Part shown: positions 1 to 64,000 of the stretch, one piece after another
Layout: each line of letters opens with the position of its first letter
How positions within the stretch are numbered: the first letter of the stretch is position 1
DNA from: Chloroflexota bacterium
Lineage (GTDB): Bacteria > Chloroflexota > Anaerolineae > Anaerolineales > Villigracilaceae
Assembly: GCA_016191845.1 (NCBI GenBank)
Contig: JACPVF010000011.1
Location: 186,001 to 250,000 of the forward strand
DNA: 64,000 nucleotides
Reading direction: 5' to 3'
Position numbers and translations under genes: made by a program
The notes under the pieces: model-generated
Databases searched by the model: none
What the model was told of the DNA's origin: nothing
Seen by the model: the letters and a program-made list of their open reading frames with translations, nothing else

Positions 1-2451
1 GCGGGCAAATCGTCGCTGCTCGACGCCATCACCTGGGCGATCTTCGGGCAGGCGCGCAAACGCGACGACTCGCTGGTCAACTTGCAATCGAAGGCCGCCG
101 AGGTGGCGCTGACCTTCAGTTACGAGAACAACGTCTATCGCATCCAGCGCACGCTGCCGAGGGGCAAGACCACCATCCTCGAATTTCAGGTGGCCGACGG
201 CGAGTCCTGGCGGCCGCTGACCGAAAAGACGCGCAGCGAAACCGAGGCGCGCATCCGCCAGACTCTGCGGCTGGATTACGATACCTTCGTCAATGCCTCG
301 TTCTTTTTGCAAGGCAAGGCCGACGAATTCACCCAGAAAAAGGCCAGCGAGCGCAAGGCCGTGCTAGGCTCGATCCTCGGGCTGGAAATGTGGGAGACCT
401 ACCGCGAGCGCACTGCCGAACGACGCAAGGCCATCGAGCACGAAGTGAGCGAAATCGAAGGCCGCGTCGCCGAGATCGACGCCGAACTGGCCGAGGAGGA
501 ACCGCGCAAAGCGCGCCTGGCCGAACTCGACACGCAACTGAAAACCCTGACCTCGCTGCGCGCGACGCAAGAAGCCGCGCTGGAAAACATCAAGCGGACC
601 TCCGCTTCGCTGGCCGAACAACGCCGACTGGCGGATACCCTCTCGGCGGCCCTGACCCGCTCGCAAAACGGCCTGTCTGGACTTCAGGCCCGTCTCGCCG
701 CCAAAGAAGCGGATGCCTCCACCTATGCGGATCTCGTCAACCGCGCCGATCAGGTCGAGTCCGCGTACCAGGCCTGGCAGTCGGCCCGCGCCGAGGTCGC
801 CCGCCTGGACGGGGTGGCGGCCCAATTCCGGGAGCATGATGAGAAACGTCAGCCCCTGCTGCGCGAGATCGAAGCGGAGAAGGCCAGGCTGGAACAGGAA
901 TTAACGTCGCTGACGGAACAGTCAGAGGCGGTGCAGGCCCAATTTGCAACAGCCGAAGAGCTGAAAAACAAAATTTCCGCCGCCCAATCCGCGTTGGAGG
1001 AAATCACCTTCAAGCTGACTACGCGCAAAGAGATCGAATCTCAACTCCAGGCGGGGCGCGAGAGGCAGGCGGAGCTCAAGGCGGAGAACGAGGCGCTCAA
1101 GGTCCAGATGGACGAGATGAAGACGCGCATCGACCGCCTAGAAGAAACCGAAGGCGCGGAATGTCCGCTGTGCGGCCAGCCGCTGACCGCCGATCACCGC
1201 CTGCAAACCATCGAGCAGTTGAAGCAGGACGGCAAGGGCTCGGGCGACCGCTATCGCGCCAACCAGGTCGAGATCAAGGATCTGACCGAGCGCGTCAAGG
1301 CCGATGAGGCCCGCATCACATCCCTCTCCTCCGCCGAGCGCGAACAATTGGCCGCGTCCAACAGCGTCTCGCAGTTGACGGAACGGCTGGAGGCGCTGGA
1401 ACGTCAATACCAGGAATGGGAGCAGACAGGCGCGAAGCGCTTGAAGGAAGTGACCAAGATCCTGGAAAGTGGCAAGTATGCCGTCGAGGCCCACAAGGCG
1501 CTGGCCAAGCTCGACAAGGAACTGGCACGGCTGGGCTACGACCCGTCGGCGCACGAGGCGGCCCGTCAGGCGGAGGTAAGTCAGCGCGAGGCGGAAGGTC
1601 AACACCTGAACCTTGAAAAAGCCAAAGCGGCGTTGAAACCCATCGAGGATGAGATCGCCAACTTGAGATCGGAAATCGGGAGTCGGGAAACGGAGATCGG
1701 AGCGCAGCAAGCCGACTATGAGCGTGTCGCGTCGGCGCTGGCGGCGGCCGAGGCCCAATCTCCCAGCCTGGACCAGGCCGAGCGCGAGTACTTCCGCCTG
1801 CGCGAACAGGAGAACCAGGCCCGCGACGAGATGGTGGCCGCCCGTCAAAAAGTGGACGTATTGGCCTCGCAGCGCGCGCGCAAAGTGGACCTGCTGACTC
1901 AACGCGAGGAACTTCAGCACAACATCGTGCGCCATAAGACGATCGAGCGCGCCTTTGGCAAGGACGGCGTCCCCGCCCTGCTGATCGAGCAGGCCCTGCC
2001 GCAGATCGAGGAGCGCGCCAACGACCTGCTCGACCGCCTGAGCGACGGCCAGATGAGCATCCGCTTCGTGACGCAGGCAGAGTACAAGGACAAGAAGCGC
2101 GAGGACCTGCGCGAGACGCTCGACATCCAGATCAGCGACGGGGCAGGCCTGCGCGATTACGAAATGTACTCGGGCGGAGAGGCCTTCCGCGTCAACTTCG
2201 CCATCCGCCTGGCGCTCTCGGAGGTGCTGGCCCAACGCAAGGGTGCGCGCCTGCAAACCCTGGTCATCGACGAAGGCTTCGGCTCGCAGGACGCCCAGGG
2301 ACGTCAGCGCCTGATCGAGGCCATCAACACGGTCAAGCCTGATTTCGCGAAGATCCTGGTCATCACACACCTGGATGAATTGAAGGACGCCTTCCCGACG
2401 CGCATCGAGATCGAAAAGACGGATGGAGGGAGTCAGGTGATGATGAGGTAG
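1..2451 (+). CDS. sbcC: SbcC/Rad50-type exonuclease subunit (5' end outside window)
   Basis: This is the large ATPase subunit of the SbcCD (Rad50-Mre11-like) nuclease, which processes DNA ends and hairpins in the cytoplasm. The frame is open from base 1, so the N-terminus lies upstream; the first codons read AGKSSLLDA, the end of the Walker A loop. A long charged coiled coil follows, broken by a zinc hook CPLCGQPL near the middle (about 1162-1185). A second coiled coil leads to the ABC signature YSGGEAFR (about 2167) and Walker B LVIDEGFGSQD (about 2263). The C-terminus is complete at a TAG stop. SbcD is expected just upstream but is not visible. Confidence 0.9.
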   Translation, partial: AGKSSLLDAITWAIFGQARKRDDSLVNLQSKAAEVALTFSYENNVYRIQRTLPRGKTTILEFQVADGESWRPLTEKTRSETEARIRQTLRLDYDTFVNASFFLQGKADEFTQKKASERKAVLGSILGLEMWETYRERTAERRKAIEHEVSEIEGRVAEIDAELAEEEPRKARLAELDTQLKTLTSLRATQEAALENIKRTSASLAEQRRLADTLSAALTRSQNGLSGLQARLAAKEADASTYADLVNRADQVESAYQAWQSARAEVARLDGVAAQFREHDEKRQPLLREIEAEKARLEQELTSLTEQSEAVQAQFATAEELKNKISAAQSALEEITFKLTTRKEIESQLQAGRERQAELKAENEALKVQMDEMKTRIDRLEETEGAECPLCGQPLTADHRLQTIEQLKQDGKGSGDRYRANQVEIKDLTERVKADEARITSLSSAEREQLAASNSVSQLTERLEALERQYQEWEQTGAKRLKEVTKILESGKYAVEAHKALAKLDKELARLGYDPSAHEAARQAEVSQREAEGQHLNLEKAKAALKPIEDEIANLRSEIGSRETEIGAQQADYERVASALAAAEAQSPSLDQAEREYFRLREQENQARDEMVAARQKVDVLASQRARKVDLLTQREELQHNIVRHKTIERAFGKDGVPALLIEQALPQIEERANDLLDRLSDGQMSIRFVTQAEYKDKKREDLRETLDIQISDGAGLRDYEMYSGGEAFRVNFAIRLALSEVLAQRKGARLQTLVIDEGFGSQDAQGRQRLIEAINTVKPDFAKILVITHLDELKDAFPTRIEIEKTDGGSQVMMR

Positions 2452-2527
2452 GGGGATGGCAAGTGGAAAGTGGTGATTCACAAAGCCTTGCGAAAGTTTG
2501 AAATAGAACCAACTTAAGGAGGTTATC

Positions 2528-2991
2528 TTGGAATCGACCTGGAAATACATTGTGGGGCTTTTGGCCGCTGTAGTGATCATTTTTGTGTCCATCATGTCAC
2601 CTCTTGGAAAAGCATTGATATTAAATTTCAATCGCTCAAAATGGGAAGGACAAAATATTACTCACTACCGCTTTAAATTAGACATCATATGCCTGTGCCC
2701 ATTTCAGGATAGTATTCCTATGACCATTGAAGTCAGGGGTGGTCAAATCGTTTCTGTGAAAGACATAAATGGAATGGATCTCGATAAACACGATCTCAAA
2801 GTTTTCGAGCGAGCGGGCACTATCGAAAGATTATTTGACATTGCCAAAGAATCATATCAAAAGCATTCTCGGCAAGCGTGTCTTATAACGCTGAAATGGG
2901 TTTTCCTGACAGCATCGAATCTGATTGGGATGAGAACGTGTATGATGATGAGATAACTTACAAAGTCAGCGAGTTTGAAGTTTTGCCCTGA
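2528..2991 (+). pseudogene. Frameshifted DUF6174-type protein
   Basis: A membrane-anchored paralogue of the lipoprotein at 7502-7951. The start is TTG at 2528, with AAGGAGG five bases upstream and an N-terminal membrane segment. The shared core (THYRF, then a short Cys-x-Cys stretch, then IEVRGGQIVS) is intact to about 2875. The frame from the TTG then runs into an unrelated tail ending at 2956. Reading one frame over from about 2878 gives VSYNAEMGFPDSI and ends in SEFEVLP with a stop at 2989-2991, matching the family C-terminus (VSNFEVLK in the paralogue). One base appears to be missing between about 2873 and 2880. A sequencing error cannot be excluded. GC is lower than in the neighbours. 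The family's function is not established. Confidence 0.75.
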
Positions 2992-3059
2992 ATTAGTCAC
3001 CGCGCAGAAATAGGAATCAAACACGTAATGGATATCGCGGGGTAGTCGTCTTCATTATT

Positions 3060-4238
3060 ATGCTTCCACTTATCATTTCCACCCTCGTCTTCCTGATTGG
3101 CGTCGCCATCATTTATTGGCTGCACAATCAATATCATCTCGACATCATTGTCGAGCCTGTTCCTTCGACTACGCTCAGGGCGAAAGGGGCGGCTCCGCTG
3201 ATCTCGGTCTGCATCCCCGCGCGGAATGAGGAGCGCAATATCGGCAGGTGTGTCGAGGCAGTGCTGGCGCAGGATTATCCCAACTTCGAGGTCATCGTGC
3301 TGGATGACCGTTCGACGGATGCCACGCCTGGGGTTCTTCGTGACTTCGCGGTTCAGAACGACAGATTAAAAGTATTGCAAGGCGCGGACCTGCCCGCAGG
3401 CTGGGCGGGCAAGCCTCATGCGTTACATCAAACGACAAAAGTGGCACGCGGCGAGTGGTTGTGCTTCATCGATGCGGATACCTTCCTCGTGCCGCAAGCC
3501 TTGTCCGCAACGTATGCCAAGGCGGTCGAGACCCGCGCCGACATGCTGACCCTGATGACCTTCCAAATCCTGGGCTCGTTCTGGGAAAAGGCAGTCATGC
3601 CGCTGGTGATGACGGCGCTTTCGGTGGGATTCTCGCCGCGCAAGGTCAACGACCCGTCCACGCGGGATGCCATTGCCAACGGACAGTTCATCTTCATCAA
3701 GCGGACGGTCTACGGCGCCATCGGCGGACATGAACGCGTCAAAGACCAGATCGTGGAGGATAAGGCCATCTCCGAACAGGTCAAGTGGAATGGCTATCGC
3801 CTGGTGGTGGCCGACGGGATGCAGGTGGCCAGCACGCGCATGTACACGTCCCTGCCCGAGATGTGGGAAGGCTGGACCAAAAACATCTACCTCGGTCTGT
3901 CGGACCATCCGTCCATGCTGCTATTGGGCGCCTTCGGTGCGACACTGGCCGTGCTGGCGGCGCTGGCCCTGCCCGCCTGGCCCCTGCTCGGGCTGACGTG
4001 GCTGCTCAACGGCGGCGGGTGGCAGGCAGCGGCCGTGATGGCAGAGTCGGCCCTCTTGTGGGCGTACCTGCTCAGGGTCCGCGCTGGGGTGGCGCAGAAG
4101 ATGAAAATCTCGGGCTGGTGGGCGCTGTCCACACCGTTGGGGGCGGGTGTCTTCGCCGCCATGATGCTCACCTCCGCGTGGAAGGTGTTATCGGGCCAGG
4201 GGGTGACATGGAAGGGCCGCGTGTATTCCAAGAAGTGA
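3060..4238 (+). CDS. Family 2 membrane glycosyltransferase
   Basis: A processive-type or lipid-linked GT-A glycosyltransferase, predicted to be membrane bound. An N-terminal membrane helix (residues 3-22) precedes the GT2 domain. Visible motifs are the nucleotide-binding start SVCIPARNEERN (about 49-60), LDDRSTD (81-87), the metal-binding DAD (138-140) and an acceptor-site ED in IVEDKAIS (about 233). Two or three hydrophobic helices follow from about residue 285. The layout resembles hopanoid or carotenoid-associated glycosyltransferases (HpnB/CrtQ-like), but no hopanoid or carotenoid gene is adjacent, so the substrate is unknown. The ATG has no strong Shine-Dalgarno. The gene ends just before a strong terminator and appears to be a single unit. 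Confidence 0.75.
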   Translation: MLPLIISTLVFLIGVAIIYWLHNQYHLDIIVEPVPSTTLRAKGAAPLISVCIPARNEERNIGRCVEAVLAQDYPNFEVIVLDDRSTDATPGVLRDFAVQNDRLKVLQGADLPAGWAGKPHALHQTTKVARGEWLCFIDADTFLVPQALSATYAKAVETRADMLTLMTFQILGSFWEKAVMPLVMTALSVGFSPRKVNDPSTRDAIANGQFIFIKRTVYGAIGGHERVKDQIVEDKAISEQVKWNGYRLVVADGMQVASTRMYTSLPEMWEGWTKNIYLGLSDHPSMLLLGAFGATLAVLAALALPAWPLLGLTWLLNGGGWQAAAVMAESALLWAYLLRVRAGVAQKMKISGWWALSTPLGAGVFAAMMLTSAWKVLSGQGVTWKGRVYSKK

Positions 4239-4240
4239 CG

Positions 4241-4279
4241 AAACTCCCTTCGCTGGCTTTGCGAAGGGAGTTTTCTTTT
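4241..4279 (+). terminator. Rho-independent terminator after the glycosyltransferase gene
   Basis: A stem of AACTCCCTTCGC and its complement with a seven-base loop is followed by TTTTCTTTT. It separates the glycosyltransferase from the copper genes that start just downstream. Confidence 0.85.
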
Positions 4280-4281
4280 GC

Positions 4282-4334
4282 TTGACAATCTTTATCGCAT
4301 TTGTTATATTTTGGTTTATTCTGATAAATATAAC
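4282..4334 (+). promoter_or_regulatory. Promoter with nested operator-like palindromes
   Basis: TTGACA (4282-4287) and TATATT (4305-4310) are separated by 17 bp, close to the consensus for the main sigma factor. Two nested inverted repeats overlap the -10 and likely start site: GTTATATTT (4303-4311) with AAATATAAC (4326-4334), and inside them TTTAT-TCTG-ATAAA (4315-4328). This is a natural place for a repressor to bind, probably the DeoR-type HTH protein encoded 13 bp downstream, which is inference. Confidence 0.75.
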
Positions 4335-4346
4335 AAAAGGTAACAC

Positions 4347-4898
4347 ATGCCCCACTCCGCCAGCCGCGAACAGAAAATCCTCGAAGTCCTGAAAACCCAG
4401 GGCAGCGCGTCCATCCAGGAATTGACCGAAGCCTTGGGCGTTTCGGCAATGACCGTACATCGCGACTTGAACCGCATGGCGGCGGCGGGGTCGATCCAGA
4501 AAACACACGGGGGCGTGTCGCTGGCGACAGGCTCGACAAGCGGATGCTCCATGTGCGGCAAGCCCATCCACGAGCGGACCGTCTTCCTGTTCCACCTGCC
4601 CAGCGGCGAACAGCGCCGCGCCTGCTGTGCCCACTGCGGCCTGATGCTGCAACAAGGTACCCCAGGCGCCAGCCACGCCATGACCGCCGATTTCCTGCAC
4701 GGACACATGGTCAGTACGGGGCAGGCGATCTTTTTGCTCGGGGGTGAACTGACGGTCTGCTGTGTGCCGAGTGTGTTGAGTTTCGGTTCTTACGCCGGGG
4801 CGGAACGCTTCCAAAAGGGATTCGGCGGACGGCTGGCAAATTTGCAGGAAGCCATGCATTTCCTACAGGAGAGCATGCCCACCAGCCCTTCTGCATAA
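4347..4898 (+). CDS. DeoR-type HTH regulator fused to a NosL-like domain
   Basis: A two-domain protein of 183 residues. Residues 7-58 are a DeoR-type winged helix (QKILEVLKTQGSASIQEL, GVSAMTVHRDL, then the wing IQKTHGGV). DeoR proteins normally continue into a sugar-phosphate sensor. Here the rest (about 65-175) resembles NosL, the copper-binding accessory lipoprotein of nitrous oxide reductase: CSMCG at 67-71, further cysteines in CCAHC (93-97) and CC (138-139), an aspartate-containing TADFLHG, a hydrophobic AIFLLGG, and a C-terminal RFQKGFGGRL. There is no signal peptide, so the protein should stay in the cytoplasm. It is followed 26 bp later by a PCu(A)C copper chaperone. I infer a metal- or copper-responsive repressor of its own small operon. 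The fold assignment of the second half is by eye. Confidence 0.7.
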   Translation: MPHSASREQKILEVLKTQGSASIQELTEALGVSAMTVHRDLNRMAAAGSIQKTHGGVSLATGSTSGCSMCGKPIHERTVFLFHLPSGEQRRACCAHCGLMLQQGTPGASHAMTADFLHGHMVSTGQAIFLLGGELTVCCVPSVLSFGSYAGAERFQKGFGGRLANLQEAMHFLQESMPTSPSA

Positions 4899-4924
4899 GC
4901 TTCCAAAATAACCAAAGGAGAACC

Positions 4925-5386
4925 ATGAAGAAATTTTTGATGTTTGCCCTGGCGGGCATGTTGTTGTTGAGTGCCTGCGGGGCAAGCGGAGGCGAAGTGA
5001 TCGAAGCTCATGACCCGTGGGCGCGGCCCGCCATGAAAGGTGAGAACAGCGCCATTTATCTGCTTCTCCACAACCACACCGCCGAGGACGATGAACTGGT
5101 CAGCGTTTCGAGCGACGTGGCAGCTAGCGTGGAACTGCACGAGAGCAAAATGGTGGAAGGCAGCGACATGATGGAGATGACGCCCGTGGCGTCCGTACCC
5201 CTGCCCGCCGACGGCGAGGTGGAATTCAAGCCGGGCGGCCTGCACATCATGCTGTTCGGCCTGAACCGTGACCTAAAGGTGGGCGACCAGTTCGACATCA
5301 CCCTGACCTTCAAAAGCGGCCTGATCCTCAAAGTGACCGTCCCCGTCATGGAAAACATGGACGACACCCACATGGACGGCATGTAG
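4925..5386 (+). CDS. PCu(A)C-type copper chaperone lipoprotein
   Basis: A periplasm- or surface-facing copper(I) chaperone of the PCuAC (DUF461) family, which delivers copper to cuproenzymes such as the CuA site of cytochrome oxidase. A signal peptide ending LLLSAC gives a lipid-anchored Cys at about residue 18. The family ligands are visible: a His-Met stretch (VELHESKMVEG, then MMEM) and a second His-Met pair in GGLHIMLFG, in the usual H-M...H-x-M order. The C-terminal tail MDDTHMDGM is also Met/His-rich. The start has AAAGGAG at good spacing. It is probably cotranscribed with the HTH-NosL gene, and a terminator follows. Confidence 0.85.
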   Translation: MKKFLMFALAGMLLLSACGASGGEVIEAHDPWARPAMKGENSAIYLLLHNHTAEDDELVSVSSDVAASVELHESKMVEGSDMMEMTPVASVPLPADGEVEFKPGGLHIMLFGLNRDLKVGDQFDITLTFKSGLILKVTVPVMENMDDTHMDGM

Positions 5387-5408
5387 TCTCTCCCCTTATC
5401 CATTCAAT

Positions 5409-5437
5409 CCCCATCCTTTTGCAGGATGGGGATTTTT
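5409..5437 (+). terminator. Rho-independent terminator
   Basis: CCCCATCC and GGATGGGG form an 8-bp stem around a TTTTGCA loop, followed by ATTTTTT. It closes the copper operon before the nrf promoter. Confidence 0.85.
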
Positions 5438-5449
5438 TGATTCCCCATT

Positions 5450-5491
5450 TTGTGACTAAAGTCACAACAAATACGACAAATTCTATATAAA
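5450..5491 (+). promoter_or_regulatory. CRP/FNR-family operator and -10 upstream of nrfHA
   Basis: TTGTGACTAAAGTCACAA (5450-5467) has perfect TTGTGA/TCACAA half-sites six bases apart. This is the consensus described for the anaerobic nitrogen-oxide regulator HcpR, and it also fits CRP. A TATAAA at 5486-5491 would put transcription start near 5498 and the palindrome centre near -40, the usual position for a class II activator that replaces the -35 contact. No regulator gene of this family is in the window, so which protein binds is open. Confidence 0.7.
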
Positions 5492-5531
5492 ATTAGAGCA
5501 GGATTAATATTCAATTCCGTAAAGGTGCCGC

Positions 5532-6020
5532 ATGTCCAAAATCCCGATCTTCATCGCCATTGCCGCCGCAGCGATCGCCCTGGGGGTCTTCGTCCTGGTG
5601 ACCGATGCGCCCGCCTATGCGGGTACTGCTTCGGAAACCTGCAACAACTGCCACGTAATGGAACCCATGTACGAGAACTACTATCACGCCGCCCACCAGC
5701 GCGCGGCCGAGTGTGCCGACTGTCACCTGCCCCATCAGAACGTCATCGCCTACTACATCGAAAAGGGACGCCAGGGCGCGCATGATGTGTACGTCTTCAG
5801 CCTCGGCAAGACGCCCGAGGTGATCCGTGCCAATGAGCACTCGCAGGAGATCATCCAGTCGAACTGCATCCGCTGCCACCAGCAGACGGTCGAGACCATC
5901 ACGATGGGCGCCCAACCCTTCGACCGTCAGTGCTGGGACTGTCACCGCAACGTGGCCCACGGTCCGCGCGGACTCTCGAATACCCCCTATCAGGACTCCA
6001 CTCTCTATCCCATCAAATAG
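5532..6020 (+). CDS. nrfH: NrfH, tetraheme quinol dehydrogenase of the nitrite reductase complex
   Basis: Membrane-anchored NapC/NirT-type cytochrome c that oxidises quinol and passes electrons to NrfA. An uncleaved N-terminal helix (about residues 4-24) anchors it. Four heme sites are present in 162 residues: CNNCH, CADCH, CIRCH and CWDCH, the number and spacing expected for NrfH. The early CNNCHVMEPMYE resembles the region of NrfH that supplies the unusual methionine heme ligand. The start has AAAGGTG upstream. nrfA follows after 12 bp, the standard nrfHA operon of anaerobes that make ammonium from nitrite. Confidence 0.93.
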   Translation: MSKIPIFIAIAAAAIALGVFVLVTDAPAYAGTASETCNNCHVMEPMYENYYHAAHQRAAECADCHLPHQNVIAYYIEKGRQGAHDVYVFSLGKTPEVIRANEHSQEIIQSNCIRCHQQTVETITMGAQPFDRQCWDCHRNVAHGPRGLSNTPYQDSTLYPIK

Positions 6021-6032
6021 GAGAATGCATCC

Positions 6033-7391
6033 ATGAAACGCTATACCACCTTAATCCTTGTCGGCATCATCGTATTGCTGGCCGCCGTGTTGACGGGGGT
6101 GCTGGTCTTCATCAAGAGCCAGCCCACCCAGGAACGTGCCGTGGCCCCCATCGTCGAGATTCAACCGATGGAACCCGATTCCTCGAAGTGGGGCATCAAC
6201 TTCCCCAACCAGTGGAACTCGCTCCAAAAGACCGCTACCAACAACATCGACACCACCTATGGCGGCTCGTCCAAGTTCTCGTGGCTGGAACGTGATCCGC
6301 GACAGAAGATCCTCTTCGCGGGCTATCCTTTCAGCAAGGAATATAACGACGACCGTGGTCACATGAACGCGCTGGAGGATGTCCGCAGCACCAAGCGTCT
6401 GAACCTGAACGACGAGGATCCCAAACACACACCCGCCACCTGCTATTCCTGCAAGAGTTCCAACAACCCTGGCTTGTGGGCTGATATGGGCATGGCCACC
6501 TTCGACGCCATGACCTTCAACGAGATGACGCCCAACATCCAGGAACCCATCGGCTGCGCCAACTGCCACGAAGCGGGCACCATGCGTCTGATCGTCACCA
6601 ACCCCGCGCTCGATGAGGCCCTCAAGGCCCAGGGCAAGGACTGGCATGACTTCACCCGCCAGGAGATGCGTTCGCTGGTATGCGCCAACTGCCACGTCGA
6701 GTATTATTTCGCGGGCCCCGACAAATACCTGACCTTCCCGTGGGCCAATGGTACACGCATCGACCAGATTGTCTCGTATTATGAAGAGAATGGTTTCAAG
6801 GATTGGGAGTATCCTGAGACGGGCACGCCCATGCTCAAGGCCCAGCATCCCGATTACGAGACCTACACCGCGGGCTCCACGCACTACAACGCGGGCGTGG
6901 CCTGCGCCGACTGCCACATGCCCTACGTGCGTGATGGCGCTTCGAAGTACTCCATGCATGACGTCCACTCGCCGCTGCTCAACCCTGAGCTGGCCTGTGG
7001 GCAGTGCCATAGCGACACCGATGCCGTGGTGCGCCGCGTCAACCTGATCCAGCAGCAGGTGTTCACCACCAAGCAGTCCACCGAGGATGCCGTCATCGAC
7101 GCGATCACCGCACTCAAGGCTGCGGCCGCCAACCCCAACGCCGACCAGGACCTGCTCACCCAGGCCCGCAACCTGCATCGCAAGGCCCAGTTCATGTGGG
7201 ACTTCGTCTCCGCCGAGAACAGCATGGGCTTCCACAACCCTGAGTACACGCTCAAGATCCTGGCCGATGCCACCAACCTGGCCCGCCAGGCCCAAATGCT
7301 GGCCGCGCAATCGGTCAACGATCCGAGCCTGCTCACCACGGGTGCCTACTATACCCAGACGGGCGCCCCCCTGCCCACGCCCATTCCCTAA
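6033..7391 (+). CDS. nrfA: NrfA, ammonia-forming cytochrome c nitrite reductase
   Basis: Periplasm-side pentaheme enzyme that reduces nitrite to ammonium with six electrons. An N-terminal hydrophobic segment (7-26) is a signal or anchor. The catalytic heme has the diagnostic CXXCK motif (CYSCK, about 137-141), with lysine as proximal ligand. Four CXXCH sites follow: CANCH (about 175), CANCH with the active-site tyrosine stretch VEYYF next to it, CADCH and CGQCH. Its 452 residues are slightly short but within the family range. Downstream is a perfect-stem terminator, so nrfHA forms a two-gene operon driven from about 5450. Confidence 0.95.
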   Translation: MKRYTTLILVGIIVLLAAVLTGVLVFIKSQPTQERAVAPIVEIQPMEPDSSKWGINFPNQWNSLQKTATNNIDTTYGGSSKFSWLERDPRQKILFAGYPFSKEYNDDRGHMNALEDVRSTKRLNLNDEDPKHTPATCYSCKSSNNPGLWADMGMATFDAMTFNEMTPNIQEPIGCANCHEAGTMRLIVTNPALDEALKAQGKDWHDFTRQEMRSLVCANCHVEYYFAGPDKYLTFPWANGTRIDQIVSYYEENGFKDWEYPETGTPMLKAQHPDYETYTAGSTHYNAGVACADCHMPYVRDGASKYSMHDVHSPLLNPELACGQCHSDTDAVVRRVNLIQQQVFTTKQSTEDAVIDAITALKAAAANPNADQDLLTQARNLHRKAQFMWDFVSAENSMGFHNPEYTLKILADATNLARQAQMLAAQSVNDPSLLTTGAYYTQTGAPLPTPIP

Positions 7392-7408
7392 GCGTTTCGG
7401 ACTTTCAC

Positions 7409-7445
7409 AAACTGGCGCAGACCTTGGTCTGCGCCAGTTTTTTTT
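7409..7445 (+). terminator. Rho-independent terminator after nrfA
   Basis: A perfect 15-bp inverted repeat (AAACTGGCGCAGACC and complement, two-base centre) runs straight into a T tract. Confidence 0.92.
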
Positions 7446-7501
7446 AAAAGCGGGGAACATTATGGCCAAACTTGTCGTCCTGCCCGCATAGGAGATACGC
7501 C

Positions 7502-7951
7502 ATGAGAAAAATCATCTTTATCGTTTTAGCCATCGCCATGACCGCCTGCGCCATCGGCGCAAAAAACGACCTGGCCGCCAATCAACAAAAATGGCAGACC
7601 AGCGGCGTGACCCATTACCGCTTCGATCTCGACGTCATCTGCTTCTGCGCCTTCCGTGATCGGATGCCGCTGCACATCGAGGTCAAGGATGGACAGGTCG
7701 TCTCGATGACCTACGCCGATGGGACCGCAATCCCCGCCGATGACCCGATCCATGAGACCTTCGACCGCTACGCCACCTTCGACGCCCTTTTTGCGGACCT
7801 TCAGTCTGGTCCCGCTTCACAGGCCGAAGAGGTCACGATCCAATACGATCCCACCTACGGCTTCCCCAGCGACGTCAACATTGACCAGATCAAGGCTGCC
7901 ATGGATGACGAGCTACATTTGACGGTGTCGAATTTCGAGGTATTGAAGTAA
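7502..7951 (+). CDS. DUF6174-type lipoprotein
   Basis: A 149-residue secreted lipoprotein of unknown function. The signal peptide MRKIIFIVLAIAMTAC has a lipobox Cys at residue 16. The mature part carries the features shared with the broken copy at 2528: WQTSGVTHYRFDLDVICFCAF, then IEVKDGQVVS, a YDPTYGFPSDV turn and a C-terminal VSNFEVLK. A GGAGA ribosome site at 7491 and ATG at 7502 choose this start over an upstream in-frame codon that lies inside the nrfA terminator region. It has its own downstream terminator. The paralogous pair flanks the copper/nitrite block, but no functional link is shown. Confidence 0.75.
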   Translation: MRKIIFIVLAIAMTACAIGAKNDLAANQQKWQTSGVTHYRFDLDVICFCAFRDRMPLHIEVKDGQVVSMTYADGTAIPADDPIHETFDRYATFDALFADLQSGPASQAEEVTIQYDPTYGFPSDVNIDQIKAAMDDELHLTVSNFEVLK

Positions 7952-7984
7952 ATTAATTTCGCCCTGAGCGGAGTAATCCAACAT

Positions 7985-8014
7985 AAGAGGTCGCGCTGAT
8001 TAGCGCGACCTCTT
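7985..8014. terminator. Bidirectional terminator
   Basis: AAGAGGTCGCGCT and its complement form a 13-bp stem with loop GATT between two converging genes. The stem starts and ends in A/T-rich sequence, so it can serve both strands. Confidence 0.8.
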
Positions 8015-8019
8015 ATTAT

Positions 8020-8949
8020 TTATTCCTTCGGCGCATCGCGGACGATGTAGAGCGGCCTGCCTTTGGCCTCATCGTACAGACGGCCAATGTATTCGCCCAG
8101 AATGCCCAGCGAGATCAACTGTACGCCACCAAGGAAGAGCACCGAAATGAGGGTGGTAGCCTGTCCCTCGAAGAAATGCGAGCCGATCAGACGCATGATC
8201 GCCACCACAGGAATGGCCAGGATTGACACACCCGCTGAAAGGAAGCCAAAGAACGTAGCCACCTGCAACGGGAAATACGAGAAACTGGTGATGGCGTTCA
8301 ACGCCAGGCGCAACATCTTCTTGAACGGATACTTGGTCACGCCCGCATGACGGGCGGCGCGCTTGTACTCCACGCCGATCTGCTTGAAGCCCACCCAGGC
8401 CGACATGCCGCGCGGAAAGCGATGACGTTCCTTCATCTGCTTGAGCACCTCCACCACCTTGCGGTCCATCAGGCGGAAATCGCCCGTGTCGACGGGAATC
8501 TTCACATCAGTGATGCGGTAGATGAGGCGATAGAACATGGAGGCAGTGAATTTCTTGAACCAGGTCTCGCCTTCACGTTCGGCTCGCACGGCATAGACCA
8601 CCTCGTAACCTTCCTGCCATTTCTTCGCGAGGTCGAGGATGACCTCGGGCGGGTCCTGCAGGTCGGCATCGATGATGACCACGGCGTCGCCGCGCGCGAA
8701 GTCCCAGCCAGCGGTGATGGCAATCTGATGTCCGAAATTGCGGGCAAAGATAACGGGGCGGATATGCTTGTCGACGGCGGCCAGTTCGCGGATCTTCTCG
8801 GTCGAGCCGTCGGTCGAGCCGTCGTCGACGAGGATCAACTCCCAGGGCTTACCCGTGGATTCCATCACTTCGGTGACACGGTGATGCAGAAGGGGCAGGT
8901 TTTCGATTTCGTTGTAGATGGGCGCGATAATCGAATAGGTGATTTTCAT
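8020..8949 (-). CDS. GtrB/DPMS-like family 2 glycosyltransferase
   Basis: Transfers a sugar from a nucleotide sugar to a polyprenyl phosphate at the inner membrane face, as in bactoprenol glucosyltransferase GtrB or ArnC. The GT2 domain begins at once ([13 protein letters not shown]). VDDGSTDGS lies at about 41-49, the metal-binding DADLQDPP at about 94-101 and [11 protein letters not shown] at about 156. Two C-terminal membrane helices (about 230-255 and 268-290) and the closing [19 protein letters not shown] are typical of this subgroup, and 309 residues is a normal length. No flippase or sugar-modification genes are adjacent, so the sugar is unknown. It lies 32 bp downstream of the AI-2E family gene and may be cotranscribed with it. 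Confidence 0.85.
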
Positions 8950-8981
8950 GGACAGGATTCTTTCGATGAAAAGGGTTTGGG

Positions 8982-10106
8982 TTAGGATTCACCCGCTCTG
9001 GCGGGAACAGGCTGAGGGTCCACAACAGGAGCGGCGTCTTCATCTGCAAATGCGGGCAAGCCCAGCAGTCGATTGCGGAGGTAGCGTCCCACCACGCCAA
9101 GGGTCGCGAGAAACGGCACAACCACCAACACTCCCAACACGCCCTGTAGCATGATGGCGGTCACGATGGCGACGAAGACCACGCCTTCATGGAGCAGCAC
9201 GCTCTGACCGAGGATGCGCGGCTGGAGCCAGATGGTCTTGACATTATTGAGGAGCAGATACACGCCCAGAGTGAGGACGGCAAACCACAGGTTCGAGAGT
9301 GGCAGGTAGGTGGACCCTTCGAGCAGAGCTACGATGGTGGCGAGGATGGCCGCAAAACCAGGCCCGATCTCGGGCAGGAGGTTGAGCAAGCCGGCCAGTA
9401 TGCCAAGCAGGAGCGCACCCGGCAGACCGATGAGCGACCAGGCAACAGAATAGATCAGCACTAATACCACGATCAGGCGGATCTGACCACCAAGATATCC
9501 CAGCCAGACTTTGCGGATCTCAAGGTACAGACGATACAGGTCCGATTGCTCGTCGGGCGGGGCCAGTTTGATGACGGCGCTGCGCAGGCGGTCCCAATCG
9601 GTCATCAAGTAATAGATGGTGACCAGGATGACCAGCGTCCAAAGGAAATTGCGCGAGAAACCTTCCAGGATGTAAAGAGCATCCTCAGGCTTGGGAACAA
9701 AACCGCTGCTGAGATTCTGGCGGATGGGCGGAATGATCCCGCTCAGGTCGGCGCTCAGGTTGCCCACTTTGATCGGGTTAGCCAACGCCGCCTGCACGCC
9801 GTCAAGGGCGGTGGTCAGGTCGGTGACAATGCCTTGGGCCTCGTCGAGCATCGATGGCAGGATGGTGACAGGCAGGGCCAACACCAGCGCCAACACCGTG
9901 AAATAGACCAGATTGGCGGCCAGCTTACGCTTCCATTTCAGGCGCGTCGTCAGGAAGGCGACAGCCGGGCTGAGGAAATAAGCCACCAATGCAGCCGTCA
10001 GGAGCGGCTGCAGGGCCTGGCGCAGATACCACAGGGACAGCGCCGCAAGGATGATCAGGATGGTCAGGACAATGTACCTGAAATTCGAATCCCAGGTTCG
10101 CTTCAT
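8982..10106 (-). CDS. AI-2E family transporter (PerM/YdiK-like)
   Basis: A 374-residue membrane protein of the AI-2E exporter superfamily. Members have been linked to autoinducer-2 export and Na+/H+ antiport; the substrate here is unknown. It has two N-terminal helices (about 10-55), a soluble middle (about 80-140) and five or more C-terminal helices. The family core [25 protein letters not shown] lies near residues 245-269. The C-terminal tail is charged and Pro-rich. The start codon overlaps the thrC stop by 4 bp (ATGA), implying translational coupling with thrC, although no metabolic link is obvious. Confidence 0.85.
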
Positions 10107-11371
10107 AACACTTTCTTGACGGCGTCGAGGGTCGGTTCGATGATCGGCGCCTGCGGGACGACCTGCATGGCGGCACGCACATCCTTGAGGCCGCTGCCCG
10201 TGTTCAGCACGAGGACGGGGTCTTCGCCGCTGACCAGGCCCGAGGTCGCCGCCTGGACCAGGCCCGCGTAGGCTGTGGCGCCCGCAGGTTCGGCGAAGAT
10301 GCCCATCTTGCCGAGGTCGGCGATGGCCTGAAGGATGTCCGCATCTTTGACCGTGAGGTAGGTGCCGCTTGTATCGCGCGCGGCGCGGACAGCGCGTACC
10401 CCGTCTCGCGGCAGGTCGACGGAGATACTGTCTGCCAGCGTGGTGGCGGAAACGGGGACGATGGTCTCGGTCCCCGCGCGGAAGGCATTGGCGATGGCCG
10501 CTGACCCTTCAGCCTGCACGCCGACAATGCGCGGCATGCGCGCGATCCAGCCGAGATTGTAGAGGTCCTTGAAGCCCTTGTGGATGCCCGAAATGATATT
10601 GCCGTCGCCGACTGAGACGAAGACCGTCAGCGGGGCATGGTCCGAATCGGGGCCGATCTTCTCGTGCCATTCGCGGTGGACGGTCTCCCACCACTCCCAG
10701 ATCTCGTAGGCGGCGGTCTTCTTGCCCTCGGCGGTAAAGGGATTGTAGCCCGTGTTACGGCAATACCAGCCGAATTCCTGCGAGGCCTTAATGGTCAGGT
10801 CGAAGGCGTCGTCGTAGGTACCGTCCACCAGGATGACCTTCGCGCCGAAGACAAGCAGCTGCGCCACCTTGGCGGGCGGCGCGGACTTGGGCGCAAAGAT
10901 GACGGACTTCTGCCCCACCGCAGCGGACATGCAGGCCAGGGCTGCGCCTGCGTTGCCCGTCGAGGCGGTCACCACCACATCGGCTTTGATCTCGCGGGCG
11001 CGTGCCACCAAAATGGCGCTGGCGCGATCCTTGAAGGAGGCCGAGGGGTTGCGCGATTCGTCCTTGAGCCACAGATGCTTGAGGCCGAGGCGTTCCGCCA
11101 GACGCGGCAGGGCGAAGACGGGCGTCCAGCCCGCGGCGTGGAGTGGAGTCCCCTCCCCCGGGGGCTCGGGGACAGGCAGCAGCGGCAAATAGCGCCATAA
11201 GGACGGGTCCGTGCGGGAGGTGATGTCCTCGGGCTGGTACTTGGCGCGCAGGGCGTCGAAATCGAGCACCACATCGAGGTTGCCGCCGTCGTGCGGGCAG
11301 GTGTAGGTGACCTGGCCCGGGAGGAACTCGCGGCCGCAGATCGAGCAACGATAGCCAGTGAATTTGTTCAT
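10103..11371 (-). CDS. thrC: Threonine synthase
   Basis: PLP enzyme converting O-phospho-L-homoserine to L-threonine and phosphate in the cytoplasm. The N-terminus has a rubredoxin-like zinc finger (CSICG ... CPHDGG) as in short thermophile-type threonine synthases. The PLP lysine lies in NPSASFKDRAS (about residue 113). TASTGNAGAALA is the phosphate-binding loop, and SVGDGNIISGIHKGF and LNTGSGLKD complete the fold type II pattern. An in-frame ATG two codons earlier sits one base from the AAAAGG ribosome site, so the ATG at 11371 is the better start. A terminator separates it from the xdhD-like gene upstream. Confidence 0.92.
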   Translation of the reverse strand: MNKFTGYRCSICGREFLPGQVTYTCPHDGGNLDVVLDFDALRAKYQPEDITSRTDPSLWRYLPLLPVPEPPGEGTPLHAAGWTPVFALPRLAERLGLKHLWLKDESRNPSASFKDRASAILVARAREIKADVVVTASTGNAGAALACMSAAVGQKSVIFAPKSAPPAKVAQLLVFGAKVILVDGTYDDAFDLTIKASQEFGWYCRNTGYNPFTAEGKKTAAYEIWEWWETVHREWHEKIGPDSDHAPLTVFVSVGDGNIISGIHKGFKDLYNLGWIARMPRIVGVQAEGSAAIANAFRAGTETIVPVSATTLADSISVDLPRDGVRAVRAARDTSGTYLTVKDADILQAIADLGKMGIFAEPAGATAYAGLVQAATSGLVSGEDPVLVLNTGSGLKDVRAAMQVVPQAPIIEPTLDAVKKVL

Positions 11372-11424
11372 GGTCATCCTTTTGTTGGCTTGATTTTACT
11401 CGAATAGAACAAACCCGAGTGTCG

Positions 11425-11460
11425 AAAAAAGGACTCTCAGCCTGAGCCGAGAGTCCTTTT
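11425..11460. terminator. Terminator between the xdhD-like gene and thrC
   Basis: GGACTCTC and GAGAGTCC form a stem flanked by A6 on one side and TTTT on the other, so it can act on both strands. On the minus strand it ends the purine hydroxylase transcript. Confidence 0.85.
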
Positions 11461-11477
11461 GAGGTTCGCCTTTCCTT

Positions 11478-14273
11478 TTACTTTACGCCTTCCCGCTCCC
11501 ACAACTCCCTGGCGATCATTTCCTGGTCCACAGGGGTCTTGAAGATGCGCACGCCAACGGCGTTGTAGATGGCGTTGGTGATGGCGGGTGTGGTGGGGAT
11601 GCTGCAAATCTCACCAACGCCCTTTGCGCCGTAGGGTCCGCTGGAGATGGGGTGCTCGACGATGATCGAGGTGATCTCGGGCGTGAGCATGATGCCAGGC
11701 ACGCGATAGCGCGCCAGGTGGTCGGTGACCACGTTGCCGTTGTCCATGATGAACTCTTCGGTGAGACAGTTGCCGAGACCCATCATCACACCGCCCTCGA
11801 TCTGTCCCTGCAGGCCAAGCGGGTTGACCGCCATACCCACGTCGTTGGCAGAGATGACCTTGAGCACGCGCACTTCGCCCGTCAGCTTGTTGACTTCCAC
11901 TTCGGCGGCTTGCACGCCAAACGAGAAGGCAAAGTGCATGTCACCACCTTCACCGAGCGGCATGGTCTTGGGCGCTTCATACTCGTAACGAACCTTTGGC
12001 TGTTGGCCGATAGAGGTCATTTCCTTGTAGATTTCGGCATACGTCATCGAATGCCCATTGACATGGACAACGCCATCCTCGTAGCGGATCTGCTCGGGAC
12101 GCACGTCGAACTTCTCGGCCATCGTGGCGGTGATATGGTCACGCAGGGTCTTGGCGGCATAGCGTGAGGCGTTGCCCGTCACGAAGGTCTGACGCGAGGC
12201 GGTGGTCGGACCGCCGTTGGGGGTCAGGTCGGTGTCCATGACCAGCACGCGCACCTTGTCGGGCGCGACGGCCATTTCCTCTGCCACGGTCAGGCGCATC
12301 ACGGTCACCAATCCCTGGCCGAGTTCGGCGGCGGAGCTGCGCACCTGGAAGGTGCCGTCTTCGTACAGTTCGACGTCCGCGCCAGAGATGTCGGGCGCGC
12401 CGCCACCCAGGCCCGTGTTCTTGTACGCGGAGGCAAAGCCCCAGGCGCGCACCAGGTTCGGGTTGGCGGAGTCCACTCGCGGGGCGAAGGGGTTCGCTGT
12501 GTGCTTGCGCATCTCGGCATCGACGCGGTCGATGCATTCCGTCAGGCCGACCGATTCGTTCAGGACCTGTCCCGTGTTAGTGACGCTGCCAACGTGCAGC
12601 GCGTTCATGCGGCGCAGCTCGACGCGGTCGACGCCGACGGTATCAGCCAGCATGTCCATCATCGATTCGACCGCAAAAGCCGACTGGGTCACGCCGAAGC
12701 CGCGGAACGCGCCCGCGGGCGGGTTGTTGGTATACATGGCGTAGCAATCGGCACGGACGTGCTCGATGTCGTATGGTCCTGCCGAGTGCGTGGTGGCGCG
12801 GGTCATAACCTTCTCGCCCAGCGAGGCGTATGCGCCCGTGTCGCCGTACAACTCGGTTTCCATCGCCACGATGCGACCATCCTTCTTCGCGCCGAGCTTG
12901 ACGCGGATCTGTGTGGCGTGGCGCTTGGGGTGCACAAGCAGACTCTCGTGGCGGTCGAAGAGCAGCTTGACGGGCCGCTGCGTGACGTTCGCCAGCATGG
13001 CGACGTGGATCTGGCCCATCACGTCTTCCTTGCCACCGAAGCCGCCGCCCATCAACTGGCCGACGACGCGCACGCGCTCCTCGGGCCAGCCCATCACGCG
13101 CGCCACCTGGGTGCGGTCCTGATAGGGGATCTGCGAACCGACGTAAATTTCCATGCGGCCATCGGGCAGCGGCACGCCGATGGAGCACTCGGGCTCGATG
13201 AAGGCGTGGTCGGTGGTAGGCGTGTGGAAGGTGTGTTCGAGGATGACATCCGCCGAGGCGAAGCCAGCGTCTATGTCACCTTTGCGGACCTTGATGTGCT
13301 TGAGCAAGTTGCCGTTGGCATGGATCTGCGGGACGCCTTCCTGCCGCGCCTGGACGGGATTCGTGATCACGGTCTGGAGGTCGAACTCGGCCTCGATCAA
13401 CGCTGACGCCTGCTCGGCGATATCCTGAGTCTCCGCCGCGACGATGGTGATCGCATCACCTACATAGCGGACGCGCTCATTGATACCGACCATCACGGGC
13501 CAGTCGAAGATGACCAGGCCATGATTCTTTTCCGCGGGGATGTCTTCCGCGGTGAGGATGGCCACCACCCCAGGCAGCGCCTTGGCTTTGGAGATATCCA
13601 GCTTCTTCAGGAATCCGTGGGGAATCATGGCGCGTTTGGCCTTGGCGTACAACATGCCGTCGAACTTCAGGTCGTCGGTATAGATGGCCTCGCCCGTGAC
13701 CTTCTCGACCGCCTCGGGTCGAAGGAATTTGTGCCCGACGGTTTTATGCTCGTGGATCGAGTCGGGGATGTGGGTCGGCTTCTGGACAGGTTCGCCCGTA
13801 CGCAAGGCCTGAGCCGCTGCGATGATGGCATTCTCAATGGACGGATAGCCTGCGCAACGACAAAGTGTATCCTTGAGCGCAAAGCGGATGTCTGCGCTGT
13901 CGGGATTGGGATTGCGCTTGAGCAGCGCATACGCGGTCAGGATCTGGCCAGGGATGCAGAATCCGCACTGGACGGCGCCATGCTCGATGAAGGCCTCCTG
14001 CAATGGATGCAGCTTCATCTCTTCGTGGACGCGCTGGGCAAGGCCTTCGATGGTGACGATGGCCTTGCCATCCGCACGCTCGGCGGGATAAACGCAGGAC
14101 ATCATCGGCTGTCCATCCACAAGGACGGTGCAGGCGCCGCACTCGGCTTCTTCACAGCCGATCTTGGTGCCTGTCAGGCGCAGGCGCTCACGCAGCAGGG
14201 TGGACAGGGTTTCGCCTGGGATAGATTCCAGCGAATATTGCTTGCCATTAACAGAAAGATTGATGGTTGACAT
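11478..14273 (-). CDS. xdhD: XdhD-like molybdenum hydroxylase (fused 2Fe-2S and Mo domains)
   Basis: Xanthine dehydrogenase-family hydroxylase of purines or related N-heterocycles. Residues 1-155 are the two-[2Fe-2S] subunit: GCEEAECGACTV with a fourth Cys in MMSC, then CGFCIPGQ and CRCAGYPS. From about residue 170 (HKFLRPEAVEKVTGEAIYTDDL) it is the molybdopterin subunit, with LMGGGFGGKED, GAFRGFGVTQS, ELGQGLVTV and the catalytic-glutamate motif GAKGVGEICSIP near the C-terminus. E. coli XdhD has this same fusion and also works with a separate FAD subunit (YgfM), here encoded 10 bp upstream. It is the last gene of the first BMP importer operon, which supports a purine substrate. No in-frame UGA was seen. 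Confidence 0.88.
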   Translation of the reverse strand: MSTINLSVNGKQYSLESIPGETLSTLLRERLRLTGTKIGCEEAECGACTVLVDGQPMMSCVYPAERADGKAIVTIEGLAQRVHEEMKLHPLQEAFIEHGAVQCGFCIPGQILTAYALLKRNPNPDSADIRFALKDTLCRCAGYPSIENAIIAAAQALRTGEPVQKPTHIPDSIHEHKTVGHKFLRPEAVEKVTGEAIYTDDLKFDGMLYAKAKRAMIPHGFLKKLDISKAKALPGVVAILTAEDIPAEKNHGLVIFDWPVMVGINERVRYVGDAITIVAAETQDIAEQASALIEAEFDLQTVITNPVQARQEGVPQIHANGNLLKHIKVRKGDIDAGFASADVILEHTFHTPTTDHAFIEPECSIGVPLPDGRMEIYVGSQIPYQDRTQVARVMGWPEERVRVVGQLMGGGFGGKEDVMGQIHVAMLANVTQRPVKLLFDRHESLLVHPKRHATQIRVKLGAKKDGRIVAMETELYGDTGAYASLGEKVMTRATTHSAGPYDIEHVRADCYAMYTNNPPAGAFRGFGVTQSAFAVESMMDMLADTVGVDRVELRRMNALHVGSVTNTGQVLNESVGLTECIDRVDAEMRKHTANPFAPRVDSANPNLVRAWGFASAYKNTGLGGGAPDISGADVELYEDGTFQVRSSAAELGQGLVTVMRLTVAEEMAVAPDKVRVLVMDTDLTPNGGPTTASRQTFVTGNASRYAAKTLRDHITATMAEKFDVRPEQIRYEDGVVHVNGHSMTYAEIYKEMTSIGQQPKVRYEYEAPKTMPLGEGGDMHFAFSFGVQAAEVEVNKLTGEVRVLKVISANDVGMAVNPLGLQGQIEGGVMMGLGNCLTEEFIMDNGNVVTDHLARYRVPGIMLTPEITSIIVEHPISSGPYGAKGVGEICSIPTTPAITNAIYNAVGVRIFKTPVDQEMIARELWEREGVK

Positions 14274-14283
14274 AACAGTAATC

Positions 14284-15189
14284 CTATTCAGCGCGTTTCC
14301 ACGCAGTATCGAACACGTCCCTCAGCAGGCCGCCGACGATGTGCCTGCGATAGTCGGCGCTGGCACGGCGGGCGCTGGTGCGGAATTTGGCCTGGTCGAG
14401 CAGACAATCGAGCGCGCGGGCAAAGGTCTCGTCATGGAAGGGTTGACCGCGCAGGAAGGATTCCGCTTCGGTGGCGCGGAAGGGAGTCGAGCCGCCTGGG
14501 CCGACCGCGATGTGAATATCCTTGACGAGGTCGCCGTCGCGTTCGAGCCAGACCGCACAGTTGAGGATGGGCAGCGCCACGCCCTGCGGACGCATGATGC
14601 GCTTGAAGCACGAGGCTTGATGAGGCCCAGCGGTCGGCAGGTAGAAGCCCACGATGATCTCCCGGGTCTTGTCGATGGCCGATTTGCCCGGGCCGAGGAA
14701 GAGAGACGTGAACGGCATGCGGCGAGTCTCCACGCCTGCGCTTCGACTTTGCTCCACTCCGCTCAGCGCGGAGGCTACTTCGGCGACGGCGTCCAGCGCG
14801 GTCAGGGCGATGGTCCCGTCAGCGGCGGGAAGCGCATGGGCCACGTTTCCGCCCAGGGTGGCAGTGTTGCGCACCTGCGGTCCCGCGATCAGATTCGCAG
14901 CCTCGGTCAATGCCTGGGCGTGGGTGCCCACCATGGGGTCCAGAGCGACCTGGTTGACGGGCACGGCCGCGCCGACGTAGAGTTCATCCCCGCGCAATTC
15001 GAGCGCGGACATCTCGGGGATGAAGGTCAGATCGATGAGGGTATGGACGGGGGGATGGTTGCCCTGACGCAGGTCGAGCATCAGGTCGGTGCCGCCCGCG
15101 ATGGGCAAGGCAGGACCCGCGGCCGAAGCCAGGTCCTGCACAGCCTCCGCGACGGAGGTGGGACGTTTGTATTCCTGCCAAAGGTTCAT
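14284..15189 (-). CDS. FAD-binding subunit of the Mo hydroxylase (YgfM/XdhB/CoxM-like)
   Basis: Passes electrons from the iron-sulfur clusters of the XdhD-like protein to NAD+ or another acceptor. The family FAD motifs are present: PIAGGTDLMLDLRQG (about 31-45) for pyrophosphate binding, and NLIAGPQVRNTATLGGNVAHALPAADG (about 98-124), the standard TLGGN loop. The C-terminal CODH FAD domain follows from about 165. At 301 residues the length is typical. The start ATG at 15189 is preceded by an AGGA-type site. It is cotranscribed with the XdhD-like gene, 10 bp downstream, and with the transporter ATPase upstream. Confidence 0.88.
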   Translation of the reverse strand: MNLWQEYKRPTSVAEAVQDLASAAGPALPIAGGTDLMLDLRQGNHPPVHTLIDLTFIPEMSALELRGDELYVGAAVPVNQVALDPMVGTHAQALTEAANLIAGPQVRNTATLGGNVAHALPAADGTIALTALDAVAEVASALSGVEQSRSAGVETRRMPFTSLFLGPGKSAIDKTREIIVGFYLPTAGPHQASCFKRIMRPQGVALPILNCAVWLERDGDLVKDIHIAVGPGGSTPFRATEAESFLRGQPFHDETFARALDCLLDQAKFRTSARRASADYRRHIVGGLLRDVFDTAWKRAE

Positions 15190-15221
15190 AGGTGGTGTCC
15201 TTTCTGTGGACGGCGGTACTT

Positions 15222-15275
15222 TTCGGTGGGTGCTACGCGACCCAACGCCGCTGGTTTCTGCCAGCGACCACCGAA
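15222..15275. other. Intergenic RNA hairpin between the ABC ATPase and FAD subunit genes
   Basis: Outer arms TTCGGTGG (15222-15229) and CCACCGAA (15268-15275) enclose an inner CGCTGG/CCAGCG stem-loop. There is no T tract, so an mRNA-processing or stability role is more likely than termination. Confidence 0.5.
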
Positions 15276-15288
15276 CCGATGGATTTAT

Positions 15289-16857
15289 TTATTTTACAAC
15301 AGGCGCACTCTCTTCAGGGTGGACACCTGCCATCAACAAACCAAGCCGTTCAGGGGTGGCATCCTCGCGCGGGACGATGTCCATGACCTGGCCTTCGTAG
15401 AGGACGGCAATGCGGTCGGAGAGGGCCAGGATCTCGTCGAGGTCTTCGGAGATGAGCATGACGGCCACGCCCTTGCGGCGCTGTTCGAGCAACTGCTCGC
15501 GGACGTATTCAGTCGCGCCGATGTCGAGTCCGCGCGTGGGTTGAGCGGCGATGATGACGCGCGGGGTGCGGAAGATCTCGCGGGCCAGCACCACCTTCTG
15601 AATGTTACCACCCGAGAGGTTCTTGGCCAGCGTGTCGTGCGAGGGTGTCTTGACGTGGAACTGCGCGATGAGTTCATCTGCGTGGCGGGAGATCTCGCGC
15701 AGGTTGAGCAGGCCCGAGCGCGAATACGGCATCTTGGTATGCTCGCGCAGGATCATGTTCTCGGCCACCGAGAAATCCTTGATCATGCCATCGCGCATGC
15801 GTTCCTCGGGGATGTAGGACAACATGCGGTCAGTGATCTCGGCGGGGGTCAGGCCCGTGATGTCCCTGCCCTCCAGGAGGACCTTTCCGCTCGTGACTTT
15901 GCGCAAGCCCGTGATGGCCTCGGCTAATTCGCGCTGACCGTTGCCCGAGACACCCGCAATGCCCAGGATCTCGCCCGAGCAGAGTTCCAGGCTGACGCCG
16001 CGCAAGCCAGGCGTGCCGCGGTCGCTGCCACAGGCCACGTTCTCGAGTTGCAGGCGGGCCTCGGCGCACTTGACGTCGCCGCGGTCGGGGGCAAAGCTCA
16101 CCTCGCGGCCGACCATCCAGTTGGCCAGGTCCTGTTTGGTGATCTCGGACGTGGGACGGGTTCCGATCTTGCGTCCGTCACGCAGCACGGTGATGCGGTT
16201 ACTGATCTCGACCACCTCGTGCAACTTATGAGAGATGAACACCAGTCCATGCCCGTCACGGGTCATCTGGCGCATGATGACGAACAGCTCGTCCACTTCC
16301 TGCGGGGTGAGGACGGCGGTCGGCTCGTCGAGGATGAGCAGGGCCGCACCGCGATACAGGGCCTTGATGATCTCCACGCGCTGCTGCTGTCCCACGGACA
16401 ACTGCCAGACATAGGCGGAGGGGTCGATCTTGAGGCTGTAGATCTCAGCCAGTTCGAGGATGCGCTTCGAGACGCGGTCCAGGTCGGTGAGCGCGCCGCG
16501 CGAGGAGGGCAGACCGAGCGCCACGTTCTCGGCCACGGTCAGGGTCGGCACCAGCATGAAGTGTTGGTGGATCATGCCGATGCCCAGGCGGATCGAGTCA
16601 GTGGGCGAAGCAATCGTGACGGGTTGGCCGTTCAGCAGAATTTGACCCTCATCCGGGTGATACAGCCCGTACAGGATCTTCATCAGCGTACTTTTACCCG
16701 CACCGTTCTCGCCCAACAGGGCATGCACCTCGCCTGCCTGCACGTCGAAGTCTACGTGGTCGCTGGCGAGCACCCCGGGAAAGCGCTTGGTGATGCCGCG
16801 CATTTCAAGGCGGTCGAGCCGCGTTCGGCCTGAGGGAAGGGTGTTTGCTTCGGTCAT
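15289..16857 (-). CDS. BMP-type nucleoside ABC importer, ATP-binding protein (system 1)
   Basis: A double-ATPase protein (522 residues) of the kind that drives basic-membrane-protein nucleoside and purine importers (NupA/YufO type). The first domain is canonical: GENGAGKST, LSVGQQQRVEI, LLILDEPTAVL and the switch ISHKLHEV. The second is degenerate at Walker A (GVSGNGQRELAEA) but keeps LSGGNIQKVVLAREI and the QPTRGLD D-loop, as is usual for sugar and BMP family ATPases. It lies between the BMP binding protein and the Mo hydroxylase genes in one operon, which links import to oxidation of the same compounds. Confidence 0.88.
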   Translation of the reverse strand: MTEANTLPSGRTRLDRLEMRGITKRFPGVLASDHVDFDVQAGEVHALLGENGAGKSTLMKILYGLYHPDEGQILLNGQPVTIASPTDSIRLGIGMIHQHFMLVPTLTVAENVALGLPSSRGALTDLDRVSKRILELAEIYSLKIDPSAYVWQLSVGQQQRVEIIKALYRGAALLILDEPTAVLTPQEVDELFVIMRQMTRDGHGLVFISHKLHEVVEISNRITVLRDGRKIGTRPTSEITKQDLANWMVGREVSFAPDRGDVKCAEARLQLENVACGSDRGTPGLRGVSLELCSGEILGIAGVSGNGQRELAEAITGLRKVTSGKVLLEGRDITGLTPAEITDRMLSYIPEERMRDGMIKDFSVAENMILREHTKMPYSRSGLLNLREISRHADELIAQFHVKTPSHDTLAKNLSGGNIQKVVLAREIFRTPRVIIAAQPTRGLDIGATEYVREQLLEQRRKGVAVMLISEDLDEILALSDRIAVLYEGQVMDIVPREDATPERLGLLMAGVHPEESAPVVK

Positions 16858-16875
16858 GGTGCCATCCTCGCTCGG

Positions 16876-16902
16876 GGCCGTGGGGACTGGGTCCCCACGG
16901 CC
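16876..16902. other. Strong hairpin after the BMP binding-protein gene (system 1)
   Basis: GGCCGTGGGGAC and its exact complement form a 12-bp stem around TGG. There is no T tract on the minus strand. The position, right after the binding-protein gene, suits mRNA 3'-end protection or partial termination that lets the binding protein be made in excess. Confidence 0.6.
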
Positions 16903-16923
16903 ATCGGTTATCGAAAGACGAAC

Positions 16924-17919
16924 TTACGGCAGGGTAATGGTGATGCTTCCATCCTTGATGCCCTGGATGGTCTTGTCAGCCAGAGCCTTGGCGTCAGCAG
17001 ACAGAGTGTAGTCGGGGTTGAACTCGATCACCTCGCCGCCGTTGGCCAGGTTGGCAGTGAAGGACTTGCCGCCCAGGGTGCCAGCCTTGATGAGGGAGAT
17101 GATCTCACGCAGGGCCACTTCCCAGTGATAGACCTGGCTGGCAACCACGATCTTGGGGGCCAGGGAGCTCTGATTGGACTGGGTGCCGAACCACAGGGCA
17201 TTGGCTTCCTGAGCCTTGCCGATCGCGCCGACCACCATCTGAGCGGTGCCGGTCAACACGTCCGCGCCGGCGGCGATGTGGGTGTTGGCAGCCTCAGCGG
17301 CCAGGGCGGTATCGGAGAAGGAGCCAATGTAGTTCACGTTGACCGTGGCATTGGGCTTGGTGGCCAGCACGCCAGCCTTGAAGCCGTCCACGTACAACTT
17401 GGCATCGCCGGTCTCAATCGGGCCGACCACGCCGATGACGTCACTGGTGGACAGGGTGGCCGCCAGCACGCCGTTGACATAGCCGCCTTCCTGGGAGGCC
17501 GCTTCATAGGCGAAGATATTGGGCTGGCCGAAGGTGTCGGCGGTGGTGCCCCAGGCGAAGCTGGTCTTCGGGAAGTCGGGGGCGATCTCCTGCAGGGAGG
17601 AACCGTACTGCGAGCCGTGGGCGATTACCAGGTCATAGCCCTGGGTGGCGTAGTCGCGGATGGCCGCGGCGGCGTCATCCACCACGAACATGTTCTCGGA
17701 ATAGACGAACTCGAACTTGTCGGGACCGCCCATTTCTTTCTGGATGCGGACAAGGGCATCGTACATGCTCTGGCTAAAGGCCAGGTCGTTGATGGCGCTC
17801 GGCATGACAACGGCCACGCGGAACTTCTTCTCGGGGGCCTGGGTGGCCTGGCCGCCGCATGCGCTCAGGACCATCGAAAGGACGACGATCAGGCTGACGA
17901 GCCAATAGATCTTTTTCAT
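16924..17919 (-). CDS. BMP family nucleoside-binding lipoprotein (system 1)
   Basis: Extracytoplasmic solute-binding lipoprotein of the basic membrane protein (Med/PnrA) family, which binds nucleosides or purine bases. The signal peptide MKKIYWLVSLIVVLSMVLSAC gives a lipidated Cys at 21, followed by a short GGQATQAPEKK linker. The periplasmic-binding fold opens with FRVAVVMPSAINDLAFSQSMYDAL, and the family turns IAHGSQYG, GVVGPIETGDAKLYVDGFKAG and VLTGTAQMVVGAI are visible. ATG 17919 has AGGAGAAG upstream, so the longer in-frame extension to 17976 is not needed. It lies between the permeases and the ATPase in the operon. Confidence 0.88.
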   Translation of the reverse strand: MKKIYWLVSLIVVLSMVLSACGGQATQAPEKKFRVAVVMPSAINDLAFSQSMYDALVRIQKEMGGPDKFEFVYSENMFVVDDAAAAIRDYATQGYDLVIAHGSQYGSSLQEIAPDFPKTSFAWGTTADTFGQPNIFAYEAASQEGGYVNGVLAATLSTSDVIGVVGPIETGDAKLYVDGFKAGVLATKPNATVNVNYIGSFSDTALAAEAANTHIAAGADVLTGTAQMVVGAIGKAQEANALWFGTQSNQSSLAPKIVVASQVYHWEVALREIISLIKAGTLGGKSFTANLANGGEVIEFNPDYTLSADAKALADKTIQGIKDGSITITLP

Positions 17920-18018
17920 CTTCTTCTCCTGTTCATGAAATGAAAATTCGACAGACGGTACGGACCTTGCAGACATACAGTTGAAACTCCTTGCGCGGGA
18001 ACCTCCTTGCTGGGAATA

Positions 18019-18951
18019 TCAATCTTCGCGTTCGAACGGTTTCGACAGGGCCGAGGGAGCCCGAACCCGCGAGACCGTCGCCACCAAAACCAGGATGGTC
18101 AGGACGTAGGGCATCATCACCGCGATGTCAGAGGGGATCGGGATGCCCAGAACCTGGATCCACAACTGCAGCGAGTTGACCAGACTGAACAGCAGCGCGC
18201 CGCCCAACACTCCCACAGGACGCCAGGCACCGAAGTACACCAGCGCGACAGCGATAAAGCCCTGTCCGCTGGTCATGCCCTGCTGGAAAACGTTCAACAG
18301 GGCAATGGAAAGCGAGGCGCCTGCGATGCCCGAGAGCGTCCCGCCCAGGATGATCGTAAAATAGCGGACACGCGCCACGCTCACGCCAAGCGAATCAGCC
18401 GCGTCGGGATTCTCGCCCACCGCACGGATCTTCAGCCCAAGCGTGGTCTTGTTCAACACGAACCAGGCCAGCGGCACAAGCAGATACGCGCCATAGACGA
18501 GGGCATTCTGGCTGAAGAAGATCTCTCCAATGCCGGGGATGTCGCTCAAGAAAGGAATATGAACCTTGGGGAAACCCTGTATGGTTTCCACCGAACCCAT
18601 CAGACTCTGGAAGAGCAGTTCGCTCATGCCCAGTCCGAACAGGTAAAAGCCGATGCCGCTGATGCCCTGCTGTGCATGCAGGTTGACAGTCACGTAGGCC
18701 ATGGCCAGCCCCATGAGCGCACCGACCAGCATGGCAGTCAACAGGCCCAGCCACAGGTTGCCGGTTTTAAAGGTCACATAGAAGGCAGCAAAGGAGCCCA
18801 GCAGCATCTGGCCTTCCACGCCCAGATTGAGAACACCGCTCTTCTGGCCGAAGGTCTCGCCAATGGCTGCGTAGAGGTAGGGGGTCGCCAGGCGAATACC
18901 CGAGGCGAGGATGCCGATCAAAACGGTGACAGACAAAAGGTCCGAGATCAT
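18019..18951 (-). CDS. BMP-type ABC importer permease (system 1, NupQ-like)
   Basis: Inner-membrane permease of the branched-chain/BMP permease fold, with about eight to nine helices in 310 residues. Recognisable features are ATPYLYAAIGETFGQKSGVLNLGVEGQMLLG near the N-terminus, the conserved start of these permeases, and IRAVGENPDAADSLGVSVARVRY, the cytoplasmic loop that couples to the ATPase. The start overlaps the stop of the other permease by 4 bp, and the two would form the heterodimeric channel. The binding protein gene follows after about 100 bp. Confidence 0.86.
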   Translation of the reverse strand: MISDLLSVTVLIGILASGIRLATPYLYAAIGETFGQKSGVLNLGVEGQMLLGSFAAFYVTFKTGNLWLGLLTAMLVGALMGLAMAYVTVNLHAQQGISGIGFYLFGLGMSELLFQSLMGSVETIQGFPKVHIPFLSDIPGIGEIFFSQNALVYGAYLLVPLAWFVLNKTTLGLKIRAVGENPDAADSLGVSVARVRYFTIILGGTLSGIAGASLSIALLNVFQQGMTSGQGFIAVALVYFGAWRPVGVLGGALLFSLVNSLQLWIQVLGIPIPSDIAVMMPYVLTILVLVATVSRVRAPSALSKPFERED

Positions 18952-20084
18952 GCGCCCGCCTCCGCTTGCTGGGGTTTCTTCTCGACAGGTGGTGGCGGAG
19001 TCTCCTCAGGACCCGCGACAGCCATCCTCCTGCGCTGACGCCTGCGTCGCCAGATCTCGCTGCTGACCACGAAAATCACCACCAGGCCGTTTAGCACGGT
19101 CACCAGCGCCGAGGGGACCTGGGTCATGCGCTGCATCTTGTTCGCGCCGACCAACAGCGCGCCGAACAGGATGGAAGCGGGGATGGACCAGATGGGATGC
19201 AGTTGCCCGAACAGGGCCGCCACGATGCCATTGAAACCCGCGCCGCCCGTGAAGCCCGAGGCCGAGCCGTCGGTAATCATGCGATAGTTGACGCCGAAGA
19301 CCTGCACCGCACCCGCCAGCCCCGCAAAGGCTCCGCTAAGCAACAAGGCCAACACCATATAACGCGATACTTTGATCCCCGCGTAACGCGAGGCATGCGG
19401 GTTCTGTCCCACCGCACGGATACGATACCCCCACGTGGTGCGCCATAACAGGATGTACACCAGCACCGCCAGCGCCACCGCGATCAGGGCTCCTGCGTGC
19501 AGACGAGTGGGCACCAGTCGCGCCAGGTGGAATTCCTCGATCAGGCGGGCGGTTTGAGGAATCTTCGAAGCACGTTCCGCCTGCGAAGGGTCAATCATTG
19601 GACCGCGCAACAGGAAGTTCATCAGCTGCACAGCGATGGCGTTCATCATGACCGTGCTGAGGATCTCGTTGACGTTGAAATAGGCCTTTAAGAGCCCAGG
19701 GATGCCGCCCCAAATGGCCCCACCCACGAAACCCGTCAGCAAAGATAACGTAATGACCAGCCAGCCCGGCCAGTTCGTGAGAGTCAAACCAATCCAGGTT
19801 GCCAGGACGGCACCGATGATCATCTGTCCCTCGCCGCCGATGTTAATCACGTCCCCGCGGAAGGAAATGCAGATACCCAATGCCACCAGCAACAACGGCG
19901 TGGCCTTGACCAGGGTTTCGGCGAACGCGTTTCCGCTCCCGAAGGCGCCGTCCCACATGGCAGCGTATGCCTCGATCGGATTGACCCCCATGATCAGAAG
20001 CATCACGGCCCCCACCGCCAGCGCGGCCAGCGTAGCAAGGACGGGCAGTAATGCGTCGAACAGGGTACTCAGTCTTGTTCGCAT
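18948..20084 (-). CDS. BMP-type ABC importer permease (system 1, NupP-like)
   Basis: The second channel subunit, 378 residues with eight or more helices. FRGDVINIGGEGQMIIGAVLATWIG is the family signature for the larger permease, and IRAVGQNPHASRYAGIKVSRYMVLALLLSGAFAGLAGAVQVFG is the coupling loop and following helix. A basic stretch (RRRRQRRR) and a Pro-rich tail close the protein. It is the first transporter gene after the regulator at 20141-20872, with a terminator-like hairpin between the two. Confidence 0.86.
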   Translation of the reverse strand: MRTRLSTLFDALLPVLATLAALAVGAVMLLIMGVNPIEAYAAMWDGAFGSGNAFAETLVKATPLLLVALGICISFRGDVINIGGEGQMIIGAVLATWIGLTLTNWPGWLVITLSLLTGFVGGAIWGGIPGLLKAYFNVNEILSTVMMNAIAVQLMNFLLRGPMIDPSQAERASKIPQTARLIEEFHLARLVPTRLHAGALIAVALAVLVYILLWRTTWGYRIRAVGQNPHASRYAGIKVSRYMVLALLLSGAFAGLAGAVQVFGVNYRMITDGSASGFTGGAGFNGIVAALFGQLHPIWSIPASILFGALLVGANKMQRMTQVPSALVTVLNGLVVIFVVSSEIWRRRRQRRRMAVAGPEETPPPPVEKKPQQAEAGA

Positions 20085-20132
20085 GAAAGTGTCATCCTCC
20101 GCGCCAGTTCACAAAGTCGTCTCACAAAAATA

Positions 20133-20155
20133 CAGGCGTGTTAATTCCACGCCTG
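20133..20155 (-). terminator. Terminator or attenuator after the gntR gene
   Basis: CAGGCGTG and CACGCCTG form an 8-bp stem that on the minus strand runs into TATTTTTGTG. It overlaps the stop codon of the GntR gene and lies 49 bp before the first permease gene, so it could limit read-through into the importer operon. Confidence 0.65.
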
Positions 20156-20872
20156 CACCAAACTCAATCGTAAAACCGTGTCATCGAAATAATTGATGCC
20201 CAGTGCCAGCGGCAGGTTGTTTCGCCCGTAGAAGGAAACCTGCAACTGGAGGACGGCCCGCCCGACCTCGCCGCCCAGGTGTTGATGCGCCTCGGTTCCA
20301 ATCAGTGCCGAGCGGATGTCGGTAATAGCAAAGCCAATCTTCTGATGACAGTAGCGGTTGAAGATCTCGCGGATGTGCAGGTCGCCATCGATGCTTTCCA
20401 TCGGTTCACGAAGCAGGGTAAACGGCATCACGTTGTTCGCCAGGATGACGGGTTGGCCGTCGGCCAGGAACAGGCGTTTCATGCACAGCAGGTCCTCGCC
20501 CGTTTCCATCGCCAGCGCCTGGGCTTCCTTTTCCGTGGCGGGACGTTTCACCACAGCCAGGGATTTGATGGTCGGGGTGAAGCCGTTGCTTTCGATTAAT
20601 TGCACCAGGTCCCACAAATTCCACGCCTGTGCGCTGACATCCTGCACGCGCGCATTGACGTAGGTACCGTCCCCCTGCTTGCGGATGATCAGACCGTTGG
20701 CGGCCAACTTGGCCAGCGCCGTCCGCACCGTGGCACGGCTGACCCCCAATCCCTCCGACAATTCACTTTCAGACGGCATACGGCTGCCAGGCGGGTAAAT
20801 ACCGCTCCGAATTCGTTCCAGGAGGATTTCGTCAACCTGATTGGCAACCGTTTTTGACTGAATGAGCTGCAT
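20141..20872 (-). CDS. GntR/HutC family regulator with UTRA domain (regulator 1)
   Basis: A 243-residue ligand-responsive repressor. Residues 7-75 are the GntR winged helix (ILLERIRSGIYPPGSRMPSESELSEGLGVSRATVRTAL, then the wing IIRKQGDGTYV). From about 95 onward is the UTRA effector domain, with MKRLFLADGQPVILANNVMP and the closing NLPLALGINYFDD. Regulators of this family often sense catabolic intermediates. It stands at the head of the importer/Mo-hydroxylase operon, with a TTGTCTGACAA palindrome 88 bp upstream that may be its autoregulatory site. The ligand is probably a purine or nucleoside by context, which is inference. Confidence 0.85.
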   Translation of the reverse strand: MQLIQSKTVANQVDEILLERIRSGIYPPGSRMPSESELSEGLGVSRATVRTALAKLAANGLIIRKQGDGTYVNARVQDVSAQAWNLWDLVQLIESNGFTPTIKSLAVVKRPATEKEAQALAMETGEDLLCMKRLFLADGQPVILANNVMPFTLLREPMESIDGDLHIREIFNRYCHQKIGFAITDIRSALIGTEAHQHLGGEVGRAVLQLQVSFYGRNNLPLALGINYFDDTVLRLSLVQAWN

Positions 20873-20959
20873 AACGCCTATTGGTTGGAGGATAGTCGTC
20901 TGACCTTTACTTTGTACAATGGTTCACGAGGCCATGACTAGTGACGAAAAACATATCTT

Positions 20960-20970
20960 TTGTCTGACAA
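20960..20970. promoter_or_regulatory. Candidate GntR operator TTGTCTGACAA
   Basis: An 11-bp palindrome with one central base. The same 11-mer is found at 37121-37131 upstream of the 8-oxoguanine deaminase gene. A degenerate copy (GTCGTCTGACC) lies at about 20896, closer to the regulator 1 start. Confidence 0.55.
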
Positions 20971-21017
20971 TCTTGGGAGGAATGCCCCATCCCGCCATAT
21001 TGCCAGCGCCATAACAC

Positions 21018-21041
21018 AAGTCCCGCACAACCGCGGGACTT
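21018..21041 (-). terminator. Hairpin ending the second BMP importer operon
   Basis: AAGTCCCGC and GCGGGACTT form a 9-bp stem just past the last permease gene on the minus strand. There is no clear T tract, so termination is likely but not certain. Confidence 0.55.
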
Positions 21042-21050
21042 GCAGAGACA

Positions 21051-22046
21051 CTAATCCGATTCAAATGGCACGCCCAACGCTGCAGGCGGAGAAGCCCGCA
21101 TGGCGCGCAGCAGTTTCGTGAAGAAACGACGTGAGCCCTCAGGCATCGAGGCCAGCCAGCGCTGGACCCATTCCGCGTTGCCAATGTTGACCAGTAGCAG
21201 CGTCAGGATCATCAGTGGGAAAGGCGCCACCTGCAACACCTGTGAGGGGATGCCAGGCAGGCGGGATTGGAGCACCAGTCCCAGCCACTGCAGCAGCGAG
21301 AACAGATACGCGCCGAACGCCGCGCGCATCGGACTCCAGCCGCCGAAGATGGTGATCGACAACGCAATCCAGCCGATGCCGTCCAAGCCGGTCTGCGTGC
21401 CCATCCAGCCAGGTTTGACGTTCAGCGTGTAAGCAGGTCCAGCCAGGCCCGCGATGGCACCACCGATGATGGTGTAGATATAGCGCAGGCGGTTGACGTT
21501 CGCGCCACGCACAAAGGCTGCAGCGGGACGGTCACCGATGCCTTGCAGCATCAGGCCCGGGCGGGTGCGGAAGATCCACAGCCAGGCCAGGACGATCACG
21601 ATATAGCTCAGGTAGGTGATGATGTCCAGCCTGAAGAACAACGGGCCAAGGAGTGGAATATCCTTCAGGAGGGGAATCTGCCAGGTGGGCAGAGTCGGGC
21701 CAGGGATGTTCATGTAGGGAACGCCCAGGAAGTAGGCCAGGTCACGGGAAGCCAACGCCAGCACAAATCCGACCGCCACCTGCGATTGGTGGAGCGTGAT
21801 GCTGCTGAACGCCACGATGAACGCCACCAGCGCGCCGATCAACATGCCTGCCAGAAAGCCCCAGAATAGGTTATCCGTCAGGTAGGCCACGGCAAATCCG
21901 CCCATGGCCGAGAGAAGCACTGACCCGTTCAGTGACAGGTTAATGACGCCCGCACGCTCCGTGATGGTCTCACCGATCACCGCAAACAAAACGGGAGCGG
22001 CTGCCGCCAGAACCCCCGCCAGGCCAATCAAAACGCTAGGATCCAT
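21051..22046 (-). CDS. BMP-type ABC importer permease (system 2)
   Basis: A 331-residue permease with about nine helices. PVLFAVIGETITERAGVINLSLNGSVLLSAMGGF is the family N-terminus; here NLSLNG replaces the usual NLGVEG. LQGIGDRPAAAFVRGANVNRLRYIYTIIGGAIAGLAGPAYTL is the coupling region. It is the last gene of the second importer operon, 8 bp after the other permease gene, and differs enough from the system 1 permeases to suggest a different substrate or an old duplication. Confidence 0.85.
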   Translation of the reverse strand: MDPSVLIGLAGVLAAAAPVLFAVIGETITERAGVINLSLNGSVLLSAMGGFAVAYLTDNLFWGFLAGMLIGALVAFIVAFSSITLHQSQVAVGFVLALASRDLAYFLGVPYMNIPGPTLPTWQIPLLKDIPLLGPLFFRLDIITYLSYIVIVLAWLWIFRTRPGLMLQGIGDRPAAAFVRGANVNRLRYIYTIIGGAIAGLAGPAYTLNVKPGWMGTQTGLDGIGWIALSITIFGGWSPMRAAFGAYLFSLLQWLGLVLQSRLPGIPSQVLQVAPFPLMILTLLLVNIGNAEWVQRWLASMPEGSRRFFTKLLRAMRASPPAALGVPFESD

Positions 22047-22054
22047 AATGATTC

Positions 22055-23089
22055 CTACGCCTTCCCCAGGAAGCGTTCACGCACGCCCTGGCCAAGCAAC
22101 ACCAACAACACCAGCAGGTCCTGCAAGACGCCTGCAAAGGACGAGTCCATTTTGTAGACGATCTGCAACTGGACGCTGCCAACGTTCAACGCGGCGAAGA
22201 ACAACGCAATCGGGATGACCCAGATCGCCTGGTAATTGATCAACATGGCAACCAGCAATCCCAGGAACCCGTAGCCATTCGAGATGTTGGGCAACAGGCG
22301 ATGATAAACGCTCTCCACCTGGATGGCGCCTGCCAACCCCGCCAATGCTCCGCACAACAGGAAGGCAAACATGCTGTACTGCCAGGTTGGGATGCCCAAC
22401 AGGTAGGAGGCCTTCATGTTCTTGCCGACCGCCTTCAAGCGCAAGCCAAAATAAGTGCCGCGCAGGAGCAGATAGACCAGGATCACCGCCAGGATGGACA
22501 ACCCCAACCCCCACGGGCTGAGTCCCGTGCCGAGGGTGGGAAGCCATAGCGCCTCATTGAAAGGCTGCGTGCCAGACATGGAACCCACGCCCGGGCGCTT
22601 CCACGGACCGAAGACCAGGTAGATGGTCAGTGCAGTGGAAACAAAGTTGAGGCCCAGGCCGCCGAAGATCTCGTTCACACCGCCAAAAGTCTTCAACGCG
22701 CCCGCCAGGGACGCCCATAACGCACCACCCACCATCCCCCACAGAATGCCCAGGATGATGATCAACGCAGGCGGCAGGTTGGTGTCTTGAAGCATGCGCA
22801 ACATCCAGGTGGCAAAGATCGCGCCCAGGGTCATCTGCCCTTCCACGCCGATGTTCCACAGACCGGCCGAGAAGGTGATCAACACACCCACCGTCGTGAG
22901 CAACAATGGCGCCCAGGTGATGAGCACAGCCACGATGTTGTTCGAGGAGCCAAAGGCGCCGTTCAAGATACTGCCATAGGCCTTGAGCGGCGGCGCGCCC
23001 GCGGCGGCCAGGATCAGCGTGGTGATCAGCAGAGCCAGGACCAGCGCACCCGCTTGAAATCCGATATTGACCCAAACATTCTTTTTCAT
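22055..23089 (-). CDS. BMP-type ABC importer permease (system 2)
   Basis: The partner permease, 344 residues. LLTTVGVLITFSAGLWNIGVEGQMTLGAIFATWML is the family N-terminal signature, and LKAVGKNMKASYLLGIPTWQYSMFAFLLCGALAGLAGAIQV is the coupling loop and helix. The start overlaps the ATPase stop by 4 bp, so synthesis of ATPase and channel is coupled. It acts in the inner membrane with the 21051-22046 product. Confidence 0.85.
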   Translation of the reverse strand: MKKNVWVNIGFQAGALVLALLITTLILAAAGAPPLKAYGSILNGAFGSSNNIVAVLITWAPLLLTTVGVLITFSAGLWNIGVEGQMTLGAIFATWMLRMLQDTNLPPALIIILGILWGMVGGALWASLAGALKTFGGVNEIFGGLGLNFVSTALTIYLVFGPWKRPGVGSMSGTQPFNEALWLPTLGTGLSPWGLGLSILAVILVYLLLRGTYFGLRLKAVGKNMKASYLLGIPTWQYSMFAFLLCGALAGLAGAIQVESVYHRLLPNISNGYGFLGLLVAMLINYQAIWVIPIALFFAALNVGSVQLQIVYKMDSSFAGVLQDLLVLLVLLGQGVRERFLGKA

Positions 23090-24576
23090 AGGCTCTTTCC
23101 CGAGTTCAGATTATTCCAGCCCGAGCCACCGATCAACTGTCCAAGCTTTTCGGTCGTCAGCGTGGCAACATCCAATGGCGGAGTGACTTTGCCGCTGAAG
23201 AAGACCATGACACGGTCGCTGTATTGAAGAATTTCTTCCAGGTCGGAGGACACAAAGATGATGGATGTACCCTGCTTGCAACGTTCCTTGAGCTTGCTCC
23301 AAATGTAAATAGTTGACTCGATGTCCAGGCCGCGGGTGGGATGCTCCAACAGGATCAGCGAAAGCGGCGTCTGGAGCAGGGCCAGCAGCGCCCGCTGCTG
23401 GTTGCCGCCCGAAAGCGACTCGACCGTGCTGACAGGCGTTCCGCGGATGTTGAAGGAGGTAATGCGTTCCTCGGCCAGTTTCGTACCTTTGGCATGGTCG
23501 ATGAATACACCCTGTGTCTTCTCAGCCAGGACAAAATGCTCGGTGAGGGTCAACCCAGGCACCAGACCCTCTTCCATGCGGGAGGCGGGCAGGAAGGACA
23601 CGCCGTGTCGCTTGAAAATGTGATGCGACTTGCCCGTCAGATCGTGACCGTTGACCTGCACCCGTCCATTGACGGGGCGCAGCAACCCAGAGCAGGCGCG
23701 GATGAAGGGTCCCTGCCCACTACCCTCCATGCCTGCCAGGCCGATCACCTCTCCGCCATGCAGGTCGAGGTGGATGTCTTCCATGTGCAGGCGCACATCT
23801 TCGACCGCAAGGTTCTTCAATTCGAGGACTTTTCCCCCCGCATTCAAGGGGTAGCGATCTCCGAGCGAGATCTCTTTCCCGAACATCATCTCCACCATCT
23901 TTTTGTGGTCGAAGGGCACGGGGCTTTCACCAATCAACTGTCCACTGCGCAGGACGGCCACTTTATGGCAGAGAACTTCAACGTCTTCCAATTTATGAGA
24001 AACAAAAATGATCGTCTTGCCCTGGCCGGCCAGCGTACGGAGCGTCTCAAAAAGCTTCGCTTTCTGGCTCGCACTGATGCCAGTGGTGGGTTCATCGAGG
24101 ATCAGGACCCGTGCGCCCAGCCAAAGCAGGCGTAAAATTTCAAGTTGTTGTCGTTCCCCCACAGTTAGAGTATCGACGTACGCTTCGGGGTCGAGCGAGA
24201 AGTTGAACTGGGCGGCCAGGGTTTGGATGTCCCGCGCCACCACTTTTCGGTCTGGAAATAGTCCGCCCTCACGACCCAGCAGGAAGTTATCCAGCAGGCG
24301 CATCGGCGGGAAATCCAGCGGATCCTGGTGCAACATCCCGATCCCGTGTTTGATGGCATCTGAGGGCGAGGAGATGGTGATGGCTTTTCCATCCAAGATG
24401 ATCTCGCCACTATCGGCATAAAAATACCCGGAGAGTATTTTCATAAGAGTGCTCTTGCCAGCGCCGTTCTCCCCCAGAATCCCTTGAATGGTTCCAGATG
24501 GAATATCCAGGTTGATGCCCGCATTGGCATGATTCTTGCCAAAATATTTGTGGATGTTGCGAAGTTCGACTCTCAT
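23086..24576 (-). CDS. BMP-type ABC importer ATP-binding protein (system 2)
   Basis: A double-ATPase protein of 496 residues. The first half has GENGAGKST, TVGERQQLEIL, VLILDEPTTGI and VSHKLEDVEV. The second half has a degenerate Walker A (GMEGSGQGPFIRA), LSGGNQQRALLALL and LLEHPTRGLD. The signature in the first half is TVGER rather than LSGGQ, as often seen in this class. AAGGATGGCTC precedes the ATG. It is related to but distinct from the 15289-16857 ATPase. Here the order is binding protein, ATPase, permease, permease; in system 1 it is permease, permease, binding protein, ATPase. Confidence 0.87.
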   Translation of the reverse strand: MRVELRNIHKYFGKNHANAGINLDIPSGTIQGILGENGAGKSTLMKILSGYFYADSGEIILDGKAITISSPSDAIKHGIGMLHQDPLDFPPMRLLDNFLLGREGGLFPDRKVVARDIQTLAAQFNFSLDPEAYVDTLTVGERQQLEILRLLWLGARVLILDEPTTGISASQKAKLFETLRTLAGQGKTIIFVSHKLEDVEVLCHKVAVLRSGQLIGESPVPFDHKKMVEMMFGKEISLGDRYPLNAGGKVLELKNLAVEDVRLHMEDIHLDLHGGEVIGLAGMEGSGQGPFIRACSGLLRPVNGRVQVNGHDLTGKSHHIFKRHGVSFLPASRMEEGLVPGLTLTEHFVLAEKTQGVFIDHAKGTKLAEERITSFNIRGTPVSTVESLSGGNQQRALLALLQTPLSLILLEHPTRGLDIESTIYIWSKLKERCKQGTSIIFVSSDLEEILQYSDRVMVFFSGKVTPPLDVATLTTEKLGQLIGGSGWNNLNSGKSL

Positions 24577-24613
24577 GAGCCATCCTTATCAGGAAGATTT
24601 CGAGATACGAAAA

Positions 24614-24636
24614 GGGGGAAGGCAATGCCTTCCCCC
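24614..24636. other. Hairpin after the BMP binding-protein gene (system 2)
   Basis: GGGGGAAGG and CCTTCCCCC pair around CAATG, with CTTTT following on the minus strand. It occupies the same position relative to the binding protein as the hairpin at 16876, suggesting both systems set the binding-protein excess this way. Confidence 0.6.
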
Positions 24637-24652
24637 ATAACACACACGTGTT

Positions 24653-25939
24653 TTACTGGGAAACGCTCTGGCCTTCCATGCCTTCGAGCAGTTGCGGCAG
24701 GTACCAGATTTCCTGGTCGGTGGCGACAGCGCCATCGGCAATGTAGACGGTGCCATCCTGCAGGCTGATGGGACCCGTCCACAGGTTCAGGCCACCCGCC
24801 AGTTCGGCAATGAACTTGTCGAGATTGGCGGAGGCATCGGCGCTCAGGCCCTGGCCCTTGGCAAAGCCAACGGCGCTGGTGTCCTTGTTGTTGATGTCAG
24901 CCCAATCGGGGGCATTCCACTGGAAGCCTTCCTTCCAGGTGCCGTCCATGGCGGACTTGATCGTGGCGACGTAGGAGGGACCCCAGTTGAAGTACGGCAC
25001 ACCCAGACAGACATCGGGTGCAACGTCGCAGTTGCCCGGGGAGTCATACGCAACCGCAAAGGTATCCTTGCCAGCATCGTGCATCTTCTTGGCCTCGACC
25101 AACGCTTCGGTGGTGTCGATGCCGGAGAGGACGACATCGTAGCCGCTGTTGAAGAAGTCATCAGCAACCTGGCTCGGGTCAGAGGTGACGCCCGGGATGT
25201 TGAACCAGAAGCCGATCCAGGTGACCTTGAACTTCAGGTCGGCGGCATTCTTGCCGAGGATGTTGGTCCAGCAATACTTGGCGCCGAGATAGGCCGAGGA
25301 GGCCAGGCGGCGGGTTTCGTCGTTGATCAGCGGGCCGAGGTAGCCGATCTGACCGGTCTTGGTGGTCAGGGCGGCGGCGCAGCCAGCCATCATCTTGCCG
25401 TATTCCATGCGGCCCATGATGTCGATCTGGTTGGGCGATTCCTGATAGTTCTTGCCGTCTTTCCAGGTCCAGTCCATGGACGGACCGAGGACGTAGATGT
25501 CGGGGTGGGCCTGGGCGAACTTCAGGGCCTCATCCTTCATGTCGTCCGAGTTGAAGATGATCATCTTCGCGCCCTGAGAAACCAACTGCTCCGCAAGCTG
25601 GGAAGCGGTCTGGCCAGGATAGGACGGGGAGCCCGAGTATACGTTCTCGAGGTAGAGCATCTTCGAGCCGGGGATGTTCTGTTCAACATACTGGCCCGCA
25701 TCGTAGTGAGCCTGGCTCCAGCCCTGGTCATTGTGCGCGCCGACCAGCAGGATGCCAAAGGTGAACGGTTCAGCGGGGGCCTCGGTCACTGCCGCCTCGG
25801 TGGCAGCTTCAGTGGCAGCAGGGGCTTCCGTCTGTTCGGGGGCCTGGGTGGGGGCAGCGGTGGGGGTCCCGCAGGCCGCAAGTACCATGGTGAAGATCAT
25901 GAGCAAGCCCATAACCTTCAGCAGATTGTGGCGATTCAT
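24653..25939 (-). CDS. BMP family nucleoside-binding lipoprotein (system 2)
   Basis: Solute-binding lipoprotein, 428 residues, longer than the system 1 protein. The signal peptide ends TMVLAAC, with a lipidated Cys at about 23. It is followed by a low-complexity Ala/Thr/Glu/Pro linker of about 35 residues, typical of lipoproteins in this kind of bacterium. The fold starts FTFGILLVGAHNDQGWSQAHYDAG and continues with YSGSPSYPGQTASQLAEQLVSQGAKMIIFNSDD, both BMP/PnrA-like. GGAGGAG lies seven bases before the ATG. It is the first gene of its operon, preceded by a 186-bp regulatory region with a palindrome at 26040. Confidence 0.86.
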   Translation of the reverse strand: MNRHNLLKVMGLLMIFTMVLAACGTPTAAPTQAPEQTEAPAATEAATEAAVTEAPAEPFTFGILLVGAHNDQGWSQAHYDAGQYVEQNIPGSKMLYLENVYSGSPSYPGQTASQLAEQLVSQGAKMIIFNSDDMKDEALKFAQAHPDIYVLGPSMDWTWKDGKNYQESPNQIDIMGRMEYGKMMAGCAAALTTKTGQIGYLGPLINDETRRLASSAYLGAKYCWTNILGKNAADLKFKVTWIGFWFNIPGVTSDPSQVADDFFNSGYDVVLSGIDTTEALVEAKKMHDAGKDTFAVAYDSPGNCDVAPDVCLGVPYFNWGPSYVATIKSAMDGTWKEGFQWNAPDWADINNKDTSAVGFAKGQGLSADASANLDKFIAELAGGLNLWTGPISLQDGTVYIADGAVATDQEIWYLPQLLEGMEGQSVSQ

Positions 25940-26039
25940 CAGTTACTCCTCCAGAAAACTAGTGAGATGCGATATCGAACGGACAAGAGACTCGATCATA
26001 AGAAAGTATCTCGCAGAACGAACAACCTCCTTTCGGCAA

Positions 26040-26055
26040 ACTTGTCTAAACAAGT
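26040..26055. promoter_or_regulatory. Candidate operator upstream of the second BMP operon
   Basis: ACTTGT-CTAA-ACAAGT is a perfect inverted repeat. Its core TTGTCTAAACAA resembles the TTGTCTGACAA sites at 20960 and 37121. A TACAAT that could be a -10 lies directly upstream of it on the minus strand (26060-26065). The rest of 25940-26125 holds no gene. Confidence 0.5.
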
Positions 26056-26125
26056 CGCGATTGTATCACAGCGCAAAAACCAATTCCATTGTAGGAGCAG
26101 ATATTTTAAGAAACAAGTAGCGTTT

Positions 26126-28144
26126 TCATGGCAGACAACTGAATTTCGTCTTGACTTCCTGTAATGCGGCGTCTTTCTCCGCGCTGGCAGGGGTCTCGCG
26201 CTCGATCCGCTGCCACAATTTGCACAACATCGGGCCGACGTATTTCGGAGAAACTTTGTACGACTGCACGGAATAATTCACAGCTTTGGCCCAGTCACCG
26301 ACATGGGCATAGCCCTCGACGAAGACAAAACGCTCGGACGGGTCGTTAGGATAATCGTCCAGGGCAAAAGCTTCATCGCCCAAACGGGTGATCGTTTCCC
26401 AATCCCCTGTCTGACGCGCCAAATCGGCTTTCTCGAAATAATAGCACCAGTTGTGGGTCGGCTCGGGGCCATAGACCGTGGGCGGGATTGCTGTTCCTTC
26501 GGGCAGAATCCACTTGGACGAGGACAGCGTTGCACCTTCGCGCATCAGATATTGATCGGGAATGAAATGGTTGTCGCCGTCAATCTCGGGGTCGAGCACA
26601 CGCAAACAGGCGGGCGGCAGGAAGTAGAACGAGACCACTTGCGAGGTACTGCCTTCGAACCTGCCCGCCAGATAATCGTATTTGACGTCCAGCCCGGGCG
26701 TCAGCGCGGAGAGCGCTCCGTCCAGGCGGTTGGTGGGATAAAACAACAAATAGGGGATCTGACCTGTCGCTTTGAGGTCAGGCGCGTAGACCCAGTTCAA
26801 CGCAGCGCTGAGCGAATTATCAGCGTAGAAATCCAGGGCACCCTCATTCAGGAGGACCATCGTATTCGGCTGGAGGCCTGGCGCGCGCCAGGTCATCTGC
26901 CAGAAGAGAGATTTTTGCACCTGCCAATCGCGACTGAAATCCAACCCCCACAGCAGTTGACGTCCCGCTGCCAGGGCGACGAGCACGGCCAGCACGGCAT
27001 AGCGCACACGCGGCCAGCGGATCCATTCAATCAGACCCGCCAGGATCAGGCTGACTCCCAGCATCGAAGGCAGGGTGGCGCGGTTGGCGGGAAACGCCAG
27101 CGCCACGGGCAGCCCCGTCAGCCAGAAGGGAGCGCTGGCAAAGGGGAGCATGATCAATCCCAGCCCGATGAACCAGCCTGCCTCACGGCGTTTCTCCGCG
27201 GATTCGGTCTTCGGCCATAGGGAGATTACAACCAGCGCAAAGACAACCAGGAGAGTCGCTGCAAACAGAGCGATGGTCCGCGGACCGTAGACGGCAGGAT
27301 CAGGGAATTGGAAAACCTGCGCCCATGCCCCAAAGGTGACAGTCCATAGACTGAACAGGCCGTCCTTGACCAGATAGCCCAGTGTGGCAGACGGATTCTC
27401 GCGCAGGCGATCCATCAGCCCCATGCCATACACTTGATTGTTGAAAATGAAGAAACGGGAATAAACCGCAGCGGCGAAAACGGCCACATAGGGCGTCCAC
27501 AGGCTGAGGGTCCGCTGGATGCGTTTTTGAGAGTCGAGGAATTCGTCGCGCAGGGCCACCCAAATCAGGATTACGCGAGTCAATTCCAACAGGAAGAAAT
27601 ATTCCATCATCCATAGGTTGAGGGCCGAAGCGACCATGCCTGCCGCGGTCCACTTCCAGGAGGGTTGATGGATGGTCTTGAGCGTGCAATAAAATGAAAA
27701 CAGGAACAGGGAAAGAACGATGAAAAAATGGCTGTAGAGGTAGGCCGTCCACTGGGCATTGAAGCCAGGGTAGAGCAGGAAGAGCAAACCCACCGACAGG
27801 GAAAAACCCTTGCGCTGCGGCCACAACTGGCTGGCAATCTTCCACACCAGGGCCGCGCTGACCCAGCGCCAGAAGAGCGCAAAAATCTGCCAATAGATCG
27901 GCACCTGCGGGAAGACCCGCGTGGTGAGCTGGTACAGCCAGCCCCACACGGGGCGATTGGTGGAGAAATACTGCGCCATCGCCGCGGGACCCAACTGATA
28001 GCGGATCCACGACATGGGCAGGTCGTCCCAATAAAAGCCCGTCTGCGTCACGACCAACCCGTAGGCCAGGACCGCCACCACCCCCAACAGGGCGAAGGGG
28101 GCGTAGCGATGTTGGATCAGGCTGATCAGTCGCGAACGGAGCAT
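26126..28144 (-). CDS. Multi-spanning membrane protein, GT-C glycosyltransferase-like
   Basis: A 672-residue protein with about ten hydrophobic helices in residues 10-410, then a soluble domain of about 260 residues. The first extracytoplasmic loop has QTGFYWDDLPMSW; an acidic pair just after helix 1 is the feature expected of GT-C enzymes that use polyprenyl-linked sugars. I do not recognise the precise family. The C-terminal part (from about 585, YYFEKADLARQTGDWETITRLGDEAF) reads like a short TPR-type helical repeat. ATG 28144 has AAGGA upstream and is preferred over a longer frame to 28183. It sits between the carbamate kinase gene and the second importer without an obvious role there. Confidence 0.5.
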   Translation of the reverse strand: MLRSRLISLIQHRYAPFALLGVVAVLAYGLVVTQTGFYWDDLPMSWIRYQLGPAAMAQYFSTNRPVWGWLYQLTTRVFPQVPIYWQIFALFWRWVSAALVWKIASQLWPQRKGFSLSVGLLFLLYPGFNAQWTAYLYSHFFIVLSLFLFSFYCTLKTIHQPSWKWTAAGMVASALNLWMMEYFFLLELTRVILIWVALRDEFLDSQKRIQRTLSLWTPYVAVFAAAVYSRFFIFNNQVYGMGLMDRLRENPSATLGYLVKDGLFSLWTVTFGAWAQVFQFPDPAVYGPRTIALFAATLLVVFALVVISLWPKTESAEKRREAGWFIGLGLIMLPFASAPFWLTGLPVALAFPANRATLPSMLGVSLILAGLIEWIRWPRVRYAVLAVLVALAAGRQLLWGLDFSRDWQVQKSLFWQMTWRAPGLQPNTMVLLNEGALDFYADNSLSAALNWVYAPDLKATGQIPYLLFYPTNRLDGALSALTPGLDVKYDYLAGRFEGSTSQVVSFYFLPPACLRVLDPEIDGDNHFIPDQYLMREGATLSSSKWILPEGTAIPPTVYGPEPTHNWCYYFEKADLARQTGDWETITRLGDEAFALDDYPNDPSERFVFVEGYAHVGDWAKAVNYSVQSYKVSPKYVGPMLCKLWQRIERETPASAEKDAALQEVKTKFSCLP

Positions 28145-28164
28145 GAACAAATCCTTTTCTGGAC

Positions 28165-28202
28165 CGTTGGGCGGCCTCCGCACGATGGGAAGCCGCCCAA
28201 CG
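28165..28202. terminator. Hairpin after arcC
   Basis: CGTTGGGCGGC and its complement form an 11-bp stem with a 16-base loop between the arcC stop and the next minus-strand gene. There is no strong T tract. Confidence 0.55.
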
Positions 28203-28214
28203 TGGAATAACCGA

Positions 28215-29168
28215 TTATGGCACGATCAGGGTGCCCGTCTCGCCCTTGAGGGCGCGCCCGATATTCTCGGGGTTGGTGATGAGCGCCTGTTTGCCGCCAT
28301 TTTCCAGGAACCAAACGATGGCCTGGATCTTGGGAGCCATGGAGCCTTTGGCGAAGTGAGAGCCTTCAGCCAGATATTGCTTGGCCTCGGCCAGGGTCAT
28401 CTTGTCGATCCACTTTTGGTCGGGTTTGCCGAAATTGATGGCAACCTTCTCGACCGCGGTGGCGATCAGGAACAGGTCGGCTTTGATGTTCTGGGCCAAC
28501 AGGCTGGAGGCAAAGTCTTTGTCGATGACGGCCGCTGTGCCGCGATATTCGCCGTTCCCAACATCGATGACCGGGATGCCGCCGCCGCCCACTGTGATGA
28601 CGACCACGCCTGCGTCGATCAGGGTCTTGACCGAATCGAACTCGACGATCTCCTTCGGCAGCGGGGACGGCACCACGCGCCGCCAGCCGCGGCCCGCATC
28701 CTCGACCACCGACCAGCCCATTTCCGTCTCGCGCCGCTTGGCCTCGGGTTCATCCATGAAGCCGCCGATCGGCTTGGACGGACTCTTGAAGGCCTTGTCG
28801 TTCTGGTCCACCAGAGTCTGGGTGATGATGGTGCAGACGTTTTTATTGATCTTGCGATGGTGCAGTTCGTTCTGCATAGCTTGCTGGAATTCGTAGCCGA
28901 TGGCACCCTGGCTATCTGCGCCACAGACATCCAGCGGGACCTCGTGCATGCCTTCCGCCTTCGCAGCGATCTCGGAACGGCGCAGGATATACCCGACCTG
29001 CGGCCCGTTCCCGTGACCGATGGCCACATCCCAGCCCGCTTCGATCATGTCCGCGATGTGATGGGAGGTCTCGCGCAGGGCTTCTGCCTGGTCTTCCACG
29101 GTCACGCGTTTGGGGTCCTTGATCAGGGAATTTCCACCAACGGCGACAACAGCGACTTTTTTGGCCAT
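28215..29168 (-). CDS. arcC: Carbamate kinase
   Basis: Catalyses carbamoyl phosphate + ADP to carbamate (then NH3 and CO2) + ATP, the energy-yielding last step of arginine, agmatine or purine-derived carbamoyl degradation. The amino-acid-kinase fold shows VVAVGGNSLIKD at the N-terminus, IGHGNGPQVGYILRRSE (about 52-68), TVGGGGIPVIDVGNGEYRGTAAVIDKDFASSLLA (about 197-230) and FAKGSMAPKIQA near the end. At 317 residues the length is typical. AGGAGAAG precedes the ATG. It starts 10 bp after the YgeW-type gene. In E. coli the equivalent kinase (YqeA) lies in the ygeW-ygeY purine locus. Confidence 0.93.
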   Translation of the reverse strand: MAKKVAVVAVGGNSLIKDPKRVTVEDQAEALRETSHHIADMIEAGWDVAIGHGNGPQVGYILRRSEIAAKAEGMHEVPLDVCGADSQGAIGYEFQQAMQNELHHRKINKNVCTIITQTLVDQNDKAFKSPSKPIGGFMDEPEAKRRETEMGWSVVEDAGRGWRRVVPSPLPKEIVEFDSVKTLIDAGVVVITVGGGGIPVIDVGNGEYRGTAAVIDKDFASSLLAQNIKADLFLIATAVEKVAINFGKPDQKWIDKMTLAEAKQYLAEGSHFAKGSMAPKIQAIVWFLENGGKQALITNPENIGRALKGETGTLIVP

Positions 29169-29178
29169 GCCTCTTCTC

Positions 29179-30168
29179 CTAGCTCATGGTGAGGGCCATG
29201 ACGGCCTTCTGGGCGTGCAGACGGTTTTCAGCTTCGTCGAACACGACCGAGTTCGGGCCATCAAGCACGGCGCTGGTAACTTCGATGTCGCGGTCGGCGG
29301 GCAACGGGTGCATGTAGATGGCATCCTTCTTGGCGACCTTGAGTTTCGAGTCGTCCATGATCCAGTTCTTGAAGGAATCCTGGAGCTTCTTGCCCTCGGT
29401 CTTATCGTTGGTGGTCAGCAGCGGACCCCAGGACTTGGCGTAGATGACATCCGCATCCTTGCAGGCTTCGGTCATGCCGTCCTTGTCTTCGATGATCTCG
29501 AAGGCGGTACCGGCGATCTTGGCCTGTTCCTTGGCCTGCTCGACGATCTCGGGCATGAGCTGGAATCCGGGCGGATAGGCCAGGGTCACATCCATGCCGA
29601 AGCGCGGCATCTGCAGGATGAGCGACTGCGGGACGGAGATCGGTTTGAGATACGAAGCAGCATAAGCCCACGAGACCACGATCTTCTTCTTGCGCAGGTC
29701 ACGGCCCTTCTTCTCCTGAATGGTCATCAAGTCGGCCAGACACTGGAAGGGATGGTAGACGTCGCACTGCATGTTCAGAACGGGAGCGCGCGAATTCTTG
29801 GCGACCTCATTGAGGTACCTGTTGCCATCGCCGAAGTCACAGTGACGGATGGCGATGCCGTCGAAGTAGCGGCCAAAGATCTCGCCAATTTCGACGGGGG
29901 TGTCGCCGTGGGAGATCTGGGTGGTGTTGCTGTCGATGAACGCGCCGTGGCCGCCGAGCTGGGCAATGCCCGCCTCGAACGATCCGCGCGTGCGGGTGGA
30001 CGAGAAGAAGAACAACATGGCCAGCACCTTGTCGCGCAGGTAGGCATGCGGTTCGCCCAGGGCGCGCTTGCGTTTGAGATCCCAGGCCACGTCCAGGACG
30101 GTTTCGACTTCCTCTTTGGTGAAGTCAAGGTCGCCGATGAAGTCGCGACCGCGGAAATTGGTTTGCAT
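29179..30168 (-). CDS. ygeW: YgeW-type knotted carbamoyltransferase
   Basis: A member of the aspartate/ornithine carbamoyltransferase superfamily, in the knotted subgroup with YgeW. The carbamoyl-phosphate loop is SSTRTRGSFEAG (about 56-67) and HPFQ is at about 142. SWAYAASYLKPISVPQSLILQMPRFGMDVTLAYP (about 165-198) closely parallels the knot region of E. coli YgeW, including the KP-SVPQ stretch. MHPLPADRDIEV lies near the C-terminus. At 329 residues it is shorter than E. coli YgeW. With carbamate kinase 10 bp downstream it would make carbamoyl phosphate for ATP synthesis by phosphorolysis of a ureido compound. AAGGAG precedes the ATG. Confidence 0.85.
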   Translation of the reverse strand: MQTNFRGRDFIGDLDFTKEEVETVLDVAWDLKRKRALGEPHAYLRDKVLAMLFFFSSTRTRGSFEAGIAQLGGHGAFIDSNTTQISHGDTPVEIGEIFGRYFDGIAIRHCDFGDGNRYLNEVAKNSRAPVLNMQCDVYHPFQCLADLMTIQEKKGRDLRKKKIVVSWAYAASYLKPISVPQSLILQMPRFGMDVTLAYPPGFQLMPEIVEQAKEQAKIAGTAFEIIEDKDGMTEACKDADVIYAKSWGPLLTTNDKTEGKKLQDSFKNWIMDDSKLKVAKKDAIYMHPLPADRDIEVTSAVLDGPNSVVFDEAENRLHAQKAVMALTMS

Positions 30169-30179
30169 AGAAACTCTCC

Positions 30180-30716
30180 TTAATTGTTATGTTTATCTTG
30201 AACTCGCAGAAGCTGCGCTTCCACGAAATTACCATGATGCCATGTCAAACGAACACCTTCACAAAAACCGAGCGGACCACCCCAATCGGAGTAATCCAGA
30301 TCGGGCAGGCAGCCGATCACACCCAGTTCCAGCACCCCGCCATGGTTGACGGCCAGGGCCGCACCATCTTCGGGCAGGGACTCCATCAGGTCCGTGTAGT
30401 ACTTCGCCAGCTTGCGGGCGAACTTCCGCGCCGCACCACGTTTCTTCACAGTGGCGGCATATCCCGCAAAGGATTGCGGCCAGGGAGCCTCGGCTTCCAC
30501 ATCTTCGCCATAGGTGTTCATCACCTTTTTCTGATCGTTCACAGCGAAGCCCATCGCGATGGCGGTCTCGTAGGCGCGCGGCAGCTTGCTGGTCACCACG
30601 CACTGGAAGGGACCCATCTCCGCGCCGACCCTGCGCGCCAATTCGACCCCTGCCTGGGACAGGTGCGCCCCGGGCTTGTCTCGCATGGAATGGCGGCGGA
30701 TCTCAAGCGTCTTCAT
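30180..30716 (-). CDS. Histidine phosphatase family protein
   Basis: A phosphoglycerate-mutase-like phosphatase of about 178 residues. The catalytic phospho-histidine motif is RRHSMRD (about residues 6-12), a variant of RHG. LSQAGVELARRVG, VTSKLPRAYETAIAMGF and a late AVNHGGVLEL with the second catalytic His complete the family pattern. ATG 30716 gives the usual start just before the motif. An upstream in-frame ATG at 30746 is possible but lies in a hairpin. It sits 11 bp before the YgeW-type gene, between two carbamoyltransferases, yet phosphatases of this class are not a known part of that pathway, so its substrate is unknown. Confidence 0.75.
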   Translation of the reverse strand: MKTLEIRRHSMRDKPGAHLSQAGVELARRVGAEMGPFQCVVTSKLPRAYETAIAMGFAVNDQKKVMNTYGEDVEAEAPWPQSFAGYAATVKKRGAARKFARKLAKYYTDLMESLPEDGAALAVNHGGVLELGVIGCLPDLDYSDWGGPLGFCEGVRLTWHHGNFVEAQLLRVQDKHNN

Positions 30717-30745
30717 AAATCTGATTTCGTCACTACGTCTCTTCA

Positions 30746-30773
30746 TTGGGAGGCGACATCCGCCGCCTCCCAA
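30746..30773. other. Hairpin between the ATCase-like and phosphatase genes
   Basis: TTGGGAGGCG and its exact complement form a 10-bp stem with an eight-base loop. On the minus strand it follows the ATCase-like stop by 14 bp and covers the alternative start at 30746. There is no T tract, so it may be an RNA-processing site or translational control element. Confidence 0.55.
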
Positions 30774-30787
30774 TATTCACAAATCGG

Positions 30788-31741
30788 TCACTCCATCGCG
30801 CCCAGGACGAGCGCCAGCAGAGTCATACGCATCACGACGCCGTTGAAGGCTTCCTGCCAATAGCGGGACCACTTGGTGATGTCCACATCTGTGGGGATCT
30901 CGTCCATGCGCGGCAGCGAGTGGAGCAGGATCGCATCGGACTTGGCCTTCTTCTCCAACAGTTCGCGCGTGATCTTGTAGTTGGCAGGTGTCAGGTCGAG
31001 CTCGCCCTTGCGCTCGTCGCGTGACTTGGTGTAGTCGGGCTGGACGACCGGCTCGACCAGGATCACATCCGCTTCGCCGATGGCCTTCTCCACGTGGTCC
31101 ACTTCCTTGAAGTCCACGCTGAACTGTTTGAGCTCGGCCTTGAAGTCGTCGGTCAGACTCATCTCGGGCGGCGAGACAAAGGTGATCGGGCAGTCGAACT
31201 GACTGAGGGCATAGCCCAGGGAGTGCATGGTTCGCATGCGCATATCGCCGACCGCCAGCCATTTCAGACCGTCGATGCGGCCCTTCTCGCGCAGCACCGT
31301 GTAGAGATCGGTGAGGATTTGCGTCGGGTGCTCGCCCCAGCCGTCGCCGCCGTTGATGATGGGGATGCTGGCCCACTTCGCGGCTTCATGCGGCGCGCCC
31401 TGCTGGAAGTGACGCATGACAATTACGTCACCGTAATACTCCAGCATCTTGACCGTATCCTTGATGGACTCCTGATAGAAGTCCCCGGCGCGGGTCATCT
31501 TGGCATCCGAGAAACCCGTGACATGCCCGCCGAGGCGGTGCATGGCGGCTTCGTGCGCCAGACGCGTGCGCGTGGAGGGCTGGTAAAAGGCCGTCACAAG
31601 GGTCTTTTCCTTGAGCATATCCACGTTCTTCCTGGACCGTGCGATGGGTTCCATTTTCTGGGCCACATCGAACACGTGGAAGAACTCATTCCGCTCAAAA
31701 TCCTTGAGCGAAAGGATGTCACGACCTGCGAAACTACGCAT
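30788..31741 (-). CDS. Aspartate carbamoyltransferase-like protein with altered acceptor site
   Basis: A trimeric-type carbamoyltransferase of 317 residues, most similar to PyrB. The carbamoyl-phosphate site is intact: QPSTRTRLAHEAAMHRLGG, VMRHFQQGAP, GGDGWGEHPTQ and SLPRMDEIPTDVD. By-eye alignment to E. coli PyrB shows changes at the amino-acid acceptor side. The 80s loop that supplies Ser80 and Lys84 reads MTRAGDFYQES, with Ala and Tyr at those places, and the Arg229 position reads VEPVVQ. Pro266 of HPLPR is Ser (HSLPR). This suggests a substrate other than aspartate. Context agrees: no pyrimidine biosynthesis gene is near, and YgeW- and YgeY-type genes flank it. AGGAGG precedes the ATG. 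Confidence 0.75.
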   Translation of the reverse strand: MRSFAGRDILSLKDFERNEFFHVFDVAQKMEPIARSRKNVDMLKEKTLVTAFYQPSTRTRLAHEAAMHRLGGHVTGFSDAKMTRAGDFYQESIKDTVKMLEYYGDVIVMRHFQQGAPHEAAKWASIPIINGGDGWGEHPTQILTDLYTVLREKGRIDGLKWLAVGDMRMRTMHSLGYALSQFDCPITFVSPPEMSLTDDFKAELKQFSVDFKEVDHVEKAIGEADVILVEPVVQPDYTKSRDERKGELDLTPANYKITRELLEKKAKSDAILLHSLPRMDEIPTDVDITKWSRYWQEAFNGVVMRMTLLALVLGAME

Positions 31742-31875
31742 ACGAACCTCCTATTCAGATTTGGAAGATTAGGACGAGGACAAATTCTCCTTTGCTTCGA
31801 CGATTCCTTCGATGGCGTATCGTGCGGGGCGGACGCGGCCCTTACGGACCGCGCCTCCTCCGCCCTGCGCGTTTT

Positions 31876-33096
31876 TTACTTCAACTTCTCCGCCAGCAAT
31901 TTCGGCAGGAGCGCATAGAACTCGGTGGAATCCACCACCTCATCGATCGGCACATTTTCGTTGCGCATGTGCGCGGTCTTCTCATCGCCGGGGCCGAAAC
32001 CGATCGACGGGATACCCGCCTTGCCAGCCCAGTAGGTGCCGTTGGTCGAGAAGTCCCAGGTACCCAGCATGCGCTTCTCGCCCCACAACGCCTCGACAGT
32101 ATGCTGACCGGCCTGCACCAGTTCATGCGAATCCTCCAGCACCCAGGCGGGATAATACTTCGAGACCGGGAAGACAAAGCCCGTGTACGACGGTTCGTCG
32201 TAGAACAGTTCCTCGACGTGGATCTCATCCTGCAAATAGTCGGGGATCAGGCCCTTGACCTGGTTGATCACATCATCGTGCGGCTCGTTCGAGGTGATGC
32301 GGCGGTCGATGTAAATTGTGAACTGATCGGGCACGGCATTGAGCGACGCGGTACGGGCCGAGACGTCGGTTACCGCGATGGAGGGGAAGCCCTGGATGGG
32401 GTGATAGCCCATGCCGAAACGCATGCGGCGGTCCAGTTCGCGGATCTGGGTGATGACGGCCATCATCTTGTAGACGGCGTTGTCGCCCAGGTAGTGCGAC
32501 GCGGCGTGCGCGGAGCGTCCGTGGGCGGTGACCTTCAGCTCGATGCGGCCCTTGTGTCCACGGTAAACCTGCATCTTGGTCGGCTCACCGATGACCACGA
32601 AATCAGGCTTGACCTGCGGGTCGGCGTCCACGAAGGCGTTGGGAGCAATACCATCGCACCACTCTTCCATGTTGCCAAAATAATAGGCGGTGTATCCGTC
32701 GAGCAGGCCCAGGTCACGGGCGATGGCCAGGCCATACACCATGCCTGGTGTGCTGCCCTTTTCATCGCACGCGCCGCGCGCGTACAGGCGGCCGTCTTCG
32801 ACCTTGCCCACGAAGGGATCCCAGTCCCATTCCTTGGGGTCGCCGACGCCCACCGTGTCGATGTGTGAGTCGAAGACGATCACCTTCGGGCCATTGCCGA
32901 TGCGCCCGATGGTATTACCCATCTTGTCGAAGCGCACCTCATCGAACCCAAGTTTGCGCATCTCAGCCTGGATGCGGTCACCCACATCCTTGAGCTGGCC
33001 GTCCATGCTGGGGATGGCGACGATATCGCGCAGGAACTGGATGATGTTCTCGCGGTTTTCGTTGACTCGTTTTTTGATCTCACTAACTTCCTTCAT
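31876..33096 (-). CDS. ygeY: YgeY-type M20 family metallohydrolase
   Basis: A zinc-dependent hydrolase of the M20/ArgE/DapE family, 406 residues, of the YgeY group named for its link to selenium metabolism in E. coli. Metal-ligand motifs are FDSHIDTVGVGD (about 75-86), GACDEKGS (about 109-116), EEWCDG (about 143-148) and the late GPGDEKTAHMRNE. The dimerisation lid occupies about 180-295. Related enzymes hydrolyse acyl or carbamoyl amide bonds, which here could feed the carbamoyltransferases. ATG 33096 follows GAGGTG at good spacing; a longer frame to 33186 lacks support. The 134 bp downstream are GC-rich and self-complementary around 31830-31870. Confidence 0.87.
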   Translation of the reverse strand: MKEVSEIKKRVNENRENIIQFLRDIVAIPSMDGQLKDVGDRIQAEMRKLGFDEVRFDKMGNTIGRIGNGPKVIVFDSHIDTVGVGDPKEWDWDPFVGKVEDGRLYARGACDEKGSTPGMVYGLAIARDLGLLDGYTAYYFGNMEEWCDGIAPNAFVDADPQVKPDFVVIGEPTKMQVYRGHKGRIELKVTAHGRSAHAASHYLGDNAVYKMMAVITQIRELDRRMRFGMGYHPIQGFPSIAVTDVSARTASLNAVPDQFTIYIDRRITSNEPHDDVINQVKGLIPDYLQDEIHVEELFYDEPSYTGFVFPVSKYYPAWVLEDSHELVQAGQHTVEALWGEKRMLGTWDFSTNGTYWAGKAGIPSIGFGPGDEKTAHMRNENVPIDEVVDSTEFYALLPKLLAEKLK

Positions 33097-33157
33097 TTCA
33101 AACACCTCATAGAAAATTGAATTTGTAAGGCCGCCAATCAACGTGACGAACCCATGG

Positions 33158-33874
33158 TTAGCTGTTCCCCACGCGCCGCACCACATGGAAGTGGAAGTAG
33201 CCGGGGATGAAATAACTAAACGTATACGTTAATACCTTGCCGCTCTTGTCGTACACCTGAGAATGGAAATGGAGCAGCACATCACCACGCTGAATCTCAA
33301 GCGACTTGGCCACCTCGGCGGTCGCGCCAATGGCCGTGATGTTGGCCCGCGCTACGTTGAGGGGGTCACCGCGATGGATCAGATAATCCAGCACCGAGCC
33401 GTGGAAGGAGGTCGGCAGGTCGTCGGGACGGAAGATCTCTTCGGGCAGGGTATCCACCAGATAGGCCACCGGCCGACCCTCGGCGCGGACCACACGTCGC
33501 ACCCGCGTCACGCGCGTGCCCAACGGGACGTTCAACCCGTTGGCGACATCCTGATCGGCAAACATCTTCTCCACCTGCAGGTCGCTGACCGTGACTTCCA
33601 GGTTCTGGCGTTTGGCCATGGTGTCGAGGCTTTCGAGCACCTCCAGGCCGCTCTCCATCACCGAGACCTGTCCCACCACGAAGGTCCCCGCGCCCTGTCG
33701 ACGGCGGATCAACCCCTGCGCTTCGAAGGAGCGCATGGCTTCGCGCAGGGTGGCGCGCGATACCCCCAACTGGCGGGCAAGTTCTGGCTCCGAAGGCAGG
33801 CGCTGCCCGCCCGGGGTGTGGGCAATCAACGAAGCCAGTTCAGACTGCAGGCGTTGAAAAGGAAAGTGCGTCAT
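33158..33874 (-). CDS. GntR family regulator with UTRA domain (regulator 2)
   Basis: A 238-residue regulator. Residues 8-70 form the winged helix (LASLIAHTPGGQRLPSEPELARQLGVSRATLREAMRSFEAQGLIRRRQGAGTFV). The UTRA domain follows, with VTRVRRVVRAEGRPVAYLVDTLPEE and a closing TYTFSYFIPGYFHFHVVRR. The start overlaps the adenine deaminase stop by 4 bp, so regulator and enzyme are coupled in translation. It is the second GntR/HutC-type protein in this locus, and I infer that its ligand is a purine or its breakdown product. It could bind the palindrome at 37121, but which regulator binds which site cannot be told. Confidence 0.85.
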   Translation of the reverse strand: MTHFPFQRLQSELASLIAHTPGGQRLPSEPELARQLGVSRATLREAMRSFEAQGLIRRRQGAGTFVVGQVSVMESGLEVLESLDTMAKRQNLEVTVSDLQVEKMFADQDVANGLNVPLGTRVTRVRRVVRAEGRPVAYLVDTLPEEIFRPDDLPTSFHGSVLDYLIHRGDPLNVARANITAIGATAEVAKSLEIQRGDVLLHFHSQVYDKSGKVLTYTFSYFIPGYFHFHVVRRVGNS

Positions 33875-35664
33875 GCGTTCTCCAGCACAGGAACGAAACC
33901 AAAGCGGGTCACATCCACCAACCCCTTGTCCGAGATCCGCAGTTCAGGGATGACCACCAACCCGAGCAGGCTCAGCTGCATGTTCGGGTTGTTCAGGGTG
34001 CAGCCGCACTTGCGGAACCCTTCCAGCACGGTGCCCGCCTTTTTGGCCACCACGTCGGCGTGCTCGGTGGACATCAGGCCCGCGATGTTCAGATCCACCT
34101 GCCCGATGACCTTGCCGTTCTTCACCACCACCTGTCCGCCGCCCGACTTGGCCAGTGCATTGGCCGCCACGGCCATGGATTCCTCGTCGGTGCCAACCAC
34201 GATCATGTGATGGCTGTCGTGCGCCACGGTCGAGCCGATGGCACATTTTTCCTTCAAGCCAAATCCGCTCACAAAGCCAACCGTCACGCCGCCTGTGGCC
34301 TTGTGACGTTCGACCAGCGCGATCTTGGCCAGATCACGTTTGACATCTACGTGGACTTCGCCATTCTCGACCTCGACGGGCATCCGCAGGTGACGGGTCG
34401 GCGCCTGATTCTCGATCACACCGATGACGTTCGCCACCATTTTGGACCCCGAGGCGGCTTCCGTTTTCAAGGCAAAATCCTCCGCCTTGAGCGCCCGCTT
34501 CAGATTGACCGACTTCGTGGCCCAGGCCGGGTGACTGACCTTGGGCAGATCCACTTTCCACTTGCCGTTCTCGGCAATGACTTGCCCCTTCGCCACCACC
34601 AGTTCCGCCTGGAAGTTCTTGAGGTCTTTCGCCAGCACCACATCGGCCCAGCGGCCCGGGGCGATCATGCCCATCTCACGGGTCAGGCCGAAATGCTCGG
34701 CGGTGTTGATGGTCATCATCTGGATGGCCGTCATCGGGGGCAGGCCTTCCAGGATGGCATGACGCAATACACGGTCCATGTGACCGTCGCGGGTGAGGGT
34801 TTCGGCGTGCGAGTCGTCGGTGCAGAGGATGAAGCGATGCGAGTCGAGTCCACGCTTGGTGATCGCACCGACCTGGGAAGCCACGTCATGCCAGGCCGAA
34901 CCATAGCGCAACATGGCTTTCATGCCCTGACGTACGCGCGCGATGGCGTCTTCGAGACGGGTGCCTTCGTGATCGTCCTCGGCGCCACCTGCCACGTATC
35001 CGTGAAACGGAAGGCCCAGATCGGGCGTGGGATAGTGACCGCCGATGGTCTTGTTCGCAGCGTGGGTGCTGGCCATCTCCGCCAGCAATTTCTCGTCACC
35101 GCTGATCACGCCGGGGAAACTCATCATCTCACCCAGGCCGATGATGCCAGGCCAGGTCATGGCCTCGGCTACATCCTCGGGGCTGATGGACGCTCCAGGC
35201 GTCTCCAGCCCGGGCGCGGACGGCACACAGGAAGGCATCTGCACCCACACGTGGATCGGCTGCTTGGCGGCCTCGTCGACCATCAGTTTGACGCCCTTAA
35301 GGCCGAAGACATTGGCGATCTCGTGCGGGTCCACGAACATGCCCGTGGTGCCGCGCACAGCCACCGCGCGGACGAATTCCGTCACGGTCAGCATGCCCGA
35401 CTCGACGTGCATGTGACCGTCGAGCAGGCCAGGCACCATGTAGCGGCCCCTGGCATCGATGACCTGGGTGCCTTTGCCGATGGTGTGCTGGGCATCGGGG
35501 CCTACGAAAGCAATGTGGCCGTCTTTGATGGCGATGTCGGTGTTGGGGATGATCTCACCCGATTGCACACTCACCCACTGACCCTTGCGAATGACCAGGT
35601 CAGCGGGGACGCGGCCCATGGACACATCGACGAGCGCGCGGGTGAGTTTGACGGTTTTGGGCAT
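33871..35664 (-). CDS. ade: Adenine deaminase
   Basis: Hydrolyses adenine to hypoxanthine and ammonia, feeding the purine breakdown route. The protein is an amidohydrolase of 597 residues, the usual AdeC length. The metal site begins GLLDGHMHVESGML (about 77-90), and DPHEIANVFGLKG (about 112-124) is characteristic of AdeC. GGHYPTPDLGLPFHGYVAGGAEDDHEGT and CTDDSHAETL add later catalytic positions. The C-terminal AdeC domain carries TVAHDSHHMIVVGT and ALAKSGGGQVVV. GGAG precedes the ATG. It is followed by the coupled gntR gene and preceded by the 8-oxoguanine deaminase gene 39 bp upstream. Confidence 0.93.
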   Translation of the reverse strand: MPKTVKLTRALVDVSMGRVPADLVIRKGQWVSVQSGEIIPNTDIAIKDGHIAFVGPDAQHTIGKGTQVIDARGRYMVPGLLDGHMHVESGMLTVTEFVRAVAVRGTTGMFVDPHEIANVFGLKGVKLMVDEAAKQPIHVWVQMPSCVPSAPGLETPGASISPEDVAEAMTWPGIIGLGEMMSFPGVISGDEKLLAEMASTHAANKTIGGHYPTPDLGLPFHGYVAGGAEDDHEGTRLEDAIARVRQGMKAMLRYGSAWHDVASQVGAITKRGLDSHRFILCTDDSHAETLTRDGHMDRVLRHAILEGLPPMTAIQMMTINTAEHFGLTREMGMIAPGRWADVVLAKDLKNFQAELVVAKGQVIAENGKWKVDLPKVSHPAWATKSVNLKRALKAEDFALKTEAASGSKMVANVIGVIENQAPTRHLRMPVEVENGEVHVDVKRDLAKIALVERHKATGGVTVGFVSGFGLKEKCAIGSTVAHDSHHMIVVGTDEESMAVAANALAKSGGGQVVVKNGKVIGQVDLNIAGLMSTEHADVVAKKAGTVLEGFRKCGCTLNNPNMQLSLLGLVVIPELRISDKGLVDVTRFGFVPVLENA

Positions 35665-35703
35665 AAGAACTCCGTTTGTGATCGGTAAATCGGAAGGGGG
35701 AAT

Positions 35704-37089
35704 TTATCCAGCGAGCAGGCGTTTGGCGGCTTTGTTATGCTTCTCGATCAACTTGTTTTCGTCGATGGTGACAAGCTGGCCGTTCTTGACGACGAACTTG
35801 CCGCCCACCACGGTGTAGTCCACGCGGACGGGCTGACAAAAGACCACCGCCGAGACGGGATCGTGCACCGCACCGCCCGTGTAGTCGAGGCGGTTCATGT
35901 TGACGGCGAAGAAGTCGGCGCATTTTCCAGGCTCGAGCGAGCCGATGTCGGTGCGGCCCACCACGGCGGCGCCACCGCGCGTGCCGAGATAGAGCGCTTC
36001 GCGGGCGGTCATCAACTTGCGGTTGGGGTCGTTCGAAAGCGAGTAGCCCGTGATGCCTTCCTTGACGCGCGCCAGCAGCATGGCCTGGCGGACCTCGGCC
36101 AGCAGGTGCGAACCGTCGTTGGAAGCGGAGCCGTCCACGCCAAGGCCGACGTTGACACCCGCCTTGCGGTATTCCTTGATGGGCGCGATGCCTGAAGCCA
36201 GGCGCATGTTCGAGGTGGGACAATGGGCCACACCGCAATTATGCTGGGCGAAGACCTGGATCTCCTCGTCATTGACCCAGACCGAGTGCGCGAACCAGAC
36301 ATCGCCGCCGACCCACTCCACTTCCTGCATGTAGCCGACGGGACGATGACCAAACTTCTGCAGGCAGAACTGTTCCTCATCCTCGGTCTCGGCCAGATGG
36401 GTGTGCAGATGCACGCCGTACTTGCGCGCCAGCTTGGCAGATTCCTTCATCAGGTCGCCCGTCACGCTGAAGGGGGAACAGGGGGCCAGCGCGATCTGCG
36501 TCATGGCGCCCAGCTTGGCGTCGTGATATTGCTCGATCAGGCGCTGGGAATCCTTGAGGATGGCGTCCTCGCTGTCCACAACGGAATCAGGCGGAAGTCC
36601 GCCCTGCGATTCGCCCAGACTCATCGAGCCGCGCGAAGCCTGCAAGCGGACTCCCACCTCCAGGGCCGCGGCGATCTCGTCATCCAGCTTGGAACCGTTG
36701 GGGAAGAGATACAGGTGGTCGGAGGCGGTGGTGCAGCCCGAGAGCGCCAGTTCGGAGAGTGCGGTCTGCGTGGAGACGAAGATATCCTCAGGACGCAGGC
36801 GCGCCCAGATGGGATAGAGCGTCTTGAGCCAGTTGAACAGGTTGGCATCCTGGGCAGGCGGGACGACGCGCGTGAGGGTTTGATAGAAATGATGGTGGGT
36901 GTTGACCAGTCCCGGCAGGACGATGTGCCCCTTCAGGTCAAGGACTTCATCGGCGGTCGAGGGCAATTCGCTCATCGGGCCGACCTTTTCGATCAGGCCG
37001 TTGCGAATAAAAAGACCACCCTCGGGAATCTCCCGCTGGTGGTCGTCCATGGTGACAATGTAGACATTTTTGATGAGGAGGGTAGTCAT
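35704..37089 (-). CDS. 8-oxoguanine deaminase-like amidohydrolase
   Basis: An amidohydrolase of 461 residues in the SsnA/TrzN/guanine deaminase group, closest in pattern to 8-oxoguanine deaminases. The metal site is VNTHHHFYQTLTR (about 61-73), with SDHLYLFPNG (about 118-127), HTHLAETEDEE (about 229-239) and GLGVDGSASND (about 314-324) as later signatures. The product from 8-oxoguanine would be urate. E. coli places its relative SsnA in the xdhD/ygeW locus. The ATG has only a weak ribosome site. It heads the minus-strand purine block, with a TTGTCTGACAA palindrome 32 bp upstream. Confidence 0.82.
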   Translation of the reverse strand: MTTLLIKNVYIVTMDDHQREIPEGGLFIRNGLIEKVGPMSELPSTADEVLDLKGHIVLPGLVNTHHHFYQTLTRVVPPAQDANLFNWLKTLYPIWARLRPEDIFVSTQTALSELALSGCTTASDHLYLFPNGSKLDDEIAAALEVGVRLQASRGSMSLGESQGGLPPDSVVDSEDAILKDSQRLIEQYHDAKLGAMTQIALAPCSPFSVTGDLMKESAKLARKYGVHLHTHLAETEDEEQFCLQKFGHRPVGYMQEVEWVGGDVWFAHSVWVNDEEIQVFAQHNCGVAHCPTSNMRLASGIAPIKEYRKAGVNVGLGVDGSASNDGSHLLAEVRQAMLLARVKEGITGYSLSNDPNRKLMTAREALYLGTRGGAAVVGRTDIGSLEPGKCADFFAVNMNRLDYTGGAVHDPVSAVVFCQPVRVDYTVVGGKFVVKNGQLVTIDENKLIEKHNKAAKRLLAG

Positions 37090-37120
37090 TTTAGAGTTCT
37101 TTTGTCAAATTTGTGTCTAG

Positions 37121-37131
37121 TTGTCTGACAA
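37121..37131. promoter_or_regulatory. Candidate GntR operator TTGTCTGACAA
   Basis: Identical 11-bp palindrome to 20960-20970. Additional TTGTC half-sites lie at about 37102 and 37111, so several dimers could bind between this gene and the restriction genes. Confidence 0.55.
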
Positions 37132-37200
37132 ATTCAAGTGTAGCAGAAGAGGGGGAGGATGTCAAATACAAGATAATATTTTCTCTGCAAGCCTAGCCCA

Positions 37201-37209
37201 TGCTATACT
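37201..37209 (+). promoter_or_regulatory. Extended -10 promoter element for the R-M genes
   Basis: TGCTATACT is an extended -10 (TGnTATACT) 30 bp before the nuclease start codon. No good -35 is visible 17 bp upstream, which fits an extended -10 promoter. Confidence 0.45.
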
Positions 37210-37239
37210 TGAAACAACAAAATACAAGGAAAAATCTCA

Positions 37240-37830
37240 ATGGGCATAGAATTATTACCTCAGTCAATTCGCCAAAATTATGAAATCTACGAATGGAAAC
37301 ACGCCTGTGCAATATTGGCGAACGATTTTCCAAAGGAGTGGCAAGATATTACATCGCTTTTAAGTGATTTCTATTTCTGTAAAAGTTGGATTACGGTAGG
37401 TGGGGGTAGGAAGTCAAAGGTTGCAGAAACTATTGACCACTATTTATACAAACGAGATTGGATTGAAAAAGAATTCCTAACTTCAGTCAAAGTAGATGAG
37501 CACGTAATGGATTCCCCAACACATAAAATTGATTGTTACAAAAACCACGTTGCTCTTGAGATTGAGTGGAATAATAAAGATCCGTTTTTTGATCGAGATC
37601 TCAATAATTTCCGTTTATTATTCGACCTTCGAGCAATTAGCGTCGGAATAATAATTACAAGATGCGACCATTTGCAAGATATTTTTGACAGTCTGGGACG
37701 TGGGTCATCTTATGGAGCCTCAACAACTCATATGTCCAAACTTCTACCAAGAATTGAAGGTGGTGGTGGGGGTGGATGTCCGATTTTAGTGTTTGGAATT
37801 ACAAAAAGTCTCTATTCAGAGGAATGTTAA
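37240..37830 (+). CDS. BglII-like type II restriction endonuclease
   Basis: A 196-residue nuclease of the BglII/BstYI family, whose members cut within GATC-centred sequences. The catalytic signature is visible as D98-x8-E107-x-E109 (in KIDCYKNHVALEIEW), matching the Asp84, Glu93, Gln95 spacing of BglII with Gln replaced by Glu. AVGIII-like strand SVGIIITRCDHLQDIF and the Gly-rich RIEGGGGGGCPILVFGITKSL near the end are also typical. AAGGA lies ten bases before the ATG. The DNA is clearly AT-rich compared with the neighbours, a sign of transfer. The methylase gene starts 1 bp after its stop. Confidence 0.82.
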   Translation: MGIELLPQSIRQNYEIYEWKHACAILANDFPKEWQDITSLLSDFYFCKSWITVGGGRKSKVAETIDHYLYKRDWIEKEFLTSVKVDEHVMDSPTHKIDCYKNHVALEIEWNNKDPFFDRDLNNFRLLFDLRAISVGIIITRCDHLQDIFDSLGRGSSYGASTTHMSKLLPRIEGGGGGGCPILVFGITKSLYSEEC

Positions 37831-37831
37831 A

Positions 37832-38497
37832 ATGATTGAATCCATAACAGCCGCACAAGACTTTTTGGCTTCTCTGCCTGGTCTAAACTACAAAACTATC
37901 CTTGCCGATCCACCTTGGCAATTCCAAAACCGCACAGGCAAAGTAGCACCCGAACACAAAAGGCTTACAAGATATCCAACTTTGTCATTAAAGGAAATCA
38001 AGGAAATTCCAGTTTCCCTTGTGGCAGCCGAACAAAGCCATTTATATTTATGGGTTCCCAACGCTCTTCTTAAAGAAGGGCTAGAAGTTATGAGTGCTTG
38101 GGGTTTCGAATACAAAACAAACATAATATGGCACAAAGTTCGACAAGATGGCGAACCAGATGGCCGTGGCGTTGGATTCTATTTTCGGAATACAACTGAA
38201 ATAATTTTATTCGGTATACGCGGAAAACTTAGGACTCTTGCCCCTGGAAGAAGCCAAGTAAATATCATAAAAACCAGAAAAAGAGAACATTCTAGAAAAC
38301 CTGATGAATTGTATGGAATAATTGAAGCTTGCAGCCCTGGTCCGTACCTTGAACTCTTTGCCCGTGGTCAAAGAAAAGGGTGGGATCAATGGGGCAATGA
38401 AGCGGAAGAATATTCCATGTCTTGGCCGACTTATTCTTATAATAGCAAAAATGAAGAAAAACAAATTATTTTGCAGATCAAGGAAAAACGTTCATAA
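37832..38497 (+). CDS. MT-A70 family DNA adenine methyltransferase
   Basis: A 221-residue N6-adenine methylase, presumably protecting DNA from the neighbouring nuclease. The catalytic motif is DPPWQFQN (about 27-34), with SHLYLWVPNALLKEG, TNIIWHKVRQDGEPDGRGVGFYFRNTTEIILFG and SRKPDELYGIIEACSPGPYLELFARG as family blocks. ATG 37832 has AGAGGA upstream, inside the end of the nuclease gene; a longer in-frame start within that gene is unlikely. It shares the low GC of the nuclease gene, so the two moved together. The spacing suggests co-translation, so the nuclease would be made first. Confidence 0.87.
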   Translation: MIESITAAQDFLASLPGLNYKTILADPPWQFQNRTGKVAPEHKRLTRYPTLSLKEIKEIPVSLVAAEQSHLYLWVPNALLKEGLEVMSAWGFEYKTNIIWHKVRQDGEPDGRGVGFYFRNTTEIILFGIRGKLRTLAPGRSQVNIIKTRKREHSRKPDELYGIIEACSPGPYLELFARGQRKGWDQWGNEAEEYSMSWPTYSYNSKNEEKQIILQIKEKRS

Positions 38498-38522
38498 TTT
38501 CATTCTTTAGATTGATATTTCC

Positions 38523-38551
38523 TTGACATCCCCTCCCCTGCCTGATACACT
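38523..38551 (+). promoter_or_regulatory. Sigma-70-type promoter of the rsgA leader
   Basis: TTGACA (38523-38528) and TACACT (38546-38551) are 17 bp apart. The transcript would start near 38558, about 400 bases before rsgA. Confidence 0.7.
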
Positions 38552-38683
38552 CGGGCCGTTCTATATCTCAAAGAAAGGAGACGCGTCGTTTTATGTCAAA
38601 GTCAGCATCGGTGATTGTTGCGAATCCATTCATGGGCGCGTCTCTGCATCGCAGTTAAGCCAGTCTTTCGGTTTTAATCCACT

Positions 38684-38718
38684 GCCACGGACGTTCCCAT
38701 GTCCGTGGCTTTTTGTTT
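38684..38718 (+). terminator. First leader terminator
   Basis: Perfect 9-bp stem with an eight-base loop and TTTTTGTTT. It shares the GCCACGGA core with the second terminator 93 bp downstream. Confidence 0.8.
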
Positions 38719-38776
38719 AAGGCCGCGTCTTTCGCTGCACACCGAAACGGTCAGCGGAGATCGCCCTGCCTGTCGC

Positions 38777-38810
38777 CTGCCACGGAAATCCCGTGGCAGT
38801 TTTTGTTTTT
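38777..38810 (+). terminator. Second leader terminator
   Basis: Perfect 9-bp stem, five-base loop and a TTTTTGTTTTT tract, 28 bp before the short upstream frame at 38838. Confidence 0.8.
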
Positions 38811-38837
38811 ATCCAACCCTTAGAAAAGGAGCGTTGC

Positions 38838-39074
38838 ATGTTAGGTCAAGTGAAAGAAGTCCGAAATTCCCAGGCCCTGTTCTCTGTCCCGCGCGGACAG
38901 GCTTTATCGTATCCGCAACAGTTTCGCGCCTTCGAAAGCGCTTTAGGAATTTCCGACCATGAATATCAACGACGAAAACGACCTCGGCGTCGTCTTTCGA
39001 AAAACCCTTGGACATTACACCGTCCACACCACCGGGCGAGACATCGACTGCGAACTCTCGTCCCTGTTACGTAA
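38838..39074 (+). CDS. Possible short upstream frame overlapping rsgA
   Basis: An ATG with a strong AAAAGGAG site opens a 78-codon frame that enters rsgA in another frame. Only the first 40 codons (MLGQVKEVRNSQALFSVPRG...) lie outside rsgA; the rest is an Arg-rich shadow. No family is recognised. It could be a translated leader that positions ribosomes near the weaker rsgA start, or a chance frame. Confidence 0.25.
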   Translation: MLGQVKEVRNSQALFSVPRGQALSYPQQFRAFESALGISDHEYQRRKRPRRRLSKNPWTLHRPHHRARHRLRTLVPVT

Positions 39075-39945
39075 ACAGCTCATCTACCCCATCGCCGACC
39101 CCACGTCGATGCGGCACCGCGTGATGGCCGTGCACGAGATCGAGCACATCGATCCCGTCGCGATCGGCGACCAAGTCCGCTTTGTGGAGGCAGGCCCGGG
39201 GCGCGGGATGATCGTCGAGATCCTGCCGCGCCGCACGCGCCTCTCGCGCGCCATGCCCGTCCCAGGGCAGCGCGTCTTCGAGCAGGTCATCGTCTCGAAC
39301 GCGGACCAGGTCGTGATCGTCTTCGCCGCCGCCAGCCCGACCCCCAAATGGGGCCTGCTGGACCGTTATCTGGTCACCGCGGAAGCGGCGGGCCTGCCAT
39401 CTCTGATCGTCATCACCAAAATGGATTTGGCGGCCCAAAATCGTGACCTCGACATCGACCTGGAGCCATATCGTCGCATTGGCTACGCGATATATCCAGT
39501 TTGTTCTCAGACGGGCGAAGGCCTGCCTCAGCTTCGAGAAGCCCTGCGCGGACGCACGTCTGTGCTGGTGGGCAAATCGGGCGTGGGCAAAACCTCGCTG
39601 CTGAACGCGCTCCAGCCTGAGTTGGGACTGCGCGTCAAGGCCGTGGGCCAGGGTACGGACGGCAAGGGACGTCACACCACCAGCCATCTGCAGATGTTCG
39701 AACTGGATTTCGGCGGCAGGCTGGTCGATACCCCAGGCATGCGCGAGTTTGGCCTGTGGAATATCGCACCCGACGAACTGGTCGATCTGTTCCCCGAAAT
39801 GTCCGAGTACGTGGGCCAATGCAAGTTTGGTTTGAGCTGCCAGCATGAGAACGAACCTGGCTGCGCCATCCGCAAGGCCGTGACGGCTGGGAAGGTCAGC
39901 CCGTACCGCTACAAGAGTTATCTCAACCTGCGAGGCGAGCTATGA
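38959..39945 (+). CDS. rsgA: Ribosome small subunit-dependent GTPase A
   Basis: Circularly permuted GTPase that helps late 30S subunit maturation. An N-terminal OB fold (about 9-90: LGVVFRKTLGHYTV, then IGDQVRFVEAGPGRGMIVEILPRRTRLSR) is followed by the permuted G domain: G4 ITKMDLA (about 153), G1 GKSGVGKTSLLNAL (about 207-220), then DGKGRHTT and G3 DTPGMREFG (about 256). The zinc knuckle is C-x4-C-x-H-x5-C in CKFGLSCQHENEPGC. At 328 residues the length is normal. The start has a weak TAGGA site, and a better-initiated short frame lies just upstream. Confidence 0.93.
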   Translation: MNINDENDLGVVFRKTLGHYTVHTTGRDIDCELSSLLRKQLIYPIADPTSMRHRVMAVHEIEHIDPVAIGDQVRFVEAGPGRGMIVEILPRRTRLSRAMPVPGQRVFEQVIVSNADQVVIVFAAASPTPKWGLLDRYLVTAEAAGLPSLIVITKMDLAAQNRDLDIDLEPYRRIGYAIYPVCSQTGEGLPQLREALRGRTSVLVGKSGVGKTSLLNALQPELGLRVKAVGQGTDGKGRHTTSHLQMFELDFGGRLVDTPGMREFGLWNIAPDELVDLFPEMSEYVGQCKFGLSCQHENEPGCAIRKAVTAGKVSPYRYKSYLNLRGEL

Positions 39946-40415
39946 GAGCGCCCCGCCCCACCTTCGGCGACTTCCGCTGCCTCCATTGCAGCGGACCGGT
40001 CTCGAGCCTGTCCCAACTCTCGGGCGTGCTCAACCGAAATCACTGCCCGTACTGCCTGTGGTCCTGCCACCTGGACTTGTTCACCTCGGGCGACCGTCTC
40101 TCGGCCTGCAAAGGTCCGATGCGGCCGATCGGCCTGACGCTCAAGAAGAATCGCAACAAGTATCAGTCAGGCCCAGGCGGAGAGTTGATGCTGATCCACG
40201 AATGCGTGGATTGCTGCACGCTTTCCATCAACCGCATTGCCGCCGACGACGATCCTGCGACGATCCTCTCGATCTTTGAGGAATCGCTCTCGCACGGAGT
40301 CAGCCTCCAGTCGAGGATGATCTCGCAAGGCATCCTGCTGTTGACAGAGGAACATGCCCAACTTGTCCACATTCGCCTGTTCGGTCGGTGCGTGGAGGCA
40401 ATGTCAATCGCGTGA
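39942..40415 (+). CDS. RNHCP domain protein
   Basis: A 157-residue protein with the Cys-rich RNHCP domain. FRCLHCSGPV (about 11-20) and the name-giving RNHCPYCLWSCHLD (about 32-45) supply zinc-binding cysteines; GDRLSACKGPMRPIGL and IHECVDCCTLSINRI follow, completing the family pattern. The domain's biochemical role is not established. The start overlaps the rsgA stop by 4 bp, a recurrent arrangement for coupled translation, so a role in ribosome or RNA metabolism is a reasonable guess. A strong terminator follows. Confidence 0.8.
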   Translation: MRAPRPTFGDFRCLHCSGPVSSLSQLSGVLNRNHCPYCLWSCHLDLFTSGDRLSACKGPMRPIGLTLKKNRNKYQSGPGGELMLIHECVDCCTLSINRIAADDDPATILSIFEESLSHGVSLQSRMISQGILLLTEEHAQLVHIRLFGRCVEAMSIA

Positions 40416-40421
40416 GCCCGC

Positions 40422-40455
40422 AAAAGGCGCTGGTCTTTCGACCAGCGCCTTTTTT
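40422..40455 (+). terminator. Rho-independent terminator after the RNHCP gene
   Basis: A 14-bp stem (AAAAGGCGCTGGTC and complement) with loop TTTC, ending in T6. Confidence 0.93.
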
Positions 40456-40566
40456 GAAGAACGTCCATCAGGCAAACATGCTACAATGATCTTGTAAGAA
40501 TGGCGCACACCAATTGGGGGTCTCTTGCTGTGCTTTTGCTCCATGAGTGTTCCAAAGGAGTCCAAA

Positions 40567-40995
40567 ATGAAGAGAAGGAATCCCCTATTGGCTGGCTTAT
40601 TTAACATGCTGATACCTGGATCGAGTCACCTGTACGTGGACAACGATTGGGTGAAGTTCCTCCAATACTTCATCGGCGGCGGCCTCGCCATTGCCGTTGC
40701 CATTGTCATGGGAAACAATATCCAGGCGTTACAGATATACACTCTCCCTCGGGGAATATGCACGGGCAGCCTGCTCATCATCATTTACGCCGCCCTCTTT
40801 TACTTCGGTATGAACGCAGCATCTATTCGCAACAGCCAAACCGACAGCGCCGCCTACTACAAATCGAGGCGCACAGCTTCCACGGACGATCGTGTCGTCC
40901 GAATGGAAAAGCTCCTAAAAAAACGCAATGAGGGTCTGATCTCAAAAGAACAATATGACAGCGAGAAGGGTGAGATCGAATCAAAAGAAAAGTAG
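40567..40995 (+). CDS. Small membrane protein with C-terminal SHOCT-like motif
   Basis: A 142-residue protein. Residues 6-30 (LLAGLFNMLIPGSSHLYVDN) are hydrophobic and recall TM2-type proteins, and two more helices span about 35-55 and 65-85. The tail, residues 113-140 (MEKLLKKRNEGLISKEQYDSEKGEI), is a SHOCT-type amphipathic motif that often mediates oligomerisation. AAAGGAG lies seven bases before ATG 40567, choosing this start over an upstream frame. Function unknown. It stands alone between two terminators. Confidence 0.65.
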   Translation: MKRRNPLLAGLFNMLIPGSSHLYVDNDWVKFLQYFIGGGLAIAVAIVMGNNIQALQIYTLPRGICTGSLLIIIYAALFYFGMNAASIRNSQTDSAAYYKSRRTASTDDRVVRMEKLLKKRNEGLISKEQYDSEKGEIESKEK

Positions 40996-41023
40996 ACTCT
41001 GGCGCACTCATACAATAAGACCG

Positions 41024-41064
41024 AAAATGGTCAGAGAATGGCTTTCTCCGACCATTTTTCTTTT
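41024..41064 (+). terminator. Rho-independent terminator
   Basis: AAAATGGTC and GACCATTTT with a partly paired interior, followed by TCTTTT. Confidence 0.75.
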
Positions 41065-41189
41065 AATCGGACAAGCGAAAAATTCCCCCAAATTGACTAT
41101 TTCTTTTTCCTTTATCTTGGAACAAAATACGCCGCCGAACGTTTATAGTGTCGGACTTTATCCGTATTTCTAACTTTAGTGGAGAATGC

Positions 41190-42140
41190 ATGTTTACCAA
41201 TATCCTGATCCTTATTGTTTTGATCCTGGCCGCCGTGGCCCTCGGCTGGCTCACCCGCCGTGTATGGGGATCGAAGAACGCCGTCCTGAAATGGGCGGGT
41301 TCCATTATCAGTGGACTGCTTACGCTGGTCGTGGCCCTCGTCAGCGTGGTAGGTCTGCTGGGACTTATCAAATACTACACCCCCAAGAGTCATCCCGTAA
41401 CCGGGCTCAAAGTGGAAGGTACACCCGAGCAGATCGAGCGTGGCCGCGGCATTGCCAGTGTCTTCTGCGCGGGCTGTCACTCGGCCACCTCGGAGCTGCC
41501 GCTCTCGGGCGGCGTGGACATCGGCAGCGACCTGCCTGTCAACCTGGGCCATTTCTACTCGGTCAACCTCACGCCTGGCGGCCCGCTCAAGGATTGGAGC
41601 GACGGCGAGATCTTCCGCGCCCTGCGCGATAACGTGGACAACAAAGGTCAGCGACTGCTCTTCATGGCGGGCACCAACGTGCGCTTCCTGAGCGATGAGG
41701 ACATCAAGGCCGTCATCGCCTACCTGCGCAGCCAGGAGGCCGTCGAGACCGAATCGCCCTACCCGCCCGACCAGCCCAGTTTCCTGGGCGTGCTGATGGT
41801 CGGGGCTGGCATGCTGCCTGACCGTCCGCTGGTGGATGGGGTCATCACGGCCCCCGAGAAGGCCCCCACCGTGGAATACGGCACCTACATGATCAGTTAC
41901 CTCGACTGCACCTCCTGCCACGGCGACGACCTGACAGGCGGGACCAGCCCCGTGGCGCCCGTCGGCCCAAGCCTGCGCGTGGTCAAAGGCTGGACGCAGG
42001 AGCAGTTCGTCACCACCCTACGCACGGGCGTGGACCCGAGCAGACACCGACTCAAGTCCACGATGCCGTGGCAATCCACGGGAAAAATGGACGACATCGA
42101 GTTGGCCGCCTTGTACGCTTACCTGCTCAGCCTGAAATAA
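41190..42140 (+). CDS. Membrane-anchored diheme cytochrome c
   Basis: A 316-residue electron carrier. Two N-terminal helices (2-20 and 31-57) anchor it, and two class I cytochrome c domains face outward. Heme 1 is CAGCH in GIASVFCAGCHS (about 90-94) with a later Met in LFMAGTNVRFLSDEDIKAVIAYLRS. Heme 2 is CTSCH in YLDCTSCHGDDLTGG (about 240) with Met in STMPWQS. This build resembles alcohol or sulfite dehydrogenase-associated or orphan diheme cytochromes. No catalytic partner is adjacent. GGAG lies five bases before ATG 41190. Confidence 0.82.
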   Translation: MFTNILILIVLILAAVALGWLTRRVWGSKNAVLKWAGSIISGLLTLVVALVSVVGLLGLIKYYTPKSHPVTGLKVEGTPEQIERGRGIASVFCAGCHSATSELPLSGGVDIGSDLPVNLGHFYSVNLTPGGPLKDWSDGEIFRALRDNVDNKGQRLLFMAGTNVRFLSDEDIKAVIAYLRSQEAVETESPYPPDQPSFLGVLMVGAGMLPDRPLVDGVITAPEKAPTVEYGTYMISYLDCTSCHGDDLTGGTSPVAPVGPSLRVVKGWTQEQFVTTLRTGVDPSRHRLKSTMPWQSTGKMDDIELAALYAYLLSLK

Positions 42141-42169
42141 AAACTCGACACGGATAAAGCCAAAATCAG

Positions 42170-42196
42170 TCCCCGCCCAGTGTGGCGGGGATTTGA
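42170..42196 (+). terminator. Rho-independent terminator
   Basis: TCCCCGCC and GGCGGGGA pair around CAGTGT, followed by TTTGATTT. Confidence 0.75.
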
Positions 42197-42244
42197 TTTG
42201 GGTATATAATTTTTTAACAATCGAAACCCAGTCAGGAGGCTGGC

Positions 42245-43441
42245 ATGTCAAAGAAACCAGGTGTGATCGCAATTTTGACAGGCGGTGGGGATGTCCCAGG
42301 GTTGAACCCAGCCATTCGTGCAGTGACCATCCGCGCGCTACGAGAAGGCTACCGTGTCATCGGCATTCGACGCGGCTGGGCAGGGCTGGTGGACGTCGTC
42401 CGAGACAAGGGGGCGGATAATTCGAACAACTACCAGGAACTGACCGAAGAGATCGTCAACCGCGCAGGCCGCACCGGGGGAACCTTCCTGCACACATCCC
42501 GCACCAACCCCAGCAACGTCAAGAAATCCGCCATTCCCGAACACCTCAAAGACAAATTCAATGCCGAGCGCAACGACCTGACGCCCGAAGTGCTGAAGAA
42601 CCTGGACTTCCTGGACGTGGATTACCTCATCCCCATCGGCGGCGACGACACGCTCAGCTATGGCGTGCGGCTGTACCGCGAAGGCATCCACGTGATCGCC
42701 ATCCCCAAGACAATGGACAATGATGTGCCGGGCACCGATTATTGCATCGGATTCAGCACCTGCGTCACCCGCACCATTGCGCTGACCAACAGTCTGCGCA
42801 CCATTGCGGGTTCACACGAGCGCTTCCTGGTGCTGGAGGTCTTTGGACGTTATGCAGGTTTCACCGCCATGCTGCCCACGCTGGCGGGCGCGGCCAATCG
42901 CTGCGTCATCCCCGAATTCCAATTTGACATCGAACACCTGACGGAGTTGATGAGCAAGGACCGCCTGCGTAATCCCAGCCGCTACTCCATTGCGTTGGTC
43001 TCGGAAGGCGCCACCTTCAAAGGCGGCGATGTGATGTTCGAAGGCCAGACCACCGACGCCTTCGGCCATGCCAAACTGGGCGGCATCGGCGACGTGGTCT
43101 CTTCGGCCATGAAGGAACTCTCCCCCAAGTTCAACGGCGGCAAGACCGTGGATGTGGTCAACCAGAAGCTGGGATACATGGTGCGCGGCGGCGATCCCGA
43201 CGCCATCGACTCGATCGTGCCGATGGCCTTCGGCAACCTGGCCCTCGACCTGATTCTGAAAGGCATCCACGGGCGGCTGGTCGTCCTCAAGAACGGCCGT
43301 TACGACAACCTGCCACTGGACGTGGTCACCGCCAGCAAGAAGCTGGTCAACGTGGAGCGCTCGTACGACACGGACCGCTACCGACCCAAGTACGAGAATT
43401 TCGAGATGAAGCCGCTGTTCATCATGACCAGCGAAGGCTGA
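42245..43441 (+). CDS. pfkA: Phosphofructokinase, predicted pyrophosphate-dependent type
   Basis: Phosphorylates fructose 6-phosphate in glycolysis. The N-terminal loop LTGGGDVPGLNPAIRAV and the substrate motifs PKTMDNDVPGTDYCIGF (about 157-173) and EVFGRYAGFTAM (about 199-210) define the family. Two residues decide the phosphoryl donor. GGDDT (about 138-142) has Asp where ATP enzymes have Gly (GGDGS), and PKTMDND has Lys where ATP enzymes have Gly (PGTIDND). Both are the pyrophosphate-enzyme pattern, so PPi is the likely donor and the reaction reversible. It has 398 residues. AGGAGG lies six bases before the ATG, and a TATATAAT -10 lies about 30 bp upstream. Confidence 0.88.
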   Translation: MSKKPGVIAILTGGGDVPGLNPAIRAVTIRALREGYRVIGIRRGWAGLVDVVRDKGADNSNNYQELTEEIVNRAGRTGGTFLHTSRTNPSNVKKSAIPEHLKDKFNAERNDLTPEVLKNLDFLDVDYLIPIGGDDTLSYGVRLYREGIHVIAIPKTMDNDVPGTDYCIGFSTCVTRTIALTNSLRTIAGSHERFLVLEVFGRYAGFTAMLPTLAGAANRCVIPEFQFDIEHLTELMSKDRLRNPSRYSIALVSEGATFKGGDVMFEGQTTDAFGHAKLGGIGDVVSSAMKELSPKFNGGKTVDVVNQKLGYMVRGGDPDAIDSIVPMAFGNLALDLILKGIHGRLVVLKNGRYDNLPLDVVTASKKLVNVERSYDTDRYRPKYENFEMKPLFIMTSEG

Positions 43442-43498
43442 CCCCCTCCCAGCCTCCCCCAAACGCAAAGAACGCATTTAGAGAAAGCGCAATATTCT

Positions 43499-43535
43499 CC
43501 TTCCCCCATTTCCGTACGTCGGAAATGGGGGAAGG
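43499..43535. other. Long perfect hairpin between pfkA and the serine dehydratase gene
   Basis: CCTTCCCCCATTTCCG and its complement form a 16-bp stem with loop TACGT. There is no T tract, so it probably limits read-through or protects the pfkA mRNA end rather than acting as a classical terminator. Confidence 0.6.
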
Positions 43536-43595
43536 TCGGGATGGAGGCAATTCCGTGGCATAATGCGGGGACTATCGACAAATCAGGAGCAAGCA

Positions 43596-44873
43596 ATGGA
43601 ATCGATCAAAGAACTCTATCGGATCGGCATCGGTCCGTCGAGCAGTCACACCATGGGGCCGCGGCGCGCAGCGGAGATCTTCCGCGGGCGCTATCCGTCC
43701 GCAGCGGCGTACCGCGTCAAATTATATGGAAGCCTGGCTGCCACGGGACGCGGTCACCTGACGGATGCAGCCATCAAGAGCGTTTTCAACCCCGAGACCC
43801 TTGAACTGGTCTGGAAACCCGAAAAGACCCTGCCCCTCCACCCCAACGGAATGCGCTTCGAGGCGCTGACTGCGGATGGCAAGACCTTTGGGCGCTGGGA
43901 GGTCTACTCCGTGGGCGGCGGCGCCCTGCGTGACGAAGGCAGCCTGCCTGTGCCGAAATGCGTCTACACCACCAAGAGCATGCGCGAGATCCTCGAGCAT
44001 TGCAAGCACACGGGGCAGGCGCTGTGGGAATACGTTGAGGAAAACGAAGGCCCCGAAATATGGGATTACCTGCACGAGGTCTGGCAAGTGATGCAAGCCG
44101 CCATCGAGCGCGGACTACATGCAGAAGGCGTCCTGCCTGGCGGGCTGGGTGTGGCACGCAAGTCCTGGGCGTTCTATCGCAAGGCCAACCTTTCAGGGGC
44201 AGTGTTACAGCGGGCGGGACTGGTCTCGGCCTACGCCCTGGCCGTCTCAGAGGAGAACGCCAGCGGCGGCGAGATCGTCACCGCGCCGACCTGCGGCTCG
44301 TGCGGGGTCGTCCCTGCCGTGCTGCGCCACCTGCACGAGGTCCTCAACTGCTCCGAGGATTCCATCCTGCGGGCACTGGCCACGGCGGGTCTGATTGGCG
44401 ACATCGCCAAGCACAACGCCTCCATCTCTGGCGCGGAGGTCGGCTGCCAGGGCGAGGTGGGTGTGGCCTGCGCGATGGCGGCGGGTGCGGCGGCCCAACT
44501 GCTGGGCGGCACCGTCCGCCAGATCGAGTATGCCGCCGAGATGGGACTCGAACATCACCTTGGCCTGACCTGCGACCCCGTCAACGGACTGGTGCAGATT
44601 CCCTGCATAGAGCGCAACGCCTTTGCCGCCGCGCGCGCCCTGGCCGCCGCCGACTATGCCCTCTTCACCGACGGCAGCCACCGCATCTCGTACGATGACG
44701 TGGTCTCGGTGATGCGCGAGACGGGGCACGCGCTGCCTTCACTCTACCGTGAGACCTCCGAGGGCGGGCTGGCCGCCGCCTATCAGCGCCGCCGCAGGAA
44801 GCAGAACACCGCCAGCCTGTCCACGCCGCCTGTGCCTCCGCCCAGTGAACCGCCTGCGACCAATGGCGGATAA
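43596..44873 (+). CDS. sdaA: L-serine dehydratase, single-chain iron-sulfur type
   Basis: Converts L-serine to pyruvate and ammonia with a [4Fe-4S] cluster. The beta-like domain opens YRIGIGPSSSHTMGPRRAAE (about 8-27). The catalytic alpha-like domain holds TAPTCGSCGVVPAVLRHL (about 229-246), ISGAEVGCQGEVGVACAMAAGA (about 279-300) and GLTCDPVNGLVQIPCIERNA (about 325-344), with cluster cysteines. At 425 residues both domains are in one chain, as in E. coli SdaA. A Pro/Ser-rich tail of about 20 residues follows the fold. GGAG precedes ATG 43596; a frame extending to 43563 lacks a ribosome site. Confidence 0.92.
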   Translation: MESIKELYRIGIGPSSSHTMGPRRAAEIFRGRYPSAAAYRVKLYGSLAATGRGHLTDAAIKSVFNPETLELVWKPEKTLPLHPNGMRFEALTADGKTFGRWEVYSVGGGALRDEGSLPVPKCVYTTKSMREILEHCKHTGQALWEYVEENEGPEIWDYLHEVWQVMQAAIERGLHAEGVLPGGLGVARKSWAFYRKANLSGAVLQRAGLVSAYALAVSEENASGGEIVTAPTCGSCGVVPAVLRHLHEVLNCSEDSILRALATAGLIGDIAKHNASISGAEVGCQGEVGVACAMAAGAAAQLLGGTVRQIEYAAEMGLEHHLGLTCDPVNGLVQIPCIERNAFAAARALAAADYALFTDGSHRISYDDVVSVMRETGHALPSLYRETSEGGLAAAYQRRRRKQNTASLSTPPVPPPSEPPATNGG

Positions 44874-44928
44874 ACTTTGCTTCACGAGCGCTGTACACTT
44901 CTGGTAATTCGTTTCCAGGAGAGACAGC

Positions 44929-45225
44929 ATGATGAAGCAATGCCCTGAATGTGGGTCGACCGAGATCATTCCCGACCTGCTGGTCTTCGCGGATCGGTCT
45001 ACCAGCGGACAGAACCCGCCTTACGTCAGTCTGACCGAGCCAGAACCACAGAATCGGCCATTCGTCTGGATGCCAAAATCTGTTTCCGCGGGATTCCGCG
45101 CGGCGGTCTGCGGCGGGTGTGGCTACACCCACTTTTACACAATGCAACATGCCGCCCTGCTGGACACCTATAAAAAAGGCTACAAAAGCCAGCAATACAA
45201 CCTGTCCATCCTCCTGCCGATGTAG
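44929..45225 (+). CDS. Small zinc-ribbon protein
   Basis: A 98-residue protein with two Cys pairs in zinc-ribbon spacing: CPECGSTEI at residues 5-13 and CGGCGYTHFYT at about 62-72. The last 25 residues are Tyr/Lys-rich. Such proteins are common and of unknown role, possibly RNA- or protein-binding. The ATG pair at 44929 has GGAGAGAC upstream. It lies 55 bp after the serine dehydratase gene and 43 bp before another zinc-ribbon gene, so the three may share a transcript. Confidence 0.6.
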   Translation: MMKQCPECGSTEIIPDLLVFADRSTSGQNPPYVSLTEPEPQNRPFVWMPKSVSAGFRAAVCGGCGYTHFYTMQHAALLDTYKKGYKSQQYNLSILLPM

Positions 45226-45268
45226 GCAGGAAAATTTATTCGTACTTCATTGAAGATCGGAGCCCCCT

Positions 45269-45805
45269 ATGCCTGAGATGCGCCTGTTGAAATGTCCCGC
45301 TTGCGGAGGTCCGCTCGAACCGCCGCGCGGCGAAGCCACCATGAAATGTACCTACTGCGGCAACGCAGTGGTCATCCCTGAAAGCCTGCGGTCGGCCCCT
45401 GAAGCGGCGGCCAGCCCCCAGGCCAGCATTTTCTCGGGCATCGACCTGAACTCGATGGTCGGCTACGGCGCCCAATGGAGCGAAGTCGTCCAAATGGCAC
45501 AGAGGGGTAACAAAGAAGAAGCTGTCAAGAAATATATGGCGCTGACGGGCAACAGCGAATCCTCGGCGCGCTACATGGTGGACAACCTCTCAGGCACCCA
45601 ACTCTACGACACCATGACGGGCCAGGCCGTGCAGCAAATCTACGCCCCTTACATGAACATGGCCGCCGAAACGGTCAAGACCACCACGCGGTGGTCGATG
45701 TGGCTGGGCTGCGGCATCACTGCTTTCGTGATGTGCATCATCCTGGTCACGGTCATTCCAACCCTGATCGGAGTATTCGCCAGCATCTGGCCCTGGTTGA
45801 GATAA
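45269..45805 (+). CDS. Zinc-ribbon membrane protein
   Basis: A 178-residue protein. The N-terminus is a zinc ribbon, CPACGGPLEPPRGEATMKCTYCG (residues 9-31). The middle is helical and soluble, with a stretch (about 72-100: EVVQMAQRGNKEEAVKKYMALTG) of the kind seen in proteins that count or bind repeats. One C-terminal membrane helix (about 147-170) anchors it. No known family is recognised, and an inward-facing ribbon is likely. A terminator follows at 45819. Confidence 0.6.
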   Translation: MPEMRLLKCPACGGPLEPPRGEATMKCTYCGNAVVIPESLRSAPEAAASPQASIFSGIDLNSMVGYGAQWSEVVQMAQRGNKEEAVKKYMALTGNSESSARYMVDNLSGTQLYDTMTGQAVQQIYAPYMNMAAETVKTTTRWSMWLGCGITAFVMCIILVTVIPTLIGVFASIWPWLR

Positions 45806-45818
45806 AATAGGATGAGGA

Positions 45819-45847
45819 CGGGCGGCAGTGTTGCCGCCCGAATTTTA
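45819..45847 (+). terminator. Rho-independent terminator
   Basis: CGGGCGGCA and TGCCGCCCG pair around GTGT, followed by AATTTTAT. Confidence 0.82.
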
Positions 45848-45871
45848 TAGTTGACAAGGAACCCTTCCTCC

Positions 45872-46627
45872 ATGCGGACCCTGATCCTCGCCCTGACCTT
45901 GCTACTCCTGCTGACGACTGCCTGCGCCCCTGCCCCCACCCCGACGGTTGCTCCCGTGACCGAGATCGTGGCGCCCACTGAAACCTTTACCCCCATCCCC
46001 AACCCCACCCTGACCGAGATCCCCACCGCGATGGCGACCGCCACCGAGGCTCCCACCTTCACCCCTTCCCCCATCCCGACGGTCGAGAGCCTCAAGGCCA
46101 GTGTCAGCGCGGATCTGCTGTCTTGCCGATATGGCCCGGGCGCAGAATACCTCTTCCTATACGGACTGCGCAAAGGCGCGAACATCCAACTGATCGGGCG
46201 GACGAACGGCAATGACTGGCTGTATGTGGCAGGCAAGAATCCGTGCTGGGTCAAGGCCGAATTCCTCTCCATCGAGGGTGACGATCAAGCCCTGCCCGTG
46301 GTCTACCCTGGTATCGCCAAACTGCCCAAGTCGCCGTATTACCCGCCGACCACCGTCCTCAGCGCCGTGCGGACGGGGAACTCCGTCACTGTGGAGTGGA
46401 GCGATGTGCCGCTGCGGGCAGGCGATGAGGAGGACGAGTCGATGCTGCATTACATCGTCGAGGTCTGGCATTGTGAGGGCGGACAGTATCTTTTCAGTCC
46501 GCTGGCCACCAACGACCTGACGATCACCTTCGTGGACGAGCCTGGCTGTTCCCAACCCTCGTTTGGCCGCATCTTCGTGCAGGAAAAGCATGGTTTCGCA
46601 GGGCCGACCGAAATTCCGTGGCCGTAG
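45872..46627 (+). CDS. Lipoprotein with SH3-like domain
   Basis: A 251-residue secreted lipoprotein. The signal peptide ends LLLLTTAC, with the lipidated Cys at about residue 18. A 50-residue Pro/Thr-rich linker follows. Residues about 78-132 look like a bacterial SH3 domain (VSADLLSCRYGPGAEYLFLYGLRKGANIQLIGRTNGNDWLYV...CWVKAEFL), often involved in cell-wall or envelope contacts. The rest (about 150-251) has a beta-rich, fibronectin-like look. ATG 45872 is chosen because it opens a proper signal peptide; an in-frame TTG 21 bases upstream is less likely. Confidence 0.65.
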   Translation: MRTLILALTLLLLLTTACAPAPTPTVAPVTEIVAPTETFTPIPNPTLTEIPTAMATATEAPTFTPSPIPTVESLKASVSADLLSCRYGPGAEYLFLYGLRKGANIQLIGRTNGNDWLYVAGKNPCWVKAEFLSIEGDDQALPVVYPGIAKLPKSPYYPPTTVLSAVRTGNSVTVEWSDVPLRAGDEEDESMLHYIVEVWHCEGGQYLFSPLATNDLTITFVDEPGCSQPSFGRIFVQEKHGFAGPTEIPWP

Positions 46628-46650
46628 TCCGCGCGACAAACTCAATCTTG

Positions 46651-46680
46651 AAAATCCCGCCTTTTGGCGGGATTTTTTCT
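46651..46680 (+). terminator. Rho-independent terminator
   Basis: AATCCCGCC and GGCGGGATT pair around TTTT, followed by a T tract. Confidence 0.88.
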
Positions 46681-46700
46681 TAATATTTTCAATTAAAGCA

Positions 46701-46729
46701 TTGACATTTATAAAAATAGGTTGTAATAT
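46701..46729 (+). promoter_or_regulatory. Sigma-70-type promoter of the ABC exporter operon
   Basis: TTGACA (46701-46706) and TAATAT (46724-46729) are 17 bp apart in AT-rich DNA, 75 bp before the ATPase start. Confidence 0.82.
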
Positions 46730-46803
46730 ATGCAAAGAAAACTAAAACAAGAATCAAGAAAATTAAACTCTGGTTACGCTTTATTGAAAAAGAAGGAGTT
46801 CCC

Positions 46804-47865
46804 ATGTCCGACATCGCCATTCAGGCCCACAAATTGGTCAAGCAGTTCCCTGCCCGTGCCGACAGCGGCAATGACAAGAAATCCGAAGGCGAAGCAACAT
46901 CCGCCAAGAAGCGCAGCTTCTGGCCCTTTGGAAAGCGCGCGCCCAAGTCCATGTTCACCGCCGTCAACGGCGTGGACCTGGAGATCCGCCGCGGCGAGAT
47001 CTTCGGCCTGCTCGGCCCGAACGGCGCGGGCAAGTCCACCACCATCCGCATGCTGTGCACCCTGCTCGAACCCACCAGCGGTACAGCCAAGGTCAATGGC
47101 TTCGACGTGGTCACACAGGCCAATCAAGTGCGCCGCAACCTGGGGACGGTGCTGGCTGGTGAACGCAGCATCTACTGGAAGTTGAGCGGCCGCGAGAATC
47201 TGCAATATTTCGCCGCGCTGTATCACATCCCGCCCACCGTGGCCAAGAAGCGTGTCGAGGAATTGATCGAGCGTATGGAGATCAAGGATCGCGCCAACGA
47301 ATTGGTCGAGAAGTACTCGACGGGGATGCGCCAGCGTATCGCCATTGCCAAGGCCCTGCTGGCTCGTCCGCCCATTTTGCTGCTGGACGAACCCACCCTC
47401 GGCCTGGATCCGCAGGCGGCGCGCAACCTGCGCGAACTGATCGCCCAACTCAAGCAGGAAGGTCACACCATCCTGTTGACCACACATTACATGGAAGAAG
47501 CCGACCAGCTCTCCGACCGCATCGGCATCATCGATACAGGCAAGGTCATCGCGCTGGATACGCCCGAGGGCCTCAAGCGTCGCATCGACCAGAAGGAAGT
47601 CATCCGCCTGGAGTTGACGGGCTGGCATGATGACCTGAACGATAAGCTAAAGAGCATCACGGGCATCGAGTCGCTGACCAGCCATCAGAAGGGTGAAGCC
47701 GACCTGTGGGAGGTCAACCTTCAGGCACAGAACAGCCGCCATGCACTGCCGCGCATCGTCGAGAGTCTGAGCGGCAACGGCACCCGCCTGGTCAACATGA
47801 ATATCGTCAAGCCCTCGCTGGAGGATGTCTTCATCCACCTGACGGGCAAGGCCCTGCGCGATTAA
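46804..47865 (+). CDS. ABC-2 type exporter ATP-binding protein
   Basis: The 353-residue ATPase of a DrrA/NodI-type exporter, which powers efflux of drugs, lipids or polysaccharide through the two permeases downstream. Walker A is GPNGAGKSTT (about 73-82), the signature YSTGMRQRIAIAKALL (about 175-190), Walker B ILLLDEPTLGLDP and the switch LTTHYMEEADQLSDR. A Lys/Ser-rich insertion of about 30 residues (about 20-48) interrupts the first beta sheet, which is unusual for the family. The C-terminal domain (from about 255) is of the DrrA type. AAGGAG precedes the ATG, and a consensus promoter lies at 46701. Confidence 0.88.
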   Translation: MSDIAIQAHKLVKQFPARADSGNDKKSEGEATSAKKRSFWPFGKRAPKSMFTAVNGVDLEIRRGEIFGLLGPNGAGKSTTIRMLCTLLEPTSGTAKVNGFDVVTQANQVRRNLGTVLAGERSIYWKLSGRENLQYFAALYHIPPTVAKKRVEELIERMEIKDRANELVEKYSTGMRQRIAIAKALLARPPILLLDEPTLGLDPQAARNLRELIAQLKQEGHTILLTTHYMEEADQLSDRIGIIDTGKVIALDTPEGLKRRIDQKEVIRLELTGWHDDLNDKLKSITGIESLTSHQKGEADLWEVNLQAQNSRHALPRIVESLSGNGTRLVNMNIVKPSLEDVFIHLTGKALRD

Positions 47866-47877
47866 ACGGAGGCAGGC

Positions 47878-48750
47878 ATGAGATCCGAACCGATTGTTTC
47901 CGCCCCATTGGGGCGATCCACCTCTTTGAACGAGATGCGCGCCCTCGCGGCCGTCATCCGCCGCGAGTGGACCATCTTCATCCGCTATCCCTCGTGGATC
48001 ATCTCTCTGCTCATCTGGCCGATCATCTTCCCGATGGGTTATATCCTCACCGCACGCGCCCTCTCGGGCGTGGATGGCAGCGGGCTGACGCAATTTCAGA
48101 TCAACACAGGCCTGACCGAGTACGTCGGTTACATGGCGGTCGGCACGATGATCTGGATGTGGCAAAACGTGGTGCTCTGGAATGTGGGCGGCGCCCTCCG
48201 CAACGAACAGATGCGCGGCACGCTCGAGTCGAACTGGCTCTCCCCCACCTGGCGCTTCGCCTACCTGCTCGGGGCCAGCGTCCCGCAATTGATCTCGATG
48301 CTGGTCATGTTATTGGTCTCCGGCCTGGAATATGCCTTCCTCTTCGGTGTGAAGTTCCAGGGCAGCCTGCCCCTGACCCTTCTGGTGATCCTGGTCTCGA
48401 TACCCGCCGTCTACGGGTTAGGCTTTGCCTTCGCCAGCCTGGTCATCACCATGAAAGAGGCCAACGCCTTCGTCTTTCTGGTGCGCGGCATCGTGATGGT
48501 CTTCTGCGGCGTGACCTATCCGCTGGCGATCCAGCCGCAATGGATGCAGAATGTCGCCGCCTGGTTGCCGCAGACTTACATCATCCACGCGGTGAGAAGC
48601 GCAGCCCTGAGTACGGAAGGCTTTCAGGGCATCGCCCACGACCTGCAAATGCTCGTCCTCTTCGGCGCCTTCTGGCTGGCCCTTGGCATGGCCGTCTTCG
48701 CCTGGATGGAACGCCGCGCCCGCCAGACGGGCGCAATCGGACAATATTGA
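47878..48750 (+). CDS. ABC-2 type exporter permease (first)
   Basis: A 290-residue inner-membrane permease with six helices in the ABC-2 pattern. ALAAVIRREWTIFIRYPSWIISLLIWPIIFPMGYIL is the N-terminal elbow and first helix; MRGTLESNWLSPTWRFAYLLG is the cytoplasmic coupling segment; AFVFLVRGIVMVFCGVTYPLAIQPQWMQNVAAWLPQTYIIHAVRS is the re-entrant region. GGAGGCAGGC precedes the ATG, 12 bp after the ATPase stop. It pairs with the second permease as a heterodimer. Confidence 0.84.
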   Translation: MRSEPIVSAPLGRSTSLNEMRALAAVIRREWTIFIRYPSWIISLLIWPIIFPMGYILTARALSGVDGSGLTQFQINTGLTEYVGYMAVGTMIWMWQNVVLWNVGGALRNEQMRGTLESNWLSPTWRFAYLLGASVPQLISMLVMLLVSGLEYAFLFGVKFQGSLPLTLLVILVSIPAVYGLGFAFASLVITMKEANAFVFLVRGIVMVFCGVTYPLAIQPQWMQNVAAWLPQTYIIHAVRSAALSTEGFQGIAHDLQMLVLFGAFWLALGMAVFAWMERRARQTGAIGQY

Positions 48751-48825
48751 TTTCTCCGCGCTGAGCGGAGGGACGTGTCTATCGTCCCGAAGCCGAAGCG
48801 CTACGTTTTATAAGGAATAAGAGAG

Positions 48826-49671
48826 ATGGAAACTTTATCCACCCCCACCCTGGCCTCCCACCTGCGCGCACTGTCCGCCCTCATCCGCAAGGACTGGAAA
48901 CAGTATTGGCGCTACCCGCTCAATGCGATCTCGTCTGTGTTCCATCCGCTGGTGTGGATCGCGCCCGTCTACTTCATGGGACTGGCCTTCAGTCATAACG
49001 GCAAGGCGTTGGGCTTCGCCCAGTACAGTGGCACCACCGACTTCATGTCCTTCATCCTGCTGGGCACCATGCTGGAGAACTTCATCAACGCCGTTTTCTG
49101 GGGCATGGGATATGCGCTCAAGAACGACATGGACTCGGGCGTAATGGAGTCCAACTGGCTGACGCCCATCCCGCGCCTGCTGATCCTGATCGGCCACTCG
49201 GTCACCAACCTGGTCGTGACGGCCATCACCTCGACGGGGATGCTGTTCTTCGGCGGCTTGATCTTCGGCTTCCATCCCACCGGCGACGTGCTGACGGCTC
49301 TGCTGCCCATCCTCCCGATGATGATCGGACTGTACGGCTTCGGGTTCGCCTTCGCCGCGCTGGTCATGCTGATGCGTGAGGCCAACACGATGGTGGACTT
49401 GAGCAGCTTCCTGGTGCAGATCTTCTCGGGCTCGAACTTCCCCGTCAACGCCCTGCCGCGTTACCTGCTGCCCGTAGCCCTGGCCCTGCCCCTCACCTAC
49501 GGCCTGGACAGCGTCCGCGCACGGCTGATCGGCACCACTCCGCTCGTCCCGTTGAATGTGGAAATGATCCTGCTGATCGTGTTCATGTTCGTCATGTTGT
49601 GGATCGGCACGGCCGCCTTCCGCGCACTGGAACGGCGGGTACGAATACTCGGCACCCTGGGGCAGCACTAA
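48826..49671 (+). CDS. ABC-2 type exporter permease (second)
   Basis: A 281-residue permease with the same plan as its neighbour: LIRKDWKQYWRYPLNAISSVFHPLVWIAPVYFMG, the coupling segment MDSGVMESNWLTPIPRLLILIG, and NTMVDLSSFLVQIFSGSNFPVNALPRYLLPVALALPLTYGLDSVR. The two permeases are clearly paralogous, so the exporter channel is a heterodimer. It is the last gene of the operon, followed by a terminator. The substrate is not evident. Confidence 0.84.
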   Translation: METLSTPTLASHLRALSALIRKDWKQYWRYPLNAISSVFHPLVWIAPVYFMGLAFSHNGKALGFAQYSGTTDFMSFILLGTMLENFINAVFWGMGYALKNDMDSGVMESNWLTPIPRLLILIGHSVTNLVVTAITSTGMLFFGGLIFGFHPTGDVLTALLPILPMMIGLYGFGFAFAALVMLMREANTMVDLSSFLVQIFSGSNFPVNALPRYLLPVALALPLTYGLDSVRARLIGTTPLVPLNVEMILLIVFMFVMLWIGTAAFRALERRVRILGTLGQH

Positions 49672-49678
49672 CATTCTT

Positions 49679-49703
49679 CAGCCGCCAATTGGCGGCTGTT
49701 TTA
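49679..49703 (+). terminator. Rho-independent terminator after the ABC exporter operon
   Basis: CAGCCGCC and GGCGGCTG pair around AATT, followed by TTTTATT. Confidence 0.87.
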
Positions 49704-49776
49704 TTGCAGGTGTTAATCTAAGCCTGTTCAATCCAGAACATACGTGCTATGATGATTGTTTCCCTGTGAGGCAAAC

Positions 49777-51060
49777 ATGATAAACAAATCTTTGGAAAGA
49801 CTTGGCAAGGTCTACAACGAGTTCCCCCGTAAATTCTGGTTCGTGGTCGGGGTGTCGTTCATCGATCGCATCGGCGGGACGCTCCTGTTCCCATTCTTCA
49901 CACTGTACATCACCCAGAAATTCCACGTGGGCATGACCGAAGCAGGCACGGTCCTGGGCACCTTTTCACTCTTTGGGATGTTCGGCAGCGTGATCGGGGG
50001 TGCGTTGACCGACCGCCTCGGACGCCGCCGTCTGATCCTGTTCGGACTGGTCTTCAGCGCGGTCAGCACGCTGGCGCTGGGTTCTGTCAACACGCTGACC
50101 ATGCTCTATCCACTGGCAGTGCTGATCGGTCTGCTGTCCGATGTGGCGGGTCCTGCCCACTCGGCCATGATCGCCGACATCCTGCCCGAGGAAAAGCGCC
50201 AGGAGGGCTTCGGCATCCTGCGCGTGGTGGCCAACGTCTCATGGATGATCGGACCCATCATCGGTGGCTTCCTGGCCAATCGTTCCTACCTTGCGTTATT
50301 CGTCACCGACGCGGTCATCAGTTGTATCGTAGCGGTGCTATTCTATCTCTACATGCCCGAGACCAAGCCACAGGTCCAGACTTTGGCTCACGAGGAGACC
50401 GAACACGAGACGATGCTCCAGACCTTCGTCGGCTACATCAAGGTCCTGCGCGACGGCCCCTACGTGGGCTTCCTGGGCGCATCCGTTCTGATGGGCCTGG
50501 TCTATCAGCAGATGTACAACTCCCTGTCGTATTACCTGCTCAAGAACCACGGAGTCGAACCCTCAGGCTACGGTTTCCTGATGACCTCCAGCGCCATCAC
50601 GGTGGTGCTCTTCCAGTTCGGGGTGACGCGCCTGATCAAGAAGCGGCCGCCCTTCCTGACCATGGCGGTCGGCGTCCTGTTCTACGTGCTCGGCTTCTCG
50701 ATGTTCGGGGTTGTCTCGGCCTATTGGCTGTTTGTGACTGCCATCGTGGTCATCACCATCGGCGAGATGATCATCATGCCGACCAGTTCCGCGCTGACGG
50801 CTGGATTCGCCCCCGCCGATATGCGCGGTCGATATATGGCGATGTACGGTCTCTCGTGGGGCCTGCCCGCCATTGTGGGTCCCACCGCTGCAGGCCTGAT
50901 CCTCGACGGCCCCAACCCAAACCTGCTCTGGTTCCTCGGCGGCGCGTTGACCCTGGTCTCCGCAGCCAGCTTCTACTTCCTACACTTAACCCTTGGCAAA
51001 CAGGAACGCTTCATCCCGCAGGAGGAGCCGACCCAGCCTCTGCCCGCCGCAACCGACTAA
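49777..51060 (+). CDS. MFS transporter, MdtH/drug-efflux-like
   Basis: A 12-helix major facilitator protein of 427 residues. SFIDRIGGTLLFPFFTLYITQKFHVG forms helix 1, and the family loop between helices 2 and 3 is GGALTDRLGRRRLILFGL (about 74-91). ADILPEEKRQEGFGILRVVANVSWMIGPIIGGFLA (about 131-165) is the helix 4-5 antiporter-like region of multidrug resistance subgroups. The substrate is unknown. ATG 49777 follows GAGG at good spacing, and an extended -10 (TGCTATGAT, 49745-49753) lies about 25 bp upstream. A bidirectional terminator closes the gene. Confidence 0.85.
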   Translation: MINKSLERLGKVYNEFPRKFWFVVGVSFIDRIGGTLLFPFFTLYITQKFHVGMTEAGTVLGTFSLFGMFGSVIGGALTDRLGRRRLILFGLVFSAVSTLALGSVNTLTMLYPLAVLIGLLSDVAGPAHSAMIADILPEEKRQEGFGILRVVANVSWMIGPIIGGFLANRSYLALFVTDAVISCIVAVLFYLYMPETKPQVQTLAHEETEHETMLQTFVGYIKVLRDGPYVGFLGASVLMGLVYQQMYNSLSYYLLKNHGVEPSGYGFLMTSSAITVVLFQFGVTRLIKKRPPFLTMAVGVLFYVLGFSMFGVVSAYWLFVTAIVVITIGEMIIMPTSSALTAGFAPADMRGRYMAMYGLSWGLPAIVGPTAAGLILDGPNPNLLWFLGGALTLVSAASFYFLHLTLGKQERFIPQEEPTQPLPAATD

Positions 51061-51063
51061 AAT

Positions 51064-51089
51064 GAAGTCCCGCCTTTCGGCGGGACTTC
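51064..51089. terminator. Bidirectional terminator between the MFS and SlyD genes
   Basis: GAAGTCCCGCC and its complement form an 11-bp stem with loop TTTC between convergent genes. Confidence 0.87.
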
Positions 51090-51095
51090 TTCATG

Positions 51096-51584
51096 CTAGT
51101 GGTGATGTCCAGCTTCGTGGACGTGACCATGCTCCACTTCTTCTTCGGTCGGAGCGCGCAGCGCCACCACCTTGACCTTGAACTTCAATTCCTGACCCGC
51201 CAGCGGGTGGTTGAAATCCAAGCGAACGGAGTCGTCACCGACCTCGTCGATGCGGGCGTAGTGGGCCTGGCCATCGTCGCCGCTGACGCTCAACTCAAGG
51301 CCTTCCTCGATCGACATATCGTCTGGGAATTCCTTGCGCGGCACATCCATGAAGGCAGCTTCATCGTATTCGCCGTAGCCATCGGCGGGAGCTACGGTCA
51401 CTTCCTTCTCGTCGCCGATCTTCATACCCATCATCTCTTGTTCCAGGCCGGGGATGATGTTCCCGTAGCCCGCCAGGAACTGCAAGGGACCCTGTCCGTC
51501 CGAAGTGTCCAGCACTTCGCCGCCGACCCACAGGGTATATTCCATCGAAACAACCTGGCCGTTGGTGACTGTATTCTCGCTCAT
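51096..51584 (-). CDS. SlyD-like FKBP peptidyl-prolyl isomerase
   Basis: A cytoplasmic 162-residue prolyl isomerase and chaperone. The FKBP core is split by the insert-in-flap domain typical of SlyD: MEYTLWVGGEVLDTSDGQGPLQFLAGYGNIIPGLEQEMMGMKIGDEKEVTVAPADGYGEYDE is the first half, and LDFNHPLAGQELKFKVKVVAL returns to the FKBP sheet. The tail HGHVHEAGHHH is a short metal-binding His stretch, much shorter than in E. coli SlyD. ATG 51584 has AAAGGA six bases upstream; a longer frame to 51608 lacks support. Confidence 0.87.
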   Translation of the reverse strand: MSENTVTNGQVVSMEYTLWVGGEVLDTSDGQGPLQFLAGYGNIIPGLEQEMMGMKIGDEKEVTVAPADGYGEYDEAAFMDVPRKEFPDDMSIEEGLELSVSGDDGQAHYARIDEVGDDSVRLDFNHPLAGQELKFKVKVVALRAPTEEEVEHGHVHEAGHHH

Positions 51585-51623
51585 GGTAATCCTTTCAAGT
51601 GTGACCAAATAAGACGTATTTTG

Positions 51624-51650
51624 AAAAAATCAACCCGCCTTTCGGCGGGT
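51624..51650 (-). terminator. Terminator of the tRNA gene
   Basis: ACCCGCC and GGCGGGT with loop TTTC; on the minus strand it runs into TTGATTTTTT directly after the tRNA. Confidence 0.82.
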
Positions 51651-51655
51651 CATAG

Positions 51656-51727
51656 TGCCGAGGGTGAGATTTGAACTCACGACCAAGGGCTTATGAGTCC
51701 CCTGCTCTGCCACTGAGCTACCTCGGC
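51656..51727 (-). tRNA. tRNA with CAU anticodon (elongator Met or lysidine Ile2)
   Basis: A 72-nt cloverleaf. The acceptor GCCGAGG pairs fully with CCUCGGC, the discriminator is A, and CCA is not encoded. The D arm is GCUC/GAGC with an AGUGGCA loop. The anticodon loop is CUCAUAA, giving CAU. The anticodon stem has an A-G mismatch at its loop end. The T arm GUGAG/CUCAC encloses UUCAAAU. The variable region UUGGUCG resembles E. coli tRNA-Ile2 more than elongator tRNA-Met, so the CAU may be modified to lysidine-AU and read AUA. Initiator tRNA is unlikely because the first acceptor pair is intact. Confidence 0.9.
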
Positions 51728-51831
51728 GTTGTGGAAAGAGCGCGGCAAATATACTATGGGTGTTTGCATTTGTCAACAGCGGAACGATTTTGGCCGTCCG
51801 CGATTATAATTCGAGGCTAAAGGAGAAGGCC

Positions 51832-52740
51832 ATGCGAATCCTCGTCCTCAGCAATGACCCCAATGAACGCGCCACCATCCTGCAGGTCCTACAGGGCCGC
51901 AAGCATGAAGCGCTGACTTGCGCCGACAGCCAGTCGGCCTGGGAACTTCTCCTCTCGGGCCGCGTCCGCTACGTCATTGCCGACCGCACCAACACAGATG
52001 TGGACGAGAAGCACTTCGTGGAACACATCCGCGCGGGGGGATTGCCCGCCCCCATCTACATCCTGCTCATCACCAACCACGCCTTCGATCCCGAAACCCA
52101 ACCCGCCCGTGCCGACGATTACCTGTATAAGCCCGTCTCTGCAGCGGAACTTCGCTCGCGGGTGGCCATCGGAGAACGTATCCTCAGCCTGGGTGACAAC
52201 CTCCTGCAAGCCAAGGATCAACTCGAAAACATGGCCATCTTCGACCCCTTGACGGGTCTGATGAACCAGAAGGCTTTCCTCACCACGGCTCACGGCGAAC
52301 TGGAACGCGCCCGCCGCAGCCAGGCTCCATTGAGCCTGATCATGCTCGACGTGGACAATTTCAAGTTGCTGAACGCCCAATACGGCACGCGCATTGGCGA
52401 CGAAGTCTTGAAATTGGTGGCGCAGGTCATCCGCGAGAAAAGCCGACCCTACGACTGCGTCGGGCGCTGGCAGGGGGACGAGTTCATCACTGCCCTGCCC
52501 GGGCTGATCGGCACGGATGCAGAAAAAGTGGCCGAGCGCATTATCAACGGCGTGCGCGCCATTTTGCTGACCGCAGGCAAGGAGGGGCCGCGCCTGAGCC
52601 TGCAAATGAGCGCAGGTGTAGCTACGCTCATGCACGTCAGCCCGACCGTGGAATTCCCCTCCCTGGTGAGTCAGGCCCATAATGCCTTGTTGCGCGCCAA
52701 AGAGGCGGGTGGAAATCAGGTCTTTCTCTCATACGCTTAA
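51832..52740 (+). CDS. Response-regulator-like GGDEF protein
   Basis: A 302-residue protein. Residues 1-115 are a receiver-like domain (ILVLSNDPNERATILQVL, VRYVIADRTNTD, DDYLYKPVSAAELRSRV), with Lys in KPVS conserved and an Asp at the phosphorylation place in VIADRT. A short linker leads to a diguanylate cyclase domain (about 135-300): DPLTGLMNQKAF, LIMLDVDNFKLLNAQYGTRIGDEVL and the active-site motif GRWQGDEF. The motif is QGDEF instead of GGDEF, so c-di-GMP synthesis may be reduced or lost. AAAGGAG precedes ATG 51832. It converges with azlD one base apart. Confidence 0.82.
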   Translation: MRILVLSNDPNERATILQVLQGRKHEALTCADSQSAWELLLSGRVRYVIADRTNTDVDEKHFVEHIRAGGLPAPIYILLITNHAFDPETQPARADDYLYKPVSAAELRSRVAIGERILSLGDNLLQAKDQLENMAIFDPLTGLMNQKAFLTTAHGELERARRSQAPLSLIMLDVDNFKLLNAQYGTRIGDEVLKLVAQVIREKSRPYDCVGRWQGDEFITALPGLIGTDAEKVAERIINGVRAILLTAGKEGPRLSLQMSAGVATLMHVSPTVEFPSLVSQAHNALLRAKEAGGNQVFLSYA

Positions 52741-52741
52741 T

Positions 52742-53059
52742 TCAACGAACCACAAATTGCAGCACGAGCAAAGCCGCCATGCCCGCCAGGATGGTCAGCA
52801 GGGTATTCTTTGTCCATTGTGCGACCAACACCGCCACCAAGCCCGCCAGCAAACGGTCATTGCCAAGGGTCAGAGCCAGCTTTCCGTCGTGGATCAAAAT
52901 CTCGGGAAAGATGATCGCCGAAAGCACCGCAGGCGGGACGTAGTGCAAGGCGCGGCGCAGCGTCTCGGGGATGTGAAATCGTCCAAATAGATAAATGAAC
53001 GAAAAACGCATCCCGAATGTGATCAGCCCGCCCAAAAACATCACCAACCAAATATTCAC
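52742..53059 (-). CDS. azlD: AzlD-like branched-chain amino acid export subunit
   Basis: A 105-residue membrane protein with three or four helices, the small partner of AzlC in export of branched-chain amino acids or analogues. The family features are GGLITFGMRFSFIYLFGR (about 10-27) and LRRALHYVPPAVLSAIIFPEIL (about 34-55). It starts with GTG at 53059, which overlaps the azlC stop by 4 bp (GTGA), and AAGGAGG lies six bases upstream. Longer in-frame extensions run inside azlC and are not needed. Confidence 0.85.
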   Translation of the reverse strand: MNIWLVMFLGGLITFGMRFSFIYLFGRFHIPETLRRALHYVPPAVLSAIIFPEILIHDGKLALTLGNDRLLAGLVAVLVAQWTKNTLLTILAGMAALLVLQFVVR

Positions 53060-53757
53060 AGCGTCCTCCTTGAGGATCTCCGACCCTCCAGCATGGTTCC
53101 GACCAAAATGCCCGTCAACGCCGCCAGGATCAACCCCAATTTGAAAGGCAGGTTGTAAGCCAGCAATGCCACCAGTCCCGCACTGAGCGCCGCCATCACT
53201 GCGGGGCGATTTCGCAGCACGGGCATGACCAACGCGATGAAGGTCAGCGGCAAGGCGAAGTCCAGTGGCCAATTCTGCGGAATGGCCGCTCCGAGGAAGA
53301 TTCCCAGCCCCGTGCTGATTTGCCACGTCGACCACAGCGCCAGTCCCGCCCCAAACAGGAACCAATGTCCCAGCGGAGAGGCGCCCTCACGTTCGAACTT
53401 CAAGGCTGTGGGAGCATAGGCCTCATCCGTCAACAGATAAGCCAGAAGGATTTTCCAGCGGACGGGAAGCTTCTCCAGATATGGCGCCAGGGAGGCGCTG
53501 TACAGCATGTGGCGCAGGTTGACCACCGCGATGGTCAGCACAATCACCAGCCCAGGTGCGGCATCGTGGACCAATTGCGCTGTGATAAATTGCGCCGATC
53601 CCGCGAACACAATGGACGACATCATCTGCGACGCTGCCAGGCTCAAGCCCGCATTGAGCGCCAAAGCGCCATAGATCATCCCAAACGGGAACACCCCCAC
53701 CAGCAGCGGGACCTCCTCCCGCACCCCCGACCAAAACATGGACATTTTTTCGTTCAT
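53056..53757 (-). CDS. azlC: AzlC-like branched-chain amino acid exporter
   Basis: The large subunit of the AzlCD exporter, 233 residues with seven to eight helices. The family start GVREEVPLLVGVFPFGMIYGALALNAGLS and QMMSSIVFAGSAQFITAQLVHDAAPGLVIVLTIAVVNLRHMLYSASLAPYL are diagnostic of AzlC/YgaZ. The last helices and the charged tail EGRRSSRRTL complete it. ATG 53757 follows GAGAGGTGTC; a nearby TTG at 53769 is the alternative. It diverges from ansA; the 107 bp between them hold both promoters. Confidence 0.85.
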   Translation of the reverse strand: MNEKMSMFWSGVREEVPLLVGVFPFGMIYGALALNAGLSLAASQMMSSIVFAGSAQFITAQLVHDAAPGLVIVLTIAVVNLRHMLYSASLAPYLEKLPVRWKILLAYLLTDEAYAPTALKFEREGASPLGHWFLFGAGLALWSTWQISTGLGIFLGAAIPQNWPLDFALPLTFIALVMPVLRNRPAVMAALSAGLVALLAYNLPFKLGLILAALTGILVGTMLEGRRSSRRTL

Positions 53758-53864
53758 GACACCTCTCAATAGCCGACTATTTTACTCGTGAAGAGGCCAC
53801 TTGAGCGTCGCGCTGCAATCATGGTTTAATAGAAAGAAATCAGCAAACCTTAGGTGACATTCTC

Positions 53865-54881
53865 ATGAAAAAACGAGTCCACATTATCTACACAGGCGGG
53901 ACCATCGGCATGCAGCCCACACCCGAAGGCTACGCGCCTGCGCCCGGCTACCTGGCAGAGCAGCTCCTGTCCATGCCAGAACTGAAAAGCGCCTCGATGC
54001 CTGAGGTGGATATCCAGGAGTACAATCCGCTGCTTGACTCGGCAAACATGACGCCCGAAGATTGGCACAAGATCGCCCGTGACGTCGGCGCTCACTACCA
54101 CGATTATGACGGCTTTATCATCTTACACGGCACGGACACGATGGCATACACCGCCTCCGCCCTGCCGTTCATGTTGCAAGGCTTGGGAAAACCCGTGGTG
54201 CTGACAGGCTCGCAGATCCCGCTGTGCGAGGTCCGCAACGATGCCCGCGCCAATATCATCACCGCTCTGACCATCGCCGCCAATTTTGATATTCCCGAGG
54301 TCTGTCTGTGTTTTGGCAACCAGCTTCTGCGTGGCTGCCGCTCGGTCAAGGTCAGCACCGACGGCTTGGATGCCTTCGCCTCCCCCAACCTGCCGCCGCT
54401 CGGTGACATTGGCGTGGACATCCGCATTCACCGCGAACTGGTACTGCCCGCTCCGCCTGAAGGAAGCATGTTGCAAGTGAAGGAGTTGAAACAAGTCAAC
54501 GTGGGAGCGCTGCCTTTGTGGCCTGGCATCCCAGCTCAAGTTGTCCGCAATTTTTTGCAACCACCGCTGCAAGGGCTGATTCTGAGAGCCTACGGTGTGG
54601 GTAATGGTCCAACCAACAATGTGGATTTTCTCACCGCGGTAGAAGAAGCTACCACGCAGGGCGTGGTCATTGTCGATTGCACCCAATGCCTGCGAGGTAG
54701 TGTCCACCTTGGGGATTACGCAACCGGTTCCGCCCTGGCAAGAGCTGGGGTCATTAGCGGTTACGATATGACCGCCGAAGCCGCTCTTGCCAAACTATCT
54801 TATCTATTTAGCCAAAATCTTCCTGTGGACGAAATCAAGAGACTGATGCAGGCCGACCTCTGCGGTGAGTTGACCTTATAG
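53865..54881 (+). CDS. ansA: Type I L-asparaginase
   Basis: Cytoplasmic asparaginase hydrolysing L-asparagine to aspartate and ammonia. The first catalytic threonine is in IIYTGGTIGMQ (about 8-18) and the second triad is HGTDTMAYTASAL (about 86-98). VVLTGSQIPL and KVSTDGLDAFASPN follow, typical of the AnsA (type I) group. There is no signal peptide, which separates it from periplasmic type II enzymes, and 338 residues is normal. AGGTGA lies before the ATG. A kinase-like gene starts 13 bp after its stop. Confidence 0.92.
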   Translation: MKKRVHIIYTGGTIGMQPTPEGYAPAPGYLAEQLLSMPELKSASMPEVDIQEYNPLLDSANMTPEDWHKIARDVGAHYHDYDGFIILHGTDTMAYTASALPFMLQGLGKPVVLTGSQIPLCEVRNDARANIITALTIAANFDIPEVCLCFGNQLLRGCRSVKVSTDGLDAFASPNLPPLGDIGVDIRIHRELVLPAPPEGSMLQVKELKQVNVGALPLWPGIPAQVVRNFLQPPLQGLILRAYGVGNGPTNNVDFLTAVEEATTQGVVIVDCTQCLRGSVHLGDYATGSALARAGVISGYDMTAEAALAKLSYLFSQNLPVDEIKRLMQADLCGELTL

Positions 54882-54894
54882 GGTTATCATCCCC

Positions 54895-55896
54895 ATGCTT
54901 GAAAAACCCAATGTTCAAGATGATGTCATTCTTTCTCACTTAAATATTGAGTACAACCTACATGCCAACGAGCTGCGATTCCTCCCACTTGGGGCAGACA
55001 TGGGTACGGCTGTATATCAAGTTGTCACAGATAATGGAACCGCTTATTTCCTCAAATTACGCAAAGGCTTTGACGAAATAAGCATAACCATTCCGCTCTT
55101 CCTAAAATCGCAAGGGGTGAAAGAGATCATTTCGCCGATTGAAACAAAATCAAAACAAGGCTGGGCAAACTTTGGCGAATATAAGATGATCTTGTACCCG
55201 TTCATCAAAGGCAGGAATGGATTTGAAGCAGAATTATCCAATGTTCATAAGCGAGTCCTTGGGGCAACACTCAAAGCAGTCCACTCTGTTCCCATTCCAC
55301 CCGAACTTAAGCGACAAATGTCACGAGAGACTTTTTCACCAAAGTTTCACGAAAGCATGAAGTCATTTCAAAAAAAGATAAAAGAGCAAACGCATAACGA
55401 TCCTGTCGCGGCAAAGCTGGTGAAATTCATCCAATCAAAACAGGACGTAATCAATCATCTCATCGAACGAGCGGAGACTCTTGCAGCAGAACTTCAATCC
55501 AAACCTCTAGAATTTGTCCTCTGCCATACAGATATCCATGGCGGCAACATGTTAATCGGTGAAAACGGTGAATTTTTCGTTGTCGATTGGGATGCTCCCC
55601 TGCTTGCCCCCAAAGAACGTGACCTGATGTTCGTCGGCGGCGGAATTGACAACATCTGGAGAACGAAACGGGATGAAGCCCTATTTTATGAAGGCTATGG
55701 GGAAACGAAAATCAACGTTGTGGCGCTGGCCTATTACCGCTTTGAACGGATTATTGTAGACTTGGTCGAGTTTTGCAATCAACTTCTGTTGAGCGACGAA
55801 GGCGGCGCGGATCGTGAACAAGCCTACCGGTGGTTCACATCCAACTTCGAGGCGGGGAGTACAATTGAGATTGCAGAGAAGACCGATCATCATTGA
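54895..55896 (+). CDS. APH family phosphotransferase, spectinomycin-kinase-like
   Basis: A 333-residue small-molecule kinase with the aminoglycoside phosphotransferase fold. An N-lobe Lys is in YFLKLRKGF (about 52). The catalytic loop is HTDIHGGNML (about 211-220) and the metal-binding motif VVDWDAPLLAPKERDLMF (about 231-248). These features and the N-terminal layout recall APH(9)-type spectinomycin phosphotransferases, but similar proteins phosphorylate sugars or homoserine, so resistance is not shown. The DNA is more AT-rich than its neighbours. It has no clear ribosome site and follows ansA closely. Confidence 0.7.
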   Translation: MLEKPNVQDDVILSHLNIEYNLHANELRFLPLGADMGTAVYQVVTDNGTAYFLKLRKGFDEISITIPLFLKSQGVKEIISPIETKSKQGWANFGEYKMILYPFIKGRNGFEAELSNVHKRVLGATLKAVHSVPIPPELKRQMSRETFSPKFHESMKSFQKKIKEQTHNDPVAAKLVKFIQSKQDVINHLIERAETLAAELQSKPLEFVLCHTDIHGGNMLIGENGEFFVVDWDAPLLAPKERDLMFVGGGIDNIWRTKRDEALFYEGYGETKINVVALAYYRFERIIVDLVEFCNQLLLSDEGGADREQAYRWFTSNFEAGSTIEIAEKTDHH

Positions 55897-55995
55897 AAAG
55901 CCAAAGGATGAAATGTGTGGTACTTCGAAGATAACCAAAGAGCACACCTTCTCAGGCATGCTCTTTTCGAGGTGAATGCGCGCTAACGCTGTTTA

Positions 55996-56118
55996 CTACT
56001 GGATAAACATCAGCCCTATTCCAAACAACAGCAAACTGGCAGATAGAAGTATCAGTACAGTTGTGATACTTGCTTTATGATGGGGAAAGCGACGCTCAAC
56101 CAATCTTAGGATATGCAT
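55996..56118 (-). CDS. Small single-helix membrane protein
   Basis: A 40-codon gene that is easily missed. ATG at 56118 is preceded five bases upstream by TGGAGGT. The product opens with a basic, cytoplasmic-looking stretch (MHILRLVERRFPHHK) followed by one membrane helix (residues 16-39, SITTVLILLSASLLLFGIGL) and ends MFIQ-stop. It lies 39 bp past the trpA stop on the same strand and may be read as the last gene of the trp transcript. The rest of 55897-56157 shows nothing else. Function unknown. Confidence 0.6.
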   Translation of the reverse strand: MHILRLVERRFPHHKASITTVLILLSASLLLFGIGLMFIQ

Positions 56119-56157
56119 GAGACCTCCATTTCTGCTTACAAGTATAAACCAAGAATA

Positions 56158-56961
56158 TTAATAGGACTTCCCAAGCGCAGCGGCGAAACTCCTCGCAAAC
56201 TCCTTCGCCGCCTCTACAGGCTTTTCACTCCCTCCGATCGTCTTCACACACGCTGAGCCGACAATGACTCCATCCGCGAGTTGACCGACCTGCTTCGCCT
56301 GTTCAGGTGTGCCGATGCCAAATCCCACGCACACAGGCGCGGATGTGTGCGCCCGCACACGAGCGATCAGTGCACCGAGGTCGTTTGAAATTTCTCTGCG
56401 TTCACCCGTTACACCCGTAACACTGACGAGATAAATAAATCCCTTCGCATTGCGAGCAATCGCTTCCATGCGCTCATCGGGCGATGTGGGCGCGAGCATT
56501 TGAATCAACGGCAAGTCCCCCGCCACAGATGTAAACTCCTCCGCTTCTTCCATCGGCAAGTCAGGGATGATGAATCCGTCCGCGTCTGCTTCTCTCGCGT
56601 CGCGGATAAATTTCTCCAATCCATACGCCAGCATCGGGTTGTAGTAACCCATCAAAATCAGCGGAATGGTCACGCCGCGCGTGCGAAGTTCCTTCACAGC
56701 TTCGAGCGATTTCTTGACTGTGATTCCTTTTTCCAATGCTATTTGTGTGGCTTGCTGAATCACAGGTCCATCTGCGAGCGGGTCGGAGAAAGAAAGACCC
56801 ACTTCAATCAAGTCTGCGCCGTTTTCCCTGGCACCGCCCGCCAGGGCAGGTGTGGCTAAGGCTTCAATCACATCCACGGATGTTTCCAAGTCAGGATAGC
56901 CCAGCGGGAAGTAAGGCATGAAGATGGGTTTATTTTTGAAGGCGTTTTCGATTCTGTTCAT
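56158..56961 (-). CDS. trpA: Tryptophan synthase alpha subunit
   Basis: Cleaves indole-3-glycerol phosphate to indole and glyceraldehyde 3-phosphate; the indole is tunnelled to TrpB. It is a TIM barrel of 267 residues. The catalytic Glu is in GADLIEVGLSFSDPLADG (E53, with the catalytic Asp at 64), and MGYYNPMLAYG and a C-terminal GFGIGTPEQAKQVGQLADGVIVGSACVK phosphate site are present. About ten extra residues (PALAGGAREN, near 38-47) precede the catalytic strand and are encoded by a palindromic insertion (56826-56846). ATG 56961 follows AAGGA; the longer frame to 57015 enters a repeat. Confidence 0.92.
   Translation of the reverse strand: MNRIENAFKNKPIFMPYFPLGYPDLETSVDVIEALATPALAGGARENGADLIEVGLSFSDPLADGPVIQQATQIALEKGITVKKSLEAVKELRTRGVTIPLILMGYYNPMLAYGLEKFIRDAREADADGFIIPDLPMEEAEEFTSVAGDLPLIQMLAPTSPDERMEAIARNAKGFIYLVSVTGVTGERREISNDLGALIARVRAHTSAPVCVGFGIGTPEQAKQVGQLADGVIVGSACVKTIGGSEKPVEAAKEFARSFAAALGKSY
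56826..56846. repeat. Short palindrome inserted in frame in trpA
   Basis: CCCTGGC and GCCAGGG flank a seven-base loop ACCGCCC. It coincides with the extra residues before the TrpA catalytic glutamate, where homologues such as Salmonella TrpA have none. Confidence 0.6.
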
Positions 56962-56975
56962 AATAAATAATTCCT

Positions 56976-57045
56976 TGTAGGGGCGAGGTCCCCTCGCCCA
57001 TTTTGTATATTTCATTAACTTGGGCGGGGAAACCCCGCCCCTACA
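56976..57045. repeat. Composite palindromic repeat between trpB and trpA
   Basis: The ends are TGTAGGGGCG and CGCCCCTACA. Inside are GGGGCGAGG-TC-CCCTCGCCC and GGGCGGGG-AAA-CCCCGCCC. The trpB stop codon (CTA read as TAG, 57041-57043) is part of the repeat. A related copy lies at 59866. Confidence 0.75.
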
Positions 57046-58240
57046 TGTTTGTGCCCAATTCCTTGATGACGGTATTTAAATCTTTATCACCGCGTCCAGA
57101 TAAATTCACCAAGATCACCTGATCCTTGCGCATGGTCGGCGCCTTCTTGATGACTTCTGCCACAGCGTGAGATGACTCTAATGCGGGGATAATTCCTTCG
57201 GTGTGGCACAACATCTGAAAAGCGTTCAAAGCTTCTACATCGGTCGCAGATGTATAAAACGCACGTTCATTGTCGCGCAGCATGGCGTGTTCGGGACCGA
57301 TGGCAGCGTAATCCAAACCTGCTGAAACCGAATGCGTCTCGGCAATTTGTCCGTCTTCATCTTGCAGGACATAGGTGCGTGTGCCGTGAATGACTCCCAC
57401 TCGCGCTTTTTCTGGGTCGCCAAAACGCGCCGCGTGTTTGCCCGAAGGGATTCCGCTGCCGCCTGCTTCCACGCCGATGAGTTCAACATGCTCGTCATTC
57501 ACAAATCCGCTGAAGACGCCGATGGCATTTGAGCCGCCACCCACGCAGGCGATGACGGTATCGGGCAAGCGTCCCGCGTCCATGAGCATTTGTTCACGCG
57601 CCTCACGCCCGATGACCGATTGAAACTCACGCACAATGGTCGGGTATGGGTGCGGTCCCAACGCGGAGCCAAGCAGGTAATGTGTGTCTCGTACATTCGT
57701 CACCCAATCACGGATGGCTTCGTTGATGGCGTCTTTCAAGGTCTTCGTGCCCGACTCCACGGGGCGCACTTCCGCACCGAGCAACCTCATGCGGAAGACA
57801 TTCGGCTCCTGACGAGCAATGTCCACGGAGCCCATATAGACCACACATTCGAGTCCCAGCAATGCCGCAGCGGTGGCAGATGCAACTCCGTGCTGCCCTG
57901 CCCCAGTTTCGGCAACGATGCGCTTCTTTCCCATCCGCTTGACGAGCAATGCCTGTCCCAATGCATTATTGATTTTATGCGCGCCTGTGTGCGCCAAGTC
58001 TTCGCGCTTCAAATAGATTTGTGAGCCGCCCAATTTTTCAGAGAGGCGTTTGGCATAGGTTAGCGGTGTGGGTCTGCCAACAAATGACGCCATCAATTTG
58101 TCAAATTCCGCGTTGAAGGCTGGGTCATTGCGCGCCGAGACGAACTCACGCTCCAACTCGATCAGCGCGGGCATGAGCGTTTCGGGGACAAATTGTCCGC
58201 CGTAGGGACCGAATTTGTGGGGTAGTAAAGTAGTGGTCAT
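57041..58240 (-). CDS. trpB: Tryptophan synthase beta subunit
   Basis: PLP enzyme joining indole and L-serine to tryptophan, 399 residues, the common TrpB1 length. It opens [19 protein letters not shown]; the PLP lysine is in [17 protein letters not shown] (about 81-97). [16 protein letters not shown] and [16 protein letters not shown] (phosphate loop) follow, then ECSHAVAEV-type ESSHAVAEV and [11 protein letters not shown] at the end. The last residues and the TAG stop come from the repeat at 56976-57045. ATG 58240 has GGAGAAC upstream; the extra 17 residues of a longer frame read through an inverted repeat. Confidence 0.95.
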
Positions 58241-58273
58241 AAGTTCTCCGTTATCAGATATTCGATACACCTG

Positions 58274-58294
58274 CACTTGCATCAGGTGCAAGTG
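58274..58294. repeat. Hairpin between trpF and trpB
   Basis: CACTTGCA-TCAGG-TGCAAGTG, an 8-bp perfect stem in the 88-bp gap. No T tract follows on either strand. Confidence 0.6.
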
Positions 58295-58328
58295 TTCGTA
58301 ATTCGATATTGGGGATTGGAAATTGTTT

Positions 58329-58964
58329 CTACGCTGATTCCGAGTCTCGAATATCGAGTATCGCTCTCACGAACGCTTTCATCTTCCCCGCGTCTTTCTC
58401 CCCTGGAGCGGATTCAACGCCCGAAGCCACGTCCACGCCCCAGGGTCTGACTTGGCGAACGGCGTCCGCGACGTTTTCGGGGGTGAGTCCGCCCGCGAGC
58501 AGGAGCGGATATTGCTGCGCCAGTTTCGCGGCGACTGCCCAATCAGCGGTGACTCCGCTGCCGCCGTAGACACCTTTGACGGCGGCGTCGATCAACATGA
58601 ATGGCGCTTCACTTCTTTCATAGCCCGCGTTTGATTCGGGGATTCCGCGAAAGGCGCGAAAGGCATGCGGGGCAAGTTGGGCAAAAGTCTCTGGCGTTTC
58701 ATCGCCGTGGAGTTGGGCAAGGTCGAGATGACAGGTTTGCAAAATATCTTTCATTTCATCTAAGGGTGAATTCACAAACACACCGACGAGTTTGGCTTGC
58801 GGATGTTCACGCTTCAACACGGATGTAATTTCAGCACAGGCGGGTTTTTCGATGAAGCGGACGCTCTTGGGATAGAAGTTGAATCCTAAATAATCGGCGC
58901 CTGCGTTAATTGCCGCTTGTGCGTCTTTCAATGTTTTGATGCCACAGATTTTTATTTTGGTCAT
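58329..58964 (-). CDS. trpF: Phosphoribosylanthranilate isomerase
   Basis: Isomerises phosphoribosylanthranilate to CdRP in tryptophan synthesis. A 211-residue TIM barrel. [36 protein letters not shown] has the catalytic Cys (residue 6-7 region) typical of Trp[34 protein letters not shown] and [15 protein letters not shown], then [20 protein letters not shown] are phosphate-site motifs. ATG 58964 is the natural start; extending to 59072 would translate the repeat at 58977-59064. There is no strong ribosome site. Confidence 0.93.
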
Positions 58965-58976
58965 AATCACAATTCC

Positions 58977-59064
58977 GTCATTGCGAGGAGGGTGCTTTTC
59001 CCGACGAAGCAATCTCCGCCCCAGAGTTTGGGATTGCTTCGGGGCTATCGCCCCTCGCAATGAC
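58977..59064. repeat. Palindromic repeat inside the 3' end of trpC
   Basis: Terminal arms GTCATTGCGAGG and CCTCGCAATGAC enclose a second pair, GACGAAGCAATC and GATTGCTTCG. The sequence also occurs at 61515-61596 with the same arms. It encodes TrpC residues 265-292 and supplies its TGA stop. Confidence 0.85.
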
Positions 59065-59856
59065 GGGAGCACCCGAAAGTTCTCTCACTTTCGCGGGGAT
59101 GTCTTCGGAGGTGACCAATGCTTCGCCAACGAGAATCGCGTCTATATTTGCTTTCTCTAAGCGTTCTACATCGGCGGCGGTGAAGATGCCGCTTTCGGCG
59201 ACGACGGTGATGTTGGATGGAATCATCGGGCGGAGGCGTTCGGTGGTGGTGAGGGTGACTTCGAAGGTGGCGAGGTTGCGGTTGTTGATGCCGATGAGTT
59301 GGATGTTGGGGATTTTCAGGGCGCGTTCGGTTTCGGCTTCGTCGTGGACTTCGACCAAGGCGGTGAGACCTAAACTCAAAGCGCAGGCGTGGAGATCGGC
59401 GAAATGTTTGTCATCGGGCAATGCTGCTGCGATAAGAAGAATCGCGTCCGCACCATTTACTCTTGCTTCGTAAATTTGTGTCTCATCTATGATGAAATCT
59501 TTTCTAAGTAAAGGCAGTGACGAGTGATGAGTGAAACGTAAATCGTGAAGCGTTTCGAGTTTGCCTTGAAAGAATTTTTCGTCAGTCAACACACTAATTG
59601 CCGCTGCTCCGTTTTGGGTGTAGATGTCGGCGACTTGGAAGAGGTCGAGGTGCGGGGTGAGGATTCCCTTTGAGGGTGAAGTACGCTTGAGTTCAGCGAT
59701 CAGGCTCGGGCGGAGTCCGAAGCGGCGGCGCTGTATGGCGGCAAGGAAATCTCTGGGCGTTGGACTCTGCTCGGCGGCGTGGCGCAAGGCTTGGGCGTCG
59801 AGCGCCGCAATTTCCAATCGTTTTTCGTCGAGGATTTTTTCGAGGATGTTGGTCAT
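58978..59856 (-). CDS. trpC: Indole-3-glycerol phosphate synthase with repeat-encoded tail
   Basis: Closes the indole ring from CdRP. A TIM barrel: PSLIAELKRTSPSKG (catalytic Lys, about 50-64), ISVLTDEKFFQG (about 88-98), LLRKDFIIDETQIYEARVNGADAILLI (about 117-142), IGINNRNLATFEV (about 188-200) and VAESGIFTAADVERL with GEALVTSED. The fold ends near SGAP (264), the usual length for the family. The following 28 residues, VIARGDSPEAI through APSSQ, are read from the palindromic repeat at 58977 and are Ser/Ala/Gly-rich without expected structure. The start follows GAGGTCACC in another repeat. Confidence 0.92.
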   Translation of the reverse strand: MTNILEKILDEKRLEIAALDAQALRHAAEQSPTPRDFLAAIQRRRFGLRPSLIAELKRTSPSKGILTPHLDLFQVADIYTQNGAAAISVLTDEKFFQGKLETLHDLRFTHHSSLPLLRKDFIIDETQIYEARVNGADAILLIAAALPDDKHFADLHACALSLGLTALVEVHDEAETERALKIPNIQLIGINNRNLATFEVTLTTTERLRPMIPSNITVVAESGIFTAADVERLEKANIDAILVGEALVTSEDIPAKVRELSGAPVIARGDSPEAIPNSGAEIASSGKAPSSQ

Positions 59857-59865
59857 GGCATTTTC

Positions 59866-59894
59866 TGTAGGGGCGAGGTGACCTCGCCCTTACG
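59866..59894. repeat. Palindromic repeat between trpGD and trpC
   Basis: TGTAGGGGCGAGG and CCTCGCCCTTACG around TGA. It resembles the left half of the 56976 element. The trpGD stop codon (TTA read as TAA) lies in its arm. Confidence 0.75.
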
Positions 59895-61494
59895 CGCGAG
59901 TAAATTCAATTAGGGCGTTGAGTTTTTCGAGAGCCCTGCCGCTGGTGAGGGATACTTCGGCTTCGGCGAGCGCGGATTTGAAGTCGCCTGATTCGGCGGC
60001 GAGGGCGGCGGCGGTGTTGAGTAGAACGGCGTCGCGGCGGGCGCCTGTGAGTTTATTGGAGAGGATGTCTCTCATCATCTGCGCGGATTCGTCAGGAGTG
60101 CCGCCGCGCAGATCGGCAACGGTGGAGGGCGCGAGACCGAGGTCGGCGGGATTGAGGTCGTAGGTTTCGACAGCGCCGTTGCGCAAATGACTGACGCGAT
60201 TGACGCCCGTGGGATTGAGTTCGTCGAGACCGTTGGCGCCGTGGATGATGAGCGCGGCTTGGCTGCCAAGTTCTTTCAGAACGTGTGCGAGCGGCTCGGT
60301 GAGTTTGGCGTCATAGACGCCTGTGAGTTGGATGCGCGCGCCCGCGGGGTTGGTGAGCGGACCGAGGACGTTGAAGATGGTGCGTTGACCCATTTCTTTG
60401 CGCGGACCGACGGCGTACTTCATGGCGGGATGAAACTTGGGGGCGAACATGAAGCCGATACCAACCTGCTCGATGGCGGCGGCAACTTTTTCAGGCGTGA
60501 GGTCGAGGTTGACGCCAAGCGCGGAGAGGACGTCGGCGCTGCCGCATTGAGAGGATGCGGCGCGGTTGCCATGCTTGGCGACTTTGCGCCCTGTGCCTGC
60601 GAGGACGAACGCCGCGGCGGTGGAAATGTTGAAGGTGTGCGCGCCGTCGCCGCCCGTGCCGACGATGTCGTAAATGGGATCAGCGGCGTTGACGTTGACC
60701 TTCACTGCGACATTGCGCATGGCACGGACGGAACCTGTGATTTCGGGGATGGTCTCGCCTTTCATGCGAAGCGCGGTGAGATACGAACCGATCTGCGCGG
60801 GAGTCGCGCCACCTGTCATGATGACGGTCATCGCTTCTTCGGCTTCGAGGTCGGTTAGGTCGGTGCGGTTGATGACCTTGGCAATGAACGGCTTGAGCAT
60901 GACGGGTTCAGTCGTGGGTGGCGGCGCGATCTTGATATCGAGGAAATTCTTGAGCAGTTGCTTGCCGTGTTCGGTGAGAATTGACTCGGGATGGAACTGC
61001 ACGCCGTAGGTCGGGTGCTGCTTGTGTTTAAGTCCCATCACTTCGCCTTCGTCGGTTTGGGCGATGACTTCGAGTTCGGCAGGGACGGGGTCATAGACGA
61101 CAAGCGAGTGATAGCGCATGGCTTCAAAGGGGGTTGGGATGTCTTTGAAGATACCCTGCTGATTGTGTTTGACGGGCGAGGTCTTGCCGTGCATGAGGCG
61201 CGGAGCGCGGTCAACCTTGCCGCCGTAGATCGCACCGAGGCATTGATGCCCGAGGCAGACGCCGAGCACGGGGACTTTGCCCGTGAAGTATTTGACGGCT
61301 TCGGGCGAGACGCCGCCGTCTTTGAGCGGTTCGCCTGGACCTGGGGAGATGACGAGATGGTCAGGCTTGAGGGCAATGAGTTCGTTCAGCGAGATCTGGT
61401 CGTTGCGATACACGCGAATATCCGCACCGAGTTCGCCGAAGTATTGAACGAGGTTGTAAGTAAAAGAATCGTAGTTATCAATTAGAACCAACAT
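59890..61494 (-). CDS. trpGD: Fused anthranilate synthase glutaminase / anthranilate phosphoribosyltransferase
   Basis: Two steps in one 534-residue chain. Residues 1-195 are the class I glutamine amidotransferase TrpG: nucleophile in GVCLGHQCLG (about 78-87), PGPGEPLKDGG near 51 and the His-Glu pair in HPESILTEHG (about 168-177). It supplies ammonia to TrpE. After a linker, residues about 200-534 are TrpD: GTGGDGAHTFNISTAAAFVLAG (about 276-297), KHGNRAASSQCGSADVL (about 302-318) and NPAGARIQLTGVYD. Fused TrpGD is also known in E. coli. The stop abuts a repeat. Confidence 0.95.
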   Translation of the reverse strand: MLVLIDNYDSFTYNLVQYFGELGADIRVYRNDQISLNELIALKPDHLVISPGPGEPLKDGGVSPEAVKYFTGKVPVLGVCLGHQCLGAIYGGKVDRAPRLMHGKTSPVKHNQQGIFKDIPTPFEAMRYHSLVVYDPVPAELEVIAQTDEGEVMGLKHKQHPTYGVQFHPESILTEHGKQLLKNFLDIKIAPPPTTEPVMLKPFIAKVINRTDLTDLEAEEAMTVIMTGGATPAQIGSYLTALRMKGETIPEITGSVRAMRNVAVKVNVNAADPIYDIVGTGGDGAHTFNISTAAAFVLAGTGRKVAKHGNRAASSQCGSADVLSALGVNLDLTPEKVAAAIEQVGIGFMFAPKFHPAMKYAVGPRKEMGQRTIFNVLGPLTNPAGARIQLTGVYDAKLTEPLAHVLKELGSQAALIIHGANGLDELNPTGVNRVSHLRNGAVETYDLNPADLGLAPSTVADLRGGTPDESAQMMRDILSNKLTGARRDAVLLNTAAALAAESGDFKSALAEAEVSLTSGRALEKLNALIEFTRA

Positions 61495-61514
61495 GTTGAA
61501 ATCCTTTCTTTCAT

Positions 61515-61596
61515 GTCATTGCGAGGAGGGTGTTCTTCCCGACGAAGCAATCCCATGTAACAGGAGATTGCTTCGGGCTGCCGCCCTCGCAATGAC
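61515..61596. repeat. Palindromic repeat between trpS and trpGD
   Basis: GTCATTGCGAGG and CCTCGCAATGAC arms with inner GACGAAGCAATC and GATTGCTTCGG, the same family as 58977-59064. This copy is intergenic. Confidence 0.85.
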
Positions 61597-61601
61597 ATCC
61601 A

Positions 61602-62645
61602 TTAGTCTTCGTTCCCGAAAATATCCAATTCATCGGCAAACAGATCAAGCGAGTAAGACAAGCCTGTCTTCTCGCGGACGAGTTCCATCGTCGCTTTGGC
61701 TTCGGCTTGCATACGGCGGATGCCGTTGGCGAGGACGTCGCGGGGGATCATGGGATGGGCAAGGAAGTAGGCGCGTTTTTCGCGGATGGGGTCGAGGAAG
61801 TTGTTGATGGCGCGGGCGAGTTTTTCCTTCACTTCCACGTCGCCGACTTTGCCCTGACGATAGCGTTCCTTGAGATCATCCACTTCGGCGTAAGAGGGAT
61901 TGAACGCGTCGTGGTAGATGAAAACGGGGTTACCTTCCACCGTCCCTGGGTCGGTGGCGCGGAGTCGCTTCGGATCGGTGTACATGTTCATCACCTTTTG
62001 CTTGACCGTCTCGGCGTCGTCGGAAAGATAGATGGCGTTATTGAGCGACTTGGACATTTTGCTTTGTCCATCCGTGCCGACCAAAAGCGGAACGTCACCG
62101 ATGATGGGTTCGGGTTCGGGGAAGACGTCACCGTAAAGGTTATTGAAGCGGCGCGCCATCTCGCGGGCAAGTTCAACGTGCGATTGGTTGTCTCGTCCCA
62201 CGGGGACAGCTTGCGCGCGGGGCAACAAAATATCAACTGCCTGTAAAACGGGATACCCAAGCAGACCAAACGGCATGGAGTCCATGTTGGCGTCGCGTGC
62301 CATGTCTTTGAGCGTGGGCATACGTTCCAGGCGCGGAACGGTGACGAGCATTTCAAAGAGCAGGTTCAACTGGAATGTTTCAGGCACCGCCGATTGCACA
62401 AAAATCGTGCTAACGTTCGGGTCAATGCCGACGGCAAGATAATCCAACACAATATCTTTGATAAAGACTGGAATCTCTTTGATATATTGCGGCTCAGGTT
62501 TGGTCGTGAGCGTATGCAGATCGGCGATGATGAAGAAAGATTCGTATTGGTGCTGTAAGCGCACGCGGTTTGCCAGAGAGCCGACATAATGTCCGAGATG
62601 GAGTCGTCCTGTGGGGCGGTCGCCAGTTAATAGTCTAGGTTTCAT
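61602..62645 (-). CDS. trpS: Tryptophanyl-tRNA synthetase
   Basis: Charges tRNA-Trp; a class Ic synthetase of 347 residues. The HIGH-like motif is [12 protein letters not shown] (about 13-24) and the KMSKS loop is [18 protein letters not shown] (about 194-211). DLHTLTT and [40 protein letters not shown] are substrate-binding segments. It lies between trpE and trpGD in the same direction, so the synthetase is made with the biosynthetic enzymes. The 94-bp gap to trpE has repeated GGATGA/TTCATCC motifs that can pair, but no recognised T-box. Confidence 0.94.
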
Positions 62646-62739
62646 AATTAGGTTCCTTTCAAATTAAGGATGAAGGTGGAAGGATGAGGGATGAAGAAAG
62701 ATGAAAGACGAAAGAAATTCATCCTTCACAATTCATCAT

Positions 62740-64000
62740 TCATCCTTGCTCTGCTACATCAATCGCCTTCAACATAGCAGACGCTTTGTTAACCGTCTCT
62801 TGATACTCGCTCGTCGGATTCGAATCCGCGACCACGCCTGCGCCTGCTTGCACGCTGACGGTGTTTCCGCGCCCGACCATGGTGCGGATGGCGAGGCAGG
62901 TGTCCATCGCTCCATCGAAGCCGAAGTAGCCGACCATGCCTGCATATGCGCCGCGCGCGTCAGGTTCGAGGTCAGCAATGATCTCCATGGCGCGGACTTT
63001 CGGCGCGCCGCTGACGGTGCCAGCAGGAAATGCCGCACGCACTAAATCAAAGGCAGTCAGTTCAGGTTTCAACTTCCCTTCAACATGCGAGACGATATGC
63101 ATGACGTGTGAATATTTTTCGACCGTGAAAAAATCCGAAACGCGCACGGTGCCATATTCGCAGACACGTCCGAGATCGTTGCGTCCGAGGTCAACCAACA
63201 TCACATGCTCGGCGCGTTCCTTCGGGTCGGCGAGCAGTTCTTGCGCGAGAGCGTCGTCAGCGGCATTGTCCTTGCCTCGGGGTCGCGTCCCAGCGATCGG
63301 GCGGAGCGAGGCGGTTCTTCCTTCCAAACGCACGAACATCTCAGGCGACGATCCGCACAGATAAAGCGGCTCACCGTCCACGGTTCCGAAATCAAAAAAG
63401 AACATGTACGGCGACGGGTTGAGTCGGCGCACGGCGCGATAAACATCGAACGGCTCGACGTTGGTCTCACGCGTGAAGCGTTGCGAAAGCACCACCTGAA
63501 AAATATCGCCCGCCAAAATATTTTCCTTCGCAGCGCGCACCATGTCTTCGTACGTGCCCTGCGTGTGATTCGATTTAATTTTTGATGGCACGATTTCTTT
63601 TTTGGGCGCGGGCGGCAATGGTTGTTGAATGCGCGCTTCGATCGCGTCCAGTTTTTGATTCGCGGCTTCGGTGTTTCCGTCCAACACATTGGCGATGAGG
63701 AAGATGCTACGCCGCGCATGGTCAAAGGCGACGATGGTATCTGCCAGCATGTAAATGCCATCGGGGATGCTACCCGCACTGAGCGGAGGGTTGAGTAGCA
63801 CGTGTTTGTCGGGCGTATCGAAACCCGAAGTCGAAGTGCGCTTCATTCTGGACTTTAGAGTTGGTTCAAAAAACCGAACGGACTCGAACCCGAGAAAGCC
63901 CACCAATCCACCCGTGAAGCGCGGCGCATTCGGCACGCGGACGGCGGGGAAGCGATCCATTTCGTTTTGTAAAAAGCGGGTCGGGTCGCCAGCGTGATGC
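62740..64000 (-). CDS. trpE: Anthranilate synthase component I (5' end outside window)
   Basis: Makes anthranilate from chorismate with ammonia from TrpG. The frame stays open to the window edge (the outermost codons read HHAGDPTRFLQNEMDRF), so the N-terminal feedback domain is cut off. Present are TGGLVGFLGFESVRF, FQVVLSQRFTRE (about where the chorismate domain starts), NPSPYMFFFDFG, GTRPRG, ELLADPKERAEHVMLVDLGRNDLGRV (the DLGRND motif) and VSGAPKVRAMEIIADLEPDARGAYAGMVGYFGFDGAMDTCLAIRT. The C-terminus is complete. Regulation upstream is not visible. Confidence 0.94.
   Translation of the reverse strand, partial: HHAGDPTRFLQNEMDRFPAVRVPNAPRFTGGLVGFLGFESVRFFEPTLKSRMKRTSTSGFDTPDKHVLLNPPLSAGSIPDGIYMLADTIVAFDHARRSIFLIANVLDGNTEAANQKLDAIEARIQQPLPPAPKKEIVPSKIKSNHTQGTYEDMVRAAKENILAGDIFQVVLSQRFTRETNVEPFDVYRAVRRLNPSPYMFFFDFGTVDGEPLYLCGSSPEMFVRLEGRTASLRPIAGTRPRGKDNAADDALAQELLADPKERAEHVMLVDLGRNDLGRVCEYGTVRVSDFFTVEKYSHVMHIVSHVEGKLKPELTAFDLVRAAFPAGTVSGAPKVRAMEIIADLEPDARGAYAGMVGYFGFDGAMDTCLAIRTMVGRGNTVSVQAGAGVVADSNPTSEYQETVNKASAMLKAIDVAEQG

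Follow-up and report, generated by a model that had tools for sequence, protein, structure and literature searches.

What does a protein do that joins a DNA-binding helix-turn-helix to a domain resembling the copper chaperone NosL, and is it a new kind of sensor? The window analyzed here, a 64,000-nucleotide stretch of a 4.63-Mb Chloroflexota genome, raises this question through the gene at 4347-4898. A first-pass annotation described its product as a DeoR-type helix-turn-helix fused to a Cys-rich NosL-like copper domain, encoded beside a copper chaperone gene, and took it for an undescribed type of cytoplasmic copper or metal sensor. The reading that we favor, with a probability of roughly 70%, is a YcnK-type copper-responsive auto-repressor that uses cytosolic copper as co-repressor, such that the copper chaperone PCuAC is raised in copper scarcity.

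Domain make-up and fold of the regulator

The gene and its two domains are as follows.

4347-4898, forward strand: regulator of 183 amino acids, very probably of the YcnK type (open reading frame translation, Pfam, family alignment, predicted structure)
4365-4526, forward strand: DeoR-type winged helix-turn-helix, residues 7-60 (Pfam PF08220, HTH_DeoR, E 2.7e-17)
4530-4874, forward strand: Cys-rich domain with a predicted NosL fold, residues 62-176 (predicted structure, alignment, structural comparison)

The open reading frame agrees in position with the one annotated previously. HTH_DeoR was the strongest Pfam domain match in the protein, bearing out the DNA-binding half of the earlier description. 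The helix-turn-helix starts at residue 7, and no export signal was visible by eye at the N-terminus. The second half proved more elusive. Taken alone, the window protein matched Pfam NosL over residues 119-168 with an E value of 0.011 and 16.5 bits, below the cut-off of 24, so that a single sequence does not suffice, by the Pfam standard, to establish a likeness to NosL. The window genome gave no NosL match above cut-off in Pfam, and a PDB search with the single protein returned weak helix-turn-helix matches only. In NCBIfam, the protein scored below cut-off for all 25 families listed of 37, and the 72 sensor domains of the family weakly matched 15 models, with no NosL or copper model among them.

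We therefore turned to the family as a whole. An initial search for relatives yielded 47 loci; eight of these (L045-L052) had the helix-turn-helix only and were excluded from all alignments and counts. Relatives with both domains were found at 39 other loci, which together with the window protein form an alignment of 40 rows (A1; 38 Chloroflexota and 2 Bacillaceae). Every row matched Pfam NosL at E ≤ 0.1, the best at 9.3e-9. When the A1 profile was compared with the PDB, solved NosL chains were matched at E values of 1.5e-6, 3.3e-6, and 3.6e-6, outranking all helix-turn-helix proteins, and a fourth NosL structure, 2hpu, followed at 0.016.

Structure prediction gave the same picture. AlphaFold2 modeled the full-length protein with a mean pLDDT of 89.1 and a pTM of 0.65. 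In Foldseek, this model had NosL 7og7 as its first PDB match (E 5.7e-6), and model residues 62-176 aligned to this chain over 112 residues with a Z score of 14.7 and an rmsd of 2.3. A model of the sensor domain only, made from 72 sequences (pLDDT 89.8, pTM 0.84), aligned to 7og7 over 112 residues with Z 15.0 and rmsd 2.4, to the NosL chains of NosDFYL with Z 12.4-13.2, to NosL 2hpu with Z 8.0, and to the organomercurial lyase MerB with Z 5.8-8.5; the remaining rows listed had Z ≤ 4.6. Collectively, the Pfam matches across A1, the PDB profile matches, and the alignment of the predicted structure settle the NosL likeness of the C-terminal domain, which in the model has the NosL fold. The earlier proposal of a Cys-rich NosL-like domain is upheld by fold, family profile, and invariant cysteines, even with the lone sequence sub-threshold.

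Six cysteines (C67, C70, C94, C97, C138, and C139) are invariant in A1, as are S33, T36, R39, and K52 of the helix-turn-helix. A second alignment (A2) of 72 proteins, 41 from Chloroflexota and 31 from Bacillales, has C67, C70, C94, H96, C97, D115, C138, C139, P141, F146, and G161 (window numbering) in 72/72 rows, counts that include one sequence, L006, restored by hand as the sole failure of a sensor-domain extraction that required the cysteine pattern. C93 is present in at least 90% of the rows of either alignment. C67xxC70 and C94xxC97 have a spacing like that of a treble-clef metal site. In the family profile alignment, C138-C139 fall where NosL has Ala-Met, the Met being presumably a copper ligand in NosL. 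The window protein further differs from NosL (7og7, 7osf), a lipoprotein copper chaperone for nitrous oxide reductase with which it shares the fold of residues 62-176 and the CxxC knuckle, in beginning with a helix-turn-helix rather than an export signal.

The predicted PCuAC operon and operator

The DNA flanking the regulator gene has these features.

4240-4274, forward strand: terminator-like hairpin (14-pair stem, T-rich tail) that follows the glycosyltransferase gene upstream
4282-4310, forward strand: sigma-70-type promoter, TTGACA-17-TATATT, 11/12 matches, with the -10 at 4305-4310 (promoter scan)
4302-4345, no strand: predicted operator with inverted 15-bp arms at 4302-4316 and 4331-4345 (dyad test on Chloroflexota loci)
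4925-5386, forward strand: copper chaperone PCuAC (PF04314, E 3.8e-36), carrying a lipoprotein-like signal read by eye (LLSAC)
5406-5434, forward strand: terminator-like hairpin that would close a two-gene operon (hairpin scan)

The adjoining copper chaperone gene seen by the first-pass annotation is indeed there. It starts 26 bp past the stop codon of the regulator, is the sole PCuAC match in the genome, and is predicted to be the second gene of a two-gene operon. The hairpin at 4240-4274 would separate the glycosyltransferase gene from this transcription unit. Terminator-like sites were common in the scanned segment (4200-5560), with six found and 1.5 expected, and the promoter was the only promoter-like site in the same segment (0.6 expected from shuffles). 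The TTGA of its -35 element recurs among relatives.

A survey of the 40 loci of A1 found PCuAC within 4.5 kb of the regulator in 34. In 28, it follows the regulator immediately on the same strand, with its start no more than 700 bases from that of the regulator; one of the 12 loci without a directly downstream copy, L016, ends at a contig edge. PCuAC was absent from L016, L033, L038, L039, L043, and L044. Among these, L038 has CopC-CopD-YtkA, L039 has CopC-CopD, and L043 has SCO1 and YtkA (Pfam). SCO1 is also present at L034 and L036. In the window, the operon has neither YcnJ (CopCD) nor YcnI (DUF1775) by Pfam, and no nos or mer gene was found among the seven proteins scanned between 2528 and 7951.

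Genes for NrfH and NrfA lie near the regulator in 18 and 17 of the 40 loci, respectively. We did not place nrfHA in the operon of the regulator by default, because the hairpin at 5406-5434 and a Crp/Fnr-like site intervene in the window. This site, a perfect palindrome (TTGTGACTAAAGTCACAA, 5450-5467), lies about 80 bp upstream of nrfH. A similar site with at least 10/12 matches precedes nrfH in 17/18 loci (0/200 shuffles each); the exception, L024, has 9/12 matches (11/200 shuffles). A protein cluster found near the regulator in 11 loci has a Crp/Fnr-like member at L010 (Pfam). At L010, L019, and L029, a GTGAC-N4-GTC-like sequence immediately precedes the -35 of the regulator promoter and may reflect shared Crp/Fnr-type control of the copper operon.

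Three further observations concern the surroundings. At L014, a 587-residue open reading frame (6608-8371, forward strand) matches PCuAC with an E value of 1.9e-195, a score that several joined PCuAC domains might produce. DUF6174 proteins flank the region in the window (2528-2956 and 7472-7951, Pfam), and DUF6174 genes occur near the regulator in 16/40 loci. Farther along, at about 11478-37089, open reading frames resemble by eye a purine-degradation cluster, with what we take to be xanthine dehydrogenase parts, two ABC transporter sets, carbamate kinase, two carbamoyltransferases, and adenine deaminase-like and SsnA-like proteins.

Upstream of the regulator, the arms of the predicted operator are 29 bp apart, start to start, with the left arm over the -10 and the right arm adjoining the start codon; a perfect inverted repeat (4300-4311 and 4326-4337) overlaps them. 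We scored each locus against a 14-letter arm consensus, with 20/28 as a pass. At a spacing of 29, 24 of 41 Chloroflexota loci passed, compared with a mean of 0.02 loci for resampled sequences, although these arm scores are partly circular and flattering because the consensus was derived from the same loci, and the left arm also takes in the -10. For two of these loci, L008 and L009, the pass at 29 requires a shifted register, and spacing 19 gives a better pair. A stricter threshold of 22/28 left 23 loci at a spacing of 29, 21 at 19, and 11 at 39, and three or fewer at each other spacing between 15 and 40, a 10-bp rhythm. With the 24 loci aligned on the dyad, mean information content was 1.38 and 1.65 bits in the arms and 0.88 in the center; outside these it was 0.61 in the -35 segment and 0.17-0.28 elsewhere. 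The overlap with the -10 should place the left arm ahead of the transcription start, which favors a DNA site over an RNA hairpin as the source of the symmetry.

The predicted operator is restricted in its distribution. At least 12 Chloroflexota loci do not have it, deeper branches included (e.g., L036-L042), and 2 of 32 Bacillales upstream regions reached 20/28 at a spacing of 29, leaving a single operator motif for both phyla unsupported. When any spacing was allowed and no more than 1/100 shuffles matched, 29/41 Chloroflexota loci had a site versus 10/32 from Bacillales. The 32 Bacillales rows include one repeat (L065, the same as L043) and one near-copy (L098 of L044). Within the window genome, the strict dyad TGTTATA-N12-34-TATAACA occurs once, and a reversed-pattern control gave no match. 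We accordingly dropped the idea of a wider regulon and propose no further targets, on the basis of this strict pattern.

Probable kinship with YcnK

The claim that fared worst was that of an undescribed type of sensor. Full-length relatives were found in 44 of 299 genomes of Bacillales, the order of Priestia koreensis, with E values of 4.6e-48 or lower, and patchily in 10 of 400 sampled Chloroflexota genomes, including 7 among the 25 listed from the window's own family. Both counts may be low, with 11 and 8 first-look candidates scored per genome in Bacillales and Chloroflexota, respectively. From the 44 Bacillales genomes, 29 loci were taken into A2 and the tree, along with L043 and L044; L055-L061, whose starts resemble those of loci already included, were omitted. 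In the resulting tree of 72 proteins, one branch with a support of 100/100 separates the 41 Chloroflexota proteins from the 31 of Bacillales.

Twenty Bacillales loci were read more widely. One of them, L112, has the regulator, CopC-CopD-YtkA, and DUF1775 in this order on one strand (Pfam), as in ycnKJI. Three more (L106, L108, and L117) have both partners, differently ordered. In L106 the two were confirmed by Pfam, as was CopCD in L117; both partners in L108 and the DUF1775 of L117 were assigned by BLAST clusters. The pair is absent from the other 16 loci, which argues that YcnJ and YcnI are a trait of the B. subtilis operon and do not define the protein. At several of these 16 loci, a YtkA-like cluster protein adjoins or lies near the regulator, with one member (L101) confirmed by Pfam. 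In a single comparison, the window protein was 31% identical to the L112 regulator over 178 amino acids spanning both domains (E 4e-33). A plasmid search with the L112 regulator gave two records. One, CP031730.1, encodes at 288224-288766 a relative 39% identical to the query on a plasmid labelled Stenotrophomonas rhizophila, a host distant from the others in the family; either the record or its label could be wrong.

Pfam NosL also matches the B. subtilis control genome. The matching gene, unnamed in the search output, is presumably ycnK, as B. subtilis is not known to carry a nos cluster. A likeness of YcnK to NosL may already be noted in the primary YcnK papers (2009 and 2012). We are aware of no experimental work on the Chloroflexota members of the family. 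Our literature searches found no paper joining a NosL domain or NosL-like protein with DeoR, with a helix-turn-helix in Chloroflexi, or with a transcriptional regulator. The accessible portions of PMC12154828 and PMC7558416 draw no connection between NosL and YcnK, and those of the YcnK literature do not describe how YcnK holds copper. In B. subtilis, YcnK is a copper-dependent repressor according to an excerpt of PMC8424229. The ycnKJI operon, whose make-up is given for this species in the available text of PMC12154828 and PMC8424229, is described in the former as more strongly expressed under copper starvation and less so under replete conditions.

The window protein very probably belongs to the YcnK type. 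It shares with YcnK the DeoR-type helix-turn-helix and NosL-like domain, the six cysteines common to its Bacillales relatives, one of which lies in a ycnKJI-type locus, and a link to genes for copper delivery or uptake. It differs in having PCuAC in its operon instead of YcnJ and YcnI, in lying on a separate branch, in an operator geometry unlike that of most Bacillales loci, and in sequence, with 31% identity to the L112 regulator. What is new is the Chloroflexota branch, with PCuAC as its operon cargo and a predicted operator.

Two other systems resemble the regulator. The N-terminal part of MerB is presumably helix-turn-helix-like and precedes a NosL-like core, and the whole window model matched MerB 3f2g_B in Foldseek with an E value of 1.1e-4 over 198 columns (rmsd 11.1), compared with 1.3e-2 over 118 columns for the sensor domain alone. 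The core similarity is nevertheless lower than that to NosL, and the window differs in having no mer gene among the scanned proteins. Because the whole model gave the better match, MerB could be derived from a two-domain regulator, and regulators with a helix-turn-helix and a NosL fold could constitute a class of cytosolic Cu(I) sensors that is ancient, spans phyla, and arose by turning a metal-delivery fold into a sensor. We consider this doubtful, since winged helices are widespread. A helix-turn-helix is likewise combined with a TRASH-type metal domain in CopR of Pyrococcus furiosus and related archaeal copper regulators; theirs is an Lrp-type helix-turn-helix with a single TRASH unit, unlike the duplicated NosL fold in the window protein.

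Proposed copper response and alternative readings

In the mechanism that we propose, the regulator and PCuAC genes, 26 bp apart, would be transcribed as one operon ending at the hairpin at 5406-5434. The N-terminal winged helix would bind the 44-bp operator covering the -10 of its own promoter, and the C-terminal domain, a cytosolic Cys-rich copy of the NosL fold, would bind Cu(I). The copper-bound regulator would then block its promoter; when cytosolic copper falls, it would be released, allowing the regulator and PCuAC to be made. Secreted PCuAC could supply secreted or membrane copper enzymes. Copper-using targets are likely in this organism because its genome has three COX2 matches and two to SCO1, one of the latter just above cut-off. 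Auto-repression at the dyad seems quite probable to us. That copper acts as co-repressor is somewhat likely by analogy, the direction of a scarcity response being taken from B. subtilis YcnK. A cytoplasmic copper sensor, as first suggested, remains the best reading of the NosL fold, the cysteines, the PCuAC context, and the predicted operator; it is the novelty of the type that did not hold.

The same sensor and operator could work with the opposite logic, in which copper releases the repressor, as with CsoR, and PCuAC is a buffer for excess copper. An excerpt of PMC13344008 proposes that Cu+ antagonizes YcnK, contrary to the wording elsewhere, and 3 of the 20 Bacillales loci (L101, L103, and L105; Pfam-confirmed at L101) have a heavy-metal P-type ATPase cluster in the vicinity. 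We judge this reading unlikely: YcnK is called a Cu-dependent repressor in the accessible part of PMC8424229, ycnKJI or YcnJ is induced by copper limitation (the excerpted PMC12154828, for ycnKJI), and the neighbors PCuAC, SCO1, YtkA, and CopCD are parts for delivery or uptake, not efflux.

The cysteines could instead hold zinc or sense thiol oxidation, making the protein a zinc or redox regulator for which the copper gene is merely a target. The two CxxC motifs are spaced as in a treble-clef zinc site, and the first half of the sensor weakly aligns to pre-60S ribosomal chains (8v83_u, presumably an L24e-type protein; Z 4.6, 44 residues). The NosL/MerB fold is itself described, in an excerpt of PMC4999995, as a duplicated, fused TRASH-like treble clef. 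The additional invariant pair C138-C139 in place of the Ala-Met of NosL, the copper genes nearby, and the reported response of YcnK to copper (PMC8424229 and PMC12154828, both in part) make this distinctly improbable.

A wholly new sensor class that reached the same architecture independently of YcnK would account for the branch separating Chloroflexota from Bacillales and for their differing upstream sites and operon contents, and we reject it as extremely unlikely given the domain order, residues, and context shared with the YcnK type: the two groups align over both domains, have six cysteines in common, and are bridged by Chloroflexota loci L038 and L039, which adjoin YcnJ-like genes. A cytosolic copper chaperone or store with a vestigial helix-turn-helix, suggested by NosL being a chaperone (PMC7558416, available text), is just as implausible against a helix-turn-helix that is the strongest domain match and retains invariant residues, and a recurrent dyad that overlaps the gene's own promoter.

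The window protein would extend the YcnK copper-sensor type from Bacillales to Chloroflexota, with PCuAC as a likely target and a predicted operator that can be tested. The predicted NosL fold of the sensing half, in turn, exposes C67/C70/C94/C97 and C138/C139 to direct mutation tests.
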